In this document: in pieces, positions 1 to 64,000 of the stretch
Position numbering within the stretch: the first letter of the stretch is position 1
Layout of the letters: the number at the start of each line of letters is the position of its first letter
Assembly (NCBI GenBank): GCA_938082505.1
Contig: CALLLH010000003.1
Location: 62,001-126,000, forward strand
Source of the DNA: an uncultured Flavobacteriales bacterium
Lineage (GTDB): Bacteria > Bacteroidota > Bacteroidia > Flavobacteriales_D > Sanyastnellaceae
Reading direction: 5' to 3'
Length of the DNA stretch: 64,000 nucleotides
Program-made: the position numbers and the translations under genes
Notes under the pieces: generated by a model
Told to the model about the DNA's origin: nothing
Databases searched by the model: none
Seen by the model: the letters and a program-made list of their open reading frames with translations, nothing else

Positions 1-68
1 AGGACCTGATAGAGCCCGCCCTGATGGCGCAGGCAGAGTCCGTTCTTGATATCGGAAGTGGTTGCCAT
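1..68 (-). CDS. efp: Elongation factor P, N-terminal fragment (runs off left edge)
   Basis: The reverse complement of the first 68 bases starts with ATG and reads MATTSDIKNGLCLRHQGGLY, the canonical beginning of bacterial EF-P (MATTxDIxNG). EF-P binds between the P and E sites of the ribosome and relieves stalling at consecutive prolines. Only about 22 codons lie in the window, so the residue that carries the modification (position 32-34) cannot be seen. The fragment is too short for the ORF track. It lies downstream of, and on the same strand as, the two envelope genes at 140-2580, with a hairpin between (88-129). Confidence 0.9.
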   Translation of the reverse strand, partial: MATTSDIKNGLCLRHQGGLYQV

Positions 69-87
69 TTGATCAATTTCTGTGATT

Positions 88-129
88 GCTGAACCCGACC
101 GTCTTGGTCTTTAGGGCTCAGGGTTCGGC
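88..129 (-). promoter_or_regulatory. Stem-loop between the 568-aa gene and efp
   Basis: A 9-bp stem (gctgaaccc / gggttcggc, one G-U pair) encloses 24 bases that hold a second small dyad, gacc-gtctt-ggtc. It lies 11 bases past the stop of the upstream gene and about 20 bases before the efp start codon, on their common strand. No T-run follows, so it may be a transcript-end or leader structure rather than a classical intrinsic terminator. Its role is inferred from position only. Confidence 0.35.
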
Positions 130-139
130 AATATAGATG

Positions 140-1846
140 CTACCCCACTCGCCGCGATGCCCGCTGCGGTCGGAATTCCACCCTGATGGCGTGGATTCCG
201 GAGGATGGCGTCTGCGGACTTTGGCGTCCATGCATGCCGCGGAGTCTCCAATTGACACCGCACCTCCAGGCCCCGTCCGGAGAGCGCCAATGGAAGTATC
301 CTTGGGCTCCAGCGCCCTTCAGGGCGACCGCCGGCCGGCCATCCCACCCCTGGACATAGCGGGCCGGTGCCGATTCCGCTCCCCACGATTGGGCCACACC
401 CCACCTGAAACCTTGGCCCCGCAGTTGCTTCCAAGCCATGACCAGTGCCCATCCTGCGCCGGTACCGGATTCACTGCCCGCCACGACGAGGTGGATCCTC
501 CATGTCCCATCCGCAGGCAGAGGGAGCGTCCCCTGCCTCCGCAGTTCCCATGACCATTCCGGTGCACCCGAAGTGACGAGCACCCCGTCCTGGCCGCGGG
601 CTTCCTCAGCGGACCATGAAGTCCTGAACTGGCTCCGCATCGCGCCATACTCCACTCGAATGGCGCTTGTTCTCCGCACCCTGAAGGGCGGCGGACCTGA
701 CCATTGGAACCCCATTCTGAACCAACCCCTGAAGCGGCCGTCGAAGGCCAGACCCCCGTTGATTTCACCGCCCGGCCGCGTCTCCTCGTCGACCGGACCC
801 GACCGAAATTCTCCTGCCGCCCACCTTGGATGACCCGGATGGTCGCGGCGCATCATCAAATGTCCCTCCCAATGCCTCGACCATGAATGCAACAGGCTCA
901 TTCGCCCCTCCCAGCCCTTGCGAAATGCCGCGCCGCCCCAACGCCAACTCCAACCGCGTCCCTGCCCTCCGCCGTGCAGGCCACCGAGGGCCTGCATTGT
1001 GCCGCCATTCGATTCCAGGAACCTCAGCACCCATCCGCTTCGCCTTCCTTCGTTGCCCATGGCCGCAGACCAGTTCCGGCCGGGCCAAACCCTGCCCGCC
1101 AAACACCAATTGGGCAGCAATCGAGCTTCCCTTCCCAATTGACCCTTGCGCCATCCAGCGCCATCCAGAACGCCCCTCGCGCGCCAGCCCGAAGGACGGA
1201 TTCCCGTTCCGATGCGGTGGCTGCCCTCCATTCCTCCGAGGTCGTCGAAGGCGCCGGGTGTCCATTGAATCAACCCCTGACCGAACCGGGCTGCCAACGA
1301 CCCTACCCACCACTCGGAACGGGTGCCCGGACGATGCAGGTATCCTGTGAGCAATGCCTCTCCGTCACTGTCTTGAGACAGCCTCAAGCCCGCTCCGAGC
1401 CCATTGGACTGAAGGTGACGCCACGCACAACGGGCGTTCAACCCCGGACTGTCCCCTACAGCGACATTCCGCTGAAGGCGCACTGACAACCCGCTCCCTT
1501 CCCTCCTTCCGGGAGCAGCAAGGGACCGGGAGAAGACCCTCTGCCACTCCGGAATGGAGGTCAGACACGGCATGACTTCCCGTGCACGGAACTGTCCGAG
1601 ATGACGGGCGATGGCCTGTTGGGTCCACACCCCGGCCAGGTCCTCCTCCATCCCCTCCGACAGCATGCTGCATTCTTCTGTTGTCAGGCATCCCGCATCC
1701 CAAGCGAGGGCAATCAGCGGCGCATCCGGAATCGCATCCAAGGCCGCCTGACCGCGCACATTGGATGGGACTCCCGTCCAGAAGACCATGACAAGCCGCG
1801 CAACCATCCGGTAGCCCGTCCCTCGTTGAGCCCGCGCCTCCTTCAT
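140..1846 (-). CDS. Putative HhH-type outer-membrane beta-barrel protein, divergent
   Basis: 568 residues with an N-terminal hydrophobic segment (about residues 14-32) suggesting export. Residues about 38-120 could be a worn helix-hairpin-helix region. The rest is rich in Gly, Trp and Arg with alternating short segments, as in an outer-membrane barrel. The segment around FGQGLIQWTPGAFDD, followed by GTGIRPSG, resembles a signature I recall from Bacteroidota HhH-plus-barrel proteins (FGQGLxLWxGF, then R-G-x-x-P). The gene overlaps the upstream ORF by ATGA, implying translational coupling. An alternative start at residue 14 (position 1807) would give a tidier signal peptide. The function is unknown. 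The barrel reading is moderate; the HhH reading is weak. Confidence 0.6.
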   Translation of the reverse strand: MKEARAQRGTGYRMVARLVMVFWTGVPSNVRGQAALDAIPDAPLIALAWDAGCLTTEECSMLSEGMEEDLAGVWTQQAIARHLGQFRAREVMPCLTSIPEWQRVFSRSLAAPGRREGSGLSVRLQRNVAVGDSPGLNARCAWRHLQSNGLGAGLRLSQDSDGEALLTGYLHRPGTRSEWWVGSLAARFGQGLIQWTPGAFDDLGGMEGSHRIGTGIRPSGWRARGVLDGAGWRKGQLGREARLLPNWCLAGRVWPGRNWSAAMGNEGRRSGWVLRFLESNGGTMQALGGLHGGGQGRGWSWRWGGAAFRKGWEGRMSLLHSWSRHWEGHLMMRRDHPGHPRWAAGEFRSGPVDEETRPGGEINGGLAFDGRFRGWFRMGFQWSGPPPFRVRRTSAIRVEYGAMRSQFRTSWSAEEARGQDGVLVTSGAPEWSWELRRQGTLPLPADGTWRIHLVVAGSESGTGAGWALVMAWKQLRGQGFRWGVAQSWGAESAPARYVQGWDGRPAVALKGAGAQGYFHWRSPDGAWRCGVNWRLRGMHGRQSPQTPSSGIHAIRVEFRPQRASRRVG

Positions 1847-2580
1847 TCAAGCCACTGGTCCAGGATCCATTGTCCCGGATCGGACCCCACATCTGTTGCG
1901 CTGCCGAAGTCAATGCCGCCCCACGGAATGTCTCCGCGCAGGATGCCCAATTTCAAGCTGAGGCCGGTTGAGGGCCCCAAGCCATCCGTCGCGGTCCAAC
2001 CCACCCAGGCCCCCTCGCTGCCTGCTCCTGCCCGAATGGTGGGACCGGAGGCCCGCAGTGCCAGGCGCGGCCATGCTCCGGGCGTCCATTCCACTGTGAC
2101 GCGGAGTTTGCCAATCTCCTCCACTGCCACCGCAACCCCGAACCACCACGATGGGACGAAAGGCTGGGCGGCAGGCTGAACGATCGGAATCGACAAGCGG
2201 GCCGCCATGCCCTCCTTGGACACGGCGAGCAGCGCTGTGCCCACCTTGTCCCTCCTCCAACCCAGTCCGCCGCCCCATTGCATGTCGGAGCCCAGTGGAA
2301 GGGCGATTTCAATCTTGAGGCATTCCAACCCTCCCGGGCCTGCGAGGAGGCTGCCCCTCGGAGTGCCCCAGTCTTTTCCCATGGCCGGACTGCCCGCCAA
2401 TCCCATGGTCCAGATCCCCGGGACAGCCCCACGGAACGAGGCCATCCATCCAGCTTGCTGGCCGGGTATTCCGTCAGGTGCACACAAAAAAAGGAGCGCG
2501 CCCAGGCGGAGCGCGCCGAGGCGGATGGCCAAGGGCCCACGCGCAGGGTCGCCGTCGAAGCCACCGGACTGCGCACGCAT
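1843..2580 (-). CDS. Secreted or outer-membrane protein of unknown function
   Basis: About 245 residues if translation begins at the ATG at 2580; the track extends to 2637 but that upstream stretch is unlikely coding. After a short basic N-terminus comes a hydrophobic run (LGALRLGALLFLCA), consistent with a signal peptide. The mature part is Gly/Trp/Ala-rich with many short segments that could be beta strands, much like its downstream partner. I do not recognise the family. It ends in an ATGA overlap with the 568-residue gene, so the two are probably co-translated and may act together in the outer membrane. Confidence 0.6.
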   Translation of the reverse strand: MRAQSGGFDGDPARGPLAIRLGALRLGALLFLCAPDGIPGQQAGWMASFRGAVPGIWTMGLAGSPAMGKDWGTPRGSLLAGPGGLECLKIEIALPLGSDMQWGGGLGWRRDKVGTALLAVSKEGMAARLSIPIVQPAAQPFVPSWWFGVAVAVEEIGKLRVTVEWTPGAWPRLALRASGPTIRAGAGSEGAWVGWTATDGLGPSTGLSLKLGILRGDIPWGGIDFGSATDVGSDPGQWILDQWLE

Positions 2581-2704
2581 CCCCAAGGACGACGGAATGG
2601 CAGGAAAAAGGGAGAGCACAGCCCGAATCTGGCCCAATGAAAGCGGTCCGTCACACAGGATTCACGGTCGTGAACCGGGGCTTCGTCGACGTTGAGTTCC
2701 GGCC

Positions 2705-2712
2705 TATCTTCG
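2705..2712 (+). promoter_or_regulatory. -7-type promoter box before tRNA-Leu
   Basis: TATCTTCG fits the TAnnTTYG pattern seen repeatedly in this window and resembles the Bacteroidota -7 element (TAnnTTTG). It ends 8 bases before the 5' end of tRNA-Leu, so the primary transcript would have almost no leader. I see no TTG at the usual -33 spacing. Confidence 0.45.
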
Positions 2713-2720
2713 CGCCCCCT

Positions 2721-2802
2721 GCGGGCGTGGTGGAATTGGTAGACACGCCAGATTTAGGATCTGGTGCCGCAAGGCGTGGGGGTTCGAGTCCCTTCGCCCG
2801 CA
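2721..2802 (+). tRNA. tRNA-Leu (anticodon TAG)
   Basis: The acceptor stem gcgggcg pairs with cgcccgc and is followed by discriminator A. The D arm (tggaattggtagaca) and T arm (gggttcgagtccc) are typical. The anticodon stem ccaga/tctgg encloses the loop tttagga, giving anticodon TAG for Leu. The long variable arm (tgccgcaaggcgt) is as expected for a class II tRNA. The length is 82 nt and CCA is not encoded. It lies 28 bases before tig and may be co-transcribed with it. Confidence 0.95.
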
Positions 2803-2830
2803 CACTGCACCCTTTTAGGAGAGCAACGAC

Positions 2831-4186
2831 ATGGAAATCACCCAGGAAAAGATCGACGCCCTGAATGGCGTCCTGACGGTCAAGGTCCATCCCGAAGACT
2901 ACAAGGAAAAAGTCGAAGGCATCCTCGAGGACTACCGGAAGCAGGTCCGGATGCCCGGATTCCGCGAAGGCAAGGTGCCCATCCAATTGGTGCGCAAACA
3001 ATACGGCAAGGCCGTGTTGGCCGATGAACTCAACAAGATTCTGGGAGAGCGGCTCGACGGCTACATCCGGGAGGAGAAACTGCGCCTGCTCGGCCAACCC
3101 ATCCCGGCCCAGGAGAATGATTCCGAGGGGAACTGGGACAAGCCCGACGTCTTCACCTTCCGCTACGACATCGGCTTGAGCCCCAAGGTGGACATCAAGT
3201 TCGGGTGGTTCACCAAATTCGTCAACCACAAGGTTCGAATTGACAATGCGCTCATCAATGAGCAGATCGAGGACCTGCGCCGGCGCTATGGCAAGATGTC
3301 CGAGCGCGATGTATCCGGAAAGGACGACCTCCTTGTGGGAGAATTCGTGGAACTGGAACCCAACGGTGAAGACGTGAAGGCTGGCGGGATCCTCCATGAA
3401 GGAACCATCACCCTCTCCGAAGTGAAGGACAAGGCTACGTCCAATGCCCTGACCGGCGTGGCAAAAGAGGCCACCGCAGTGGTCCAGCCCGGCAAGGTGA
3501 GCAAGGACGTGGACGACCTCGCCCGCATGCTCGGCATTGACCGCAAGGCCGCAGGAGCGTTCAAGAGCCCCTTGCGGTTCACTGTCAAGGAAATCCGGCA
3601 CATCGAGCCTGCTGAGCTCGGAGAGGAACTCTATGACAAACTCTTCGGGGAAGACACCGTGTCCGATGAGGCGGGATTCCGCGCCAAGGTGGAGGAAGAC
3701 CTGCGCCGAATTTTCGAGCGTGACGGCGATCGGGTTTTCCGCAGGAAATTCGTCGAGGAGGTGGTGGACAAGCTGAACCCTCCGCTGCCCGAGGATTTCC
3801 TCAAGCGGTGGATTCAGGTGGCCAATGAGAAGCCCATCACAGCGGAGGAGGTCGAGTCCGAATTCGAAGAGTATGCCAAGGGCATCAAGTGGCAGATCAT
3901 CCAGAACCACATCATCGATGAGCACGACATCGAGGTGGATGCCGAGGAGATCAAGACCGAGGCCGGCAATGCCATCAAGGCGCAGTACGCCCAATATGGC
4001 ATTCCCTTGGAAGCCGAGCAGTTGGACCCGATGGTAGCCCAGATGATGACCGAGCAGAAGGAAGTGCGCCGTGTGGCCGAATCCATCTACGAACGCAAGG
4101 CCATCGACAAACTCCGCGAACTGGCCAAGATCAAGGAGAAGGAGGTTTCCCACGAGGACTGGATGGAAATCGTCCGTTCCCTCTGA
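2831..4186 (+). CDS. tig: Trigger factor, ribosome-associated chaperone
   Basis: 451 residues, the usual length for trigger factor, a chaperone that docks at the ribosome exit tunnel and shields nascent chains. The N-terminal ribosome-binding domain contains MPGFREGKVP, matching the family signature GFRxGKxP. A divergent middle (PPIase-position) domain follows at about 150-260, and a long helical, charged C-terminal domain at 270-451. The ATG at 2831 is preceded by an AGGAGA-like ribosome-binding site, unusual for a phylum that often lacks one. It is followed by clpP, clpX and mutS on the same strand with short gaps; the tig-clpP-clpX order is widespread in bacteria. Confidence 0.95.
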   Translation: MEITQEKIDALNGVLTVKVHPEDYKEKVEGILEDYRKQVRMPGFREGKVPIQLVRKQYGKAVLADELNKILGERLDGYIREEKLRLLGQPIPAQENDSEGNWDKPDVFTFRYDIGLSPKVDIKFGWFTKFVNHKVRIDNALINEQIEDLRRRYGKMSERDVSGKDDLLVGEFVELEPNGEDVKAGGILHEGTITLSEVKDKATSNALTGVAKEATAVVQPGKVSKDVDDLARMLGIDRKAAGAFKSPLRFTVKEIRHIEPAELGEELYDKLFGEDTVSDEAGFRAKVEEDLRRIFERDGDRVFRRKFVEEVVDKLNPPLPEDFLKRWIQVANEKPITAEEVESEFEEYAKGIKWQIIQNHIIDEHDIEVDAEEIKTEAGNAIKAQYAQYGIPLEAEQLDPMVAQMMTEQKEVRRVAESIYERKAIDKLRELAKIKEKEVSHEDWMEIVRSL

Positions 4187-4237
4187 GCACAGGGCGCGGT
4201 CCTGTCATCGGTGGGGGCTAACTTTCCGCTCCATACC

Positions 4238-4924
4238 ATGATGAGCACGCGCAAGGAATTTCTGAAGTACGCCGTCCAAGACCGCGGCTTCACCAGCCAC
4301 CACGTAGAAGACTACATCTCCGCCGTTCACGGTCCGGAGAACATGACCCGCACGGTCATCGAAGAGCGGCAGATGCCGTTCCGGGAAGTGGACGTCTTCT
4401 CCCGTCTGATGGCCGACAGGATCATCTTCCTCGGCACCGGGGTGGACGATTACATCGCCAACATCATCCAGGCACAGATGCTCTTCCTCGAGTCCACCGA
4501 CCCGACGAAGGACATCCAGATCTACATCAACTCCCCTGGAGGCAGTGTATATGCGGGATTGGGCATCTACGATACGATGCAATACATCCGTCCTGATGTC
4601 GCCACCATCTGTACCGGCATGGCGGCGTCCATGGGTGCCGTCCTGTTGTGTGCCGGCGCTGCGGGCAAGCGCACGGGATTGAAGCACAGCCGAACGATGA
4701 TCCACCAGCCGCTTGGCGGTGCCCGCGGTCAGGCCAGCGACATTGAGATCACGGCACGTGAAATCGTCAAGCTCAAGGAGGAACTCTACCGCATCATCGC
4801 CCACCACTCCGGTCAGGACTATGAAAAGGTCTACGAGAACAGCGATCGCGACTATTGGATGATCGCAGAAGAGGCCAAGGCCTATGGCATGATCGACGAG
4901 GTGCTCGAGCGCAAGAAAGACTGA
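4238..4924 (+). CDS. clpP: ATP-dependent Clp protease proteolytic subunit
   Basis: Serine protease subunit that forms the tetradecameric degradation chamber used with ClpX. The nucleophile motif [11 protein letters not shown] and the catalytic-His motif RTMIHQP are present, and the segment [16 protein letters not shown] carries the typical ClpP C-terminal region with the third triad residue upstream. The track opens at a GTG at 4211, but the ATG pair at 4238/4241 is the more likely start and gives about 228 residues, near the usual 195-230. It lies 5 bases before clpX and about 50 bases after tig, so probably sits in one operon. Confidence 0.95.
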
Positions 4925-4929
4925 ACGCC

Positions 4930-6156
4930 ATGGCAGACCGCGAGATCAACTGCTCATTCTGTGGACGCAAGAAGTCGGAAGTCGACATCCTCATCGCCGG
5001 GGTGACGGGCCACATCTGCGACCATTGCATCGATCAGGCGGATGCCATCATCAAGGAGGAGCGCGAATCCGGTGTACAAGGTGATTTCGATCCCGGCCTG
5101 CAGCTTGAGCGTCCTGCCGACATCAAGCGCTTCCTGGACGAATACGTCATCGGTCAGGAGGGGGCCAAGCGCACGCTCAGCGTAGCCGTCTACAACCACT
5201 ACAAGCGCCTGGCCCACCCCGCGAAGGAGGAAGAGGTGGAAATCGACAAGTCCAACATCGTCCTGGTCGGAGAGACCGGGACGGGAAAGACGCTGCTGGC
5301 GCGCACCATTGCACGCATGCTGAAAGTGCCGTTCTGCATCGCGGACGCCACCATCCTCACGGAAGCCGGATATGTGGGTGAGGACGTGGAAAGTGTCCTC
5401 TCAAGGTTGTTGCAATCCGCCGACTACGACGTGGCGAACGCCCAGCGGGGGATTGTGTTCATCGACGAAATCGACAAAGTCGCCCGCAAGTCCGACAACC
5501 CCTCCATCACCCGGGATGTCAGTGGCGAGGGGGTGCAGCAAGCCTTGTTGAAGCTGCTCGAGGGGGCCGAGGTCAATGTCCCGCCGCAGGGAGGGCGCAA
5601 ACACCCCGAGCAGAAGTTGATCTCCATCGACACCCGGAATATCCTCTTCATCTGTGGAGGGGCATTCAACGGGATTGAGCAGCACATTGAACGGCGGATG
5701 ACCACATCCAGCATCGGCTTCAAGACTGGGGACGGGGAGCGGCCGGAGTCGCTGCTTTCCGCCATTTCACCAGCCGATTTGCGGAGCTTCGGCCTGATTC
5801 CGGAGCTCATCGGCCGGTTCCCGGTGCTGACCCATCTGGACTCACTGAACCCAAGTGCCCTGCGGCGCATCCTCACCGAGCCCAAGAATGCCCTGATCAA
5901 ACAGTATCAGCGGCTCTTCGAACTGGACGGCATCGCACTTCAATTCGATGCCGAGGCCCTCGACTTCATCGTCAAGAAGGCGGTGGAGTTCAAACTCGGG
6001 GCCCGCGGCTTGCGGAGCATCTGCGAGGCCGTACTCAGCGATGCGATGTTCGAATTGCCGGGCAAGGAAGGTGTGACCGAGCTCCGCGTGACATTGGAGT
6101 ATGCCTCGAAGCGGTTCGATGACGATGTCGAAGGCCGCCTGAAAGTGGCCTCCTGA
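4930..6156 (+). CDS. clpX: ClpX, ATP-dependent unfoldase of the Clp protease
   Basis: 408 residues from the ATG at 4930; the 25 codons before it in the track belong to the clpP reading region. AAA+ unfoldase that recognises tagged substrates and feeds them to ClpP. The N-terminal zinc-binding domain has C8, C11, C30 and C33 (CSFC and CDHC). Walker A is GETGTGKT, Walker B is IVFIDEID, and the sensor region and small domain follow ([10 protein letters not shown]). The start lies 5 bases after the clpP stop, which supports coupled expression. Its length and motifs are canonical. Confidence 0.96.
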
Positions 6157-6162
6157 TTCTCC

Positions 6163-8832
6163 ATGGCGCAGGCCAAGGAGAAAACAGTCAAACAAAAGGG
6201 CGCCAAGGAAACGCCCCTGATGGCGCAATACAACCGCGTCAAGGCACAACACCCGGACGCACTCCTGCTTTTCCGGGTGGGCGATTTCTACGAGACTTTC
6301 GGGCAGGACGCCGTCACTGCGGCCAAGGTCCTCAACATCGTCCTTACCGCCAGGAAAAATGGAGCGGCCTCGGAAGTTGAACTGGCCGGCTTCCCCCACC
6401 ATGCATTGGAGACCTACCTCCCCAAGCTGGTCCGCGCGGGCCATCGCGTAGCGGTCTGCGACCAGCTCGAAGACCCCAAGACCACCAAGACCATCGTCAA
6501 GCGGGGCGTCACCGAGATGGTGACGCCCGGCGTCGCCCTCAATGACGAGGTGCTCGAGGCGCGTGAAAACAACTGGCTGGCCGCCGTTCACGTCGTCATG
6601 GAAGGCCGAGGGCAGCACAAGCGCGAGCGGGCCGGGTTGGCCTTCCTTGATGTCTCCACCGGTGAATTTCTTGCTGGCGAGGGCACGCCGGAGGAAATCG
6701 CCCCCTTGCTGCGCACCTTCCGGCCCAAGGAAACGCTGCATCTGCGGCACGGTGAGCCGCAATCCCTCAACCTGTCCGGGTACCGGTTCCCCTTGGATGA
6801 CTGGGTCTGGCAAAGCGACTTCGCCAAAGAAACCCTCGAAGGGCATTTCGGCACCAAGGGGTTGAAAGGGTTCGGGTTGGAAGGACAACCGCTCGCGGTC
6901 ATCGCAGCCGGGGCCGCCCTCCATTACGTGGGCACCACCAAGCACGACCGCTTGGCCCACATTGCATCATTGGGGCGTGTGGAATGGGGACGCAACGTGG
7001 CCATGGATGGATTCACCATCCGAAACCTTGAACTGCTCGTCCCCACGCATCCGGAAGGCACGGCCCTCGTCGACGTGATGGACCGCTCCGTGACCCCCAT
7101 GGGAGCGCGCATGCTGCGCCGTTGGATTGCCCAGCCCCTGTGCGAGGCCGAAGGGATCATCCGTCGCCACGAAGCGGTGGCGGCCTTGCTCGACCAACCC
7201 GAAATGAGGGCCGCCCTCATCGCAGAATTGGGGCGCATCGGTGACCTCGAGCGGTTGCTGGCCAAGGTTGCCGCCGTGAGGATTTCACCCGCTGAACTGG
7301 ACCGACTGCGCCGTGCACTCACCGCTGTGGAGGCATTGCGCCTCATGGTGGACAGTTCGGACGACGAGGTGATCGGGCGATGGGCCGGACGGCTGGACCC
7401 CGCGGACGCGGCCCTGGAACGCCTGAGGGCTGAATTGACCGAGGATCCCCCCGGTGTCCTGGGCAAAGGCGCTTCCATCGCCGCCGGTGTCGTGGCGGAA
7501 TTGGACGACCTGCGCGACCTCAGGGACAATGGAAAGGCCAAGCTCGAGGGCATCCGCATCCGGGAAATGGAGGCCACGGGAATCAATTCACTCAAGATTG
7601 CCTTCAACAATGTTTTCGGTTACTACCTCGAGGTGCGCCACGCCCACAAGGACAAAGTGCCCGAGAGCTGGACCCGAAAACAGACCCTGACCCAGGCAGA
7701 GCGCTACATCACCCCCGAACTCAAGGAGCTCGAGCAACGCATCCTGAATGCCGAAGAGCAGCTGGACGTCATAGAACGGGAAGCGTTCACGTCACTGGTG
7801 ACGGCGCTCCATCCCTTCCTGCCGATACTCCAATCCACAGCCCGTGCCGTTGCGGGGTTGGACCTCCTCCTGGGCTTTGCGGAACTCGCGGAGGACCATG
7901 GTTATACCCGGCCCTCACTGCTGGAAGGCCCTGAACTCGAGATCGTCGGCGGTCGGCACCCTGTGATCGAGCGGTGTTTGCCCGAAGGAGAGATCTACGT
8001 CGCCAACGATGTCGCCCTCGACCGGGACCACCGGCAAATCCTGATGATCACCGGCCCGAACATGTCCGGAAAAAGTGCCTTGCTCCGACAGACGGCCCTC
8101 ATCGCCCTGATGGCGCAGATGGGCAGCTATGTGCCCGCCCGTTCAGTGCGGATGGGCGTGGTCGATAAGGTCTTCACCCGGGTCGGCGCCTCCGACAATC
8201 TGAGTGCGGGCGAATCCACCTTCATGGTGGAGATGAACGAGACGGCGTCCATCCTGCACAACCTGTCGGACCGGTCTCTGGTCCTGCTCGATGAGATCGG
8301 CCGGGGCACGAGCACGTATGACGGCATCAGCATCGCCTGGGCCATCGCGGAATTCCTCCACGAGCATCCGAAGTGCCGTGCAAAGACCCTGTTCGCCACG
8401 CATTACCACGAGCTCAACCGGATGGCGGACCAGTTTTCACGCATCCACAATGCCAACGTCAGCGTGCGCCAGCAGGACGGAAAGGTCCTCTTCCTGCGCA
8501 AGCTGGTCCCCGGGGGCAGCGAGCACAGCTTCGGCATCCACGTGGCCAAGCTCGCCGGCATGCCCGCGGCGCTCGTCCGGCGGGCCGAGGAGGTCCTCAC
8601 CGGGCTGGAGGCAAAAGCAGGTGGCCGCCAGGGCATCGCGAACGCATTCCCTTCGGCCGGTATCCCGGCCCCGAATGCGGACGAAGAGGGCTTGCAGTTG
8701 AGCTTCTTCCAATTGGACGATCCGGTGCTGCAGGACATCAAGGAGGATTTGCTGAACCTCGACATCGATCGGCTGACCCCTGTGGAGGCCCTGATGAAAT
8801 TGCACGAAATCCGCAAGCGCGTCGGCGGCTGA
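6163..8832 (+). CDS. mutS: DNA mismatch repair protein MutS
   Basis: 889 residues. It recognises base mismatches and small loops and recruits MutL. The N-terminal mismatch-reading motif is F42-Y43-E44 in GDFYETF. Connector, lever and clamp domains occupy about 130-590. The ABC-type ATPase follows, with Walker A GPNMSGKS, a signature region around LSAGESTFMVEM, Walker B LVLLDEIGRGTSTYDG and the ATHYHEL switch. It starts 6 bases after the clpX stop, so it is probably the last gene of the tig-clpP-clpX operon, and it converges with ald with only 8 bases between stops. Confidence 0.96.
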   Translation: MAQAKEKTVKQKGAKETPLMAQYNRVKAQHPDALLLFRVGDFYETFGQDAVTAAKVLNIVLTARKNGAASEVELAGFPHHALETYLPKLVRAGHRVAVCDQLEDPKTTKTIVKRGVTEMVTPGVALNDEVLEARENNWLAAVHVVMEGRGQHKRERAGLAFLDVSTGEFLAGEGTPEEIAPLLRTFRPKETLHLRHGEPQSLNLSGYRFPLDDWVWQSDFAKETLEGHFGTKGLKGFGLEGQPLAVIAAGAALHYVGTTKHDRLAHIASLGRVEWGRNVAMDGFTIRNLELLVPTHPEGTALVDVMDRSVTPMGARMLRRWIAQPLCEAEGIIRRHEAVAALLDQPEMRAALIAELGRIGDLERLLAKVAAVRISPAELDRLRRALTAVEALRLMVDSSDDEVIGRWAGRLDPADAALERLRAELTEDPPGVLGKGASIAAGVVAELDDLRDLRDNGKAKLEGIRIREMEATGINSLKIAFNNVFGYYLEVRHAHKDKVPESWTRKQTLTQAERYITPELKELEQRILNAEEQLDVIEREAFTSLVTALHPFLPILQSTARAVAGLDLLLGFAELAEDHGYTRPSLLEGPELEIVGGRHPVIERCLPEGEIYVANDVALDRDHRQILMITGPNMSGKSALLRQTALIALMAQMGSYVPARSVRMGVVDKVFTRVGASDNLSAGESTFMVEMNETASILHNLSDRSLVLLDEIGRGTSTYDGISIAWAIAEFLHEHPKCRAKTLFATHYHELNRMADQFSRIHNANVSVRQQDGKVLFLRKLVPGGSEHSFGIHVAKLAGMPAALVRRAEEVLTGLEAKAGGRQGIANAFPSAGIPAPNADEEGLQLSFFQLDDPVLQDIKEDLLNLDIDRLTPVEALMKLHEIRKRVGG

Positions 8833-8840
8833 CGCCACGC

Positions 8841-10061
8841 TCAATCGAGGGCGGCGAGCAACAGATTGAGGTCCTTGTATGGCCAGCCGAAGGCTTCGGC
8901 CAGGTCGCGGTTGACCACGTTGCCGCGATACAGGTAGAGTCCGCTTCGGATCATGGGACTGCTTTCCAGGCCCTGGCTGATGCCGCCATGCTCTCCAACC
9001 TGCTGCAACAACGGCCCCAACAGATTGGACAACGCAAGGCTTGCCGTCCGCGGTACCCGGCTTGGAATGTTGGTGACCCCGTAATGGGTCACGCCGTGTT
9101 CAACGAAAACCGGTTCCTGGTGGTTGGTGAGCCTGGACGTCTCGAAACACCCGCCGCTGTCTATGCTGACATCGACTATGATGGAGCCGGCCCGCATTTC
9201 CCTCACCATGTCCTCGGTCACGATCATGGGGGTGCGGCCCTGATTCGGGCGCACGGCTCCGATGACCACATTGGCCTCCTTCAGCGATTCCCGCAAGACT
9301 TTTGGATGCAAGGTGCTGGTCCACAGACGACCTCCGATTTCTCCTCGAAGGCGACGCAACCGGTAGGGGTTCGAATCGAACACTCGGACCGAGGCGCCGA
9401 GTCCAATGGCCGCACGGGTGGCGAACTCTCCCACGGTTCCGGCTCCGATGATGACAACCTCCGAAGGGGCCACGCCCGTCATTCCGCCCATCATGGTGCC
9501 ATCACCGAAATCCGGGTGGGCCAGGTATTCGGCGGCAATCAGGATGCTCGTGGTGCCCGCAATCTCGCCCATGGCCCTGACCAGCGGATAGATGCCGGTC
9601 CGATCACGCATGAAATCCCAGGCCACCGCCGTGATCTTCCGGTCCATCATCTTCTCGATGGTGGTCTCCGGGTGGGTCGCCAATTGCAAGCCGCTGAAAA
9701 TGGTCTGCCGGTCACGCATGTGCTCCAGCTCGGCTTCCTGGGGTGGCGCGACTTTCAGGATGATGTCATTGTCATATACCGAACGCGCATCGGGAGCGAT
9801 CCGCGCTCCAGCCTCGCTGTAAGCGGTGTCCGAGAACTGGGAATGCACTCCGGCCCCCGTTTCGACGACGACTTCGTGGCCGTGGGCCACCAGCAAGCCG
9901 ACGGCATCGGGATCGAGGGCCACCCGCCGCTCCTGGAGCACGATTTCTTTGGGAATGCCAATGCGCAAGGAGTGCTCACCAGTGGGCACTGCCAACAGTT
10001 CCTCCTGGGGTGAAAGGGCGGCCTGGAAGGCCAGCCGGCGGATGCGTTCCTTGGTTTCCAC
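8841..10061 (-). CDS. ald: Alanine dehydrogenase
   Basis: 406 residues, slightly longer than the usual 370 because of a roughly 30-residue N-terminal extension typical of Bacteroidota relatives. It interconverts L-alanine and pyruvate plus ammonia with NAD. The N-terminal domain starts at RIGIPKEIVLQERRVAL, carrying the substrate-binding Arg and the later Lys of this family. The Rossmann motif GAGTVGEFA and the downstream SIDSGGCFET segment are typical. The start codon appears to be GTG at 10061. It is followed by tsaE upstream on the same strand at a 24-base gap, so a shared transcript with tsaE and porX is likely. Confidence 0.92.
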   Translation of the reverse strand: METKERIRRLAFQAALSPQEELLAVPTGEHSLRIGIPKEIVLQERRVALDPDAVGLLVAHGHEVVVETGAGVHSQFSDTAYSEAGARIAPDARSVYDNDIILKVAPPQEAELEHMRDRQTIFSGLQLATHPETTIEKMMDRKITAVAWDFMRDRTGIYPLVRAMGEIAGTTSILIAAEYLAHPDFGDGTMMGGMTGVAPSEVVIIGAGTVGEFATRAAIGLGASVRVFDSNPYRLRRLRGEIGGRLWTSTLHPKVLRESLKEANVVIGAVRPNQGRTPMIVTEDMVREMRAGSIIVDVSIDSGGCFETSRLTNHQEPVFVEHGVTHYGVTNIPSRVPRTASLALSNLLGPLLQQVGEHGGISQGLESSPMIRSGLYLYRGNVVNRDLAEAFGWPYKDLNLLLAALD

Positions 10062-10085
10062 AGCGGTGCTGGACGACAGGGGAAT

Positions 10086-10607
10086 TTACACGGATTCCCT
10101 TACCCACAAAGCCGCCAACCGAAGTCCATCCGGCTGACACTCCAAACGGAGCAATTTGGCATGGTCGGGGAAATGGTCCGCTGCACGTTCCGGCCACTCC
10201 ACGAGGGTCAGGGCCCGTCTGTCGTCCATCAGTTCGTCCCAACCGAGGTCACGCAATTCCGATTCATGGTTGATGCGGTAGAGGTCGAAGTGGCGCATCA
10301 ACAGGGCCTGACCCGATTCCGCTTCCTCCAGGGGATACTCCTGGCACAGGGCAAACGTGGGACTCGAAGCGTCATCAACGGCGCCGATGGTCCTTGCCAG
10401 CGACGCGACGAACGTGGTCTTACCCGTGCCCATGGGTGCTTGGACCGCAATGACGTCGCCCCAATCCACCAGGTCACGGAACTCCCTCGTTACCTCCGCC
10501 AGCTGCTGCAGGCCGTACGGTTGGGAACGCCAGATGCAACGCAAGAGGTTTCCCCCGTCCTCGTGGAGGGGAGCGGTAGACTTTGGCGGATGGTCCGTGG
10601 TGCTCAT
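10086..10607 (-). CDS. tsaE: tRNA threonylcarbamoyladenosine biosynthesis ATPase TsaE
   Basis: 173 residues. ATPase component that works with TsaB and TsaD to place t6A at position 37 of ANN-decoding tRNAs. The P-loop is APMGTGKTTFVASLAR, and SSPTFALCQEY and FDLYRI are family-typical segments. LTLVEWPERA matches the late Walker-B-like LVEWPE motif. It overlaps porX by ATGA (10604-10607), so the two are likely translationally coupled. The link between tRNA modification and a secretion regulator is one of position only. Confidence 0.92.
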   Translation of the reverse strand: MSTTDHPPKSTAPLHEDGGNLLRCIWRSQPYGLQQLAEVTREFRDLVDWGDVIAVQAPMGTGKTTFVASLARTIGAVDDASSPTFALCQEYPLEEAESGQALLMRHFDLYRINHESELRDLGWDELMDDRRALTLVEWPERAADHFPDHAKLLRLECQPDGLRLAALWVRESV

Positions 10608-12172
10608 CTAGGGCGAAGATGCACCAAGGGCACCAACATTTCCTCCATCGAGATGCCCCCGTGCTGGAAGGTTCCCTCCAGGTATCGGACAAAGCGGTTG
10701 AAGTTGTTGGGATACACCATGAAATCGCGTTCCTGGGCGAAAATATACCGGCTCGAGAGGTGGGATTTCGGCAGCCCGAAAGCCTCGGGATCGGTGACGG
10801 CGAAAACGTCATCGCCATGCCGCAGGTTCCTCCCCGTCTTGTAGCGCGGATTGTCGGTGACCTCCTTCTCCCCTTGGACCTTGATGGGGTTGTCCACCTG
10901 TACCGTGCCATGATCGGAAGTCAGGACGACGTCCATGCCCTCCTCCGCTGCGCGGTCCAGCAGTTCCCTCAATGGACTGTGTTCGAACCAGCTCATGGTC
11001 AACGACCGGTATGCCCCCTCGTCCTCCGCCAATTCCTTGATGATTTCGCTTTCCGTCCGGGCATGGCTGAGCATGTCCACGAAGTTGAAGACGACGGCCG
11101 TGAAGTCCCGATCCTTGATCTGATGGAACCCCTCGAGCAATTTCCTTCCCGCGGAGAGGTCGGTGATCTTGTGGTATCCCCACGTCCCCTTGAAGCCCCA
11201 GCGCTCCAGTTGTGCCCCGAGCAATTCAGACTCATGGGCATTCTTGGACCCTTGGGCTTGCTCGTCCTTCCACCACTGCGGGTGGACCTTGGCAATGCGT
11301 TCGGGCACCATTCCGGCGAACATGGCATTGCGCGCATACTGTGTGGCCGTGGGAAGGAAGCTCCAGTGCATTCGTTCCGATTGCACCTGCCAGGCACCGG
11401 CCAATGCCGGCCCCAAGGCACGCCATTGGTCATATCTGAAATTGTCGATCAGAACGAACAGGGTTTTTTTCCCCTGCTCGAGCAGTGGCTTCACGGATTG
11501 GGCCATGACCTTGGGCGCCAACAAGGGATCCTCGTCGCCGTCGCACCGGTCGAGGTCGGCCACCCAATCCCCGTAATGGGAAGTCACGTATTTGGCGAAC
11601 TGCCTTCCCGCATCGACCCGCTGCATCATCAGGACTTCGGCCATGCCCTGATCCCCGGAAGCCGACAATTCGAGGTCCCAGTGCACGAGCCGCTTGTGGA
11701 TGTCCTCCCAATCCTCCTTTCCCAGACGGTCCATCAGCCGCATCCCGAGCTCACGGAATTCCCGCTGGTAGTCGCTCATGGCCTTCTCTCCCACCAACCG
11801 CTTCTCATCCAGGATTTTCTTCAGGGACAACAGGATCTGGTTCGGATTCAATGGCTTGATGAGGTAATCCGCCATTTTGGAGCCGATGGCCTCCTCCATG
11901 ATGTGCTCCTCCTCACTTTTGGTGATCATCACGCAGGGCAGGTGGGGTCGGCGGTCCTTGATGCGCTGCAAGGTCTCCAATCCGGTGAGCCCCGGCATGT
12001 TCTCATCGAGGAACACCACGTCCACGATGCGCTCATCCTCCAACGCCTCAAGGAGGGCAGCACCGTCCGTGAAACCGGTCACCTCGTAGCCCTTGCGTTG
12101 CAGAAACAGGATGTGTGGCTTCAGCAGGTCGATTTCGTCATCGGCCCAGAGGATGTGTGGAGTGCGCGTCAT
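10604..12172 (-). CDS. porX: PorX, response regulator with PglZ-type phosphatase domain (T9SS)
   Basis: 522 residues. A CheY-like receiver occupies residues 1-125, with phospho-acceptor D56 in VFLDENMP and the conserved Lys in LIKPL. A helical linker and a PglZ/alkaline-phosphatase-superfamily domain follow at about 190-515. Metal and nucleophile candidates are visible in VLIDNFRYDQW, the Thr of TATQYARN and TSDHGTVQV. In Porphyromonas and Flavobacterium this architecture is PorX, partner of the kinase PorY; it controls type IX secretion, and the effector domain hydrolyses nucleotides. No porY is in the window, as expected for this unlinked pair. Confidence 0.93.
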   Translation of the reverse strand: MTRTPHILWADDEIDLLKPHILFLQRKGYEVTGFTDGAALLEALEDERIVDVVFLDENMPGLTGLETLQRIKDRRPHLPCVMITKSEEEHIMEEAIGSKMADYLIKPLNPNQILLSLKKILDEKRLVGEKAMSDYQREFRELGMRLMDRLGKEDWEDIHKRLVHWDLELSASGDQGMAEVLMMQRVDAGRQFAKYVTSHYGDWVADLDRCDGDEDPLLAPKVMAQSVKPLLEQGKKTLFVLIDNFRYDQWRALGPALAGAWQVQSERMHWSFLPTATQYARNAMFAGMVPERIAKVHPQWWKDEQAQGSKNAHESELLGAQLERWGFKGTWGYHKITDLSAGRKLLEGFHQIKDRDFTAVVFNFVDMLSHARTESEIIKELAEDEGAYRSLTMSWFEHSPLRELLDRAAEEGMDVVLTSDHGTVQVDNPIKVQGEKEVTDNPRYKTGRNLRHGDDVFAVTDPEAFGLPKSHLSSRYIFAQERDFMVYPNNFNRFVRYLEGTFQHGGISMEEMLVPLVHLRPR

Positions 12173-12251
12173 GTGATTGCTTCAATGGCGAATGCTTGCA
12201 ATTATTTTATGCCCGCGGTGCCAATGCAAAGAAAGGTGCCAATTTTCGGCC

Positions 12252-13505
12252 ATGGCTGCCCGTCCCAAGCTGCTCAACGACCCGGTTTACGGGTTCATCC
12301 AACTTCGCCACGCCGATTTCACGGAAGTCATGGACCACCCGTGGGTCCAACGCCTGCGCCGAATCAGCCAACTTGGATTGAGCCACCTCGTCTATCCCGG
12401 AGCGGTCCACAACCGCTTCCACCACGCGATTGGCGCGCTCTTCCTCATGCAAGAAGCCCTGGATTCCCTTCGTGAGAAAGGCGTCGTCATCACGGAGGAA
12501 GAGTACCGAGGGGCCTGCTTTGCCATCCTTCTGCACGATGTCGGGCACGGCCCTTTCAGCCATGCCCTGGAGCACTCCATCGTCCGTGGCGTCCACCACG
12601 AGGAGATCAGCACGCTCATCATGAATGAGCTCAATGCCCAGTTCCACGGCAAGCTCGATGTGGCCATCGAGATCTTCAACAACCACCATCCCAAGGGTTT
12701 CCTTCACGACCTTGTCTCCAGCCAGCTCGACATGGACCGCATGGATTACCTGCGGCGCGACAGCTTTTTCACCGGGGTCAGCGAGGGCATGATCAGTTCG
12801 GAGCGGATCATCCGCATGCTCAATGTCCACGAGGGACGCCTCGTGGTCGAGGAGAAGGGCATCTACTCCATCGAGAAGTTCATCATATCGCGCCGTCTGA
12901 TGTACTGGCAGGTGTACCTGCACAAGACGGTGCTGGCCGCGGAATGGATGATGATGCGCATCCTCGAGCGCGCGGGTGAGCTCGCGCGCAGGGGGGAAGA
13001 GGTGTGGTCGACTCCCGCCCTTGCACCGTTCCTGAATGAGGACCTGGACCGCGCACGGTTCCTGGCGGATGCCGATGTCCTGGCCTCTTTCTGCGCCTTG
13101 GATGACAACGATCTCATCTGCTGCATCAAAGCTTGGCAAGGCCACGGGGACCCGGTCCTGTCCAGGATGTGCCGTGGGCTCATTGACCGCCGCCTGTTCA
13201 AGATCGAGCTGCGCAATGAGCCGTTTGATCAGGATGACATTGCCGAGCGGCTCGAGGCCGTTTCCCTGGCTTATGGCCTGTCGATGGAGGAGGCGTCCTT
13301 CTTCGTCTTGCACGACAGGATAGACAACCGCGCCTACTCCACTGCTTCCAATGGCATCACGATGCTGTACAAGGATGGCTCCGTAAGGGATGTGGCCGCC
13401 GCATCCGACCACCTGAACCTCAGCACCCTGAGCATGACGGTGGAGCGGCATTTCCTGGCTTACCCCAAGGAAATACCGCCCCGACCGCAGGCCCTCAAAG
13501 GGTGA
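12252..13505 (+). CDS. HD-domain phosphohydrolase (SAMHD1/dGTPase-like fold)
   Basis: 417 residues from the ATG at 12252; the 25 upstream codons in the track look non-coding. Metal-dependent hydrolase of the HD superfamily. The first His sits in HNRFHHAIG, the HD pair in LLHDVGHGPFSHALEH, and the distal Asp in QLDMDRMDYL. This arrangement matches the YdhJ/SAMHD1-like group, which acts on nucleotides, but the substrate cannot be inferred here. It diverges from porX (79-base gap) and its 3' end overlaps the RNase G gene by 11 bases tail to tail. I recall HD genes of this kind near porX in other Flavobacteriia. Confidence 0.85.
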   Translation: MAARPKLLNDPVYGFIQLRHADFTEVMDHPWVQRLRRISQLGLSHLVYPGAVHNRFHHAIGALFLMQEALDSLREKGVVITEEEYRGACFAILLHDVGHGPFSHALEHSIVRGVHHEEISTLIMNELNAQFHGKLDVAIEIFNNHHPKGFLHDLVSSQLDMDRMDYLRRDSFFTGVSEGMISSERIIRMLNVHEGRLVVEEKGIYSIEKFIISRRLMYWQVYLHKTVLAAEWMMMRILERAGELARRGEEVWSTPALAPFLNEDLDRARFLADADVLASFCALDDNDLICCIKAWQGHGDPVLSRMCRGLIDRRLFKIELRNEPFDQDDIAERLEAVSLAYGLSMEEASFFVLHDRIDNRAYSTASNGITMLYKDGSVRDVAAASDHLNLSTLSMTVERHFLAYPKEIPPRPQALKG

Positions 13506-15042
13506 TCTCCTCTCCTTGGGAATCGTAGAGGTGATGCTCGAGCAACTCCATGGAAGAGTTGCTCTCTACATGGATTTTCATCCCGAAGGACTTCCTCCAT
13601 TGCTTGAGCTGATTGTTCCAGAACCCCTTGGTGATGTATGCTTCCACCATGGGGTGCAGGATCAGCGTCGTCTGCGCGACACCACGGTCAGCTGCGGCTC
13701 CGAGCGCGGCCACGATGGCATCCGTCACAAGGATGCTCGCCGTAACCTGTCCGGTGCCGTTGCATGATGGACACAACTCCGACGTTTTGATGTCGGTGAC
13801 GGGGCGCACGCGTTGCCGCGTGATTTCCACCACACCGAACCGGCTGGGAGCCAGAACGTTGTGCTTCGCCTTGTCCGGCTTCATCGCTTTGCGCAGGGCC
13901 TCCGTCAGTTCGCGGCGGTTGCCCGTCTCGCCCATGTCGATGAAATCCACACAAATGATGCCGCCCATGTCCCGCAACCTCAAGAGGCGCGCTATTTCCG
14001 TTGCGCACTCGAGGTTGGTCGCGATGGCGTTCTCCTCCTGGGAGGTGGCGCCCGCCTTCCGGCCACCGGAATTGACGTCGATGACGTGCATGGCCTCCGT
14101 GTGCTCGACGATGAGGTAAGCTCCGCTGCGCAGGTTGACCTGGCGGCCGAAGCTCGCCTTGATCATCCGGTGCACACCGCGGTCGTCGAATACATCCTTG
14201 GCCTTTGACTCCTTGACGATGTCCACCTTGTCCGGGGCGATGCCCGCAAGAAACTCGCGCACTTCGTTGGCTACGTCAGGGTCGTTGACCAGAATCTGGG
14301 AAAAATCTGGCGTCAACAGGTCCCTCAACAGGGAACTCGTCTTGTTGATTTCACCCAGAACACGCTGGCGGGGTTTGGCATTGCGCAGATTGGCATGCAA
14401 TTCCTTCCAGCGGCTACTCAATTCTTCGAGATCAGAGTGCAAATCGGCAGCCCCCTTTTCCTGGGCGACGGTCCTCACGATGATCCCGCAGTTCTCCGGA
14501 CGGATGCTCTGCAGCAGCACCCTCAGGCGCTTCCGCTCACTCTCCTTCTGGATGCGTTGGCTGATGCTGATCTTGTTCGAAAACGGGACCAGCACGAGGT
14601 ATCTGCCTGCCAAGGTGACCTCGGTTGTCAACCGGGGGCCTTTTGTGGAGATGGCCTCTTTCGCGACCTGCACGAGCACATTCTGGCTCGCGGAGACCAC
14701 GTCTTTCATATTGCCCTTCTTGTCGATGTCCGACTCCAACTTGAAGTTGGCCAGGTCGGCTGTCGTCTGCGTCCCTTTGATGGCACGCTGGGCATATTTC
14801 TTGAAACTTCGGTACTGCGGTCCCAGATCGAGGTAGTGGAGGAAAGCATCCTTGGGATGTCCTACGTCCACGAATCCCGCGTTGAGACTGGGCAGCACCT
14901 TCTTGACCCGGCCGAGGTAAATGTCCCCGACCGTATATTCCTGGTCGCCTTTGTCCTCGTGGAGTTCGACCAAATGGCCGTCCTCCAACATGGCAATGCG
15001 CAACCCGGACGTGGTCTTATTGATGACCAGTTCGATGTTCAC
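13495..15042 (-). CDS. rng: Ribonuclease E/G family endoribonuclease
   Basis: 515 residues, the length of RNase G rather than full RNase E (no long C-terminal scaffold). It cleaves single-stranded RNA in rRNA maturation and mRNA decay. The S1 domain is inserted near the N-terminus (YTVGDIYLGRVKKVLPSLNAGFVDVG). The catalytic-metal segment MHVIDVNSGG and the second acidic site CVDFIDMG are present. The zinc-link CPSCNGTG is also present. The start appears to be GTG at 15042 (VNIELVINKT). Upstream on the same strand lie the 30-residue basic protein, a TPR protein and HU. Confidence 0.94.
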   Translation of the reverse strand: MNIELVINKTTSGLRIAMLEDGHLVELHEDKGDQEYTVGDIYLGRVKKVLPSLNAGFVDVGHPKDAFLHYLDLGPQYRSFKKYAQRAIKGTQTTADLANFKLESDIDKKGNMKDVVSASQNVLVQVAKEAISTKGPRLTTEVTLAGRYLVLVPFSNKISISQRIQKESERKRLRVLLQSIRPENCGIIVRTVAQEKGAADLHSDLEELSSRWKELHANLRNAKPRQRVLGEINKTSSLLRDLLTPDFSQILVNDPDVANEVREFLAGIAPDKVDIVKESKAKDVFDDRGVHRMIKASFGRQVNLRSGAYLIVEHTEAMHVIDVNSGGRKAGATSQEENAIATNLECATEIARLLRLRDMGGIICVDFIDMGETGNRRELTEALRKAMKPDKAKHNVLAPSRFGVVEITRQRVRPVTDIKTSELCPSCNGTGQVTASILVTDAIVAALGAAADRGVAQTTLILHPMVEAYITKGFWNNQLKQWRKSFGMKIHVESNSSMELLEHHLYDSQGEEITL

Positions 15043-15103
15043 GCGTCAATACATGACGGCGGCATCACGCGAGGGGAAAGCCCTTGTGACGCCACCTGTT
15101 GCG

Positions 15104-15196
15104 TCACTTCTTCTTCTTGTGACGGTTCTTGCGTAGACGCTTCTTCTTCTTGTGCACGGCCATCTTATGGCGCTTGCGCTTTTTTCCACTAGGCAT
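15104..15196 (-). CDS. 30-residue Lys/Arg-rich protein, AURKAIP1/COX24-like
   Basis: Not in the ORF track because of its length. The minus strand encodes MPSGKKRKRHKMAVHKKKKR and ends RKNRHKKKK before a TGA: 30 residues, 21 of them Lys, Arg or His. I recall near-identical short proteins annotated in Bacteroidota as AURKAIP1/COX24-domain proteins, related to mitochondrial ribosomal protein mS38, so a ribosomal role is plausible. The gene lies 11 bases after the TPR gene and 61 bases before RNase G on one strand. The coding call rests on that recalled similarity and the intact frame; the ribosomal role is inference. Confidence 0.82.
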   Translation of the reverse strand: MPSGKKRKRHKMAVHKKKKRLRKNRHKKKK

Positions 15197-15207
15197 AGTA
15201 GGAGATT

Positions 15208-15828
15208 TTATGAGTTCGTTGAATTCTGTTCGAGGAGGACGATGCGTTGTTGCACCGCCGCCTCAATCACGGTATCCGGAGAAAGCGGGAGAAACCGCCT
15301 GTAACTGGCAAGCGCCAAGCCCGGATTTCCGAGGCGCTCGTGGCATTGTGCCTGGAAGAACCAGGCATTGTTTGCAGCACTGTCCACGACGAGCGCGCGC
15401 TCGAAATGAATCAGGGCCTCGGCGGGAGCTCCGCCGTCCAGCTCCAGCATGCCCAGCTGGATCAGGGGTTCGGACCGATCAGGGGCCAGCTCAATGGCTT
15501 GCGCAAAGCGCTCCCTGGCTTTGTCGATCTGTCCGGATTGGATGCTGAACCGACCCAGTTCGATGACGGCATCCACGTTCGGGGGGTCTTGTTCGGCCAA
15601 CGCTTTCAAGGCCAGAATACCCGCCATGGGATTCGGGCCGTTGACCTGGTTTATGGCGTCCTGGACCGGATCCACGCCTTCCTCTCCGTCCAATGCAACG
15701 GGGAGGTCCGGCTCGGCATAGGCCTCGGGACTTCTGGGAATCACCTGCCAAACGAGCACTGCCAACACCACACACAATCCCCCGATGATCAGGGGCAAGG
15801 CGCGGTTGGTGGTGCTGTCGTTGGACAT
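15208..15828 (-). CDS. Membrane-anchored TPR protein
   Basis: 206 residues from the ATG at 15828 (the track starts 3 codons earlier at a TTG). A single hydrophobic segment at about residues 12-30 (LPLIIGGLCVVLAVLVWQVI) acts as a signal anchor. The rest is alpha-helical with TPR-like repeats at about 75-175 (for example ARERFAQAIELAPD and ALIHFERALVVDS). No catalytic residues are evident. TPR proteins mediate protein contacts, so a periplasmic scaffold is possible. It lies between HU (10 bases) and the small basic protein (11 bases), suggesting one operon ending in RNase G. Confidence 0.75.
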   Translation of the reverse strand: MSNDSTTNRALPLIIGGLCVVLAVLVWQVIPRSPEAYAEPDLPVALDGEEGVDPVQDAINQVNGPNPMAGILALKALAEQDPPNVDAVIELGRFSIQSGQIDKARERFAQAIELAPDRSEPLIQLGMLELDGGAPAEALIHFERALVVDSAANNAWFFQAQCHERLGNPGLALASYRRFLPLSPDTVIEAAVQQRIVLLEQNSTNS

Positions 15829-15838
15829 GGTGTACAAA

Positions 15839-16129
15839 TCAGTTCGCGGAAACCTTCGACTTCACGTTTTCCATGAAGCTCTTGGCCGGCTTGAACGAGG
15901 GGATGTTGTGCGCGGGAATTTCGATGGTCTTGTTCTTCAAGATGTCCCGGCCCGTCTTCTTGGCGCGACGCTTGATGATGAAACTTCCGAAGCCACGCAG
16001 GTAAACGTTGTGTCCACTTTCGAGTGAATCACGTACAGACTCCATAAACGCTTCCACGGTCGCTTGAACGTCTTGGCGTTCGATTCCCGTCTTGTCAGAA
16101 ATGCGGCTCACGAGGTCCGCCTTGGTCAT
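15839..16129 (-). CDS. HU-family DNA-binding protein
   Basis: 96 residues from the ATG at 16129; the track's upstream 13 codons are less likely. Histone-like protein that bends DNA and organises the nucleoid. It begins MTKADLVSRISDKTG, and the DNA-gripping arm lies around GFGSFIIKRRAKKTGRD. The proline at the arm tip is replaced here by the NKTIEIPAHN segment, with Pro nearby, a common HU/IHF variant. It is first in the HU-TPR-basic protein-rng run and diverges from mutY. A TATTTTTG box on the minus strand lies 67 bases upstream. Confidence 0.92.
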   Translation of the reverse strand: MTKADLVSRISDKTGIERQDVQATVEAFMESVRDSLESGHNVYLRGFGSFIIKRRAKKTGRDILKNKTIEIPAHNIPSFKPAKSFMENVKSKVSAN

Positions 16130-16171
16130 CTTATTTTCAGTCACCTTGCTGGATGATTTGAGTGTCAATCA

Positions 16172-16188
16172 ATTGAATCCTATTCAAT
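16172..16188. promoter_or_regulatory. 7-3-7 dyad between HU and mutY
   Basis: ATTGAAT-cct-ATTCAAT is a perfect inverted repeat in the 89-base gap between two divergent genes, just inside the predicted HU transcript. It is AT-rich in a GC-rich genome. It could be an operator or a leader hairpin; nothing further can be read. Confidence 0.35.
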
Positions 16189-16195
16189 GGGCCGG

Positions 16196-16203
16196 CAAAA
16201 ATA
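16196..16203 (-). promoter_or_regulatory. -7-type promoter box for the HU operon
   Basis: On the minus strand the sequence is TATTTTTG, an exact TAnnTTTG match, 67 bases upstream of the HU start codon. No -33 TTG is seen at the usual spacing. Confidence 0.45.
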
Positions 16204-16218
16204 GGACACCGAGGGCAG

Positions 16219-17328
16219 ATGACACGCCCCCTTCTTGTGAATGGCCATCTTTGGGGTGTGACTTCGCGCCATCCACTGACCACCGACCTGATTGAATGGT
16301 ACGCCAACCACGCGCGCCCATTGCCCTGGAGATCCGCTCCGAACCCTTATTCCACGTGGCTCTCCGAAGTCATCCTGCAACAGACACGGGTCGACCAAGG
16401 CACCGCCTATTGGGAACGGTTCATGGTCGCATTTCCGACCGTCACCGATCTAGCCAACGCCACGACAGATGAGGTCATGGCCCTTTGGAAAGGACTCGGG
16501 TATTACAGCCGGGCGCGCAATCTGCACAATGCCGCACGGCACATCGTCACCGAATTGGACGGCGTTTTCCCAGCCAACGCCGAGGAATGGCGGCGGCTGC
16601 CGGGCGTCGGAGCCTACACTGCGGCCGCCATCTCGAGCATATGCTACGGAGAACCCGTACCCGTGGTGGACGGCAATGTCCAGCGCGTGATGTCACGCCT
16701 CTACGACATCGAAGACCCTGTGGACCGCAAGGCCGGTCGCGAGGCCGTGGAGGTCGCGTGTCGCGCCCACCTCGATGCCGAGTCACCGGGCGACTCCAAC
16801 CAAGCCTGGATGGAACTAGGTGCGCTCATCTGTTCACCACGTGCACCTCAATGTCAACGATGTCCAATCGCCCATGGCTGTCTGGCCCGTGAACGCGGCA
16901 CTGCTGCGAACCGGCCGGTGAAGCAGCCTAAAAAGGCTGCGGTGGAAGTCGAGGTCCAGTTCACCATCCCCACGCGGAAAGGGCAGGACGGAAAGGTCCA
17001 ATGGTGGGTGGAGCGTCGCCCTGAAATCGGCATCTGGTCCCAGCTCGAGGCCTTTCCCTGCACGATATCGCCGCTTTCACCCGTGGCTCAAGGCCTTTTC
17101 GCTGCTGGGGAGCACGGCGGGGAACTGCGGTTCGGACCTGTGCCACACGTACTCACGCATCGGAAAATGACCGCGTGGTTCACCTGCGCGGAAATGCGGC
17201 AGGATGCGGGCATGTCCGAGCCCGAATCGCCGGGGCGATGGGTCGACGTGGAGGGAGGTGTGGCCAATTGGCCACGCCTCATCGACAAGGTCTTGCCGGA
17301 ATTGAGGACCTGGATTGTGAAGATTTGA
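16219..17328 (+). CDS. mutY: Adenine DNA glycosylase MutY
   Basis: 369 residues. It removes adenine mispaired with 8-oxoguanine. The catalytic Glu is E50 in SEVILQQTRV. The helix-hairpin-helix LPGVGAYTAAAI is followed by the Asp of VPVVDGNV. The 4Fe-4S cluster motif C-x6-C-x2-C-x5-C is complete (CSPRAPQCQRCPIAHGC). The NUDIX-like C-terminal domain reads the 8-oxoG side (about 235-365). The ATG at 16219 leaves a roughly 20-residue extension before the conserved core. The order mutY-ssb-gldE-gldD recurs in Flavobacteriia as far as I recall. Confidence 0.95.
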   Translation: MTRPLLVNGHLWGVTSRHPLTTDLIEWYANHARPLPWRSAPNPYSTWLSEVILQQTRVDQGTAYWERFMVAFPTVTDLANATTDEVMALWKGLGYYSRARNLHNAARHIVTELDGVFPANAEEWRRLPGVGAYTAAAISSICYGEPVPVVDGNVQRVMSRLYDIEDPVDRKAGREAVEVACRAHLDAESPGDSNQAWMELGALICSPRAPQCQRCPIAHGCLARERGTAANRPVKQPKKAAVEVEVQFTIPTRKGQDGKVQWWVERRPEIGIWSQLEAFPCTISPLSPVAQGLFAAGEHGGELRFGPVPHVLTHRKMTAWFTCAEMRQDAGMSEPESPGRWVDVEGGVANWPRLIDKVLPELRTWIVKI

Positions 17329-17376
17329 GGTTTTGAGCAAAGGGCTGCTTGACTGCCGTTCGGTACTTTGCATCGG

Positions 17377-17799
17377 ATGTCCGGATTGAACAAAGTGATG
17401 CTGATCGGTCGGCTCGGCAAGCCACCGGCCCTGCGCTGGCTCGAAAGCGGACAGGCCATGTGCAAGCTGTCCATTGCCACCTCGGAACGCTACAAGGACA
17501 AATCCGGCCAGCTGCACGAGCGGACCGAATGGCACCAGGTCGTGTTGTGGCGGGAACTGGCTGAAACCGCAGACCGCCTCCTTGAAACAGGTCAACAGGT
17601 CTTCATCGAAGGCCGGTTGCGCACCCGCTCTTGGCAATCCGCAGAGGGTTCCGAGCACCGGGCCACTGAAATCGTGGCGGACCGGCTGGAAATCCTCTCG
17701 CCGAAGGGCGGTACCGGCACCGAAGATGCCTCCAACGATGCCGCTGATGCCGGCTCTTCGGGACCCCACCCCATGGATTCCTCACCCCTGCCCTTCTGA
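17377..17799 (+). CDS. ssb: Single-stranded DNA-binding protein
   Basis: 140 residues from the ATG at 17377, three codons inside the track ORF. OB-fold protein that coats single-stranded DNA in replication and repair. It starts MSGLNKVMLIGRLG and contains RTEWHQVVLW, typical of SSB. After about residue 110 comes a flexible acidic/Gly/Ser tail ending SSPLPF, an SSB-Ct tip with hydrophobic P-L-P-F but fewer acids than the usual DDxPF. Its TGA shares its last base with the next start (ATG at 17799), so it is translationally coupled to gldE-gldD. A TACTTTG-like box lies 7 bases upstream. Confidence 0.93.
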   Translation: MSGLNKVMLIGRLGKPPALRWLESGQAMCKLSIATSERYKDKSGQLHERTEWHQVVLWRELAETADRLLETGQQVFIEGRLRTRSWQSAEGSEHRATEIVADRLEILSPKGGTGTEDASNDAADAGSSGPHPMDSSPLPF

Positions 17800-19691
17800 T
17801 GGTCGACCTCTCGGGAATCCACGTTTGGATTGCGGCTGCGACATCATTGATGCTGCTGCTGGCCAGCGCTTTCATTTCCGGAAGCGAGATTGCCTTCTTC
17901 TCGCTGGACCCCCAGGAAAGGAAGTCCCTCGAGGACTCCGATGACAGCAGATCCAAACTCGTGCTGTCCCTGCTCAACACGCCGGATGCCGATCGAGGTC
18001 CGCGTCAACTGCTGGCCACCATCCTGGTGCTGAACAACACGGTGAACATCCTGATCATCCTGCTGTCCACAGTCATGCTGCAGCATTGGCTCGATGAACT
18101 CCCCCCGGTGGTCGGAACCCTGCTCCATGTCTTCGGGGTGACTTTCCTGATCGTCCTGTTCGGCGAAGTCCTGCCCAAAGTGTATGCCAACCGTTACCCT
18201 CGGGCCCTCGCCGAGCGCATGGCCAGGGTACTCAGCCTGTCCAAGGGCGTTCTGCGCCCGGTCTGGCATCCGCTGAATGCCATGGCCTCATGGCTCTCCC
18301 CCCGCAAGGGAATGGCCACAGAGCTCTCCGTGGAAGACCTCGAGCACGCGGTCAATGTGACGGACTCGGGAGAGCGGTCCGAGGAGGAAAGCCGCATCCT
18401 GAGCGGCATCGTGAACTTCGGCTCAAAGGATGTCAAACAGATCATGCGTCCGAGAACGGATGTGACCTCCTTTGCCCATGATCTTCCTTGGTCAGCACTG
18501 AAGACGGCCATGGCGGAATCGGGATTCAGCCGCGTGCCCATCCATGAGGAGGGGCTGGATCAGATTCGGGGCATCCTCTATGCCAAGGATTTGCTGCCCC
18601 ACCGCGGAGAGGAGAGTTTCGATTGGAATTCCCTCCTCCGGCAGCCCTTTTTCGTGCCGGAGAACCGGATGATCGACGACCTGCTCCGGGACTTTCAGTC
18701 CATGAAGGTGCACCTGGCCGTGGTCGTCGACGAATATGGGGGCACCAGCGGCATCGTCACCCTCGAAGACGTGATCGAAGAGATCGTAGGGGACATCGCC
18801 GATGAATTCGACGATGAAGACGTGCTGTACTCAAGGGTCGACGAACGAACGGTGGTCTTCCAAGGCAAGACCGCGCTGGTGGACGTTTACCGCATCCTCG
18901 ACATCGATGGAGGCAATTTCGAGTCCGCCAAGGGCGAGAGCGACACCCTTGGTGGCTTCGTCGTGGAGCAATTGGCCCGCCTTCCCAAACCCGGCGAGTC
19001 GCTGGTCTTCGATGGCATACAGTTGTTGACGGAGGCCTCCGATCGGCGGAGGGTACTCCAGGTGAAAGTCGTACTTCCCGAAGATGGGGGAGGCGCAAAG
19101 GGAGGCGTTGCCGGCATCGGCCGCAGCGGATTGGGCACCCTGCTCCTCCTGGGCTGCCTGGCATTGGGTTGGGGATGCTCCTCCCCTCCACCTGTTCCCC
19201 GGCCCGCCGGCTATTTCCGAATCGCCATGCACGACACCACGTACAGGGAGGTCGCATTGGACTGTCCCGTGTCCCTGTCCATGTCCTCCATTGCCCTGCT
19301 CGAACCCGTGCAGGATTTTGCACCGGACAGTTGCTGGTTCAACCTCGTATATCCCGGTTACCAGGCCAGACTGCATTGCACCTATGCAGGCGGAGTGGAC
19401 CTGGAGGCGGTCGCCGAGGACGCTTTCCAACTGGCCTATGAGCATGAGGTCAAGGCCGATGCCATCCAAATGCGCCAGCGGGATTATGCCACCGGAGGGC
19501 AGTCCACCATCTGGCGCATAGCCGGGGATGCGGCGAGCCCATTGCAATTCCTCTGTACGGATGGACAGAATCAATTCCTGCGGGGTGCTCTTTATTTCGA
19601 AGTCCGGCCGAACGGGGATTCCCTGGCGCCGGTGGTGTCCCGCATGGAGTTGGACATCGAATACCTCATGGCGAACCTCCATTGGCTGTGA
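17799..19691 (+). CDS. GldE-GldD fusion: CNNM/CBS membrane protein joined to gliding lipoprotein
   Basis: 630 residues in one open frame. Residues 1-430 are GldE-like: a DUF21/CNNM membrane domain (ISGSEIAFFSL, then membrane spans to about 150), a CBS pair (about 200-330, including VVDEYGGTSGIVTLED) and a CorC_HlyC domain (about 345-430). A Gly-rich linker then leads to a hydrophobic segment with candidate lipobox cysteines C453 and C460 (LLLLGCLALGWGC). The remainder matches GldD: CWFNLVYPGYQ, YEHEVKADAIQM, LQFLCTDGQNQFLRGALYFE. GldD is required for gliding and type IX secretion in Flavobacterium. The two are normally separate adjacent genes. No in-frame ATG or GTG lies in the junction; only a TTG at 19131 could restart translation. 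Confidence 0.88.
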   Translation: MVDLSGIHVWIAAATSLMLLLASAFISGSEIAFFSLDPQERKSLEDSDDSRSKLVLSLLNTPDADRGPRQLLATILVLNNTVNILIILLSTVMLQHWLDELPPVVGTLLHVFGVTFLIVLFGEVLPKVYANRYPRALAERMARVLSLSKGVLRPVWHPLNAMASWLSPRKGMATELSVEDLEHAVNVTDSGERSEEESRILSGIVNFGSKDVKQIMRPRTDVTSFAHDLPWSALKTAMAESGFSRVPIHEEGLDQIRGILYAKDLLPHRGEESFDWNSLLRQPFFVPENRMIDDLLRDFQSMKVHLAVVVDEYGGTSGIVTLEDVIEEIVGDIADEFDDEDVLYSRVDERTVVFQGKTALVDVYRILDIDGGNFESAKGESDTLGGFVVEQLARLPKPGESLVFDGIQLLTEASDRRRVLQVKVVLPEDGGGAKGGVAGIGRSGLGTLLLLGCLALGWGCSSPPPVPRPAGYFRIAMHDTTYREVALDCPVSLSMSSIALLEPVQDFAPDSCWFNLVYPGYQARLHCTYAGGVDLEAVAEDAFQLAYEHEVKADAIQMRQRDYATGGQSTIWRIAGDAASPLQFLCTDGQNQFLRGALYFEVRPNGDSLAPVVSRMELDIEYLMANLHWL

Positions 19692-20482
19692 TGCTGATCC
19701 TCGACCCGGGTGGTACCCGGCTGAAATTCGGGCAGTCGGAAGGGGGGGAGATCATCTCGGCCGGCAGCATCCCGTGGAATGCACTTTTGGACGCAGGCGG
19801 CTTTGATTGGTCGCGGGAACCTGCGCTGGAGGGGGGGTCGCCCGGGGACGACCACCATGCGGCGTGGATCATCGACCGACCTGCACCCCCCGCAGCGGGA
19901 AGTGATTGGCAGGCCCGTTTCCTGGCGGCTTCCAAAGGCAGGTTGACCCGCCTTGTTGCGCTTGACCTCACATCTGACCCCGGGTTTGAAATCGATTACG
20001 ACGGGGGATTCCCAGGAGCAGACCGCCTTGCGGCTGCGGTCGCCTGCCATCGGCGCGACCCGGAGGGCAGTTTCGTCATCATCGATGCGGGGACCTGCAT
20101 CACCGTCGATCTCCTCTCCCCGGGCAGATGGCGCGGTGGAGCCATTCTGCCCGGCATTGGATTGCAAGCCTCCGCGATGGCCAATGCAGGACTTCCCATC
20201 CTTTCGGCTGATGCACCGGGAATCTGGAATATTGACCCTGGGCCACACGGGGCCCTGGGCACCTCCACACAGGGGGCAATCAAGGCCGGAATCCCATGGG
20301 CGACGCGGCATTCAGTGGAATCCGTGGTCCGTGCATTCCTGGACATCGATCCGCGGGCAGAGGTGGTCATCACCGGTGGAGACGCCCCACATTTTGCTGG
20401 TTTGGGGGGATGGCGGACTTTCGCAGACCCAAATCTTGTTCTTCGCGGCGGAGCCCTGCTGCTGAACGAGCGATGCCCATGA
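19691..20482 (+). CDS. coaX: Type III pantothenate kinase
   Basis: 263 residues from the ATG at 19691, which overlaps the gldE-gldD stop (TGATG). It phosphorylates pantothenate in the first step of CoA synthesis. It is an ASKHA-fold kinase: the N-terminal phosphate motif is LILDPGGTRLKFG (usual form DxGNT), the substrate segment GADRLAAAVA corresponds to the GxDR motif, and the second phosphate motif is VIIDAGTCITVD. PGIGLQASAMA and the late ITGGDA complete the set. It lies between gldE-gldD and an outer-membrane protein with overlapping codons on both sides, so it is part of a tightly packed operon. Confidence 0.92.
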   Translation: MLILDPGGTRLKFGQSEGGEIISAGSIPWNALLDAGGFDWSREPALEGGSPGDDHHAAWIIDRPAPPAAGSDWQARFLAASKGRLTRLVALDLTSDPGFEIDYDGGFPGADRLAAAVACHRRDPEGSFVIIDAGTCITVDLLSPGRWRGGAILPGIGLQASAMANAGLPILSADAPGIWNIDPGPHGALGTSTQGAIKAGIPWATRHSVESVVRAFLDIDPRAEVVITGGDAPHFAGLGGWRTFADPNLVLRGGALLLNERCP

Positions 20483-21897
20483 CACGACCCACACGATTTT
20501 CAATGGCACAGACACTTGCGGCTTTCGCACTGTTCGCGCTGCTCTGCCACAATGTCTCGGCCCAATCGACCTACGCGCCATACTCCCGTTTTGGTCTCGG
20601 ACATCTCCAATCCGGGGCAAGCGTAGCCCAGATGGGCATGGGTCAGATGGGCGCCGCCTGGACGGACCGCAGCCACTTGAATACGGTCAACCCTGCGGCG
20701 GCGGCATTTCTCACCCGCACCACCTTCTCGGGGGGCTTCCACATCCGCTCGGAACGGATTTCGGAGGGGGATTCCACCGCCCAAGGCGAATTGGGTGGAC
20801 TGACCCAGATCGCTTTCGCCCTCAAACGGGCAGGCGGGAAATCGGCCTTCAGTTTCGGCCTGCAGCCCCGATCCCAGTCCGGCTATGACGTGTCACAAGT
20901 ATTGACAGATGATGTGGCGGATGAATACGAAATCCGCTATTCCGGTTCGGGAGGGCTGACCCAGGCCCATGCAGGCTATGCCCGTCGATGGGAATCCATG
21001 GCCTGGAGGAAGTTCGCGGATGACCAAGGGGTCGTCACGGACAGTGTACGGATCATCATGAGCGGCACCGGATTTGGCGCCCGCTTCGAACAGGTCTTCG
21101 GCGGCATGGTCAAGGCCCGGACCATCGACATCGCCAACCCCATCTTCGTCGACACCCGTGTCCAGACCAACGATGTGCACCGCAACGCCGGATTCACCAT
21201 GGGGCTTGTGCGCGAACAGCTTGTGTCGGCCTCCTTCGACAAGGACCGGAAACTGGTCAAGAGCGCTCTCCTGCGCCTCGGAGCAGTGGCCCGGCTGGGG
21301 CGTGGACATACTACGGAACGCTCCACGCGGTGGGCTTCCTGGCAGACCCTGTCCACAGGACCGTTGGAGGTGGATTCGGTCCATGCCACGGAGGAGACTT
21401 TCTCGATGCGTCTGCCCCTCGAGCTGATGCTCGGAATCGAATGGGAGGAGAATGCGCGCAGTGGCGCACGCTGGCGCCTTGGCGGCGAATGGCGGCAGGC
21501 ACGCTGGTCGACCGTGGACGGCGACCTGCTTGATCCCGGGGTCTCCTGGGTTGATGACCAAGGCATTTCATTGGGGATGTCCCTCACACCGCGCGGACTG
21601 GATGACGCCCGGAACATGTGGCAACGCTCGACCTACAATGTGGGTTATCGCAGCCAATCCGGTTATCTCCTGATCAACCAGGGGGGCATCGCCTCCACCA
21701 CATGGAGCGCCGGATGGTCGATTCCCATGCTGGGCTCACGGTCCGGTTCGAGCCTGAATACAGCCGTCATGTGGAATACCACATCGACAGGAGGAGAGGT
21801 CGGCGGCCTCACAGAAGATGGGCTGGGCTTCATGGTCGGCTTCTCGCTGCACCCCTTCTTCAAGAACCAGTGGTTGGTCCCGAGGCGGTACGATTGA
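20479..21897 (+). CDS. Outer-membrane beta-barrel protein, function unknown
   Basis: 472 residues from the ATG at 20479, overlapping the coaX stop by ATGA; the track's start at 20296 is inside coaX. A signal peptide (residues about 9-31, ending NVSA-QS) leads into YAPYSRFGLGHLQSG. This YSRFGLG opening is common to a group of uncharacterised Bacteroidota outer-membrane proteins often next to coaX. The mature part is rich in aromatic residues alternating along predicted strands and ends in FKNQWLVPRRYD. The substrate is unknown. A GCACCC/GGGTGC hairpin (21907-21933) follows the stop. Confidence 0.75.
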   Translation: MTRPTRFSMAQTLAAFALFALLCHNVSAQSTYAPYSRFGLGHLQSGASVAQMGMGQMGAAWTDRSHLNTVNPAAAAFLTRTTFSGGFHIRSERISEGDSTAQGELGGLTQIAFALKRAGGKSAFSFGLQPRSQSGYDVSQVLTDDVADEYEIRYSGSGGLTQAHAGYARRWESMAWRKFADDQGVVTDSVRIIMSGTGFGARFEQVFGGMVKARTIDIANPIFVDTRVQTNDVHRNAGFTMGLVREQLVSASFDKDRKLVKSALLRLGAVARLGRGHTTERSTRWASWQTLSTGPLEVDSVHATEETFSMRLPLELMLGIEWEENARSGARWRLGGEWRQARWSTVDGDLLDPGVSWVDDQGISLGMSLTPRGLDDARNMWQRSTYNVGYRSQSGYLLINQGGIASTTWSAGWSIPMLGSRSGSSLNTAVMWNTTSTGGEVGGLTEDGLGFMVGFSLHPFFKNQWLVPRRYD

Positions 21898-21939
21898 TTC
21901 ATCCGTGCACCCTGCCCTGCGCAGTTGGGGTGCTTCCGC

Positions 21940-21947
21940 TATTTTTG
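21940..21947 (+). promoter_or_regulatory. -7-type promoter box before the TPR gene
   Basis: TATTTTTG, an exact TAnnTTTG match, in the 116-base gap before the TPR-lptC unit, 66 bases upstream of the start codon. The nearest TTG upstream is only 12 bases away, closer than the usual spacing. Confidence 0.45.
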
Positions 21948-22013
21948 CCCGCCCGGAGCGGTGCCGAACCTTTTGGCCCGGTCCTTGATTGAAGAGCTGC
22001 AATAAGCCGAAAA

Positions 22014-23405
22014 ATGATGACCCGCACTGCCCTCCTTACGCACAGCGTCGCCGCCTGCCTCCTGCTGGCCCTGGCCACACCCGCACTCTCCCAGGATGAC
22101 AGCAAATACGGTGAGACTCCCGAACAGCAGGCAGCCTGCAAGGAAAACCTGAGCCTGTACGAGACCTACTACAAGCAGAAGAATTACACGGATGCCTATC
22201 CTTTCTGGCAGCAGGCCTGCAGCGTTTGCCCGCCCAAGGTGTCCCAGAACATGTACATCAAGGGCATCAACCTGCTCAAGCGCCGCATGAAAGCCGCAGT
22301 AAAGGCCAAAGACAACACGGCAGCCCTGGCTTTGCGCGACAGCGTCTTCCAGTTTTACGACCTGCGGATTGAGCACTTCCCCTCCACTTCCAAGAAGCCC
22401 GACAACGGCTGTGAGGTCTTGGCGCGAAAGGCGATGGATTGGACCAGCCTGAACAAGCGCGATGCCCGTGCAGCCCGCCCCATGTTCGAAGAAGCAATTG
22501 CATGCCTCGAGGACAAAGCCGATGCCGCCGTCCTGAACGGATACTATGCCCTGCTCGTCGAGGCCCTGAACGAAGCAGACAGTGCGGAAGCCAAGGAAAC
22601 CGCCATTGGAGATCTGCTCAATGAATACCTCAGGCTCAGCGATTTCATCGAAGTCGGCCGCCAGCGCGAACTGGCTGCTGCAGACAGCTCCGCAGCCGAG
22701 AAGTACGCATCGACCCAGAAAAACCTCGACGAGATTTTCGTGCAGGTGGCCAATTGCGAGGACATGGTGCCGGTCCTCACCAAAAAACTGGAGGCCGCTC
22801 CGGAAGACGTCGACATCAAGAAGAAGACCTTGCGCCTGCTCAATGAGAAGGGCTGCACGGACAACGACATCTTCCTTCCGATTGCCGAGGCGGTCTATGC
22901 CGTTGACAAGAACGCCGATGCCGCCTATTCCATTGGCATCCAACTGTCCAAGAAAGGGGATTATGCCGCTGCCCTGCCCTACTTCGAGGAATCGGTCAAC
23001 CTCTGCGACGACTGTCCGAAACTGGCCCGTAACCTCATGAAGGCCGGTCAGGTGGCCAAGAATGCAGGTCAGGTGTCCAAATGCTTGAGCTATGCTCGAA
23101 AGGCCGCCAAGTCGGACCCCGGCAACGGCGAGCCCTATCTGCTGATCGGAGACGCCATCGCCTCCATGATCGGGTCATGCTCGGACAGCCCATTGCAGGG
23201 CCGCGAGGTCTACTGGTTGGCCGCAGATTACTATCAACGGGCCAAGACGGTGGACAGTGAGGTCGCCAGCAAGGCCAACACGAAGATTGCGCAGGTGAAG
23301 AAGCAGTATCCCTCGGTGGATGACCTGTTCACCTTCGGCATCGACGAGGGCAAGGAAATCACCGTGAAATGCTTCGGTGAGACCACGAAGGCGCGCAAGC
23401 CTTGA
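22014..23405 (+). CDS. Secreted TPR-repeat protein
   Basis: 463 residues with a clear signal peptide (residues 1-26, ending ALS-QDD). The body is helical with TPR-like repeats, for example YYKQKNYTDAYPFWQQAC near the N-terminus and KKGDYAAALPYFEESVNLC near residue 320. Several Cys pairs (CSVC, CDDC) occur in repeat loops and could form disulfides in the periplasm. No enzymatic motif is visible. Its stop overlaps the TTG start of lptC, so co-translation with an LPS-export component is likely and a periplasmic scaffold role is possible. The function is not established. Confidence 0.8.
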   Translation: MMTRTALLTHSVAACLLLALATPALSQDDSKYGETPEQQAACKENLSLYETYYKQKNYTDAYPFWQQACSVCPPKVSQNMYIKGINLLKRRMKAAVKAKDNTAALALRDSVFQFYDLRIEHFPSTSKKPDNGCEVLARKAMDWTSLNKRDARAARPMFEEAIACLEDKADAAVLNGYYALLVEALNEADSAEAKETAIGDLLNEYLRLSDFIEVGRQRELAAADSSAAEKYASTQKNLDEIFVQVANCEDMVPVLTKKLEAAPEDVDIKKKTLRLLNEKGCTDNDIFLPIAEAVYAVDKNADAAYSIGIQLSKKGDYAAALPYFEESVNLCDDCPKLARNLMKAGQVAKNAGQVSKCLSYARKAAKSDPGNGEPYLLIGDAIASMIGSCSDSPLQGREVYWLAADYYQRAKTVDSEVASKANTKIAQVKKQYPSVDDLFTFGIDEGKEITVKCFGETTKARKP

Positions 23406-23956
23406 AGTACCCTGCCCGGCTGATCTTCTGGATGCTGACCCTGGGCGGCTTGACAGGTTGCCGAAATGACCTGGGAACGGTCGCGGATTTCGAAACGTTG
23501 GGCGGTCCATCCCAAGTCTTGGAGGCCGCTGAGCTCGAGTACAGCAATGATGGCCGTCTAACCCACAGGTTGAGCGCTGCCCACATGACCCGGGCCGCGG
23601 AGGAGCCACCGGTTTGGGAGGTCAAGGGGGGATTCAGCCTGCAGGTCCTTTCTGATTCCGGAACGGTGGATGCCCAACTGACGGCTGACCGCGGCTCCTT
23701 CGAAGAGGAGACCCGGTTCCTCGAGGCCAGGGGCTCGGTCGTCCTGCGCGGCGCCCAGCGGGACACACTGCACACCGAATTGCTCTTCTGGAGTGCGGAC
23801 AGCGACCTGGTGCATACGCCGGCCGCGGTGGAAGTCAGAACCTCCGAAGGCACTCTGCGGGGTACCGGTCTTGAATCGGACGCCCGTTTCCAGCGCTACC
23901 GCATTCTCAAACCGACCGGTATCTTTCTCGTGGACACCACGGAAAACAAGCCATGA
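23402..23956 (+). CDS. lptC: LPS export protein LptC (lipoprotein form)
   Basis: 184 residues. LptC passes lipopolysaccharide from the LptBFG transporter to the periplasmic bridge. The N-terminus has a short hydrophobic segment and lipobox GGLTGC, so it is probably lipid-anchored instead of using the single transmembrane helix of E. coli LptC. The body shows the LptA/LptC pattern of repeated beta segments (LEAAELEYSNDGRLTH, VDAQLTADRGSFEEETRFLEA, VEVRTSEGTLRGTGLESD). The start is TTG at 23402 within the preceding stop (TTGA), and it ends in ATGA with the next gene. lptB is elsewhere in the window (54491). Confidence 0.85.
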   Translation: MKYPARLIFWMLTLGGLTGCRNDLGTVADFETLGGPSQVLEAAELEYSNDGRLTHRLSAAHMTRAAEEPPVWEVKGGFSLQVLSDSGTVDAQLTADRGSFEEETRFLEARGSVVLRGAQRDTLHTELLFWSADSDLVHTPAAVEVRTSEGTLRGTGLESDARFQRYRILKPTGIFLVDTTENKP

Positions 23957-24165
23957 ACAACCGCATCCACCTGATCGCTGAACGCATGTGGGGCGTCATT
24001 GCCCTCCTGGCCCTGCTGGCTGCCGTGTGGCACATTGTCACCGGAGGCTGGGAGTCCGGCAAATCCACCCTGATCTTTCCGGGCATCGCAGGGGCGTGGT
24101 ACATGACAAGGCGCGGATTGCGCCGACGGCTCGAGGGGGCCAAGCCGGAAGATGGCCTCGGATGA
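23953..24165 (+). CDS. Small two-span membrane protein
   Basis: 70 residues, start overlapping the lptC stop (ATGA). Two hydrophobic stretches are visible (about 13-32, VIALLALLAAVWHIVTGGW, and 38-52), followed by a basic tail RRGLRRRLEGAK that would face the cytoplasm. I do not recognise the family. The tight coupling to lptC and the following CNNM protein suggests an envelope role, perhaps an accessory to one of them. Confidence 0.7.
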   Translation: MNNRIHLIAERMWGVIALLALLAAVWHIVTGGWESGKSTLIFPGIAGAWYMTRRGLRRRLEGAKPEDGLG

Positions 24166-24219
24166 TCATCGATTGATGGTGCGCCTATTCCCCAATCCTT
24201 AAATTGGCTTCACCGCCCC

Positions 24220-25536
24220 ATGGACCCCGACCCTTCGTCATTCCTTCTGCTGATCGCCGCATTGGTGGCTTCGGCCTTCTTCTCTGGCATGGAGATCGCC
24301 TTTGTCTCCGCCAATCGATTGCAGGCCGAACTGGACAGAAACCAGGGCGGATGGGCGGGTCGACTCGTGGAATACCTCTTGCGCAAGCCCGAGCGCTTCA
24401 TCGCCTCCATGCTGGTGGGCAACAACCTCGCCCTCGTCATCTATGGACTCCAGTCCGGTGCGCTCATCGCACAGCAGCTGTTCGGTGTGCCCAATTGGGA
24501 ATCCGCGTCCAACCCCTTCGCCGCCCTTGCTGCCCAGACGGGCATCGCAACAGTCGTGGTGTTGGTCACCGCTGAATTCCTGCCCAAAAGCTTTTTCCAT
24601 GGAAATCCAAACCGCTGGCTGCGGTTTTTCTCCGTCCCCCTGGCCATCGTGTACACCCTGTTGTGGCCACTCGCCAAAGGGGTGCTGGCCTTGAGCCACT
24701 TGTTCCTCGGCAAACAACGGGATGATGGCAAGGTGGATCAGCTGGGGTCCGTCGACCTCGATGATTTCGTCCGCAACCTCAACCAAAGGCTTGTCCAGGA
24801 TGAGGAAACCACCTTGGACAACGAGTTGCAGATCCTGCAGAATGCCTTGGACTTTTCAAGCCTCAAGGCGCGCGATTGTCTGGTACCGCGCAATGAGATT
24901 GTCGCACTCGACGCTACCGCCACGCTTGAGGAACTCGACCGCTGTTTCGCGGATACGGGTTTGAGCAAGGTGGTCATCTACCGGAATTCGATCGACCACG
25001 TCATCGGTTACGTCCATTCCAAGGATCTGCTCCGCCGGTCCGCCGAGCGGCTGGAGCCCGCCATGGGCACGGAATTGGCCCGCTATCTGCATCCGACGAT
25101 CATCGTGCCGGAACCCATGGGCGCGCAGGACATCCTGACCGAGTTCATTCGCCGAAAGCGGCACCTCGCCGTCGTCGTGGACGAATACGGAGGGACTTCC
25201 GGAATCCTCACCATGGAGGACATTGTCGAGGAGCTCATCGGGGATATCGAGGATGAACACGACAGTGATGCCCTGGTTGAGATGGAAATCGGACAGGGCC
25301 ACTATCGCTTCAGTGCGAGACACGATGTGGACGACCTCAATGCGCGCTTTGACCTGAATCTGCCTGAAAACGAGGCTTACGAAACGCTTGGGGGGCTGGT
25401 TCTCCACCATACTGGGGAGATCCCCGGCGAAGGCGACCGCCTGGATTTGGAGGGATATGCCGTGCTGGTGACGCGCGTCGACGGGGCTCGGATTGTCCTG
25501 ATTGAAGTCTTGAGAAAAGAGCCCTCCGAGGGCTGA
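24220..25536 (+). CDS. CNNM/CBS-pair/CorC_HlyC membrane protein (hemolysin family)
   Basis: 438 residues. DUF21/CNNM membrane domain (SAFFSGMEIAFVSANR, then spans to about 160), CBS pair (about 215-335, including VVDEYGGTSGILTMED) and C-terminal CorC_HlyC domain (about 350-430). Proteins of this type transport or sense Mg or other divalent ions; the old name hemolysin is misleading. It is a paralogue of the GldE half of 17799-19691, sharing SGxEIAFxS and DEYGGTSGI, but it has no GldD-like tail. It follows the lptC pair after 54 bases. Confidence 0.88.
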   Translation: MDPDPSSFLLLIAALVASAFFSGMEIAFVSANRLQAELDRNQGGWAGRLVEYLLRKPERFIASMLVGNNLALVIYGLQSGALIAQQLFGVPNWESASNPFAALAAQTGIATVVVLVTAEFLPKSFFHGNPNRWLRFFSVPLAIVYTLLWPLAKGVLALSHLFLGKQRDDGKVDQLGSVDLDDFVRNLNQRLVQDEETTLDNELQILQNALDFSSLKARDCLVPRNEIVALDATATLEELDRCFADTGLSKVVIYRNSIDHVIGYVHSKDLLRRSAERLEPAMGTELARYLHPTIIVPEPMGAQDILTEFIRRKRHLAVVVDEYGGTSGILTMEDIVEELIGDIEDEHDSDALVEMEIGQGHYRFSARHDVDDLNARFDLNLPENEAYETLGGLVLHHTGEIPGEGDRLDLEGYAVLVTRVDGARIVLIEVLRKEPSEG

Positions 25537-25557
25537 CGCTGTACAGCAGGCTCTATG

Positions 25558-25565
25558 TATCTTCG
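25558..25565 (+). promoter_or_regulatory. -7-type promoter box before the PpiD-like gene
   Basis: TATCTTCG fits the TAnnTTYG pattern, 23 bases before the start codon in a 52-base gap. No -33 element is visible. Confidence 0.4.
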
Positions 25566-25588
25566 CGAACCACAAAAATCCTGCCGCC

Positions 25589-27688
25589 ATGGGCATGATC
25601 GAAAGCATCCGCAACCGCCAAACCCTGCTCCTGACCGTAATCGGTCTGGGTATGCTGAGTTTCCTCGTCCCCTACGACGCCGTCATCGCCTTGTTCGGGA
25701 ACAACCCCGGCAGTCAGGCCGCGGGCTCAGTAAACGGGGCTGACATCTCCTTACTCGAATACCGCACCAAGGTGCAAGAGCGCAAGAACCTGTTCACCTA
25801 TACGGATGACAAGGCTGCCCAGAATGAGGTCTGGGGCGACATCCTCACTGAGCGCCTGTATGGCGACAACTTCGACAACCTCGGACTCTCGCTCACCAAG
25901 GATGAATTCGACGACATCCGTTACGGTGAGTATGTGTCCCCTTGGGTTTCCCGCACCTTCTACGGGGGGCAGGTGACCGAGGAACAGAAGCAGAACTGGA
26001 GGGAGACTTACATTAGGATGTTCTCTAATCCGACAGAGAAGCAGAAATATGTCGGTTATTCCCGCGTCATCGAACTCAAGCGGAAGCGGGAGAAATTCGA
26101 CGGACTCGTGAAGGCGGGACTGGCAGCGAACACCCTGGAAGGCAAGCGCGAATTCCTCAACAATGAGGAAAAGGTGAATTTCCGCTATGTGCTCAAGCGC
26201 TACACCGCCATTCCCGACGCGGACGTTGAAGTCAGCGACGCCGAAGTCAAATCGTACTACCGGGAGCACAGGGACGACCTCCAATACGCCCAGAAGGCAG
26301 GCCGTGACATCGAGTACATCCGGATTCTTTTGGCGGCCAGCTATGAGGACCGCAAGCAATCCGAGGTCCAGTTCGAGCAGTACAGGGACGAATGGGCTGG
26401 AGCGGAAAATGACAGTGTATTCCTCGCGGCCAATGGCCTTTCGGCCGAAACCAATGTCTTCGAGATTATCGGCCCTGCCTTGGACAAGGAAAGCCAAGCC
26501 GGAAAACTTGAGGCCGCATCGGTCGGTGAGGTGGTGGGTCCCTATTTCGAAGGGGAGTCCATCCGACTCGATAAGGTGATTTCAAAGGCAGCCGTAGCGG
26601 ACAGCACCGTCAAGTGCCGCCACATCCTCCTCAAGGCGGACGACATCAACGATGAGGCCCAGCTTGCCGCCCTCGAGGCCCGCGCCGACTCGCTCAAGCG
26701 CCGTCTTCGGGCGGGAGACGCATTCGCTGACCTGGTGAACAAGCACAGCGCCGATCCCGGTTCGAAAGCCACGGGTGGTGAATATGAATTCAGGCGCGGC
26801 AGCATGGTGAAGCCGTTCGAGGACTTCTGTTTCGACAACCGCGTCGGCACCATCGGGACGGCCAAGACGAACTACGGCCTGCACCTCATCGAATTGCTCG
26901 ACCAGCAGTGGACTTCTGACGCCGTCACGGTGCAGCGTGTGGAGCGCATTGTGCCGATCTCGGATGCCACCGCCATGGAAGTAAGGGAGACCGCAATGAA
27001 TTTCGCCATGGATTATGGCGACGTTGCTTCGTTCCGCAATGCGGCCGACACCATGGGCATTGCCATCGTTGAGGCCCGCGACGTAAAGCCCGGTGCGGAG
27101 GCCATCACGGGCATGTCTCAGGCAGCCGAAGTGGTCGGATGGGCCTACAGGGCTGAAACCGGGGATGTCTCCAATCCCTTCAAGATTGACGGAAATTACG
27201 TCCTGGCCTGTCTCGTGAAAATCAAGGAGGCGGGTACGCCCCCCTTCGAGAATGTGGAGGACGCCATGCGCGCAGGGGCCATCAAGGAAAAGAAGGCCGA
27301 GAAGTATCTGGAACTCATGCGCGGCAGCAACCTTGAGGAAATCGCAGAACAAGCTGAAGACCTCGTGAGAACGGCCAACTCAATCAACCTGAAGACCCCC
27401 AGCATCAGCGGAGCGGGCAGTGCTCCCGAACCCGATGTGGTCGGTGCTGCACTTTCGCTTCCCCTCAATGTCATCAGTGATCCCATCAAGGGCAACAACG
27501 GTGTCTGGGTCATCGCACCCATCACCCGGAATCCGGTGGAGGCCAGTGGCACGTTTGCCACTGAGGTCAAGAGCCTCAATGACCGGACTTATTTCCGGAA
27601 CCTGCCGGTGAGCAGCGGAGCCCCCATCCGTCTGTCCAACGCCATTCAGGAAAAAGCGGATGTGGAAGACCTCCGACAGGGAGGCTGA
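25589..27688 (+). CDS. PpiD-like periplasmic peptidyl-prolyl isomerase/chaperone
   Basis: 699 residues. An N-terminal membrane anchor (about residues 12-35, TLLLTVIGLGMLSFLVPYDAVI) is preceded by MIESIRNRQ, as in Bacteroidota PpiD/SurA-like proteins. A SurA-N-like helical domain follows. A parvulin (PPIC) domain lies at about 340-450, with CRHILLKA, the FADLVNKHSADPGSK segment and GLHLIELLD. A further helical C-terminal region follows. PpiD helps fold proteins leaving the Sec channel. It converges with queA; a long inverted repeat spans the junction. Confidence 0.9.
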   Translation: MGMIESIRNRQTLLLTVIGLGMLSFLVPYDAVIALFGNNPGSQAAGSVNGADISLLEYRTKVQERKNLFTYTDDKAAQNEVWGDILTERLYGDNFDNLGLSLTKDEFDDIRYGEYVSPWVSRTFYGGQVTEEQKQNWRETYIRMFSNPTEKQKYVGYSRVIELKRKREKFDGLVKAGLAANTLEGKREFLNNEEKVNFRYVLKRYTAIPDADVEVSDAEVKSYYREHRDDLQYAQKAGRDIEYIRILLAASYEDRKQSEVQFEQYRDEWAGAENDSVFLAANGLSAETNVFEIIGPALDKESQAGKLEAASVGEVVGPYFEGESIRLDKVISKAAVADSTVKCRHILLKADDINDEAQLAALEARADSLKRRLRAGDAFADLVNKHSADPGSKATGGEYEFRRGSMVKPFEDFCFDNRVGTIGTAKTNYGLHLIELLDQQWTSDAVTVQRVERIVPISDATAMEVRETAMNFAMDYGDVASFRNAADTMGIAIVEARDVKPGAEAITGMSQAAEVVGWAYRAETGDVSNPFKIDGNYVLACLVKIKEAGTPPFENVEDAMRAGAIKEKKAEKYLELMRGSNLEEIAEQAEDLVRTANSINLKTPSISGAGSAPEPDVVGAALSLPLNVISDPIKGNNGVWVIAPITRNPVEASGTFATEVKSLNDRTYFRNLPVSSGAPIRLSNAIQEKADVEDLRQGG

Positions 27689-27716
27689 AGTTCAAACTTT
27701 CCCCGCAGGACTTGAG

Positions 27717-27764
27717 GACGCCTGCCTGTTGAAGCGATCAATGACGCTCCAACAGGCAGGCGTC
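27717..27764. terminator. Long perfect inverted repeat at the ppiD/queA convergence
   Basis: GACGCCTGCCTGTTG and its exact complement CAACAGGCAGGCGTC form a 15-bp stem. After one mismatch, AGCG/CGCT extends it by 4 bp around an 8-base loop. The right arm encodes the last residues of QueA and the queA stop codon sits in the loop. Position between convergent genes suggests a bidirectional terminator, but no T-run follows on either strand, so this is inference. Confidence 0.55.
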
Positions 27765-28886
27765 TCCGTAACTGAGGAAGCGGTATTCGCGGTCCACTGC
27801 GTGGGCATAGGCTTCTCGCCAGCGGGGACCGACCATGGCCTCGACGATGCACAGCAGGGTGCTGTTCGGCATGTGGAAATTGGTGAGAAGGCGCGAGGCG
27901 GATCGCACCCGGTATCCCGGCACCACCATCAGGTGCGTGACGAATTCCACGGAAGCCGTGTGCCCGATCTTCTCCCTGAGCCAACCCATGGCATCAGGAA
28001 AGCTTCCGAAAGCATCGGACACCTCTCGATGCACCCACTGTGCGATGTGATGTTCGGGACCAGTACCCGTCTCCCGCCACCGGCACGCCAACCAATAGAG
28101 GCTTTCCAGCGTCCGCAGTGTGGTGGTGCCCACCGCCGTCAATTCCCTGACCTCGGCCAACATTTCCAGTCCTTCCGCCGACACGATACACCGCTCGCCG
28201 TGCATGACATGGGTGCCGACGTCTCCGGTCAAAGGCTTGAAGGTGCCTACCCCGACATGCAATGTCACCTTGCCCAACCCGGTACCCCGCTCCCTGAGGT
28301 CAGCCAACATATCCGTGGTGAGGTGCAGCCCGGCCGTCGGCGCGGCCACACTGCCCGGCAGCCTGGCAAATACGGTCTGGTAACGCTCGGCATCCTCCGC
28401 CAGCGCCTCGCGCCTCATGTACGGGGGCAACGGAATGCGGCCAAGCCGGTCCAGTACACTGCCGAAATCCTCATCTCCCTGCCAACTGAGGCGCAGGCCA
28501 CTTCCTTCGCGCTCGACCGTCAGCGCCACACCGCTGTCCGGTACGGACAATGCCCCGGCCTTCCACTTTTTCGCGCCGCCTACCATGGCGTTCCACACCA
28601 CGGGGGAACCCGAGGACAACGCCTTTTCCACAGGCATTTCCGAGGGCTCGAGCAGCAGCAATTCGAGCACACCCCCCGTGGGCTTCACCGCCATCAGACG
28701 GGCGTGAAGCACCCGTGTCTCGTTGACCCACAGCGTGCCGAGATCGGGCAACAAAGCGGGCAGATCAGTGACCGCGCGGTCATGCCATGCCCCGTCCCGG
28801 CCCACATGAAGCAACCTGGCCTCCTCACGCCGGACTGGAGGATGCTTTGCGATCAGCGCCTCGGGCAGTTTGTAATTGAAATCCAT
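27738..28886 (-). CDS. queA: S-adenosylmethionine:tRNA ribosyltransferase-isomerase
   Basis: 382 residues from the ATG at 28886; the track's GTG start is 3 codons earlier. It transfers the ribosyl group of SAM to 7-aminomethyl-7-deazaguanine in tRNA, making epoxyqueuosine. Family segments are MDFNYKLPEALIAKHP, the RIPLPPYM motif, AAPTAGLHL, THVGVGTFKP-like LHVGVGTFKP and SRLLTNFHMPNSTLL. The length is slightly above the usual 340-360. Its 3' end carries one arm of a long inverted repeat. It diverges from tdh with a 61-base gap. Confidence 0.94.
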   Translation of the reverse strand: MDFNYKLPEALIAKHPPVRREEARLLHVGRDGAWHDRAVTDLPALLPDLGTLWVNETRVLHARLMAVKPTGGVLELLLLEPSEMPVEKALSSGSPVVWNAMVGGAKKWKAGALSVPDSGVALTVEREGSGLRLSWQGDEDFGSVLDRLGRIPLPPYMRREALAEDAERYQTVFARLPGSVAAPTAGLHLTTDMLADLRERGTGLGKVTLHVGVGTFKPLTGDVGTHVMHGERCIVSAEGLEMLAEVRELTAVGTTTLRTLESLYWLACRWRETGTGPEHHIAQWVHREVSDAFGSFPDAMGWLREKIGHTASVEFVTHLMVVPGYRVRSASRLLTNFHMPNSTLLCIVEAMVGPRWREAYAHAVDREYRFLSYGDACLLERH

Positions 28887-28947
28887 GCCGGTCACCGTTC
28901 ATAAACGAACCTCCGGTGCAATCTACATCCTGTGCATATTTGTAGGG

Positions 28948-29904
28948 ATGGTCAGGGACGTTCACTGCATCATCGGCGCCTCAGGTCAACTGGGCACCGA
29001 GTTGGCACTTGGCCTCAAGCGGGCCGGTGAGCAATTGGTGCTCATGGACATCAAGCAACCGGTGTATCCGGAACTGCTGGATTTGCCGTTCGAAATGATC
29101 GACGTGTGCGAGCGCGGTGGACTGGCCGATCGGTTGGGCGCGCATCGGGTCACCCACGTCTACCACTTGGCAGCCGCATTGAGTGCCCGTGGCGAACAGG
29201 ACCCCCAATGGGCCTGGAACCTCAACATGAAAGGGCTCCTGAATGTGCTGGACATCGCCCACGCGATGCCGGGCATACGACAGGTCTTTTGGCCGAGCTC
29301 CATCGCCGTCTTCGGACCCGGGTCCGGACCCATTGCGGCCCAATCCGGACATCGCTTGCCCGCAACGGTATACGGGATCAGCAAAAATGTGGGGGAGCAT
29401 TGGTGTGCTTGGTACCACCAGAACAGGAATGTGGACGTAAGAAGCGTCCGTTACCCCGGACTTGTCGGTTCGTTGGCGCCTCCGGGCGGGGGGACGACCG
29501 ACTACGCCGTTGAAGTCTTCGACCACATCGGCGAGGGCCTGCCCTATCGGTGTTTTCTTGAAGCGGGGGAGGTTCTGCCCATGATGCACATGGGTGATGC
29601 GGTCGAAGCGGCATTGGGCCTCATGGCCGCTCCGCGTTCCGCGCTGCGGTGTGCGGAGGCTTACAACATTCAGGCCATGTCATTCAGTCCGGAGGAACTG
29701 TTCCTCGAAATCCGGCGCCATGCTCCTGATTTCGCCTTCGAGTGCATCCCTGATTTCCGACAGGACATTGCTGCGGGCTGGCCCGATGGTTTGGAAGACT
29801 CCATGGCGCGTGCGGATTGGGGATGGGCCCCCAAGGTGGATTTGCCCGCCCTCGTCGCCTCCATGATGGAGGCGCGCCTCAGCAGGCTGCCACTCAACGC
29901 CTGA
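28948..29904 (+). CDS. L-threonine 3-dehydrogenase, SDR type
   Basis: 318 residues from the ATG at 28948. Extended short-chain dehydrogenase: NAD-binding GASGQLG near the N-terminus, catalytic Tyr and Lys in VYGISKN, and the Ser of WPSSIAVFGP. Segments VYHLAAALSARGE, VRSVRYPGLVG and PPGGGTTDYAVEVF match the SDR-type threonine dehydrogenase of Bacteroidota, which makes 2-amino-3-ketobutyrate. A generic NAD-dependent epimerase is the alternative but these segments are specific. A CATATTTG box ends 7 bases before the start codon, suggesting a very short or absent leader. Confidence 0.85.
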   Translation: MVRDVHCIIGASGQLGTELALGLKRAGEQLVLMDIKQPVYPELLDLPFEMIDVCERGGLADRLGAHRVTHVYHLAAALSARGEQDPQWAWNLNMKGLLNVLDIAHAMPGIRQVFWPSSIAVFGPGSGPIAAQSGHRLPATVYGISKNVGEHWCAWYHQNRNVDVRSVRYPGLVGSLAPPGGGTTDYAVEVFDHIGEGLPYRCFLEAGEVLPMMHMGDAVEAALGLMAAPRSALRCAEAYNIQAMSFSPEELFLEIRRHAPDFAFECIPDFRQDIAAGWPDGLEDSMARADWGWAPKVDLPALVASMMEARLSRLPLNA

Positions 29905-29990
29905 TTCCCCTTTTTCTGGAAAAATTCCGTGGGGCCGAAACCTTCGGATGGGCACTGGCGTATTGAGGAGCGTCCCAAGAGAACGCACCC

Positions 29991-30572
29991 ATGAAATTCG
30001 ATTCCACCATCTTGATGCTCTCCCTGCTGGTTACCCCCGTGCTGGGAAGCCTGGCCCACGGACATGACCGTGAAGCTCCCGAGCAGACCAATGGCCCCGA
30101 ACATGTCATCATCCTCGGCAAGGAGGCCGATGTAAAAGATTTCCCTGCTGAAGCCATCTATGAGGAGGGTGTCATTCTTGACGGACGCCGGGACGGACTG
30201 TGGAAACGCTACCACGCCAACGGCGAATTGCGCTCCGAGATCCACTATACCCAGGACGCTCCCTTCGGAGACTACCGACTCTATTCGGATGATGGCAACC
30301 TCTACGAGGAAGGCCGCTGGGAGCACGGTGTCAACGTGGGACACCTGCGCCGATACTGGCCCAATGGGACCATTCAGCAAATGCTCACCTTCGATACCCA
30401 AGGGGTTGGACAGGGTCAGCAGCGCTACTTCCACGACAACGGGCAACTCGAAATGCTCGTCGAACTCCACAACGGTGACGAAGAGGGCGACCTCGTCCGT
30501 CTCGATCGCGACGGCCGTGTGGTAAGCCGCACCACCTACAGCTCCGGGCGCATTGTTCAGCGCGCCCACTGA
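29991..30572 (+). CDS. Secreted MORN-repeat (YwqK-like) protein
   Basis: 193 residues with a signal peptide (about 1-22, ending LGSLAHG). The rest is a ladder of MORN-like units of the form G-x-x-x-Y-x-x-N-G-x-L: GLWKRYHANGELRSE, GDYRLYSDDGNLYEEG, GHLRRYWPNGTIQQM and QQRYFHDNGQLEMLVE. Such repeats are common in Bacteroidota secreted proteins, often annotated as YwqK-family antitoxins, although no toxin partner is seen here. It stands alone between tdh (86-base gap) and cysS, and two hairpins lie just downstream. Confidence 0.8.
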   Translation: MKFDSTILMLSLLVTPVLGSLAHGHDREAPEQTNGPEHVIILGKEADVKDFPAEAIYEEGVILDGRRDGLWKRYHANGELRSEIHYTQDAPFGDYRLYSDDGNLYEEGRWEHGVNVGHLRRYWPNGTIQQMLTFDTQGVGQGQQRYFHDNGQLEMLVELHNGDEEGDLVRLDRDGRVVSRTTYSSGRIVQRAH

Positions 30573-30600
30573 GCTCAAGAAATCCTGCTTGATGCCTTAA

Positions 30601-30664
30601 GGCCGGTCACCCGGCCCACTTGACCAAGAAGACCGGTCCACCGATATCGTGTGGACCGGTCTTC
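30601..30664. terminator. Two successive hairpins after the MORN gene, one with a 14-bp perfect stem
   Basis: The first is GGCCGG-tcac-CCGGCC (30601-30616). The second is GAAGACCGGTCCAC (30628-30641) with its exact complement at 30651-30664; the 9-base loop itself holds the palindrome CGATATCG. No T-run follows. They lie 29 bases after a stop and 45 bases before the cysS start, so transcript termination is the simplest reading. Confidence 0.5.
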
Positions 30665-30708
30665 GCTTTGCGATATTCGCGCACGGAACCAACCTCAACA
30701 CGGTCCAC

Positions 30709-32229
30709 ATGGATTCCTCCAAGATGACTGCCGAAACTCCGCTCTCTCCCCATGCCGATGGGCTGCACATCGGCAATTCCCTGACCCGCGAGAAAGAGCG
30801 CTTCGTCCCGATCAATGCGCCCTATGTCGGCATGTATGTATGCGGCCCGACCGTGTACAGCAATGTCCACCTCGGGAATGTCCGGACCTTCCTGACTTTC
30901 GATGTGGTCTACCGCTACCTGCTGCACCTCGGCTACAAGGTGCGCTATGTCAGGAACATCACGGATGTGGGTCACCTGACCGGCGATACCGACGACGGTG
31001 AAGACAAAATCGGAAAGAAAGCGAGGCTGGAGAACCTCGAACCCATGGAGGTGGTCCAGCGCTACACCAATGACTTCCATGATGTGATGCGGGTCTTCCA
31101 CATTCTGCCGCCATCCATTGAGCCGACCGCCACAGGCCACATCGTGGAACAGATCGGCATGATCAGCGACATCATCGACAATGGCTTCGCATACGAATCC
31201 AATGGAAGCGTGTACTTCGACGTCCGGAAGTTTGCGGATGACCACGACTATGGTGCACTGAGTGGACGCCGGATCGACGAGCTGCAGAACCAGACCCGCG
31301 CTCTCGAAGGCCAGAATGAGAAGCGGGACCCCCTGGATTTCGCCCTCTGGAAAAAGGCCGATTCGAGCCACCTCATGCAGTGGCCATCGCCTTGGAGCGA
31401 AGGCTTCCCGGGGTGGCACCTCGAATGCTCTGTGATGAGCACGAAATATCTGGGCAAGACCTTCGACATCCATGGCGGGGGGATGGACCTCAAGTTCCCG
31501 CATCACGAATGTGAGATCGCACAGAACATCGGTGCCCACGGAGGTGACCGTCCCGTGCGCTATTGGCTGCATGGCAACATGCTCACGGTGAACGGCAGGA
31601 AAATGTCCAAATCCGAGGGCAACGGTTTCACCCCCGAGGAATTGATCACGGGCAACCACAAGCTGCTCGAAAAAGGGTATTCGCCCATGACCGTGCGCTT
31701 CTTCATGCTTCAGGGCCATTACGCCGGTACACTCGACTTTTCCAACCCGGCCCTGCAGGCCGCGGAAAAAGGGCTCGAACGCCTGATGTCCGCCTGGGGC
31801 ACCCTGAACACGCTCCAACCGGTCGAGGGGCCAGAGGCGTGCCCGGATCTCGATGCCCTGAAGAATCGCGCCTACGCGGCGATGAACGATGACTTCAATA
31901 CACCGGTGCTGATTGCGGTCCTGTATGATGCCGTCAAGGCCATCAACTCCATGGCGTCGGGCCGCATGTCGGTCACGGCCGAGGGCATTGCCCTGCTCCA
32001 AGCGTTGTTTGCCGACTTTGCGCATGACATCCTCGGCCTGGAGCCTGAAATGCCCGAGGGTGGTGGTCATGACCGAACGGACGGGCTGATGGAAGTGCTC
32101 TGTGCAGTCCGGGCCGAAGCCAAGGCCAACAAGGATTGGGCCACCGCAGACCTCATCCGCGACAGGCTGGTTGAACTGGGCGTTCAGATCAAAGATGGCA
32201 AGGATGGAACGAGCTGGACTTTTGACTGA
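30709..32229 (+). CDS. cysS: Cysteinyl-tRNA synthetase
   Basis: 506 residues from the ATG at 30709 (30724 is also possible). Class I synthetase that charges tRNA-Cys. The N-terminal [17 protein letters not shown] carries the zinc-ligand Cys and the HIGH-equivalent as HLGN, usual for this phylum. Further zinc ligands lie in [10 protein letters not shown] and [10 protein letters not shown]. The KMSKS loop is RKMSKSEGN. The helical DALR-type domain and C-terminal tail follow. Its end overlaps the likely start of the M28 lipoprotein gene. Confidence 0.95.
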
Positions 32230-33226
32230 CGGCCGGCTCCGGGCGTTGTGGGCTTCCGTGCCTGTCCTCCTTGCTGCGTGCAGCGGGGCGACAGAGGCTG
32301 GCCCCTCCGTGCAGCCATCGGCACCAACGGAGGTCTCCCTGGTGAAGACCCCGGTATTCTCAGCGGACAGCGCCTTCGCCTTCGTGGCCCGGCAGGTGGA
32401 CTTCGGCCCCCGTGTTCCCAACATGGCAGGCCATGTGCAATGCGGCGACTGGTTGATCGGGGAATTGGAACGACATGGAGCCGAGGTGACAGTCCAGGAG
32501 GCACGCGTGACCGCCTACGACGGAACGAAACTCAACATCCGCAACATCTTCGGTGCATTCAATCCTGCCGATCGGAGGAGGATCCTCTTGTATGCCCATT
32601 GGGATACGCGGCCTTTCGCAGACAAGGACACGGTTCGGACCAAGGAGCCCATCGATGGTGCCAACGATGGCGCATCCGGAGTGGGGGTGTTGCTGGAGAT
32701 GGCCCGGATCCTCGGTGATTCCCTGCCGGATATCGGTGTGGACATTGCCTTCTTCGATGCCGAGGATTACGGTGAACCGGAGTGGTTGCCGCGGCAGGAT
32801 GCCGGTTACACCGATTGGTGCCTGGGTTCCCAGTATTGGGCTCGCAAGCCCCACGTTCCGGGCTATCGGGCCAAATTCGGCGTGCTGCTTGACATGGTGG
32901 GGGCGAAGGGGGCGGTCTTCCATCGCGAGGGAACCTCGATGGCCTTGGCCCCGGCTGTGGTGGACAAGGTCTGGTCCGCAGCCCGGCGTCTTGGTCATGC
33001 CGATCTGTTCAGGAACCGGGTCACCCCTCAGACTGTGGACGACAATCTTTTCGTGAGCCAACTGGCGGGCATCCCGTCGGCGAACATTGTCCATTACCAC
33101 CTCGAGACGCGCATGATGGGGTATTTTCCCTACCACCATACCCACGGAGACAACATGGACGCCATTGACCCGGAGGTGCTGGGCAAAGTGGGGGAAGTCC
33201 TGGCGCAGGTCGTCTACGCCGAATAG
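32204..33226 (+). CDS. M28-family zinc peptidase or glutaminyl cyclase-like lipoprotein
   Basis: 340 residues from the ATG at 32204, inside the end of cysS; 32195 is an alternative. A lipobox, VLLAACSG, follows a hydrophobic run. Metal ligands of the M28 fold are visible: [11 protein letters not shown] (His, Asp), [17 protein letters not shown] (Asp), FFDAEDYGE (acidic pair) and the late His in [13 protein letters not shown]. The overall pattern resembles glutaminyl-peptide cyclotransferases as well as aminopeptidases, and I cannot decide between them by eye. Predicted location is the envelope, lipid-anchored. The 3' end overlaps the next gene on the other strand by 13 bases. Confidence 0.85.
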
Positions 33227-35028
33227 ACGGGAAGGGCCACCTCCAGCCTGCGGGCCCCTGCCGCATCGCAGTCCAGGTTGAGCGCGCCGCCGAGGCGATC
33301 GCACCGCAGCCTGACCATGGACCAATGCCGGGCTTCTCCATCCCCGGCGAACAGGGTCATGGCCTGTCGCCACCAGCCCCTTTCGGTGAACTCGTCGAAT
33401 GCAACCTCCAGTCCCTCGGGGGTGCTCTGCATGGACATGCGGCATCCGCCCTGCCCCAGCCCCGCGATCAGGGTACCGAGAAAGTCGCGCAATTGGACTT
33501 CATCGCCCTGGTATGGAACTTCTTCCCTCAGCGACCAGTCCAATGTGCCGCTGGCTTGGCGGCCTTCGGCCAATGCGAGACAAATGGTCCGCAAATTGAT
33601 CGGCTCGTGTCTCACCTCCTGTGCGCAGAGTGCAGCCAACCTTCCAAACTCCGCCATTTCACGCTTGAGGTCCGCGGGGAGGGCCTGGGACTGGGCCGCT
33701 TCTGCGAGTCGGGCGCCGGACAGCGCGAGTTCACGCACCTGGTGCTGGCGACCGGGCAGCCATTCCTGCTGGAGCCTGCGCAATCGGCCCTTGAGCTTTG
33801 CCGACAAGATGGAGAAGCGCCACATCCAGGCGCAAGCAAGAAACAGGAGAACGGCCAGCACCGTCGATGCAGAGCGCCACTGCGCCATGCGCTCGGTCTC
33901 CATCCTGGTTCGGGCGTCCCCCAGTGCCGTCAACCATGGCTCACTTTCGAACATGCCGGTGCGGGCCCTGTCGGCCCTGCCCGCTGCCAAGGAAAGGCTG
34001 TCCGCTTCATGCAACGCGAAATAGGCCGGTCCGTGGGCCCCGGTCCCCGCGAGGATGTCAGCCCGATAACGCAAGGCTTCGGAAAGCGCCTCGTCGCGGT
34101 GGGTCCGATTGGAAATGGTCCGGGCGGCCAACTCCGCCTGCAGTGAGGCGGCCAGTGCCTGGGCCGCATGTTCCTTTCGAAAGCGCCTGGCCCGCATCAG
34201 GGCCCAGCGCGTCTCCAACAGCGGGTCCACCGAACCGGGGGCCCTTTCCAATGCCGCAGCCCACGGCCATTCGGACAAGGCATCAAAGGCTGCCAAACGG
34301 CCCGCTCCCAGAAGCATCTCCGCCCATTCCGACGCCTTGGAAGCCCGCTGCCGCACGGACAGTTCTCCCCATTGTGGATGATCCCGAATGACATTCCACA
34401 TCACCCCGTCAGTCTCTCCCTCCAACTCCGATGACACTGCAGCCCATCCCAGGGCGTCCAGTGATTCCGCATGTCTGCCCATGGATCCGAGCTCTGTCGA
34501 CCAGCGATTGAAGTCTTCCATGGCCACCAGGAAGTCGCCCTCCTCGAAGGACATCCAGGCGAGGCGTCCCATGGATTCCGTCGCCAGGTTCCACATCCCG
34601 AGGTCGCCCTCCAGGTCCCCGCCCCGCGCTGCAAGATCCTGGAGGATCCAGCGGGCCTCATCCCTCGATCCCACGTCGAGTTTGGCTTGCGCCAGGGCAT
34701 ACCGCCATCCTGTGGCTTCCTTTTCGACTTCCGGACAGGTTCCGGCGGCCATCAAGGCAGCGGACAGTGCTTCAATGGCATGGGCCGGATTGCGCCAATC
34801 CAGGTGTATTCTCGCTTTCCTTTCCGCAAACCGGGCCACCCAGCAGGGGTGCCCTGCCCTTCGAAACTGCTGCTCCGCTGATGTCAGAAAGTCCAGCGCT
34901 GCGGCATCCTGCCCGACTTGACGCAGCGAATCCGCCTGATTGAGCCAGGCCAGTCCATCGAGTTCAGCTGCACGCAACCCAACCGTGAGCACGAGCAGAC
35001 AGCACGAAAGAATGAGGCGTTGCATCAA
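33214..35028 (-). CDS. TPR membrane protein with a degenerate histidine-kinase-like C-terminus
   Basis: 604 residues. A signal peptide (1-20) leads into a helical, TPR-like periplasmic region to about 375, then one transmembrane segment (about 389-406) and a cytoplasmic coiled region. The last 120 residues look like a worn HATPase_c: DEVQLRDFLGTLIAGLGQG resembles the N-box region but lacks the Asn, and MVRLRCDRLGGALNLDCDAAG resembles the end of the fold. No G1 (DxGxG) or G2 (GxGxG) box and no H-E/D-x-x-T-P phospho-His box are present. It may be a pseudokinase scaffold. pheS lies upstream on the same strand. Confidence 0.6.
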   Translation of the reverse strand: MMQRLILSCCLLVLTVGLRAAELDGLAWLNQADSLRQVGQDAAALDFLTSAEQQFRRAGHPCWVARFAERKARIHLDWRNPAHAIEALSAALMAAGTCPEVEKEATGWRYALAQAKLDVGSRDEARWILQDLAARGGDLEGDLGMWNLATESMGRLAWMSFEEGDFLVAMEDFNRWSTELGSMGRHAESLDALGWAAVSSELEGETDGVMWNVIRDHPQWGELSVRQRASKASEWAEMLLGAGRLAAFDALSEWPWAAALERAPGSVDPLLETRWALMRARRFRKEHAAQALAASLQAELAARTISNRTHRDEALSEALRYRADILAGTGAHGPAYFALHEADSLSLAAGRADRARTGMFESEPWLTALGDARTRMETERMAQWRSASTVLAVLLFLACAWMWRFSILSAKLKGRLRRLQQEWLPGRQHQVRELALSGARLAEAAQSQALPADLKREMAEFGRLAALCAQEVRHEPINLRTICLALAEGRQASGTLDWSLREEVPYQGDEVQLRDFLGTLIAGLGQGGCRMSMQSTPEGLEVAFDEFTERGWWRQAMTLFAGDGEARHWSMVRLRCDRLGGALNLDCDAAGARRLEVALPVYSA

Positions 35029-35123
35029 GGTTCAATCTACCTGTCAACCCGCAGCTCAACCCCTGGCCCGCCGAGCGGAATAAGGAAGGGCGCGTTGAAA
35101 ACCTCAAACAGCGCTGATGCGGC

Positions 35124-36158
35124 TCAAGAAGCCGCCGTGAACTGCTCAAGGAAGCGGATGTCGTTCTCAAAGAATGCCCGGAGGTCTCCGATCTGCCACT
35201 TCAGCATGGCGATGCGCTCGATGCCCATTCCGAAGGCAAATCCTGAGTATTCCCCGGGATCAATGCCCGATGACGCCAGTACGGCGGGGTCGACCATGCC
35301 GCACCCCATGATTTCGAGCCAACCTGTGCCTTTCGTGATGCGCTTGTCGACCTCCGTCTCCAAGCCCCAATAGACGTCCATCTCCGCGCTGGGTTCCGTG
35401 AAAGGAAAATAACTGGGACGAAGGCGAATCCGGGTTCCATGGCCAAACAGCTGCTCGGCGAAGACCAGCAAGGTCTGCTTGAGATCGGCGAAACTGACGT
35501 CCCGATCGATGTAGAGCCCCTCAATCTGGTGGAAAATGCAGTGTGCCCGCGCGCTGATGGCCTCGTTCCGAAACACCCGGCCCGGCATCACGATCCGCAG
35601 GGGAGGATCGCGCTTCTCCATTTCCCTCACCTGCACCGAGCTCGTGTGTGTGCGCAACAACAGGTCCGGATCCCGCTGGATGAAGAAGGTGTCCTGCATG
35701 TCCCTCGCAGGGTGCTCCTCCGGGAAATTCAGACCCGAGAACACGTGCCAATCGTCCTCGATTTCCGGGCCATCGGCCACGGTGAATCCCATGCGGTCAA
35801 AAATGCCCAGGATTTCCCGTCGCACAATGCGGATGGGATGGTGCGATCCCAAAGGGGGCTCTCCACTTGGGCGCGTGTGGTCCATTCCACTGGTTCCCGC
35901 ATCCTCGGCCGCGGCCAAACCTGCCTTTGCACCCTCGAAATGGTCCTGCAATGCTTGCTTGAAGGCATTGAGGGCCTGTCCCATTTCCCTTTTCTCAGGC
36001 CCGGGTACGGCACGGAAACGCTCGTTGAGGTCCTTCAATAGGCCTTGCCTTCCAAAATGGGCAATGCGGAAGGCCTCCAATGCATCCGCCGTGGAGACGT
36101 CCGCTTCCTTCGCCGCAGCCAGCAGGCGGTCCAACTCGGCCTGATTCAACGTGGACAT
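35124..36158 (-). CDS. pheS: Phenylalanyl-tRNA synthetase alpha subunit
   Basis: 344 residues. Catalytic subunit of the alpha2-beta2 synthetase for tRNA-Phe. A helical N-terminal arm (about 1-90) precedes class II motifs: SHHPIRIVRREILGIFDRMG, the motif 2 region RIVMPGRVFRNE and motif 3 in GFAFGMGIERIAML. HQIEGLYIDRDVSFADLK is strongly conserved in PheS. The beta subunit gene pheT is 2.9 kb away on the opposite strand, not adjacent as in enterobacteria. It lies 7 bases downstream of the cyclophilin gene on the same strand. Confidence 0.95.
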   Translation of the reverse strand: MSTLNQAELDRLLAAAKEADVSTADALEAFRIAHFGRQGLLKDLNERFRAVPGPEKREMGQALNAFKQALQDHFEGAKAGLAAAEDAGTSGMDHTRPSGEPPLGSHHPIRIVRREILGIFDRMGFTVADGPEIEDDWHVFSGLNFPEEHPARDMQDTFFIQRDPDLLLRTHTSSVQVREMEKRDPPLRIVMPGRVFRNEAISARAHCIFHQIEGLYIDRDVSFADLKQTLLVFAEQLFGHGTRIRLRPSYFPFTEPSAEMDVYWGLETEVDKRITKGTGWLEIMGCGMVDPAVLASSGIDPGEYSGFAFGMGIERIAMLKWQIGDLRAFFENDIRFLEQFTAAS

Positions 36159-36165
36159 GTGGGCC

Positions 36166-36861
36166 TCAGTTCAGGATTTCCATCCGCATGGAGATGTCCT
36201 CCAGCGGCCTATTGGAACGGGCCACCGCGGATGAGCAGATGGCGTCGAGCACCTCGATGCCCTCGATGACCCGACCGAACACCGTGTACTGCATGTCGAG
36301 GTGGGGGGTGCCCCCCAGCTCCTCGTAGGAGGCGATCTGGTCCGGGGTGTAGGCGAAGGGTCCTCCGGTGGCCTGGCTGATCGATCTGACGACGCCCTGC
36401 AACATCTGTACACTGACATCGCGGCCCTGAACGATGTAGAATTGGCTTCCGCTGCTGCGGCGCTCCGGATTCACCTGGTCGCCTTGCCGAGCGGCGGCGA
36501 GGGCGCCCTTGACATGGATGAACTGCGGGTCGATCTCCGCGGGGATCGTGTAACCCGGGCCTCCGCTTCCGAGGCCCACCCCTGAATCTGCCCCACGTGA
36601 CTGGGGGTCTCCACCCTGTGCCATGAAGCCGCTGATGACCCTGTGCCACAGCAGGTCATCATAGAACCCCTCCCCGACCAGCTTGAGGAAATTGTCGCGG
36701 TGCTCGGGCGTCTCGTTGTACAGTTCGACCACCATGGTGCCCTTTGACGTCTCAATGCGAACCCTTTTGCGGTCGCCTTCCCCATCTGCCGCAAAGGACA
36801 GGACGGGCAGTAGTAGCATCGTGAGCAGAAAGGACAGGGTGCGGAAGTTTGAAACAACCAT
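36166..36861 (-). CDS. Periplasmic cyclophilin-type peptidyl-prolyl isomerase
   Basis: 231 residues with a signal peptide (about 1-25, ending LSFAA-DG). Cyclophilin core: RVRIETSKGTMVVELYNETP, the catalytic Arg segment LLWHRVISGFMAQGGDP, and GSQFYIVQGR with the FxxxxG equivalent shifted. The C-terminal part (YTVFGRVIEGIEVLDAI) is typical. An insertion between about 160 and 195 (VVRSISQATGG to LGGTPHLD) occurs in other Bacteroidota cyclophilins. It accelerates proline isomerisation during folding, here in the periplasm. It precedes pheS and diverges from a lipoprotein gene. Confidence 0.93.
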   Translation of the reverse strand: MVVSNFRTLSFLLTMLLLPVLSFAADGEGDRKRVRIETSKGTMVVELYNETPEHRDNFLKLVGEGFYDDLLWHRVISGFMAQGGDPQSRGADSGVGLGSGGPGYTIPAEIDPQFIHVKGALAAARQGDQVNPERRSSGSQFYIVQGRDVSVQMLQGVVRSISQATGGPFAYTPDQIASYEELGGTPHLDMQYTVFGRVIEGIEVLDAICSSAVARSNRPLEDISMRMEILN

Positions 36862-36931
36862 AGGGAGGATTTTGCGTTATTTGTAGGCTCCGGGTCTTGA
36901 TTATCAAGGCGGCGGAAGAGACCTCGAAATT

Positions 36932-37321
36932 ATGAAATCGAACACCCCCCTCCACGTTGCAGGCACATTGGCCCTGTTGGTTGCCGTTGCCATCGGATTC
37001 AATGGCTGCAATGAAATCGAGGACACCGTGGCCGTGGTCTACGTCCAGAACAGTTTGGGTGCCCCCGTGCAAGGAGCTGAGGTCCGTTTGTTCGCAGTGG
37101 GATCGGTCAACCAGACCTTCATCGGTGAATTGCGGTTCGACACCACGCAGGTGACCAATGCTGCAGGCAGCGTCAGCTTCAATTTCTCGGAGTACTACAA
37201 GCAAGGCCAGGCCGGCTTTGCCGTTTTGGACATTGAAGCGACGAAAGGGTCACTTACGGGCATCGGAATCATCAAGATCGAGGAGGAGATGACAAACGAG
37301 CAGACGGTCATCATGGAGTGA
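36932..37321 (+). CDS. Small lipoprotein with an Ig-like/carboxypeptidase-regulatory-like fold
   Basis: 129 residues. Hydrophobic segment and cysteine (AIGFNGC, residue 26) suggest a lipoprotein, though the lipobox is not ideal. The mature part reads VVYVQNSLGAPVQGAEVRLF, then TNAAGSVSFNFSEYYKQGQAGFAVLDIEATKG, the pattern of a single carboxypeptidase-regulatory-like or transthyretin-like beta sandwich (a V-x-D-x-x-G-x-P-V-x-G-A-x-V-x-L unit). Many Bacteroidota encode such single-domain lipoproteins near tRNA genes or alone. The binding partner is unknown. tRNA-Pro follows after 58 bases. Confidence 0.75.
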   Translation: MKSNTPLHVAGTLALLVAVAIGFNGCNEIEDTVAVVYVQNSLGAPVQGAEVRLFAVGSVNQTFIGELRFDTTQVTNAAGSVSFNFSEYYKQGQAGFAVLDIEATKGSLTGIGIIKIEEEMTNEQTVIME

Positions 37322-37332
37322 CCTTTCTTCCC

Positions 37333-37359
37333 TTGGACGGGAGGAATTGCCTATTTTCG
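37333..37359 (+). promoter_or_regulatory. Promoter before tRNA-Pro
   Basis: TTG (37333-37335), 16 bases, then TATTTTCG (37352-37359): both elements of the Flavobacterium-type promoter at close to the usual spacing. The box ends 20 bases before the tRNA. A 7-bp stem, ttttcgc/gcgaaaa, partly overlaps it. Confidence 0.55.
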
Positions 37360-37379
37360 CGCTCCGCTTCGGCGAAAAC

Positions 37380-37452
37380 CGGGATGTAGCTCAGTTGGTA
37401 GAGTACGCGTCTGGGGGACGTGTGGTCGCTGGTTCGAGTCCAGTCATCCCGA
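37380..37452 (+). tRNA. tRNA-Pro (anticodon GGG)
   Basis: Acceptor cgggatg pairs with catcccg, discriminator A. The D arm is gctcagttggtagagt, the T arm gctggttcgagtccagt (one G-U pair). The anticodon stem cgcgt/acgtg encloses ctggggg, giving anticodon GGG with G37 as usual for Pro. The length is 73 nt and CCA is not encoded. It is followed by an intrinsic terminator. Confidence 0.94.
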
Positions 37453-37457
37453 CATTG

Positions 37458-37485
37458 AAAGGAGGGCCTTCTGGCTCTCCTTTTT
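37458..37485 (+). terminator. Intrinsic terminator after tRNA-Pro
   Basis: aaaggaggGCC-ttct-GGCtctccttttt: a stem of about 10 bp with one bulged or mismatched base, a 4-base loop and a T-run, beginning 6 bases after the tRNA. Confidence 0.7.
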
Positions 37486-37510
37486 GTTGCCATACCATTG
37501 CACCTCAATC

Positions 37511-37873
37511 ATGGATGTCGAATTTGAAACCCGATGGCGCAAGCTGCTTACCGTGCTGGAGGGTCGGTTCGGGGGTGGCATGGACCTGCAGGATATCCTA
37601 TTCCTCGTCGGCGTGCAGGAACTCGGACAGGGCTTCAGGAAATTCAGGAAGGACGAGAAAATGGACCTGATGCACGTCGCCGTATGCACGGTGCTGGTGC
37701 CTCAAGGGTTCTATTCGTTCATCGGCCGAGACGACGAGGGGTGGCCTCACTTCGAGGAGCAGGTGTCGCTTCCGGTTCTTGAGCCGAAGGAGCAGGACGC
37801 GCTCATCCGGCGCGGCCTGATTGACTATTTCGGAGAGGATCCCGCCAGTGTCATCGGCCCGCAAAGCGCTTGA
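37511..37873 (+). CDS. Conserved Bacteroidota protein of unknown function
   Basis: 120 residues from the ATG at 37511; the track start at 37484 lies in the terminator. Strongly patterned globular protein without a signal peptide: FETRWRKLLTVLEGRFGG, ILFLVGVQELGQGFRKF, KMDLMHVAVCTVL, then GWPHFEEQ and ALIRRGLIDYFGE. I recall very similar short proteins (LIGVQELGQG, KxDLMHIAIC) in many Flavobacteriia, always uncharacterised. No catalytic motif is recognised. Its 3' end overlaps the Crp-type regulator by 23 bases tail to tail. Confidence 0.8.
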   Translation: MDVEFETRWRKLLTVLEGRFGGGMDLQDILFLVGVQELGQGFRKFRKDEKMDLMHVAVCTVLVPQGFYSFIGRDDEGWPHFEEQVSLPVLEPKEQDALIRRGLIDYFGEDPASVIGPQSA

Positions 37874-38903
37874 GCGCCACTTCGTCCTCGATCACCACGG
37901 TCTTGCCTGAAAGGCTGACCCACCCATCCGACTTGAAATCGCTCAGCGCTCGGATCAGGCTTTCCTTGGCCGTTCCGACCATGCCCGCAAGGTCTTCCCT
38001 GCTGAGCTGAGGCGTCTTCTCTGATTCCTTGAAGCGGTCATTGAGGTCGAGCAAGGCCTGCGCCGTCCGCTCGCGCACCGAGGCATAAGCCAAGGCGAGC
38101 AGCCGCTGTTGATTCTGGGTCACTTCACCCGCCATCAATCGAATGAAACGCATGGCGACGTCCCGATTCCTGTGCATCAGATCCAAGAAAACCTTGCGCG
38201 GAATGAGGTGGAGCTCTGTATCCTCGAGGACCTCTGCAGCACTGGCGTACTCCAGTCCCTTGAGCACATCCATGTGTCCGAAGAAGTCCCCGGGCTTGCA
38301 GAGTTCGATGATCAACTCCTTGCCATAGTTGTCCGTCCTGAACACCTTGACCACCCCGGAAGCGACGTAATAGACGTTGTTCGTGGCGTCGCCCTCGGAA
38401 AACAGAACTTGTCCCGAATTGTACCGCCGCGGACGCTCTCCGACATCGATGCCGGGAATTCCTCCTTGGGCGCTGGCATCCGCAATGAACTCATTGAGCC
38501 GTTGGGGTGGCCGTCCATACTCACGCTGCATGATGGCGCTCTTCTTGAGTCTAACCTCGATGGTCGCCAGGAGATCCGCCTCACTGAAAGGCTTGACCAG
38601 ATAATCATCCGCCCCACTGGACATGCCCCTCCTCATTTCCGCTGCCCCGTCCCTCGAAGTCAGGAAGATGAATGGAATCATCGCCGTACTGGGGTCGTTC
38701 GAGAGGTAGTGCAACACCCCGTAGCCATCGAGCTCGGGCATCTCAACATCACAGACGATCATGTCCGGACGGTCGCGTTGGGCGCGCTCCACCCCCTGCT
38801 TACCATGTTCAGCCTCAATGACTTCATACCCGGCCAGCTGTAGGATATCCGCCGTGGTCTTTCGGAGGAATTGGTTGTCCTCCACAATCAGAATCTTCTT
38901 CAC
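37851..38903 (-). CDS. Response regulator fused to a cNMP-binding domain and Crp-type HTH
   Basis: 350 residues. The receiver occupies residues 1-120, with D52 (MIVCDVEMPEL) and the conserved Lys in LVKPFSE. A cyclic-nucleotide-binding-like beta roll lies at about 150-265 (YNSGQVLFSEGDATNNVYYVASG and the CKPGDFFGHMDVL region). A Crp/Fnr winged helix follows at about 275-345 (SREDLAGMVGTAKESLIRAL). It would combine phospho-relay input with ligand or redox-type input at one promoter. No cognate kinase is adjacent. The N-terminus is the typical MKKILIVEDNQFLR. It diverges from pheT. Confidence 0.9.
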   Translation of the reverse strand: MKKILIVEDNQFLRKTTADILQLAGYEVIEAEHGKQGVERAQRDRPDMIVCDVEMPELDGYGVLHYLSNDPSTAMIPFIFLTSRDGAAEMRRGMSSGADDYLVKPFSEADLLATIEVRLKKSAIMQREYGRPPQRLNEFIADASAQGGIPGIDVGERPRRYNSGQVLFSEGDATNNVYYVASGVVKVFRTDNYGKELIIELCKPGDFFGHMDVLKGLEYASAAEVLEDTELHLIPRKVFLDLMHRNRDVAMRFIRLMAGEVTQNQQRLLALAYASVRERTAQALLDLNDRFKESEKTPQLSREDLAGMVGTAKESLIRALSDFKSDGWVSLSGKTVVIEDEVALKRFAGR

Positions 38904-39026
38904 TACAAACGCTTGTCGCCCTCCACGAATGGTCCGGTTCGGGGTTAGGTCGCCTGTAAGTTATTAAAGCCTGACCCGAGAATCCTCCTCGCATCGCGAC
39001 CAATGTGTCTTTGGGCAGGACAAGGT

Positions 39027-39034
39027 TAAATTCG
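39027..39034 (+). promoter_or_regulatory. -7-type promoter box before pheT
   Basis: TAAATTCG fits TAnnTTYG, 39 bases before the pheT start. A TTTG at 39010-39013 is only 13 bases upstream of it, closer than usual. Confidence 0.4.
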
Positions 39035-39073
39035 CAGGCCTCAGGGCATACCCGTTGCAAACCCCATCGACGC

Positions 39074-41527
39074 ATGAACGTCTCCTTCGAATGGCTCAAA
39101 TCCTGGCTTCCCATCGGTGATGGCTCCACAGAGAACGTCATGGCCCTCGCCGACAGGCTGACGGCCACCGGGCTCGAGGTAGAGGGTGTGGAAGAAATGC
39201 CGGCTGTCCCCGGTGGACTGAAGGGTATGGTGGTCGGACATGTCCTCACCTGCGACCCGCACCCCAATGCCGACCGGTTGCGCGTGACCACGGTGGATGT
39301 GGGGGGCGGGGCTCCGCTGCACATCGTTTGCGGGGCTCCCAATGTTGCGGCAGGCCAGAAAGTGGTGGTCGCGACGGTGGGGGCCACCTGTCACCCCTCC
39401 GAGGGCGATCCGTTCAAAATCAAAAAGGGCAAGATCCGCGGCGAGGTTTCCGAGGGCATGATCTGTGCCGAAGATGAGTTGGGCATCGGAACCGACCACG
39501 GAGGCATTCTTGTGCTGGATGCCCATGCCTCGACAGGGGCTCCCGCAGCCGGGATTCTCGGCGTGGAGAGCGATTACAGGATTGAAATCGGCCTGACCCC
39601 GAACAGAACTGACGCCATGGGCCACATCGGCGTGGCCCGTGATCTTCGCGCCGCCATGCTCTGGAATGGCGGCGGCGGATCCGGCACTGGGGTTCCCCCG
39701 CTGGCGAACCTTCCGGATCGGCGACTGGTCGAAGGCTCCGGCCCCATCCGGGTGGAGGTCGAGGACGCCGAGGGTGCTCCTTGCTATTTGGGGATCACCC
39801 TGCGCAACGTGACCGTCGGCCCCGCTCCCGAATGGATGCAACAGCGGCTCCGGGCCATCGGCATCGAACCCAAGAACAATGTGGTGGACGTGACGAATTA
39901 CGTCCTGCACGATCTCGGGCAGCCCCTTCACGCTTTCGACGCGGACAGGATATCCGGCGGTGTCGTCCGGGTTCGGCGCGCACAGGAGGGTGAGCCCTTC
40001 AAGGCGCTGGACGGGAGTGACAAGACGCTCATGTCGATGGACCTCGTCATCGCCGACGAGTCGAAGCCCATGTGCCTTGCGGGGGTCTATGGTGGTGCGG
40101 AAAGTGGAGTGACCGAAGACACGACTTCCGTCTTTCTCGAAAGTGCGTGGTTCGAACCCGTTTCCATCCGCAAGACGGCCAAACGGCATACCCTCTCCAC
40201 GGACGCCTCCTTCCGATTCGAACGCGGTGTGGACCCCGAGATGGCCCGTCCAGGATTGGAAAAGGCCGTCGCGTTGCTGCAGGAATTTGCGGGGGCTGAA
40301 TTGGACGGGGGCATGCAGTGCCACTTGGGCGTTTTGCCCGGTCCAGCCGAGGTGCATCTCGATTGGGACAAACTCGATGCCACGATCGGCATGGCCCTGG
40401 ACCGCGATCGCGTGCGCGGCATACTCGAGGCGCTCGACATGCGCATCCGTTCGGAACAGGACGGCATGCTCCACCTCGAGGTTCCGGCCTATCGGCGGGA
40501 TGTCACCCGTCCCGCGGATGTGGTGGAGGAGATCCTGCGCATCCACGGTTACGATCATGTTCCCCTGCCAGGGAGGATGACCGTGTCGCTTTCCCCAAAA
40601 CCGGATCCGGACCCGGAGCAATTGCGCAATGAACTGGCCAACACCCTGGTTGGACGGGGCTTCCATGAAGTCATGCACAACTCCCTGGTCTCGTCTGACC
40701 ACCTGACGCTGGTCGCGGATGCCTCCATCCACCCGGATCGGGCCGTACACCTGCTCAACCCCTTGAGTTCAGAGCTCGACATCATGCGCCAATCCCTGTT
40801 GTTCCAGGCGGTGGAGACGGTGGCACGCAATCGGAACCACCAGCGGCCGGACCTGATGTTGTTCGAGTTCGGCAAGGTCTACCGAACCCACGAAGGAGGG
40901 GGGTACGAGGAATCCGAACGGTTGGCCCTGACCGTCACCGGGAGACCATCGCCCGAGAGCTGGCGCCCAACCGACGGGGACGGACTCTCCGTACTCAAGG
41001 GCGCTGTGGAAGCCCTGTTGGTACAATCCGGCGTGCGGGGGCTGAAATGCGCGCCCTTGGCCGGTGGCGACTGCTTCAAGGAAGGACTGGAATGGACCGG
41101 GAGCAAGGGATTCTCAGCCAGGGTTGGAGTCGTGCACCCGACCATCACCCGCACCTTCGGTGTCGATGCCGAAGTCTACCACGCCGATCTGCCGTTCGAG
41201 CAGCTCGTGAAATGGACTGGGAAATTGCGGATCAAGGCAGGTGAATTGCCTCGCTTCCCCGGCGTTAGGAGGGATTTGAGCCTTCAGGTCCCCTCAGGGG
41301 TCGATTATGCGGGCATCGAAGCGGTCGTCCGTCAGACAGGGGGCAAACTCCTCCATGAAGTCAACCTGTTCGACGTCTATCACGATGAGAAGACGGGGAC
41401 GACTTCCTATGCCATATCCATGCGGCTTCAGGATGAGGAGAAGACCATGAGCGAGAAGGCCATTGAAAAAACCGTCCTCCGGGTGCGCGAGCAATTGGCC
41501 CAGCGGCTCGGTGTCACCCTCCGCTGA
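39074..41527 (+). CDS. pheT: Phenylalanyl-tRNA synthetase beta subunit
   Basis: 817 residues from the ATG at 39074 (MNVSFEWLKSWLP); the track's first 23 codons are upstream. It carries the tRNA-binding OB domain (about 40-150, GHVLTCDPHPNADRLRVTTVDVG), the B3/B4 editing region (KPMCLAGVYGGAESGVTEDT), the B5 domain (about 400-480) and the FDX-ACB domain at the end (FPGVRRDLSLQVPSGV to the C-terminus). It supports aminoacylation and edits Tyr-tRNA-Phe. The next gene begins at the base after its stop. Confidence 0.95.
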   Translation: MNVSFEWLKSWLPIGDGSTENVMALADRLTATGLEVEGVEEMPAVPGGLKGMVVGHVLTCDPHPNADRLRVTTVDVGGGAPLHIVCGAPNVAAGQKVVVATVGATCHPSEGDPFKIKKGKIRGEVSEGMICAEDELGIGTDHGGILVLDAHASTGAPAAGILGVESDYRIEIGLTPNRTDAMGHIGVARDLRAAMLWNGGGGSGTGVPPLANLPDRRLVEGSGPIRVEVEDAEGAPCYLGITLRNVTVGPAPEWMQQRLRAIGIEPKNNVVDVTNYVLHDLGQPLHAFDADRISGGVVRVRRAQEGEPFKALDGSDKTLMSMDLVIADESKPMCLAGVYGGAESGVTEDTTSVFLESAWFEPVSIRKTAKRHTLSTDASFRFERGVDPEMARPGLEKAVALLQEFAGAELDGGMQCHLGVLPGPAEVHLDWDKLDATIGMALDRDRVRGILEALDMRIRSEQDGMLHLEVPAYRRDVTRPADVVEEILRIHGYDHVPLPGRMTVSLSPKPDPDPEQLRNELANTLVGRGFHEVMHNSLVSSDHLTLVADASIHPDRAVHLLNPLSSELDIMRQSLLFQAVETVARNRNHQRPDLMLFEFGKVYRTHEGGGYEESERLALTVTGRPSPESWRPTDGDGLSVLKGAVEALLVQSGVRGLKCAPLAGGDCFKEGLEWTGSKGFSARVGVVHPTITRTFGVDAEVYHADLPFEQLVKWTGKLRIKAGELPRFPGVRRDLSLQVPSGVDYAGIEAVVRQTGGKLLHEVNLFDVYHDEKTGTTSYAISMRLQDEEKTMSEKAIEKTVLRVREQLAQRLGVTLR

Positions 41528-42826
41528 GTGCCCAGAATTGCCCCTCCCCCCTTTCCAGTGCCCCTCGGGGTGAGCCATTTTGTCTACTCCCTCGTTCGAC
41601 CATGGGGGCGCTGGGGCATTCGGCTGTGGCACAGGGTCGAGCAGGTCAAAGGGGCGCATTACCTGACATCCGGCGGGGCGGTTCCGCCAGCGCGGTTGCT
41701 GTTCAGCGGCCATCAGAATGGCCTGGCCGATCCCATCCTCGCCTGTGTGTCACTTGAACCCCAGTTGCATTTCTTCACCCGAGCGGATGTGTTCCGCCAT
41801 CGGGTGGCCCGCTGGTTTCTGCTGCGTTTGAACATGATGCCCATCTTCCGGGCCATCGATCGGATCAAGGATTTGGCAGAGCGGAACCGACAGACCTTCG
41901 CGGCGGCCCATTCGCGGCTCGAGAATGGTGCCACTTGCGGCATCTTTCCGGAAGCCGGGCATCTCGACGAACGGCGCATCCGCCGCTTCCGCCATGGATC
42001 GGCGCGGTTCATTGCCGGGGCGATGCAACGACCTGCCATCCGAGAGCGGGGCCTCGAAGTCTTGCCCCTCCACCTCGATTTCGAGCGCTATTCCGGGTAC
42101 CGCACAGGAGCCAGGCTTTGCCTTGGCCCACCGATTTCCCTCGATGGCATCGCCGGGTTGGCTGAAGATGTCGGCACCGCCCGGGTCGAGCTGAGTGATC
42201 GCATGAGGGACGCCCTCTTGGACTGTGCGGTGCACCTGCTCGATGGTCCGCTCTATGAGCCCCACCTCGCAGCCTGCCGGTTTCTCGAAGGCTGCAGTGG
42301 AACTTGGCCTGATGCGCAGCGACTCGCGGAAATCGCCGACGCCATGCTGGAAAATCCGGATCGGGCGCTGTCTGACTTCGAGGACGCCCTCGCCTCAGGC
42401 CTGAGGCACCCCCGATTGGCGGATGATTTTGCGGCGGCAGGCAGACTCTGCTCCGGGCGGGCCACCCGATTGGAACGGGCGCTTTGGCGGCTGCCGGCCT
42501 GGGTGGTCTTCACGGTCACCACCGGCTGGTGGCCGCGATTGGCCGAATTCGCTGCTGAGCGGCGTGTGAAGCAGGTGGCCTTCCGGACGACGTTCAGCAT
42601 CACATTGACCATGGTCACGGTCACCTTGAGCTGGGCCATGCTCTCCCTCGGAGCCGGTGTGGCCATCGGGCCGTGGTCGGTGCCTGTCGTCTTCCTGATC
42701 CTGCGGATTTCCCAGGAGGTGGCGATGCCGATGGAGGATGCCATCATGGATTGGCGGAACGAGCGGAACGTCCGTCACCACTTGGCCCATCCCTTTCTGA
42801 CGGATTGGTGTGAACCCCGGCCATGA
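41528..42826 (+). CDS. PlsC-like glycerol acyltransferase with C-terminal membrane region
   Basis: 432 residues, start GTG directly after the pheT stop. 1-acylglycerol-3-phosphate acyltransferase fold at about 50-215: catalytic motif GHQNGLADP (H-x5-D, the spacing I recall in Bacteroidota members) and FPEAGHLD in place of FPEGTRS. Beyond it is a roughly 200-residue extension with helical segments and hydrophobic stretches near 320-335 and 355-400 (WAMLSLGAGVAIGPWSVPVVFL). The acceptor may be lysophospholipid or another lipid; it is not decidable here. Coupling to pheT is probably only positional. Confidence 0.82.
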   Translation: MPRIAPPPFPVPLGVSHFVYSLVRPWGRWGIRLWHRVEQVKGAHYLTSGGAVPPARLLFSGHQNGLADPILACVSLEPQLHFFTRADVFRHRVARWFLLRLNMMPIFRAIDRIKDLAERNRQTFAAAHSRLENGATCGIFPEAGHLDERRIRRFRHGSARFIAGAMQRPAIRERGLEVLPLHLDFERYSGYRTGARLCLGPPISLDGIAGLAEDVGTARVELSDRMRDALLDCAVHLLDGPLYEPHLAACRFLEGCSGTWPDAQRLAEIADAMLENPDRALSDFEDALASGLRHPRLADDFAAAGRLCSGRATRLERALWRLPAWVVFTVTTGWWPRLAEFAAERRVKQVAFRTTFSITLTMVTVTLSWAMLSLGAGVAIGPWSVPVVFLILRISQEVAMPMEDAIMDWRNERNVRHHLAHPFLTDWCEPRP

Positions 42827-42922
42827 CCGGCAAGGCCCCTTGAGCGCTTGAGGGACACCTGCGTTCAGCCCAAAGCGTGCACAACAGACCCACAATCCCC
42901 TTCTTACCAACCCCTGCTGTCT

Positions 42923-42930
42923 TATTTTCG
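42923..42930 (+). promoter_or_regulatory. -7-type promoter box before the two-component pair
   Basis: TATTTTCG, 25 bases before the regulator's ATG at 42956. No -33 TTG is seen at normal spacing. Confidence 0.45.
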
Positions 42931-42955
42931 AATGCCCCCAGACGGGCGCACGCGC

Positions 42956-43636
42956 ATGGACAGCCAGAAAATTCTCGTTGTGGACGACGAGCCGGATATC
43001 CTCGAGTTGGTCCAATACAACCTCGAAAAAGAAGGGTTCTCCGTGTACACCGCGGGCAATGGACGCGAGGCCATCGAAATCGCCGAACAGGTGACCCCGG
43101 ACCTCATCCTCCTGGACGTGATGATGCCCGAAATGGACGGCATGGAGACCTGCATCGAAATGCGGGAGAACCCCAAATTGGATTCGTCCATCATTGCCTT
43201 CCTCACGGCAAGGGGCGAGGACTACAGTCAAATTGCGGGCTTCGAGGCCGGTGCGGACGACTACATCACCAAGCCCATCAAACCGCGTGTCCTGCTCAGC
43301 CGGATGAAGGCCCTGCTGCGCAGGGGCAGCAAAGTCCCGGACACCAAGGAGGTCCTCAAGGCCAAGAACCTGACCGTGGACAGGGAGCGCTATGTGGTGG
43401 TCTACAATGGTGAGGAACTCAACCTGCCCAAAAAGGAATTTGAATTGCTCTCCCTCTTGGTTTCACAGCCCGGCAAAGTCTTCACGAGAAGCTCCATCCT
43501 GACCATGGTCTGGGGCAATGATGTCGTCGTGGGAGACCGCACCATCGATGTCCACATCCGCAAGCTCCGGGAGAAATTGGGAGACCAATACTTCAAGACC
43601 GTCAAGGGCGTGGGCTACAAGTTCGAAGAGGAATGA
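42956..43636 (+). CDS. OmpR/PhoB-family response regulator
   Basis: 226 residues from the ATG at 42956. Receiver (1-120) with acidic pocket VVDDEPD, phospho-acceptor D54 (LILLDVMMPEMDG) and Lys in ITKPIKP. A C-terminal winged helix (about 130-224) carries LPKKEFELLSLLVSQPGKVFTRS and DRTIDVHIRKLREKLG, typical of OmpR-type DNA-binding domains. It overlaps the kinase gene by ATGA. The family resemblance is to Bacteroidota PhoB-like regulators, but the signal cannot be read from sequence. Confidence 0.93.
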   Translation: MDSQKILVVDDEPDILELVQYNLEKEGFSVYTAGNGREAIEIAEQVTPDLILLDVMMPEMDGMETCIEMRENPKLDSSIIAFLTARGEDYSQIAGFEAGADDYITKPIKPRVLLSRMKALLRRGSKVPDTKEVLKAKNLTVDRERYVVVYNGEELNLPKKEFELLSLLVSQPGKVFTRSSILTMVWGNDVVVGDRTIDVHIRKLREKLGDQYFKTVKGVGYKFEEE

Positions 43637-44676
43637 ACATCCGCACGCCTCGCGGTGTCGCCCTGGCTTGCGCCTTGCTCGTCACGGCATTGGGCATGGC
43701 CCTCTCGGCCTTCATCCTGTGGATGTACGATGTGCAAGCGCCCCCCCAGGCCATCGCACTGGGCGCGGTGGGGTTGTTCGTCATCTCCATGGGCGTCATC
43801 TACAGTGCCATCGAACGGTTCATCTACCAGAAAGTCCGCATCATCTACAAGAACATCCACCGTTTCAAGAGCACGAAGGAGCGTGCCCGGGACGTGCACA
43901 TGGGAGAGGATGTCATGGAGAAAGTCAGACACGATGTGATGGATTGGGCCACCGAGAAGGTGAATGAAATCTCCTTGCTCAAGGAGCAGGATACTTTCCG
44001 TAAAGAGTTCATAGGCAACCTCGCCCACGAGCTCAAGACCCCGATCTTCAACATACAGGGCTACATCCTCACCTTGTTGGAGGGGGCCCTGGAAGATCCC
44101 GAACACAACCACAAATTCCTGATGAAAGCCGCCAAGAATGTCGACCGCATGGCGGGGCTCATCGACGACCTGGATGTGATCACGAAAATCGAGGGCGGCT
44201 CGCTCGACCTCAACCTCTCGACCTTCGACCTTGGCAACCTCGTCCACGAGGTGATGGACCAGCTCGAACAGCGGTCAAAGCGACTGGGCATCTCGATCGT
44301 GTTTGTCGAGGATGGACAGCGCAAGATCGAAGTGGTGGGCGATGCGCCCAAAATTGAGCAGGTACTGATGAACCTGGTGTCGAACAGCCTTCGATATGGC
44401 AACGAGGGCGGGCAGACCCAGGTGCGGTGCTACGATATGGAGGAACAGGTCCTGATTGAGGTGGCTGATGATGGAATCGGCATGTCCGAGGAACACCTGC
44501 CCCGGATTTTCGAGCGCTTTTACCGGGTGGACAAGAGCCGCGCCCGCAATGCCGGCGGCAGCGGCCTCGGCCTCGCCATCGTCAAGCACATCATCGAGGC
44601 CCACGACCAGAGCATTTCGGTGCGGTCCACACAGGGCAAGGGCTCCACCTTTTCGTTCACGCTCCGCAAAGCCTGA
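43633..44676 (+). CDS. Sensor histidine kinase, partner of the upstream regulator
   Basis: 347 residues. Two transmembrane segments (about 11-31 and 40-58) with only about 10 residues between them, so there is almost no periplasmic sensor domain. The HisKA box is NLAHELKTPIFNIQG with H132. The HATPase has the N box (VLMNLVSNSLRYGN), G1 (DDGIGM), F box (FERFYRVDK) and G2 (GGSGLGLAIV) all intact. The lack of a periplasmic domain suggests sensing within the membrane or by partner proteins, as in PhoR-like kinases. It is translationally coupled to its regulator and converges with the MBL gene. Confidence 0.94.
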   Translation: MNIRTPRGVALACALLVTALGMALSAFILWMYDVQAPPQAIALGAVGLFVISMGVIYSAIERFIYQKVRIIYKNIHRFKSTKERARDVHMGEDVMEKVRHDVMDWATEKVNEISLLKEQDTFRKEFIGNLAHELKTPIFNIQGYILTLLEGALEDPEHNHKFLMKAAKNVDRMAGLIDDLDVITKIEGGSLDLNLSTFDLGNLVHEVMDQLEQRSKRLGISIVFVEDGQRKIEVVGDAPKIEQVLMNLVSNSLRYGNEGGQTQVRCYDMEEQVLIEVADDGIGMSEEHLPRIFERFYRVDKSRARNAGGSGLGLAIVKHIIEAHDQSISVRSTQGKGSTFSFTLRKA

Positions 44677-44691
44677 ATCCCGGGGGTTCAG
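44673..44691. terminator. Short shared hairpin at the kinase/MBL convergence
   Basis: ctgaa-tcccggggg-ttcag; both stop codons (TGA on plus, TCA read on minus) lie in its arms. No T-run. A weak candidate for a two-way transcript end. Confidence 0.3.
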
Positions 44692-45350
44692 CCCTGCTGC
44701 AACATCCCTGTTCCCTCGGCATTCACGTAAGGATTGGACGTGCGTTCCGCACCTATCGTGGTCGAAGGGCCATGGCCGGGAACCACTTCAAAGTGGTCCG
44801 GCAAGCCATACAGCACGTCCTCGATGCTGCGCGCCAAGGCCGACGCGTCGCCCCCCGGAAGATCCGTGCGGCCTATGCTGCCTTGGAACAGGACGTCGCC
44901 ACCAATGACCCGGTCTGCCTGATTGTCCACGAAGACCACGTGGCCCGGCGCATGACCCGGAGTGAACCGCACGGTCAACCTCAATGATCCGAACTCAACC
45001 GTCTCATCGGCTTCGAGGCGGCGCCCGTGCAATTCCGGCAGGGGGTCGAGTGAAATGCCGTAGAGTTCAGCCGCCCTGGGCGCCATCGCGTACGTCGGTT
45101 CATCCAAGGCATGGAGCATGGGCTTGAGTCCAAAGCGCCGGTGCATACCGTGGCATCCCATGACATGGTCGAGGTGGGCATGGGTGAGCAATACGGCGCG
45201 GGGTTCCCAGCCCTGGCTGGACAGCACATCATCGAACCAATTCCACTCCTGTACCGTAGAAAATCCCGGGTCAATCACGACGACCCCACCTCCTCCATCG
45301 GGCAACAGGACGGTGTTTTCAGAAAAAGCGTTGAAAGCCTGCACAATCAT
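44688..45350 (-). CDS. Metallo-beta-lactamase-fold hydrolase (glyoxalase II-like)
   Basis: 220 residues from the ATG at 45350; the longer track ORF runs antisense into the next gene. The metal motif is LLTHAHLDHVMG (H-x-H-x-D-H), with the further His in FTPGHAPGHVVFV, the Asp of VIGGDVLFQGSIGRTDLPGG and the last His in VVPGHGPSTTIG. This set fits the YcbL/hydroxyacylglutathione-hydrolase-like group of small cytoplasmic thioesterases. It converges with the kinase gene and diverges from the 1076-residue gene with 60 bases between. Confidence 0.9.
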   Translation of the reverse strand: MIVQAFNAFSENTVLLPDGGGGVVVIDPGFSTVQEWNWFDDVLSSQGWEPRAVLLTHAHLDHVMGCHGMHRRFGLKPMLHALDEPTYAMAPRAAELYGISLDPLPELHGRRLEADETVEFGSLRLTVRFTPGHAPGHVVFVDNQADRVIGGDVLFQGSIGRTDLPGGDASALARSIEDVLYGLPDHFEVVPGHGPSTTIGAERTSNPYVNAEGTGMLQQG

Positions 45351-45410
45351 GGTCCGCAAGTTCCCGCTTCCCGGCGAATCCCGAAGTGCGGGTCGTACAT
45401 TCCCGACTGA

Positions 45411-48400
45411 ATGGCGATTGCAAGGCGTGCAATGAGGTTCCGGGCCGGGTGCCTGGTATGCTGTGTCATGGGAATGGCCCCGATGTCGGCCCAGTTCCAC
45501 AACGGGCTCGACATGGCTTTCGGCAAACAGCGTGTCCAGTATCGTTCCTTCGATTGGCAGTTCCTGCCCGGAGAGCCGTTCCAGGTCTATTATTACCAAG
45601 GGGGACGCTCGCTCGCTGAATTCGGATTGAATGCGGTGACATTGGACCTCCCCGAAGTAGAGTCGACTTTCCAGCTGCGTCTGTCGGGGCCCGTGGAGAT
45701 CCTCGTCTTCAACAAACACGCGGACTTCAGGCAGAGCAACATCGGAATCGACGGGACCGAAGCGGGCAACATCGGTGGCGCCACGATCATCCATGGCCGG
45801 AAGCTCTTCGCCTGGTTCGATGGCGATCATGCCGCCTTCCAACGCCAGCTGCGCGCAGGCCTGCACCGCATCCTTCTTCGACAATACCTCTTCGGGAACG
45901 ATTGGAAGGACATCATCAAGAACAACCAGCTGTTTCAGCTGCCGGGATGGATGGAAGAGGGGATGGTTGCGGCCCTGTCCGGTCCCATGCCATCATCCGA
46001 CCGCGCTCACCTGGAGGACCTGGTCTCCCGGGGGCTCCTCACCGATGTGCAGGTACTGGACGGTGAGGATCAGCGGATCGCCTCAGAGGCCGTTTGGCGT
46101 TTCATCCTGGAAACGTTCGGCAAACAGTCCGCATTGGATGTCCTCAGCGGCTTCAAGGCAGGGCGCACGTTGGACGCGGGCTTCCGTCGCATCGGTATGA
46201 ACCTGGAAGGTGTGCTCGCCGCAGCGCAGGCGCACCATGTGGTCTCCATGGCCATGGATTCACCCGATGACTCCGAAGCCAGTCATTCCTTGGACATGGC
46301 CTGGCCACAAAAGATGGGGAGCGCCATGGGCGAATTGCCCCACCGGGGACGCCGGAAATACCACCACCGACGCTTCACCTCCTCTGCCGACGGACGTTGG
46401 ACGGCGTGGACCACCGATGAACGCGGTCAAGTGAGGGTGTGGTGGTCCGACGGCCGGCGCAAGCGTTGCCTTGCCAAATACGACCACAAGCTGACCCGCA
46501 TCGTGGACCCCACCTATCCCGTGATGGCTTGGCATCCGAGTCTTCCCGTCCTGGCGCACATTCACGAAGAGAAAGGGCGCGTCTTCCTCACCATCAGCGA
46601 TGCCGCCAGCGGAGATTCCGAAGAACGCGAGTTGTTCCGGATCGAGAAAGTCATCGACCTCGATTGGTCTCCGGATGGGCGGCGCATCGCCTTCAGTGGC
46701 GTCAGGGCCGGACACACGGATCTGCATGTGTTCAACACGCTGGCCGGATCGCAGGTGCCCCTGTGGGAAGACTCCTGGGACGACCACCATCCAGAATGGA
46801 CGCCGGACGGCAATGGCCTCCTCTTCTCGAGCAACCGTCCCGATGAGAACGAGCCTGAAGCCCTCCCGACGGTGCCCTCGGGCAGAAAACGCGATTTGTG
46901 GTTGTACCGCCTCGATCAGCAGGATTTCGAGCGCATCACCACCACCCCGGATGCGGATGAGGTCCGGCCCCGGATCCTGGATGACGACACATACGTGTAT
47001 CAATTGTCCGATCGACGGGACATCCTTCACCTCGCACAAAGGGACAGTGCCATACTCAGGGTGGATACGGCCATACACTATCGCTATTTCACACGCACGG
47101 CCCCGTGGTTCCATCTCGCCGGACCAGTTGCCGAACTCGACCTCATGGAAGGGGACGGACAATGGGAAGCCATGCTGGTCCACAAGGGCCGATCCCGCTG
47201 GCTCCATGGTGCCCTGCCCGCATTGCCCATCAAGGCCGCCATGCGGGAAGCCGGTACGGATCTGGCCTCCGCCAATGCCCGGCCTTGGGACTATCTGCCG
47301 GAAGACCGGGTCGCCCTGCTGCCGGGGCAGGTCGACTATAGGAATTACACGTTCGAATCCGAGCGGCAATTGAGGCCGACAGAAGGAGGTGCGCCTGGTT
47401 CGGGCCATGAGGACTCCGGTACGGCAGCGGCACCGTTGCCCGTTTTGCCCACCCCCTTGCCCTACCGCAGGAATTATGCGGTCGATCAGCTGCTGAGTCA
47501 GGTCGACAACAGTTTCGCCACGTCCTTTTATCAGCCCTTTTCCGGGCCTGCGAACAGTTTTCCCGGCATGAGCGGCCTGCTCAAAATCGGCCTCTCGGAT
47601 CTCTTCGAGGACAGCAAATGGATTGGAGGGGTGCGCCTCGCGGGCAGCCTTGAGAATTCCACTTTCGTGCTGTGCCACAAAGACCTCGCCCCGAAAGTGG
47701 ACCGCGAGTGGATCATCGAAAGGCAGGGCACGGAGGGTGTGAATGCCGAGCTCGGTGCCCTGACAAGGACCCATACACACGCGGTCCATTACCGGCGGAC
47801 GGTGCCTTTTTCCGAGACGATGAGCCTGCGCGCCCAACTCACGTACCGCCTGGACAAAGTCTCCCTGCTGGCGACGGACCCCTTCAATGCCCGCCGCAAC
47901 GACCTCTATGTCCAGGGCATCGGCGGAACGGTCAGCTGGGTCTTTGACGACAGCCGTGAACTCAGCCTCAACATCCGAAACGGCACCCGCGCCAAAGCGT
48001 GGTTGGAAATGCTCGCACCGCCTGACGGTGAAGGTGACATGCTCATGGTGGCTGGATTCGATGCCCGGCGGTACATCCCCCTCTACCGCCGGATTACCCT
48101 GTGCATGAGATTTGCCGGCAACTCCTCCTTTGGCGAAAGGGGATTGCTGCACTACCTGGGGGGCGTCCATGAATCGCTGCTTTCCACCATCGATGGGGCC
48201 ATGCCGATTCCCAATGGAGACTTCTCCTACCAAACGGCGGCAACGCCCATGCGGGGCTTCGTGCGCAATGCGCGCAACGGCACCAGCTTTGCCGTGGCCA
48301 ATGCCGAGTTGCGCCTTCCAGTCTTCGCCACCCTCTCCCCCAAGAAAAGCCTGAGCCCCTTTCTCGAGCACTTTCAGGCGGTGGGTTTCTTTGACATAGG

Positions 48401-48641
48401 TTCAGCGTGGACAGGCGAGGATCCCTATAGCGATCAGAATGCCTTCAACAGCAATGAGGTCGAGCTCTATCCGGTGTCCGTCAGCGTGGACAACAACAGA
48501 GAACCCATCATCTGGGATTTCGGATTCGGGCTGCGCAGCCAACTGCTCGGCTATTTCGTCCGGGCGGACTGGGGCTGGGGGGTTGACGATGGCCTCATCC
48601 TGGACAGGGTCTTTCAACTCTCGCTTTCCACGGATTTCTGA
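45411..48641 (+). CDS. Large envelope protein: peptidase MA-like domain, TolB-type propeller, C-terminal barrel
   Basis: 1076 residues with a signal peptide (about 8-27, ending APMSA-QF). Residues about 30-290 resemble a peptidase MA/basic secretory protease fold: QLPGWMEEGMVAAL matches the LPxWxxEG motif, but the HExxH zinc site expected upstream is replaced by RAGLHRIL. About 310-590 is a PD40/TolB-like propeller (DLDWSPDGRRIAFSG, HPEWTPDGNGLLFSSNR). About 700-1076 looks like an outer-membrane barrel ending LSLSTDF. I recall TolB-like barrel proteins of this layout in Flavobacteriia. Its function is unknown. It ends TGATG with the next gene. Confidence 0.75.
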   Translation: MAIARRAMRFRAGCLVCCVMGMAPMSAQFHNGLDMAFGKQRVQYRSFDWQFLPGEPFQVYYYQGGRSLAEFGLNAVTLDLPEVESTFQLRLSGPVEILVFNKHADFRQSNIGIDGTEAGNIGGATIIHGRKLFAWFDGDHAAFQRQLRAGLHRILLRQYLFGNDWKDIIKNNQLFQLPGWMEEGMVAALSGPMPSSDRAHLEDLVSRGLLTDVQVLDGEDQRIASEAVWRFILETFGKQSALDVLSGFKAGRTLDAGFRRIGMNLEGVLAAAQAHHVVSMAMDSPDDSEASHSLDMAWPQKMGSAMGELPHRGRRKYHHRRFTSSADGRWTAWTTDERGQVRVWWSDGRRKRCLAKYDHKLTRIVDPTYPVMAWHPSLPVLAHIHEEKGRVFLTISDAASGDSEERELFRIEKVIDLDWSPDGRRIAFSGVRAGHTDLHVFNTLAGSQVPLWEDSWDDHHPEWTPDGNGLLFSSNRPDENEPEALPTVPSGRKRDLWLYRLDQQDFERITTTPDADEVRPRILDDDTYVYQLSDRRDILHLAQRDSAILRVDTAIHYRYFTRTAPWFHLAGPVAELDLMEGDGQWEAMLVHKGRSRWLHGALPALPIKAAMREAGTDLASANARPWDYLPEDRVALLPGQVDYRNYTFESERQLRPTEGGAPGSGHEDSGTAAAPLPVLPTPLPYRRNYAVDQLLSQVDNSFATSFYQPFSGPANSFPGMSGLLKIGLSDLFEDSKWIGGVRLAGSLENSTFVLCHKDLAPKVDREWIIERQGTEGVNAELGALTRTHTHAVHYRRTVPFSETMSLRAQLTYRLDKVSLLATDPFNARRNDLYVQGIGGTVSWVFDDSRELSLNIRNGTRAKAWLEMLAPPDGEGDMLMVAGFDARRYIPLYRRITLCMRFAGNSSFGERGLLHYLGGVHESLLSTIDGAMPIPNGDFSYQTAATPMRGFVRNARNGTSFAVANAELRLPVFATLSPKKSLSPFLEHFQAVGFFDIGSAWTGEDPYSDQNAFNSNEVELYPVSVSVDNNREPIIWDFGFGLRSQLLGYFVRADWGWGVDDGLILDRVFQLSLSTDF

Positions 48642-49045
48642 TGCGTCCCATGCCCATTGACGTCACCACCATTCTCACCCTCCTGTTCATCGGGGCAGCA
48701 GCCGGTTGCCTCAGCGGATTCATCGGGATCGGCGGCGGGCTGCTCATCGTGCCCGCTTTGATGTATTTCCTCGGCATGTCCCAGATGGCGGCCCAGGGGA
48801 CGAGTCTCGCCCTCATGTTGCCCCCCATTGGGGCCTTGGCCGTGATGAATTACTGGAAAGCCGAGGCCGTGGACCTCAAGGCTGCGGGCATCATGGTGGT
48901 GGCCTTTGTGTTGGGCGGCTATTTCGGAAGCCGCTTGGCCCTGTCCCTCAACCCCATGAAGGTGCGTCTCGCATTCGGACTTTTGATGCTGTATGCCGCC
49001 GCGAAAATGATCATCAGTGCCGTCCGTGCCCTGTGGTATCCTTGA
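48641..49045 (+). CDS. Half-size TauE/SafE (TSUP) family transporter
   Basis: 134 residues, start overlapping the previous stop. About four hydrophobic segments, with the TSUP signature GCLSGFIGIGGGLLIVPAL at the first turn and GYFGSRLAL in the second half. Full-size family members (about 250) contain two such halves; this is one half and presumably dimerises. The family moves sulfite, sulfonates or other anions. The stop is followed by 17 bases and then the M20 amidohydrolase, so it may be co-transcribed. Confidence 0.85.
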   Translation: MRPMPIDVTTILTLLFIGAAAGCLSGFIGIGGGLLIVPALMYFLGMSQMAAQGTSLALMLPPIGALAVMNYWKAEAVDLKAAGIMVVAFVLGGYFGSRLALSLNPMKVRLAFGLLMLYAAAKMIISAVRALWYP

Positions 49046-49062
49046 ATTCAAAAGAGCCCAAC

Positions 49063-50292
49063 ATGTTCAAATCCGCCCTGCTCAGCGCAGTTGACTCCCA
49101 GAGGGAACGCGTGGTCCAACACAGGCGGCACCTGCACTCCAATCCCGAACCCTCTTTTTCCGAGACGCGCACGGGAGCCTATGTCGCTCAAGTCTTGGGC
49201 AACCTCGGCATCACCTTCTCCGAAGGGTGGTGTCAAGAACGCGGGGCGGCAGGCATTGTCGCAAGAATTGAAGGAAAGGAACCGGGGGCCCGGCACATGG
49301 CTTTGCGGGCCGACATGGATGCCCTGCCCATACAGGAAGTGGAGCGCTCCCATGCCAGTCAGGTTCCGGGTTGGATGCACGCCTGCGGACATGATGCCCA
49401 CACCGCCTGTCTGCTGGGGGCGGCCGAAGCGCTGCATTCCACGAGGGATCAATGGAACGGTACGGTACACTGCGTGTTCCAACCGGGGGAAGAGACCATA
49501 CCCGGAGGTGCTTCAATCCTCGTGAAGGAAGGCGCCTTGCGTATCGATGCCCCGGAGACTGGGCCGGGGACAGCGCGCGGTCCGCTGGTCGACGGCATTG
49601 TGGGCCAACACGTCTACCCCCAACTCGAAGCCGGCTCTGTCGGGTTCAGGAGCGGCGCTTACATGGCCGCAACGGATGAAGTGAACATCCTCATCCGTGG
49701 CAAGGGCGGTCATGCGGCTTTGCCCCACCGGGCGGTGGACCCCGTGGTCGTCTGCGCCCAGGTCATCAGCGCACTGCAAACCGTCGTCAGCAGAAGTTGT
49801 GATCCCACACAGCCATCGGTTCTGACCTTCGGAAAAGTCGCGGGAGGTCATGTGCGCAATGTGATTCCCAATGAGGTGATCCTTGAAGGCACCCTGCGCA
49901 CCTATGATGAGCCGACCGCCATCGACCTGCGCAGCGCCATTCACAGGATTGCTTCCTCCACGGCAGCCGCCTTCGGCGCACAGGCGGAAGTGGCCATCAA
50001 CATCGGATATCCCGCCGTCATCAATGCACCGGAATTGACGGCATCGTGCCGCCGACGGGCCATCGAACTGCTGGGCGCTGAGCAGGTCGTCGAACTCCCT
50101 CTCCGTATGACGGGCGAGGACTTCAGCTTCTACCAGCGCGAAGTGAATGGCTGTTTCTACAGGCTTGGAACAGGTGGGGACGCTCCCGGATGCCGCTCCG
50201 GGCTGCACACCTCAGACTTCGACATTGATGAGCGCGCCCTCGTGACGGGAACCGCCATGATGGCGTGGCTGGCCGCCACGGATGCCGGCTGA
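49063..50292 (+). CDS. M20-family amidohydrolase (N-acyl-L-amino acid/hippurate type)
   Basis: 409 residues from the ATG at 49063; the track's longer start overlaps the transporter. Metal-binding residues of the M20D group are visible: ALRADMDALPIQE, HACGHDAHTA, the catalytic Glu pair of FQPGEETIPGGA, the His of VGQHVYPQ and the C-terminal His in GLHTSDFDIDE. A dimerisation domain occupies about 190-310 (RGKGGHAALPHRAVDPVVV). It hydrolyses N-acyl amino acids or similar amides; the precise substrate is unclear. No signal peptide. It converges with recQ. Confidence 0.92.
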   Translation: MFKSALLSAVDSQRERVVQHRRHLHSNPEPSFSETRTGAYVAQVLGNLGITFSEGWCQERGAAGIVARIEGKEPGARHMALRADMDALPIQEVERSHASQVPGWMHACGHDAHTACLLGAAEALHSTRDQWNGTVHCVFQPGEETIPGGASILVKEGALRIDAPETGPGTARGPLVDGIVGQHVYPQLEAGSVGFRSGAYMAATDEVNILIRGKGGHAALPHRAVDPVVVCAQVISALQTVVSRSCDPTQPSVLTFGKVAGGHVRNVIPNEVILEGTLRTYDEPTAIDLRSAIHRIASSTAAAFGAQAEVAINIGYPAVINAPELTASCRRRAIELLGAEQVVELPLRMTGEDFSFYQREVNGCFYRLGTGGDAPGCRSGLHTSDFDIDERALVTGTAMMAWLAATDAG

Positions 50293-50310
50293 AGCTGAAG
50301 GCTGCAGGGG

Positions 50311-52530
50311 TCAGTTGGCGACCTCACTCATGAATTTGATCCGCACCAGTCGGATCTCCTCTTCGGAATAGGCATCGCCCATCTCTTCGATCACCTCCTG
50401 CATGGAGCCATTCTCGCTTTCCATGAAGCAATCCCAGAGCTCCTCCACGCTGTCTTCATCGAGGTACTCCTCCAGGATGTAGTCCAGTCCCACCTTTGTT
50501 CCCGAGGCTACGATGCCCTCGATCATCCCGAGCAGCTCATCCACCGTGCACTGCTGGGCGCCTGCGATGTCCTCGAGGGACATCCTGCGGTCGAGTTTCT
50601 GGATGATGTGCACCTTGGAGGCGTTGCGGCCTGCGACACTCCGGACGACGGTGTCGCCGGGTCTGTCGATCCCCTCTTGCTCCACGTAATGCTGAATGAG
50701 CGCAATGAAAGGGGCACCGAACTTTCTGACCTTGGAGGACCCCACCCCGTTGATCATGAGGAGTTCGTCCTCATTGCAGGGGTAGTGCGTGGCCATCTCC
50801 TCGAGGCTGACATCAGAGAACACCACGAAAGGCGGCAACTCGAGGCGGTCCGCCTCCTCCTTGCGCAAAGCTTGGAGCATGTCGAACAAAGGCTGGTCCA
50901 ATGCGGTACCGCCCAAACTTTCCCGTGACGCAATGACCCGCATGGACTTGGGCCGGTACAGGGTAAACGACCGGGGCTCGGTCAAAAACCGCTTCCCTTC
51001 ATTCGTGAGGGAGAGCACCCCGAACTCCTCGGTCTTTTTTTGAAGCAGCCCCCCGAGCGCAATCTGACGGATGATGACGGGCCATTCCTCCGGGTCGGCG
51101 AATGATGCTCCGGTGCCCTTGAATTCCGACACCTTTTCGCCACCATAGGTTGAAGTCTCCTGCGTTTCCCTGTCCATCAGAACGTCGCAGAGGAAGGTCG
51201 CCCGGTGCCTCCCGCCGGTCGCCTCCACGAGCTTGAGCAGATGGTGGACGATTTCCTGCCCTTCATACGACTTTGGTGGGTTCCGTGCATTGTCGTCCAT
51301 GTCCCAACCAGGGCCTGCGGCCGGATCGAACTCCTCACCGAAATAATGGAGCAGGTACTGCCGACGTGAAGTTGGCGTCTCGGCATAACCGGCCACTTCG
51401 GCCAACAATTGGGTGCCGATTTCCCGCTCTGCAATGGGCTTTCCGGAGAGGAATTTCTCCATCTTCTCCATGTCCTGAAGACCATAGAAGGCAATGCAAT
51501 GACCTTCGCCACCATCCCGACCTGCCCGGCCGGTCTCCTGGTAGTATGCCTCGAGCGACTTCGGCATGTCGTAATGAATGACGAAGCGGACATCGGGCTT
51601 GTCTATGCCCATGCCGAATGCGATGGTCGCGACGATGACGTCCACATCCTGCATCAGGAACTCATCCTGGATCCTCGATCGATGTGCTGCCTCCATGCCG
51701 GCATGATATGCGGCAGCCTTGATGCCATTGACCTTGAGCGTATCCGCGATCTCCTCGACCTTCTTCCTGCTCAGGCAGTACACGATTCCGCTGCGCCCCC
51801 TGTTCTCCTGGGCATGCTGGACCACTTGTCTCAAGGCGTCCTCCTTTGGGCGCACCTCATAGAACAGGTTGGCACGGTTGAAGCTCGCCTTGTAGACATC
51901 GGCATCGAGAATGCCGAGGTTTTTCTGAATGTCGTGCTGGACTTTGGGGGTGGCTGTCGCCGTCAATGCGATGATGGGAAAGGTGCCGATCCCATCGATG
52001 ATCTCGCGCAACCTTCTGTACTCAGGCCGGAAGTCATGCCCCCACTCCGAAATGCAATGGGCCTCATCGATGGCGAAGAAACTCAGCCTCACCGATCGAA
52101 GGAAATCCGCATTTTCTCTCTTGTTCAAGGATTCGGGCGCCACATACAGCAGCTTGGTCCGGCCCGTGGCCACGGCTTCCTTGACCCGGAGGATGTCGTT
52201 CTTGCTCAGGGAGCTGTTCAGGAAATGGGCGATGTCGGGGTCATCCGCATGTCCCCGAATGGCATCCACCTGATTCTTCATCAAGGCAATCAGGGGACTC
52301 ACCACAATGGCCGTTCCCTCCTGAAGCAACGCGGGGAGCTGATAGCACAGCGACTTGCCACCTCCCGTGGGCATGATGACAAAGGCGTTCCGCCCTTCCA
52401 TCAAGCTGGCGACAATCAACTCCTGCTCCCCCTTGAATTGATTGAACCCAAAAAAACGGGCAAGTCCCTCCTCAACGGAGGAGCCGACCAAAGAGCCGGC
52501 ATCAATGAAAGGGTCAACAGGCGTCTCCAT
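50311..52530 (-). CDS. recQ: ATP-dependent DNA helicase RecQ
   Basis: 739 residues. Walker A is MPTGGGKSLCYQLPAL, DEAH-box FFAIDEAHCISEWGHDFR, motif V/VI ATIAFGMGIDKPDVRFVIH and QETGRAGRDG. The RQC region begins SRRQYLLHYFGEEFD, but the four zinc-binding Cys expected there are missing (PAAGPGWDMDDNARNPP instead). The winged-helix and HRDC domains follow (ELPPFVVFSDVSLEEMA), then a helical tail of about 100 residues. I recall Bacteroidota RecQ paralogues with this same Cys-less linker, so it is probably functional. It diverges from kdsD. Confidence 0.92.
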   Translation of the reverse strand: METPVDPFIDAGSLVGSSVEEGLARFFGFNQFKGEQELIVASLMEGRNAFVIMPTGGGKSLCYQLPALLQEGTAIVVSPLIALMKNQVDAIRGHADDPDIAHFLNSSLSKNDILRVKEAVATGRTKLLYVAPESLNKRENADFLRSVRLSFFAIDEAHCISEWGHDFRPEYRRLREIIDGIGTFPIIALTATATPKVQHDIQKNLGILDADVYKASFNRANLFYEVRPKEDALRQVVQHAQENRGRSGIVYCLSRKKVEEIADTLKVNGIKAAAYHAGMEAAHRSRIQDEFLMQDVDVIVATIAFGMGIDKPDVRFVIHYDMPKSLEAYYQETGRAGRDGGEGHCIAFYGLQDMEKMEKFLSGKPIAEREIGTQLLAEVAGYAETPTSRRQYLLHYFGEEFDPAAGPGWDMDDNARNPPKSYEGQEIVHHLLKLVEATGGRHRATFLCDVLMDRETQETSTYGGEKVSEFKGTGASFADPEEWPVIIRQIALGGLLQKKTEEFGVLSLTNEGKRFLTEPRSFTLYRPKSMRVIASRESLGGTALDQPLFDMLQALRKEEADRLELPPFVVFSDVSLEEMATHYPCNEDELLMINGVGSSKVRKFGAPFIALIQHYVEQEGIDRPGDTVVRSVAGRNASKVHIIQKLDRRMSLEDIAGAQQCTVDELLGMIEGIVASGTKVGLDYILEEYLDEDSVEELWDCFMESENGSMQEVIEEMGDAYSEEEIRLVRIKFMSEVAN

Positions 52531-52531
52531 C

Positions 52532-52539
52532 TAACTTTG
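52532..52539 (+). promoter_or_regulatory. -7-type promoter box before kdsD
   Basis: TAACTTTG, an exact TAnnTTTG match in the 40-base gap between divergent recQ and kdsD, 31 bases before the ATG at 52571. An imperfect dyad (tataggcc aa ggccactata, 52550-52569) follows it. Confidence 0.5.
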
Positions 52540-52570
52540 GCATCATCAATATAGGCCAAGGCCACTATAA

Positions 52571-53617
52571 ATGGCCCCACTAGACCCCAAGGATTTGCAA
52601 ACATCCAAACCTGTGATGCCAGCGTCGACAGACCCCCCTGAATGGCTGCGCGTTGCACGCCGTACAATCCGACTTGAGTCCAATGCTGTCGCAGCCCTCG
52701 AAAGCAGACTGGATGCCGGTTTCGAGCGTGCCGTCCGCGATATTTTGGCGTGCACGCAGCGAGGTGGAAAACTGGTCTTCACGGGGATTGGCAAGAGTGC
52801 GGATGTGGCCAGAAAAACGGTGGCGACGCTCAACAGTACGGGAACACCCGCCGCTTTTCTCCATGCAGCGGATGCGCTGCACGGTGACCTCGGCCTCGTA
52901 GGGAAGGGTGACGTGGTCTTGGCCGTATCCAAAAGCGGGGCCACTGCGGAATTGGTCGGACTGCTTCCCATGCTCGGATCGAGGAACCTGCCACTCATGG
53001 CCATGGTGGGGCGCGTGGACAGTCCCGTGGGCCGGGCGGCCAGCGTCGTCCTTGACGTTTCGGTGGAACAGGAGGCCTGCCCGCATGACCTCGCCCCCAC
53101 TTCGAGTTCGGCCGCACAATTGGCCATGGGAGATGCGTTGGCCATGGCCTTGATGGAGGCCCGGGGGTTCAGCAGCGAGGATTTCGCCCGCCACCATCCG
53201 GGAGGCAGCCTGGGCCGCAAGCTCATGCTCCGATTGTGTGATCTGCTCGACCCCGCGTTGAAGCCCTCCGTCTCACCCGAGGCTGACCTGCGCAGTGTGG
53301 TCGATGCCGTCTCCACAGGAAGACTGGGTGCTGCTGCCGTGCTCGATGGCACGTCCGGCACCGGCATGTTGCTCGGGATCATCACCGACGGCGACGTGCG
53401 GCGCGCGCTGGACCGTGACCCCGCATCCTGGTCGTCACTTTCGGCCCGCGACGTGATGCAGTCCGAACCCCGATGTCTGCGGGCGGAAACCCGCGCCATC
53501 GAAGCCCTTGAGCTGCTCGAGTCCCATCGGATTTCCCAAGTTGTGGTGACCGATGAAGACGGGGTCTTCATCGGATTCGTGCACCTTCACCAGCTGATGG
53601 ACGCGGGCATCCGCTGA
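52571..53617 (+). CDS. kdsD: D-arabinose 5-phosphate isomerase (KdsD/KpsF type)
   Basis: 348 residues from the ATG at 52571 (residue 16, ATG 52616, is an alternative). An SIS domain at about 55-190 shows the sugar-phosphate motif TGIGKSADVARK, the Ser-rich LAVSKSGATAEL and the HGDLGLV segment. Two CBS repeats follow (about 225-345, GIITDGDVRRAL and the QVVVTDEDGVFIGFVHLH end). The HHPGGSLG motif between them is a KdsD hallmark. It supplies arabinose 5-phosphate for Kdo, the inner sugar of LPS. It is followed after 16 bases by tatC and then lptB. Confidence 0.93.
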   Translation: MAPLDPKDLQTSKPVMPASTDPPEWLRVARRTIRLESNAVAALESRLDAGFERAVRDILACTQRGGKLVFTGIGKSADVARKTVATLNSTGTPAAFLHAADALHGDLGLVGKGDVVLAVSKSGATAELVGLLPMLGSRNLPLMAMVGRVDSPVGRAASVVLDVSVEQEACPHDLAPTSSSAAQLAMGDALAMALMEARGFSSEDFARHHPGGSLGRKLMLRLCDLLDPALKPSVSPEADLRSVVDAVSTGRLGAAAVLDGTSGTGMLLGIITDGDVRRALDRDPASWSSLSARDVMQSEPRCLRAETRAIEALELLESHRISQVVVTDEDGVFIGFVHLHQLMDAGIR

Positions 53618-53633
53618 TCTCGCCATTCCAAAC

Positions 53634-54494
53634 ATGTCCACACAGCAACAAACGTCAACCGGAGAGATGGGCTTCATGGACCATCTCGAGGAATTGCGGC
53701 GGCGGCTGTTCTACTCACTGGTGGGCATCCTGTCTGGAGCCATCACCCTCTTCGTCATGAAGGATTGGGTCTTCGACCGGCTCATTTTTGCCCCGAGGAA
53801 CCCGGATTTCATCACTTTCCGGGCTTGGTGCGCCCTGGGACACCTCACCGGGGCAGGCGACCGATTGTGTGTCACAGAAATCACCTACGAGCTCATCAAT
53901 ACCACCATGCTCGGGAATTTCTCGGCGCACATCCTGGTTTCGGCCATCGGGGGGTTCATCATTGCCTTTCCCTGGACATTCAACCAGATTTGGCGGTTCA
54001 TCCGACCCGGTCTTCACGGCAAAGAGGCGAAGGCCGCGCGCGGGGTGACCTGGGCGGCCACCGCGCTGTTCTTCATCGGGATCTGTTTCGGTTACTTCGT
54101 GATTGCCCCGCTCAGTCTCCAATTCCTCGGTCATTATGAAATCGGGGATGTGCAGGCCCGGATCGCCTTGATGAGTTACCTGAAAACCGTGGCCAGCATC
54201 ACCCTTGCCGCCGGCCTCATTTTCCAGGTCCCCGTCGTGGTGCATTTCCTCGCCAAGCTCGGATTGGTCACTCCAAGGTCCTTGCGCAAATTCCGGAAAC
54301 ACACATTGGTCGTGACCCTCATCGTCGCCGCCATCATCACTCCTCCGGACCTCACGAGCCAGGTACTGGTCGCCCTTCCGGTACTGGGGCTGTATGAAAT
54401 CGGCATCCTCCAGGCCAAACGGATCCAACGCCGGCAAGAGCGCAGCGATGCATCAAACGCCCGAGGGGGCGGAAATCCTTCCGACCGCCCATGA
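53634..54494 (+). CDS. tatC: Sec-independent protein translocase TatC
   Basis: 286 residues with six hydrophobic segments. TatC receives twin-arginine signal peptides. The N-terminal motif is [18 protein letters not shown], and the periplasmic loop/TM3 region [20 protein letters not shown] is typical. The late [10 protein letters not shown] and VLGLYEIGI segments also match. Compared with E. coli it has an insertion in the first periplasmic loop (about 55-85), common in Bacteroidota. Its ATGA overlap with lptB places Tat and LPS export in one unit. tatA is not in the window. Confidence 0.95.
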
Positions 54495-55270
54495 AGCTCT
54501 CCGCACACAATATCGTGAAGCAATACGGCCGCAGGAAGGTGGTCAACGAGGTCTCCTTTGAAGTCGAGACGGGCGAAGTCGTCGGATTGCTCGGGCCGAA
54601 TGGCGCCGGCAAGACGACGTCCTTCTACATGGTCACCGGTCTTGTACGCCCTGATGCCGGAAACGTCTGGCTCCAGGATGATGCCGGGGAATATGACATC
54701 ACGCGGGAGCCCATGTACCGCAGGGCACAGCGGGGCATCGGTTATCTGCCCCAGGAACCCTCTGTCTTCAGGAAGCTCAGCGTGGAGGACAACATCCTCG
54801 CCATCCTCGAACTCCACATTCCCGAACAGAAGCAACGTCGGGAACGGCTGGAAGCGCTGCTGGAAGAGTTTGGACTCACCCATGTGCGCAAGAACCGCGG
54901 CGATGTGCTCAGCGGCGGAGAAAAACGCAGGACGGAGATCGCCCGGGCCCTTGCCGCCAATCCCCGCTTCATCCTGCTCGACGAACCCTTCGCCGGCGTC
55001 GACCCCATCGCAGTCGAGGACATCCAGCACATTGTGGGTCAATTGCGAAGCAAGGGCATTGGAATCCTGATTACGGACCACAATGTCCAGGAGACCCTGC
55101 ACATCACGGACCGCGCCTACTTGCTCTTCGAGGGGCGCATCCTGAAAGCTGGAACTGCCGAAGAACTCGCCGCCGACGAGCAGGTGCGCAAGGTGTACCT
55201 CGGCCAGAATTTCGTGTTGAGAAGCACCCTTGAGGACCCGCAGGGACCGGGGTCCTCCACCGCCGTCTGA
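54491..55270 (+). CDS. lptB: LPS export ABC transporter ATP-binding protein
   Basis: 259 residues. ATPase of LptB2FG, which extracts LPS from the inner membrane. Walker [19 protein letters not shown]-loop [17 protein letters not shown] (characteristic of LptB), signature [15 protein letters not shown] and Walker [17 protein letters not shown] are followed by the switch His in [11 protein letters not shown]. The C-terminal tail is about 15 residues longer than the E. coli protein. It lies 4 bases into the tatC stop. lptC is elsewhere in this window; lptF and lptG are not seen. It converges with ribE. Confidence 0.95.
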
Positions 55271-55280
55271 TTCCGGCTGC

Positions 55281-55886
55281 TCAGTTTTGGCGGCGCATCA
55301 ATTCAGCCACGTACTTGCCCAGCACATCAAACTCGAGGTTGACCCTGTCGCCTTGCTTCAGGCGGTGGAAACCGGTGTGCTCCCAGGTGTAGGGGATCAC
55401 CGTGATGCTGAATCCTTCGGGTGATGCATCCACCACCGTCAAGGACACCCCGTTCACGGTGATCGAACCCTTGGCCACCGTAAGGTGGTGGAGCGCCTCC
55501 GCGTGTTGGAATGTCAAGTTCCACGAACCATCCCGCGCATCGATGCCCATGACCTCTGCCGTGGTATCCACATGGCCCTGGACGATGTGGCCGTCCAACC
55601 GGTCGCCTACACGCGTGCAGCGTTCGAGGTTGACCCGGTCTCCTTCGGACCAACCTCCGAGGGTCGTTCTGGACAGGGTTTCCTCCACCGCCGTCACCAC
55701 GTAGCGGTTGCCTTCGACAGACACCACCGTGAGGCAAACTCCATCATGGGCCACACTTTGGTCCACCCTCAATTCCGAGGCAATTTCCGCCTCCAACGTG
55801 AAATTCCGGTTGGTCCCCTGCGCCTCGATGGCCACAATGTGTCCCATGGATTCTATGATGCCGGTAAACATGGTGCTGGTCTTCAT
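55281..55886 (-). CDS. ribE: Riboflavin synthase, alpha chain
   Basis: 201 residues from the ATG at 55886; the canonical MFTGIIE start is at 55871, five codons in, and is equally possible. It converts two molecules of 6,7-dimethyl-8-ribityllumazine into riboflavin. Two homologous beta-barrel domains are visible: SVAHDGVCLTVV in the first and KGSITVNGVSLTVV in the second, with QGHVDTTA between. The 55886 start overlaps the upstream 900-residue gene by ATGA. The neighbouring pdxA order is a common one in this phylum. Confidence 0.93.
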   Translation of the reverse strand: MKTSTMFTGIIESMGHIVAIEAQGTNRNFTLEAEIASELRVDQSVAHDGVCLTVVSVEGNRYVVTAVEETLSRTTLGGWSEGDRVNLERCTRVGDRLDGHIVQGHVDTTAEVMGIDARDGSWNLTFQHAEALHHLTVAKGSITVNGVSLTVVDASPEGFSITVIPYTWEHTGFHRLKQGDRVNLEFDVLGKYVAELMRRQN

Positions 55887-58585
55887 TCGTCGTCCGCGCT
55901 CAAACCTCCGAGCAATTGGAGGGTGCCCGTGAACCGCTCCGGGACAATTCCGGACAGGCGTCGGGTAAATGCGGTGCAGGTGTAGTGGTAGGTGCCGTCC
56001 GAACACATCCCGCCCTGCTCGACGTGGCGGCCATCCCATCCCAGGTTCGGGTCGGTCGAGCGCCAGACTTCCTCGCCCCAGCGATTGAACACCCTGAAGT
56101 CAACGCTGTCCACGAATTTCCATGGGAACGGCCTGTAGAGGTCGTTGGTCCCATCGAAATTGGGCGTGAAAACGTTGGGAAGGAAGTAGAACGGGCAATT
56201 GTCCGTGCACACCGTGTCGCTCCATGCGCTCTCGTTCCGACGCAGCGCACCATCCGGCCCGGGCATGAGGCTGTCCAATGCGGTAACAGCCCAGCATCCC
56301 GCAATGGAGCCTCCCAATTCGCCGGCAGTCAACGTGATGGAGGTGTCCATCGGACCCGACAACTCCGTGAGCCAAGCAAAGGCCCCGTCCAAACTGTCAC
56401 TCCGATAAATCCTGTAGGCCATGACGTCATCGGCACACTCCAGGACCGGCCACGCCAAGGTCACCGATTCCTCGGCGCAATCAGGGTCCACGACCAGTTC
56501 CGGAGGGCAGGGGGGCTCCTGGTCATAGGGTGTGGCACACCGCACTGCGCTCCAATTCTCGATCGGGTCGAGGATATCCTGGACCCCATACGTTCCGAGG
56601 GTGCGCACACGAAAACAGGAGAGGACCCCATTGACGAGACCGGACTCCACGTAAAGCGGCTCAGGAACGGTGTCCAACAATTCAAGTGTGCCGTCCTCGA
56701 GGACCCTGTGAAATACAAAGGCCGTATCGCCCCATGGCCTTCCGGGCGGCACCTGCAGGGTAATCCTGTTGTCCCCGGGGACCAGACGCAGATCCGGAAC
56801 CGGAGCGGGAACACTGGTGCCAATCAGGTCCAGACCACTCCACGCCTTCGCCCTGTATTGCCAAACGGGCACTTCGGTATCCACGGGACCATGCATGCCC
56901 ATCGTGTCGGCCGCTCCAAGCCAAGTCGACGTCTCCGTCTCCAAGATGACTTCCCAATCCTCCCCTTCGGCAGGACGGGCCTCCACGCTGTAGCGGTAGG
57001 GGCCAGGAAAGGCCTCCAAGGTGTCCGCGTCGGTGGGGGGGGACCAGCGCACCTCCACCTGCCCCGCGCTGACGTCGGATATTTCCACCGATGCTCCGGT
57101 CATCACCGGCACACCCTTGTTGATTTCCGCGCATCCTTCGGGACCCACACGGCTCCTGGATCCATCCGGCATGACGGCCACGATCCGATAGCAATAGCGG
57201 GCTCCATAGCTGAGGGTCCCCGTGTCGAGAAACGCATTGTTCCCCAGGCCCTGCACCAATGCCACCTGCTGGTAACCCGCTCCATCCGGCATGCCCACCC
57301 CACAGAATCCACTTTCAGGAAAGCCCTGTCCGATGCGACGGTAGACTTCATAGCCTCCGGCTGCCTGCTCCGCGTCATTGTAACTCCCCGTGCAAGGATG
57401 CCCAGACCAATCCACCTCCACCGCGTTTCCGATGGGCTGCGCCTCGGTGGAGGACACCGGCCTGGCGATGACCTTGACATTGACCGTCTCCACATCACTG
57501 AGTGGTATGACGTCCCCGTCGGTCGCCTTGAAAACCAATTGATACGGCGCCGTCCTGACCGCGTCGCACCCGGGCACCCACGAAAAGGTTCCGATTCCCT
57601 GGATGGGATTCCACACGAATGTCGCAGCCGGATCCAACTCATCCACCGGTCCGCCCACCACACTGACCGTCACATCGTCTCCCCCGGGATCGAAAGCCGT
57701 GACCTCGAAGGTCAGCGAGGCCCCCTGAAGCACACAGGTATCCGCAGGCACCACCACGACGGGAGGTTCATTGTTGCAGGTTTCGACATTGATCTGCATG
57801 TCCCGGATGACCTCGCCCACAAGGATCCACTGGCCCGCCACCTCGCGCCACTCCCTGATGCGGAGCGCCATGTTGTATTCACCGGCCAGTCCGGGAACAT
57901 CCCATGTGACCGTCCCGGTCAAGGGGTCCACCACGAAATCACCACCGGCACCTTCCACCTCATTGGGCTGAACGAAATTCTGGATCGGAAGGCATTCGAA
58001 TCCGGCGCAGGGAATCAAGTCGTACGTCAGGGAATCGCCATCGGGATCGAAGGCTCCAGGATTGTGCTCCCATACCTGGTTGATGCAGGCATTCTCCACC
58101 GCTGGAGCCAGCAGGATCGGACTGTCGTTGTGTCCTGCCTGGGCATCGATGATGAGCAGACTCGAGATGCAGAACGGCACATCGACCGAGCCGGGAATGT
58201 TGAGGACCCCGGCATTCCGGTTGGGGTCCTCCACCACGAGGTTGTAAATCCCCGGTCCAGGGTAGGTGTGCGTCCCCCTGTAGAGGTTCAACCGGATGTC
58301 GCCATCCAATAGCTCGCCGATGTGCTGTCCTCCGGGGTTCAATGGGCCATTGATCCGGGGGAGGCTGTCCACGGTGTTTTCGAGTCCCTGATCGCCCCAC
58401 ATGATGCTCAGGTAGGGCCGGTCCGCCACCACCGTTGATTTCGTGTAGGTGGTGATGGTGATTTCGTAGGTCGAACCTGTGAGGTGCCGATAGGTGATTT
58501 CACCCGCGCGGTTGTGCGTGGCCCCCGCCTTGAAGGTGGAGCACACCAATAAAATCAACAGGGGAAGGGCCGACCGCATGGACAC
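55883..58585 (-). CDS. Secreted protein with type B T9SS sorting domain
   Basis: 900 residues. A signal peptide (about 1-22, ending KAGA-TH) is followed by a domain starting ATHNRAGEITYRHL, found in many Bacteroidota secreted proteins. Ig- or cadherin-like (about 280-390) and fibronectin-III-like segments (400-760) come next. The C-terminal 90 residues are the gliding-motility-associated (type B) sorting domain: FLPNVFTPNFDGTNDLYRPF, VFNRWGEEVWRST, WDGR and GTYHYTCTA. Cys pairs are frequent. It is predicted to reach the surface through the type IX system, like SprB. Its role (adhesin or otherwise) is not established. Confidence 0.88.
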   Translation of the reverse strand: MSMRSALPLLILLVCSTFKAGATHNRAGEITYRHLTGSTYEITITTYTKSTVVADRPYLSIMWGDQGLENTVDSLPRINGPLNPGGQHIGELLDGDIRLNLYRGTHTYPGPGIYNLVVEDPNRNAGVLNIPGSVDVPFCISSLLIIDAQAGHNDSPILLAPAVENACINQVWEHNPGAFDPDGDSLTYDLIPCAGFECLPIQNFVQPNEVEGAGGDFVVDPLTGTVTWDVPGLAGEYNMALRIREWREVAGQWILVGEVIRDMQINVETCNNEPPVVVVPADTCVLQGASLTFEVTAFDPGGDDVTVSVVGGPVDELDPAATFVWNPIQGIGTFSWVPGCDAVRTAPYQLVFKATDGDVIPLSDVETVNVKVIARPVSSTEAQPIGNAVEVDWSGHPCTGSYNDAEQAAGGYEVYRRIGQGFPESGFCGVGMPDGAGYQQVALVQGLGNNAFLDTGTLSYGARYCYRIVAVMPDGSRSRVGPEGCAEINKGVPVMTGASVEISDVSAGQVEVRWSPPTDADTLEAFPGPYRYSVEARPAEGEDWEVILETETSTWLGAADTMGMHGPVDTEVPVWQYRAKAWSGLDLIGTSVPAPVPDLRLVPGDNRITLQVPPGRPWGDTAFVFHRVLEDGTLELLDTVPEPLYVESGLVNGVLSCFRVRTLGTYGVQDILDPIENWSAVRCATPYDQEPPCPPELVVDPDCAEESVTLAWPVLECADDVMAYRIYRSDSLDGAFAWLTELSGPMDTSITLTAGELGGSIAGCWAVTALDSLMPGPDGALRRNESAWSDTVCTDNCPFYFLPNVFTPNFDGTNDLYRPFPWKFVDSVDFRVFNRWGEEVWRSTDPNLGWDGRHVEQGGMCSDGTYHYTCTAFTRRLSGIVPERFTGTLQLLGGLSADDE

Positions 58586-58685
58586 CGAAAGGTAAACGTG
58601 CAGACGCCGAGGAAGTTGGCGGTTGGTGCAAAAAATCCCCTTCTCGGTGGGAATCTACCCCGGGCTGCTCCAGTCCCTTCCGGAG

Positions 58686-58693
58686 TACCTTCG
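58686..58693 (+). promoter_or_regulatory. -7-type promoter box immediately before pdxA
   Basis: TACCTTCG ends 5 bases before the pdxA start codon, so a transcript from it would be leaderless or nearly so. No -33 element is visible at usual spacing. Confidence 0.45.
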
Positions 58694-58698
58694 CATCC

Positions 58699-59766
58699 AT
58701 GGCTGTTTCGAAAACCGTCCGTATCGGCATCACCTGGGGTGACCCTCACGGCATCGGCTCGGAATGCATCCTGAAGGCCTTTGCCGATGAGCGCGTCCTT
58801 CAGGACCTGATTCCCGTAGTGTACGGGCATACCGAGTCCCTGCGGAAGCAGGCGCAGATGTTTGATGTCCAGGTGGACATCCGCTCCACGGAAGATCCTT
58901 CCCAGGCCAAGTCCGGTGCGCTTCATTGCGTGGACATCGTGGATTCGCTGCCTGCTCCCGATTGGGGTCAACCCCACCCGGATGCCGGGGAATTCGCCCG
59001 GCTCAGCCTTGAAGCTGCCGTCAAGGATCTCGCGGCCACGAAGGTCGATGTGCTGGTGACCGCTCCGATCAACAAAGACACCATTCAAGGCGGCAAATTC
59101 AAATTTCCCGGACACACGGAATACCTCGCCAGCATGGCGGGCGTCGAGGATGTGCTCATGATCCTCGCCACCGAGGCCCTCCGCGTCGGGGTGGTGACCG
59201 GCCATGTGCCCCTCAAGGACGTGGCCTCCCATCTGAGCAAGGAGGCCATCATGAAGAAAACCCGCATCCTGCAGGAGAGCCTGGAACGGGACTTCGGCGT
59301 GGCCACTCCGCGCATCGCCATCCTGGGATTGAATCCCCATGCGGGAGACAATGGCCTCATTGGCGAAGAAGAGAAAACCATCATCCTGCCAGCTGTTCGC
59401 GCCCTTCAAGAGGCCGGACTCAAGGTCCAGGGGCCCTTTGGAGCCGATGGCTTTTTCGGCACGGGAGGCTACCGTCATTTCGATGGCGTCATGGCCATGT
59501 ACCACGATCAGGGACTGGTTCCATTCAAAAGTCTGTCCTTCGGTCATGGTGTGAATTTCACGGCCGGATTGCCTGTAGTGCGCACCAGTCCGGACCATGG
59601 AACGGCCTTTGACATCGCAGGGAAAGGCGAGGCTGACGGCTCCAGTCTCAGGGCCGCCTGCTGGGCCGCGGCGGACATTCGACTGAACCGCGGTGAACAT
59701 CGGGAGCGCACGGCAAACCCCCTTGAAGTCTCCCAGAAAAGGGACAGCGAGCGAGAACGGTTCTGA
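58699..59766 (+). CDS. pdxA: 4-hydroxythreonine-4-phosphate dehydrogenase
   Basis: 355 residues. It oxidises 4-phosphohydroxy-L-threonine in the DXP-dependent route to pyridoxal phosphate. The N-terminus is IGITWGDPHGIGSE, family-typical. TAPINKDTIQ is the substrate segment, and the metal-binding His residues are in FPGHTEYLA and MAMYHDQGLVPFK. The NAD end is SPDHGTAFDIAGKG. The C-terminus carries about 20 extra charged residues. It diverges from the type B protein gene and precedes DUF177 with its own promoter between. Confidence 0.95.
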   Translation: MAVSKTVRIGITWGDPHGIGSECILKAFADERVLQDLIPVVYGHTESLRKQAQMFDVQVDIRSTEDPSQAKSGALHCVDIVDSLPAPDWGQPHPDAGEFARLSLEAAVKDLAATKVDVLVTAPINKDTIQGGKFKFPGHTEYLASMAGVEDVLMILATEALRVGVVTGHVPLKDVASHLSKEAIMKKTRILQESLERDFGVATPRIAILGLNPHAGDNGLIGEEEKTIILPAVRALQEAGLKVQGPFGADGFFGTGGYRHFDGVMAMYHDQGLVPFKSLSFGHGVNFTAGLPVVRTSPDHGTAFDIAGKGEADGSSLRAACWAAADIRLNRGEHRERTANPLEVSQKRDSERERF

Positions 59767-59783
59767 GTGGATTGAAAGTCCGC

Positions 59784-59812
59784 TTGTCATTGCATCGAAA
59801 ACCGTACCTTTG
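59784..59812 (+). promoter_or_regulatory. Promoter for the DUF177-rpmF unit
   Basis: TTG (59784-59786), 18 bases, then TACCTTTG (59805-59812). Both elements and the spacing match the Flavobacterium-type promoter. The box ends 25 bases before the DUF177 start. Confidence 0.6.
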
Positions 59813-59837
59813 CCCCCCCTCAAAGCTGGGGTAACGC

Positions 59838-60410
59838 ATGCGCGCCAAGTCCGAATTCGAAATCCCCTATACGGGTTTGAGCATCGGAAGACACGCATTC
59901 GACTTCAGGCTTGACGGGGCGTTCTTTTCAGAATTCGAACCCAACGACTTCAGCGATGCAGACCTTCAGGTCTTCGCTGAGTTGGACCGGTTCGAGAGCA
60001 TGATGCACTTCGACGTCCACGTGACGGGAACTGTGCGGTCCGATTGTGACCGCTGCAGCGCACCGGTCACGCTTCCGATTGAACACCGTGTACGGTATGT
60101 GGTGAAATTCGGAGAACGTACCTACCGCAATGACGATGACATCCTTGTCCTCGGCCCTGCGGAGCACCTGTTGGACGTGCGCGAATTCCTCTATGAGTCC
60201 ACGGTCCTGGGTCTGCCCTTGCGCCGGACGCATGAGGAAGATGAAGACTGTGACCCCCAGGTGTTGCAATACCTGACGGGCAGTGTGGTGGATGCACCGC
60301 TGGAAGTGCACGAGGAGACGGATCCGAGGTGGGCCGCGTTGAGGGGTTTGTCCTCCTCTCCGGACGAGGAACGTGAGCAAGGAATAGAGGAGGAACAACA
60401 AGACGAGTAA
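59838..60410 (+). CDS. DUF177 (YceD-like) protein upstream of L32
   Basis: 190 residues. The gene pairs with rpmF in most bacteria, and the E. coli homologue YceD has been linked to rRNA (23S) accumulation. The conserved CxxC appears as SDCDRCSAPVTLPIE. Further segments are YVVKFGERTY and a DVREFLYESTVLGLPL core, typical of DUF177. The C-terminal 25 residues are strongly acidic (DEEREQGIEEEQQDE). It is followed after 47 bases by rpmF. Confidence 0.9.
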   Translation: MRAKSEFEIPYTGLSIGRHAFDFRLDGAFFSEFEPNDFSDADLQVFAELDRFESMMHFDVHVTGTVRSDCDRCSAPVTLPIEHRVRYVVKFGERTYRNDDDILVLGPAEHLLDVREFLYESTVLGLPLRRTHEEDEDCDPQVLQYLTGSVVDAPLEVHEETDPRWAALRGLSSSPDEEREQGIEEEQQDE

Positions 60411-60457
60411 ACCATTGACTCCGAAGTGCCCAGGCACTGAGGAACAACCATACGACC

Positions 60458-60652
60458 ATGGCACATCCCAAGCGACGCCAAAGCAAGACGCGCTCCCGCA
60501 AGCGCAGGACGCACTACAAGGCCGAAACGCCCAACGTGTCCACCTGTACCACGACGGGACAGGCCCACATGTTCCACCGTGCCCATTGGTATGAGGGAAA
60601 GCTCTACTACAAGGGCCGTGTGGTGATGGAGAAAGAAAGCGCCGAAGCCTGA
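60458..60652 (+). CDS. rpmF: Ribosomal protein bL32
   Basis: 64 residues, the usual length. It begins [20 protein letters not shown], the universal L32 opening. The four-Cys zinc form is absent: only one Cys (STCTTTG) remains, as in the zinc-independent C- variant common in Bacteroidota. A 6-bp dyad (AGTGCC-ca-GGCACT, 60425-60438) lies in the gap after DUF177. An intrinsic terminator follows downstream. Confidence 0.97.
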
Positions 60653-60676
60653 CTTCTCCCCACTTGAATTTTCTGG

Positions 60677-60711
60677 AAGCCCGCCCAGCAGCCTGCTGAC
60701 GCGGGTTTTTC
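60677..60711 (+). terminator. Intrinsic terminator after rpmF
   Basis: Outer stem cccgc/gcggg with an inner stem cagcag/ctgctg, then TTTTT. It lies about 25 bases past the rpmF stop and separates the DUF177-rpmF unit from fabH. Confidence 0.75.
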
Positions 60712-60768
60712 CACATCCGGTCGTGACCCCAGCCGCGCGCCACACTCAGGGCCGGCGGAGGGACGTCC

Positions 60769-60776
60769 TATTTTCG
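60769..60776 (+). promoter_or_regulatory. -7-type promoter box before fabH
   Basis: TATTTTCG, 37 bases before the fabH start and after the rpmF terminator, so fabH-accB-accC likely has its own transcript. No -33 TTG is found at normal spacing. Confidence 0.45.
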
Positions 60777-60813
60777 CCGCCACGCCTCCAGAAAGAGGTC
60801 AACACAACTTGCG

Positions 60814-61830
60814 ATGAGTTCAACTCAAACCGCCGCCATCACTGCAGTTCATGGATGGTTGCCCGAAGACAAGCTGACCAATGCCGACCTCGAAAAGATG
60901 GTCGACACCAACGACGAGTGGATCCGCACGCGTACGGGCATCACGGAACGCCGCATCCTGAAGGATCCCACCAAGGCCACCTCCGATATGGTGGCGGAAG
61001 TGATCAAGGGCCTTTGTGTCCAGCGCGGCATTGAACCGGCCACCATCGACCTCGTCATCGTGGCCACGGTCACGCCCGATATGTTCTTTCCATCCACCGC
61101 CCAATTGGCCTGTTACAAATCCGGGGCGGTCAATGCCTGGGGATTCGACCTCAGTGCAGCCTGCAGCGGATTCCTTTTTGCCTTGCGGACCGGTGGACAG
61201 TTCATCTCCACGGGCACCCACAAGCGCGTGGTGGTGGTCGGTTCGGACAAGATGAGCAGCATCGTGGACTACACAGACCGGACGACCTGTGTCCTGTTTG
61301 GCGACGCGGGAGCCGGGGTCCTGCTCGAGGCCGATCCCACGGGAGACAATGGCATTCGGGACGCCATTCTCCGCAGCGATGGTTCCGGAGCGGAACACCT
61401 CCGCATGCAGGCCGGCGGTTCCTTGAATCCCGCCTCTCATGAAACCGTGGATGCCAAAATGCACTTCATCGAACAGGATGGCAAGCCGGTCTTCAAGGCG
61501 GCGGTCACTTCCATGGCGGACGTGAGTTATGAAATCATGGAACGCAATGGCCTCTCCGCGGATGATGTGTCCTGGTTGGTGCCCCACCAGGCCAACATGC
61601 GCATCATCGACGCCACCGCCAACCGCATGGGGGTCGGACGCGAGAAAGTGATGATCAACATTCAGAAGTATGGCAATACCACTGCCGCCACCATTCCGCT
61701 CTGTCTCTGGGAGTGGGCAGAACGCCTGACTCCGGGGGAGAACCTCATACTCAGCAGCTTTGGAGGCGGATTCACCTGGGGCAGCATTTGGCTCAAATGG
61801 GCCATGGAACCCACCCCCAAAGCTCAATAA
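60814..61830 (+). CDS. fabH: 3-oxoacyl-ACP synthase III
   Basis: 338 residues. It condenses acetyl-CoA or branched acyl-CoA with malonyl-ACP to start fatty-acid synthesis. The catalytic triad is complete: C117 in [13 protein letters not shown]258 in VPHQANMRI and N288 in [20 protein letters not shown] and the C-terminal [11 protein letters not shown] are typical. Branched-chain starters dominate in Bacteroidota, but specificity cannot be read here. It is followed by accB and accC, which supply malonyl-CoA. Confidence 0.95.
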
Positions 61831-61913
61831 GCACCTCGACTCGCATGAGTTCGGTGATTTTTCCGGTTACTTTGTCCTGTTGGATTTAACCGGTCCACCC
61901 ATTCAACCAGGCC

Positions 61914-62453
61914 ATGACCCAGGAAGAAATACAGGATCTGATCAAGTTTGTCGCCAAGTCCGGCGTACACGAAGTCGAAATCGAAAGAAAGGATTTCAAG
62001 ATTACCATCAAGAGCAGCGGCAATGGAACCAAGCGCGGCAAGGGCGGCATGTACGAAGCTCCTCAGGCCATGCATATGACCATGCCGGCAGGCATGCCCA
62101 TGTCGGTTCAGATGCCGGCTCCGGTCGCAGCACCGGCACCCGCTCCGCCTCCGGCAGCAGCACCCGCAGCACCCGCAGTGGAAGCCGCGCCGGCAGCCAG
62201 CGCCGATGCTGGGCTCATCGAGATCAAGAGTCCCATGATCGGCACCTTCTACCGCAAACCTTCTCCGGACAAGGACAACTTTGTCGAAATCGGCTCTACC
62301 GTGAAGCCGGGAGATGCGGTATGCACGATCGAGGCCATGAAGCTCTTCAATGAGATTGAGAGCGAAGTGTCCGGGCGCATTGTGAAGATCCTGGTCGACG
62401 ACAACAACCCTGTCGAATACGACCAGCCGCTCTTCCTTCTTGAACCGGCCTGA
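61914..62453 (+). CDS. accB: Biotin carboxyl carrier protein of acetyl-CoA carboxylase
   Basis: 179 residues. It carries biotin between the carboxylase and transferase sites. An N-terminal helical domain (about 1-35) is followed by a Met-rich then Ala/Pro-rich flexible linker (about 45-100). The biotinyl domain covers about 100-179: [15 protein letters not shown], then the biotin-attachment motif EAMKLFNE with K143. It ends FLLEPA. It lies 27 bases before accC. Confidence 0.95.
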
Positions 62454-62480
62454 CGCAGGCACACCCCATCGATTCACCAC

Positions 62481-63815
62481 ATGTTCAAGAAAATCCTGAT
62501 CGCCAACCGTGGCGAAATAGCCTTGCGTGTCATCCGGACCTGCAAGGAGATGGGCATCAAGACGGTGGCCGTCTATTCAACCGCAGATGCGGAAAGCCTG
62601 CACGTGCGGTTCGCGGATGAGGCCGTCTGCATCGGCCCTGCGCAGAGTGCACAGAGCTACCTCAACATTCCGAACATCATCGCTGCGGCGGAGATCACCA
62701 ATGCGGATGCGATTCACCCCGGATACGGTTTCTTGTCGGAAAACGCACAGTTCTCGAGGGTTTGCGGTGAAAACGACATCAAGTTCATCGGCGCCTCGCC
62801 GGAAATGATCGAGGCCATGGGAGACAAGGCTTCGGCCAAGTCCACCATGAAGGCTGCCGGCGTGCCGACCATCCCCGGCAGCGAAGGCATCCTCGAAGAC
62901 CTCGAGGACGCCCTGGCCTGCGCCAAGGAGATCGGGTATCCCGTCATGCTCAAGGCCACGGCCGGAGGCGGTGGGCGCGGGATGCGCGTTTGCCACAACG
63001 ACGAGGACACCGCCGATGCCTGGGACACCACGCGCCGCGAGGCGGGTGCCGCCTTCGGCAACGATGGCATGTACCTCGAGAAGTTCGTGACCGAGCCCCG
63101 CCACATCGAGATCCAGATCGCCGGGGACCGCAACGGCAAGTGCTGCCACCTGTCCGAGCGCGATTGCTCCATCCAGCGGCGCCATCAGAAGCTGGTCGAG
63201 GAGACCCCCTCGCCCTTCATGACGGATGACCTCCGCGAAAAGATGGGCCAGGCCGCCATCGCTGCCGGTGAGGCCGTGAACTATGAGGGTGTAGGCACCG
63301 TGGAATTCCTGGTCGATGCCGACCGGAACTTCTACTTCATGGAGATGAACACGCGGATCCAGGTCGAGCACACGATTACCGAGGAGGTGATCGACTACGA
63401 CCTCATCAAGGAACAGATCAAACTCGCCCACGGAGACCCGATTTCCGGTCGGAACTACTACCCCAAGATGCACGCCATCCAGTGCCGCATCAACGCGGAG
63501 GATCCGGACCGGAATTTCGCTCCGAGCCCCGGCACGGTAACCGATTATCACGGACCGGGAGGACACGGCATCCGCATTGACACACATGTCTACGCGGGAT
63601 ACCGCATCCCACCGCATTACGACAGCATGGTCGCCAAGCTGATTGTCGTCGCCCAGACCCGTGAAGAGGCCATCACCAAAATGCAGCGGGCCCTCGATGA
63701 GTACATCATCGAAGGGGTCAAGACCACCATCCCCTTCCACCAGAGGCTGATGCGCAATGAGCGCTTCCGCAGCGGCAACTTCACGACGAAGTTCCTGGAG
63801 GAGGAGACCATCTGA
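62481..63815 (+). CDS. accC: Biotin carboxylase subunit of acetyl-CoA carboxylase
   Basis: 444 residues, the usual size. It carboxylates the biotin on AccB using ATP and bicarbonate. The N-terminal domain starts [20 protein letters not shown]. The ATP-grasp glycine-rich loop is [10 protein letters not shown], with ligands in [17 protein letters not shown]. The biotin carboxylase C-terminal domain ends with the [10 protein letters not shown] segment. It converges with the edge gene on the minus strand with 11 bases between. accA and accD are not in the window. Confidence 0.96.
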
Positions 63816-63826
63816 TCCCTTCCGTC

Positions 63827-64000
63827 CTACCCTTTCTTGAGCTTGGCCGCCAGGGCAGTCGTGCTGCGGCCGGGCACCAAGTCAATGGTGGCTACGGTGC
63901 CCCCAAGCGTACGGACCTCCGCACTTCCCACGATGTAGCGCGGGTCGGAACCGTCCGCGCAGTCCGCGTCGTAATCCCCGCCCTTGACCAATACATCCGG
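63827..64000 (-). CDS. rfaE2: D-glycero-beta-D-manno-heptose 1-phosphate adenylyltransferase, C-terminal fragment
   Basis: 57 residues before a TAG at 63827, running off the right edge; not in the ORF track. It reads PDVLVKGGDYD near the edge, then GSAEVRTLGGTVATIDLVPG and ends RSTTALAAKLKKG. The pattern PDVLVKGGDY plus a final STT-x-L-x-x-K-I-x-K matches the C-terminus of the nucleotidyltransferase RfaE2/HldE, which makes ADP-heptose for the LPS core. The separate or fused state (HldE has a kinase half upstream) cannot be judged. The fragment fits the other LPS genes in the window. Confidence 0.85.
   Translation of the reverse strand, partial: PDVLVKGGDYDADCADGSDPRYIVGSAEVRTLGGTVATIDLVPGRSTTALAAKLKKG

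Follow-up and report, generated by a model that had tools for sequence, protein, structure and literature searches.

Between a gene for a TPR-repeat protein and one for an RNase E/G-family ribonuclease, on the minus strand of a 64,000-nucleotide stretch of bacterial DNA (the window, which throughout means this whole stretch), lies an open reading frame (ORF) of only 30 codons, which raises the question of whether so short a frame is a real gene and what it might encode. An earlier note, made from the sequence alone, had described an intact gene consisting mostly of Lys and Arg codons, and both descriptions proved exact: the frame runs without interruption from ATG to TGA, stops 61 nt short of the ribonuclease gene, and its product, MPSGKKRKRHKMAVHKKKKRLRKNRHKKKK, contains 13 Lys and 5 Arg (60%) as well as 3 His, giving a computed pI of about 12 and a mass of 3.8 kDa. 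It is the single ATG-initiated ORF of 20–60 codons in the window with at least 60% Lys plus Arg, and 60 Markov-1 shuffles of the window yielded 0 such frames. The gene is present as a single copy in its own genome, and the 15 copies found in the genus encode an identical protein in 14 distinct DNA versions. Pairwise comparison of these copies gave 570 synonymous versus 0 nonsynonymous codon differences; of the 20 variable sites, 17 fall at third codon positions, the other 3 being synonymous or stop-codon changes. The ORF is thus a conserved gene under strong purifying selection. That it might be a chance frame in the gap between two genes could be argued from its very small size and from the lack of any match when the peptide was scanned against Pfam and NCBIfam, but the purely synonymous variation, the conservation across the phylum described below and the shuffles refute this reading, which we regard as vanishingly improbable. 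The features of the locus are collected in Table 1.

Table 1. Position of the small gene, its neighbours and the adjacent hairpin in the window.
Feature	Position	Strand	Remarks
RNase E/G-family ribonuclease (RNase G), downstream neighbour	13495..15042	-	GTG start; PF10150 E 1e-88; TIGR00757 over cut-off
Strong hairpin in the bS22-RNase G gap (15043-15103)	approx. 15046..15096	-	putative mRNA 3'-end or processing element
Predicted bS22 coding sequence	15104..15196	-	30 aa, ATG to TGA, read 15196→15104; protein MPSGKKRKRHKMAVHKKKKRLRKNRHKKKK
TPR-repeat protein, immediate upstream neighbour	15208..15837	-	11 nt gap to bS22
HU-family DNA-binding protein, upstream of the TPR gene	15839..16168	-	PF00216 E 1e-28

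The identity of the product emerged from comparison with solved structures. Searching the PDB with the single sequence (phmmer) returned three full-length matches, 9i5v_10 (E 2e-9), 7jil_5 (E 7e-9) and 8fmw_V (E 2e-4), besides one weak chance match. Chain 7jil_5 belongs to the Flavobacterium johnsoniae 70S ribosome, so that the chain which the earlier note had proposed to look for in Bacteroidota ribosome structures is indeed there, and 8fmw_V is the bS22 protein of Borrelia. A 14-sequence profile retrieved these same three chains only, at E values from 2e-15 to 6e-13; since the profile includes copies of them, the independent result is the single-sequence search. The F. johnsoniae protein and 9i5v chain 10 are, like our peptide, 30 residues long and align with it collinearly from residue 1 to 30, with 83% and 87% identity, respectively. 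Both carry Thr and Arg where Val14 and Lys17 occur here, and the F. johnsoniae chain differs further at residues 12, 21 and 23. The protein of Borreliella burgdorferi (8fmw chain V) is of the same family, being 64% identical over the aligned residues 1–28, but its gene has a GUG start and a different neighbourhood. Moreover, the peptide shows the traits of bS22, namely a length of about 28–33 residues, roughly 60% Lys/Arg and a core of the form MP(S/C/N)G[KR]K[RK]K...HK[RK]KK...NRHKK, and it combines end-to-end homology to a structural chain with a single-copy, conserved gene under purifying selection, as expected for bS22 of the Bacteroidota/spirochaete type. Given the full-length PDB matches and the published bS22 structures, the best explanation is that the gene encodes the small-subunit ribosomal protein bS22, an assignment that, judged from sequence, is almost certainly correct. 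The ribosomal interpretation offered in the earlier note is supported by these matches and was essentially right. The sequence group of 7jil_5 bears two molecule names, S22 and L38, a labelling ambiguity that made us consider bL38 as well. That protein, likewise poorly annotated and found in the same structures, is a separate 50S component with beta strands, located near H95/H97, uL6 and uL14 (PMC10618245), a description at odds with a Lys/Arg peptide of 30 residues, and we rejected it.

The gene had also been called overlooked, which is true in part: Pfam and NCBIfam models miss the sequence, yet the family is already known as bS22. It is a known ribosomal protein, easily missed and already present in solved ribosomes of related bacteria, and the find is accordingly an ordinary one that carries little surprise. 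In the paper on bS21 of F. johnsoniae, bS22 goes unmentioned. Similarly mixed was the outcome for the proposed resemblance to AURKAIP1/COX24 proteins. The closest PDB chain, 9i5v_10, is indeed labelled 'AURKAIP1/COX24 domain-containing protein', but the corresponding Pfam model, PF08213 (COX24_C), barely recognises this sequence type: it found nothing in the genome of the window, did not match the peptide, and gave weak matches to just 3 of 14 bS22 family members (best E 0.19), so that the peptide does not reach the PF08213 cut-off. Actinobacterial bS22 (Mycobacterium smegmatis, Cutibacterium acnes) and mS38/AURKAIP1/COX24 occupy the same pocket in published structures (PMC10618245, PMC10085706) but lie outside the reach of the profile search, in which neither mycobacterial bS22 nor mS38 was retrieved from the PDB at E<=10. 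Equivalence with mS38/COX24 thus rests on the common structural site reported in these papers, the sequence profile being marginal.

Published ribosome structures suggest what the protein would do. The bS22 pocket is formed by 16S rRNA helices h2, h27, h44 and h45, with a contact to H68 of the 23S rRNA, and is common to Borrelia, F. johnsoniae and M. smegmatis; mS38 in mitochondria and eL41 in eukaryotes are considered analogues of bS22, and the Borrelia gene, not annotated as bS22, is a candidate essential gene (PMC10618245). The N-terminal part of the protein touches h44 and h45 at the neck, an additional inter-subunit bridge is made by bS22, and the F. johnsoniae and C. acnes proteins superpose in the 30S subunit (PMC10085706). 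By analogy with these orthologues, the very basic peptide encoded in the window would insert into the 30S pocket of h2, h27, h44 and h45 and contact H68 across the interface, and may thereby steady the decoding helix at its base as well as the joint between the subunits. We also considered that the cell might secrete or release it primarily as a cationic antimicrobial or a peptide of the bacteriocin type, its role in the ribosome being secondary, given that C. acnes bS22 inhibits several bacteria in disk assays (PMC10085706) and that MPSGKKRKRHKMAVHKKKKRLRKNRHKKKK is similarly basic. However, neither a signal peptide nor an export or immunity gene is apparent beside bS22, the sequence is nearly invariant across the phylum, unlike bacteriocins, and the structural orthologues are integral ribosome components, making such a primary function extremely unlikely.

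The earlier note had proposed looking for a conserved MPSGKKRKRHKM start in Bacteroidota, and one was found. Among close relatives, 38 of 40 genomes gave a match, including all 25 of good quality, and phylum-wide the gene was matched in 289 of the 297 genomes that are at least 90% complete. The two same-genus genomes without bS22 are 83% and 60% complete and lack a match for RNase G too, so that an assembly gap is the simplest explanation of these absences. Using a degenerate DNA pattern for the KI(S/T/R)THKRKK-type stretch on the genome collection, we found intact bS22 ORFs in Bacteroidota, Spirochaetes, Omnitrophota, Neomarinimicrobiota and Latescibacterota among the matches listed, which do not amount to a census; one further hit (L090) was a chance match to the pattern. 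At another locus (L058, G069:C1:3074700-3078700), the bS22 ORF ends a 444-codon startable frame, which a naive gene caller could annotate as a false fusion. The apparent bS22 fusion in this relative, a 478-codon open frame, was rejected because a well-formed alpha/beta-hydrolase-like ORF is encoded antisense to the frame, whose openness is most likely a matter of chance in GC-rich DNA.

The earlier note had further drawn on the adjacent RNase, of a kind that matures rRNA, to argue for a ribosomal role. We grouped the loci by database label or kinship and found the adjacency to be real, RNase G lying directly downstream of bS22 at 14/14 loci of the genus, 16/16 of the same order and 7/7 of the same class (37/37 together), and at 44 of the 45 named Bacteroidota loci that have sufficient flanking sequence. 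It is seen, however, at 0/24 loci sampled from other classes of the phylum and at 0/23 in other phyla (0/6 in Neomarinimicrobiota/FCB/Latescibacterota, 0/10 in Omnitrophota, 0/7 in Spirochaetes), and because it is confined to part of the phylum, proximity to RNase G is weak evidence for the role of bS22. The same distribution bears on the idea that the peptide is no ribosomal protein but serves RNase G as a dedicated partner, be it a small RNA-binding cofactor or a regulator: the strict adjacency within the class speaks for it, but bS22 occurs without an adjacent RNase G in other classes and phyla, its orthologues are modelled as ribosomal chains, and RNase G is kept in genomes that lost bS22, which together render a dedicated partner very unlikely. 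Upstream of bS22, the neighbour with the widest conservation is HU, found on the same strand at 38/38 same-class loci, at 20/25 loci from other classes and at 7/7 loci in Neomarinimicrobiota/FCB/Latescibacterota (at a median distance of about 20 nt), and at 0 of the Spirochaetes or Omnitrophota loci. As HU adjacency is more widespread than RNase G adjacency, the pairing of HU with bS22 appears to be the older one, and RNase G to have become a neighbour later.

At the locus itself, the TPR gene, bS22 and RNase G would, in this order, share a transcript. The 62 nt that follow the bS22 stop codon form a hairpin in each of the 15 members of the genus (L001-L015; mean z -2.8), while its sequence drifts, with a mean column identity of 54% in a 13-sequence alignment. 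Of the segments taken at 60-nt steps through the locus, the hairpin was the most structured, the next reaching -2.3 and most lying between -1 and +0.5. No T run follows the stem on the window's own strand, a terminator-like call at this position belonging to the opposite strand, and no Rfam families were detected at 12000-18000. The hairpin may mark the end of an mRNA or a processing point between the two genes, and it would then separate the mRNA output of bS22 from that of RNase G.

Although bS22 is so widely conserved, some Bacteroidota appear to live without it, and it is therefore not universally indispensable. In searches with related bS22 queries at E<=1, which a strongly diverged replacement could escape, all 12 sampled genomes of one family (f45; for example G184, G232 and G236) and 7 of 12 genomes of one genus (g97; G264, G312, G324 and G334-G337) gave no match, the other 5 of this genus keeping bS22. 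Three genomes of the genus were inspected at the corresponding site, which still carries the HU gene and the opposing neighbour but no remnant of bS22 between them. Loci L195-L197 also belong to the bS22-less cases, which include genomes of good quality. In the family, two genomes were inspected; their GC content is 66% at the loci in question and their RNase G is acidic (pI 5.2 vs about 9), and our guess is that these features hint at a salt-in halophile lifestyle. Comparison of the 16S rRNA of three bS22-less and five bS22-bearing species revealed no compensating changes in h45 or at the base of h44; the columns separating the former from all of the latter number 4, at 378, 385, 485 and 627 (G312 numbering). 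Taken together, one reading, which we hold tentatively and at somewhat less than even confidence, is that certain Bacteroidota clades can dispense with bS22 (the sampled high-GC, acidic-protein family and part of one genus), their ribosomes being naturally free of it while the pocket at h45 and the h44 base stays unchanged, and that in the class of the window the conserved hairpin of drifting sequence may uncouple or feedback-regulate the output of ribosomal protein and RNase.

The assignment closes an annotation gap, as the Pfam and NCBIfam models searched miss a 30-residue ribosomal protein that nearly every genome of the phylum carries. Beyond annotation, the function of bS22 is poorly understood, and the patchy losses point to paired natural plus and minus species within a single genus that could serve to test it.

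Follow-up and report, generated by a model that had tools for sequence, protein, structure and literature searches.

How can a lipoprotein be made when its signal segment lies in the middle of a longer polypeptide? The question is raised by gldE and gldD in a 64,000-nucleotide stretch of DNA from an uncultured Flavobacteriales bacterium (the window), where the two form a single open reading frame. GldD is a lipoprotein needed for gliding, for the function of the type IX secretion system (T9SS), and for the stability of GldJ and GldK (PMC9127263, PMC8481357, PMC9870892). A literature search revealed no description of a GldE-GldD fusion and nothing relevant on an internal lipobox or type II site in fusions; within the scope of this search, no internal type II site like the present one has been described. 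From the comparisons given below, we consider it probable that gldE-gldD encodes one precursor, in which an internal type II signal peptide would export GldD, with Lgt lipidating the protein and LspA cutting it.

The frame extends from 17799 to 19691 on the forward strand, starts with ATG, ends with TGA, and contains 630 codons and no internal stop. Both parts are complete and pass the cut-offs of their families, which bears out the claim of the earlier note that GldE and GldD occupy one continuous frame. The GldE part (residues 1–425, 17799–19073, + strand) matches TIGR03520 over residues 18–425 with 483.1 bits (cut-off 376.05), covering positions 3–406 of the 408 of the model. The match of the GldD part (residues 460–630, 19176–19688, + strand) to TIGR03512 covers residues 455–629 with 138.2 bits (cut-off 120; positions 5–181 of 182), and its match to PF25593 scores 147 bits for a cut-off of 27. 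The order of Pfam domains is CNNM (PF01595, residues 17–192), CBS (PF00571, 281–330), CorC_HlyC (PF03471, 346–426), and GldD_lipo (PF25593, 465–629). The GldE part thus has the features of its family, i.e., the CNNM membrane domain, the CBS pair, and the CorC domain, in that order. The signal-like segment of GldD is internal, coming after 442 residues, and not N-terminal as in the GldD family. Because the domain passes the family model, we class the fused GldD as a family member whose architecture is a variant one.

Structural comparisons agree with this assignment for the first half of the protein, as a Foldseek search with the GldE part matches the CNNM/CorC structures 7m1t, 4hg0, and 7cfg, which are also matched by sequence. 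The AlphaFold model of GldD residues 467–630 (model m5fda5c66d4e6, window positions 19197–19688) has a mean pLDDT of 84 and a pTM of 0.81, and the predicted periplasmic domain is of the alpha/beta type. Neither a fold search with this model (E < 0.001) nor a sequence search with GldD found a match in the PDB. The model of the whole fusion (pTM 0.33, pLDDT below 50 over residues 430–479) is uninformative on the linker and on the arrangement of GldD relative to GldE.

Hydropathy analysis reveals three transmembrane-like segments ahead of the CBS domains (residues 9–27, 71–89, and 104–122) and a fourth hydrophobic segment (about 443–459) ahead of GldD. The junction consists of a glycine-rich linker of variable sequence (residues 426–442, 19074–19124, + strand), with K434 and R442 preceding the hydrophobic segment, and of a signal-peptide-like stretch ending in the lipobox cysteine C460 (19125–19178, + strand). 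A second candidate cysteine, C453 (19155–19157, + strand), lies within the segment, and the junction also contains an in-frame TTG codon (L445, 19131–19133, + strand). In CNNM/CorC proteins the CBS domains are cytoplasmic. Hence, the fourth segment would cross the membrane outward and GldD would be periplasmic, which supports the earlier suggestion that the fusion is topologically sensible.

The fused gene belongs to a densely packed series of genes that also includes mutY, ssb, and a gene for a type III pantothenate kinase. It shares bases with both neighbors, its ATG with the TGA of ssb and its TGA with the ATG of the kinase gene at 19691 (TGATG in both cases). The frame directly after the kinase gene (20296–21897, + strand) partially matches a model of the outer-membrane assembly protein BamG, with 175 bits, below the cut-off of 250. 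About 6 kb downstream of the start of gldE there is a second CNNM/CorC-type protein (24220–25536, + strand, 438 residues) that is around 30% identical to GldE, and many members of the family have a second CNNM match at about this distance. Two core genes of gliding and T9SS, SprA and GldJ, were searched for in the genome: SprA is present, with 2345 bits and above its cut-off, and a GldJ-like frame scores 378.8 bits in one stretch and 62.4 bits in another, without reaching the cut-off of 458. The genome also encodes LspA.

The fusion had been taken as a local oddity, and this view does not hold, as it recurs across the class Bacteroidia. The search among close relatives that the earlier note proposed finds a single frame in 14 of the 16 genus members with gldD, each from a separate assembly; in the other two (G003 and G007), gldE and gldD are separate and in different frames. 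Elsewhere in the family, open-frame lengths gave no sign of a fusion in any of about 88 genomes with gldD. In a class sample of 395 genomes, 26 further genomes have a match through both parts with no stop, in a frame of approximately 630–690 codons, and all 26 proved to be single frames when their DNA was re-read. The fused genes are thus spread over nine family groups (f1, f10, f16, f17, f22, f32, f39, f40, and f72), i.e., eight besides that of the window, and the lengths of their linkers differ by whole codons only. Among the matches listed for the phylum sample, the only fusion free of stops was that of the window itself.

The phylogenetic tree was built from 139 GldE domains, with linker and GldD left out, and includes 40 fused and 99 split sequences. 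At least 14 changes between the fused and the split state are required on this tree according to two reconstructions, a count that does not separate fusions from fissions. The number is 14 both for a quick mixture-model tree and for a more careful tree from which the longest-branched rows were removed. Fused and split genes often occur within one genus (g73, g79, and g89). For example, in g73 the fused L057 and L058 and the split L114 and L116 have very similar GldE sequences, and the whole junction, including the signal segment, differs between them. Hence, losing a stop codon would not by itself account for the fusion in this genus. In several other split pairs (L080–L092), the two genes share one frame with only stop codons between them, and the loss of these would fuse the genes.

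If the internal segment is a type II signal peptide, its lipobox cysteine should be maintained. It is kept in all 40 fused sequences, and position −1 is G, S, or A in all of them, for a background of 20%. The clades containing only fused genes have a summed tree length of 7.1 substitutions per site. Across them the cysteine shows 100% identity, the 24 residues ahead of it average about 25%, and positions +1 and +2 after the cysteine have identities of 0.24 and 0.17. A PROSITE-type lipobox pattern (PS51257) is matched at the conserved cysteine in 35 of the 40 fused and in 73 of 87 split sequences, and has no match in the GldE parts (16,649 residues in all). In the window's species this pattern fails at C460, which has W458 at position −2, and fits C453. 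The earlier note had proposed both cysteines as candidates; both are there, in a junction as it described, but only C460 is conserved, being invariant in all fused homologues, whereas C453 is not. With cleavage at C453 the hydrophobic core would be as short as about 10 residues. C460 is preceded by G459, by the uncharged residues 443–459, and by the basic R442 and K434. The conserved cysteine of the lipobox in this species is C460, which would most likely be the one lipidated, although C453 fits the pattern better.

Among split genes, the cysteine is sometimes absent. GldD proteins with an N-terminal transmembrane-like anchor and no lipobox cysteine are found in L024, L031, L094–L101, and L109–L112 (genera g3, g17, g9, g4, and g20, of the same family), and in these cases a former lipoprotein seems to have turned into a plain anchored membrane protein. 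The GldE tree shows three changes of state for the cysteine, all of them in split lineages. With only three changes, its retention is not statistically special to fusions, and the contrast in cysteine loss between fused and split genes was dropped as an argument.

The fourth segment might instead be a permanent transmembrane anchor, in which case the product would be an uncut four-helix protein whose GldD part, exposed to the periplasm, would stay covalently linked to GldE. Twelve split rows of the genera mentioned above (g3, g4, g9, g17, and g20), with their anchored and cysteine-less GldD, make a GldD fixed in the inner membrane seem viable. The uncharged stretch ahead of the cysteine is also longer in fused proteins (median of 17 residues) than in split lipoproteins (14), though shorter than in the cysteine-less anchored GldDs (20.5), and the lipobox at C460 is poor in the window's species. 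However, an idle cysteine should have changed over 7.1 substitutions per site, and this one is invariant in 40 sequences and always follows G, S, or A. We therefore regard the uncut protein as unlikely, though deserving of some weight, and it is possible that some of the precursor is left uncut even if processing occurs.

Two products could also arise if translation restarted inside the junction, e.g., at the TTG at 19131, the fused frame being then incidental. Split pairs provide a reason to consider this: in 74 of 96 of them the two genes overlap, 4 bases being the most frequent extent (29 pairs), and translational coupling is probable for them. The TTG codon is in frame and immediately precedes the hydrophobic segment, and an ATG, GTG, or TTG is found in the checked stretch of 33 of the 40 fused genes. 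When all three codons are allowed, the contrast with split genes (98 of 99) is weak, with a median p of 0.25. For ATG alone, the difference is clear: an in-frame ATG precedes the signal segment in 93 of 99 split genes and in 11 of 40 fused ones, being absent from 29 of the latter and from six of the former. Supported branches provide about 11 independent pairs; on average, 8.6 of these show the expected difference and almost none the opposite one (sign test, median p of 0.004). In addition, five fused genes from several lineages (L005, L016, L056, L069, and L077) have no ATG, GTG, or TTG in the junction, and GldD is therefore not made there from a standard start of its own. Both the loss of ATG and these five genes indicate that gldD does not keep its own start once it is fused. 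As for the TTG at 19131, it is not conserved, and its product would begin with MGTLLLLGC, a signal peptide lacking a basic n-region. Finally, in 13 species belonging to one clade the frame has stayed open, for which there would be no need if it were incidental. A restart at this TTG, which the earlier note had named as the alternative, is thus disfavored, and we find the production of two proteins in this way improbable.

An explanation by faulty assembly or base calling, with the loss of a stop codon or a frameshift as the result, which the same note had considered and which might be suspected from the metagenomic origin of the related genomes with named records, has a negligible chance of being correct and was rejected, as homologues carry the same fused frame in independent assemblies of 14 species of the genus and of eight further families, with linkers differing by whole codons.

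The loss of the start together with the maintenance of the processing site is the pattern expected of a precursor cut after translation. The earlier note had left open whether a lipobox is processed in such an internal position, and the comparative evidence argues that it is, as the cysteine and its small neighbor are always kept whereas the ATG of gldD is lost. In the precursor that we favor, GldE would be a CNNM/CorC-type membrane protein with three transmembrane segments and cytoplasmic CBS and CorC domains, followed by a short cytoplasmic linker and by the internal hydrophobic segment acting as type II signal peptide, which would carry GldD across the inner membrane to the periplasm. The conserved cysteine, for which C460 is the likeliest candidate, would then be lipidated by Lgt, and cleavage by LspA just ahead of it would yield two products: a GldE of some 459 residues that retains the fourth hydrophobic segment, and GldD as a mature lipoprotein of some 171 residues. 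The two proteins would be produced at a 1:1 ratio and at the same spot, and the fusion would take over from the coupling by overlap of most split pairs. We infer the topology, the lipidation, the cleavage, and the work of GldD next to GldE from these sequence comparisons.

Flavobacterium johnsoniae has gldE followed by gldD; overexpression of gldE is reported to have partly suppressed gldB mutants in this species, and to our knowledge no gldE mutant has been obtained. The genes, reportedly described as separate by Hunnicutt and McBride in 2001, belong to the same two families and stand in the same order as the two parts analyzed here. The difference is that F. johnsoniae has two genes and two primary products, whereas here a single frame encodes both parts and the lipoprotein signal peptide is internal to the precursor. 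Compared with the CNNM/CorC ion transporters (7m1t, 7cfg, and 4hg0), the GldE half shows the complete series of domains in order and matches by both sequence and fold; GldE is ion-transporter-like, i.e., a putative transporter of the CNNM/CorC type. We know of no such transporter with an extra C-terminal membrane segment and a periplasmic lipoprotein domain. The closest precedent known to us is FbcH, the cytochrome b/cytochrome c1 polyprotein of Bradyrhizobium japonicum. There, a membrane protein and its membrane-bound periplasmic partner are also made as one precursor that is cut at an internal signal sequence. FbcH is cut by type I signal peptidase, whereas the site in gldE-gldD is a lipobox, as expected for LspA, and the gldE-gldD fusion, unlike FbcH, recurs many times.

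We are thus inclined, with somewhat less assurance than for the processing itself, to regard gldE-gldD as a natural bacterial polyprotein that would be matured by LspA at an internal lipobox, would have arisen repeatedly across Bacteroidia, and would imply an equimolar working pair of GldE and GldD at the inner membrane. The retained lipobox makes the internal LspA site directly testable. Where annotation assigns a single name to each gene, GldD may be overlooked in genomes with the fusion, or be called part of GldE. The earlier note had taken the fusion as a hint that GldE and GldD normally work together, and the 14 or more changes of state strengthen it: they are strong Rosetta-stone evidence that the two proteins are a working pair, active on the cytoplasmic and the periplasmic sides of one inner-membrane unit. 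Recurrent fusion, the overlap of split genes, and the lineages with an anchored, cysteine-less GldD all suggest that GldD would act at the inner membrane beside GldE. The pairing matters because GldD is required for gliding and T9SS secretion, and because GldE has hardly been studied.
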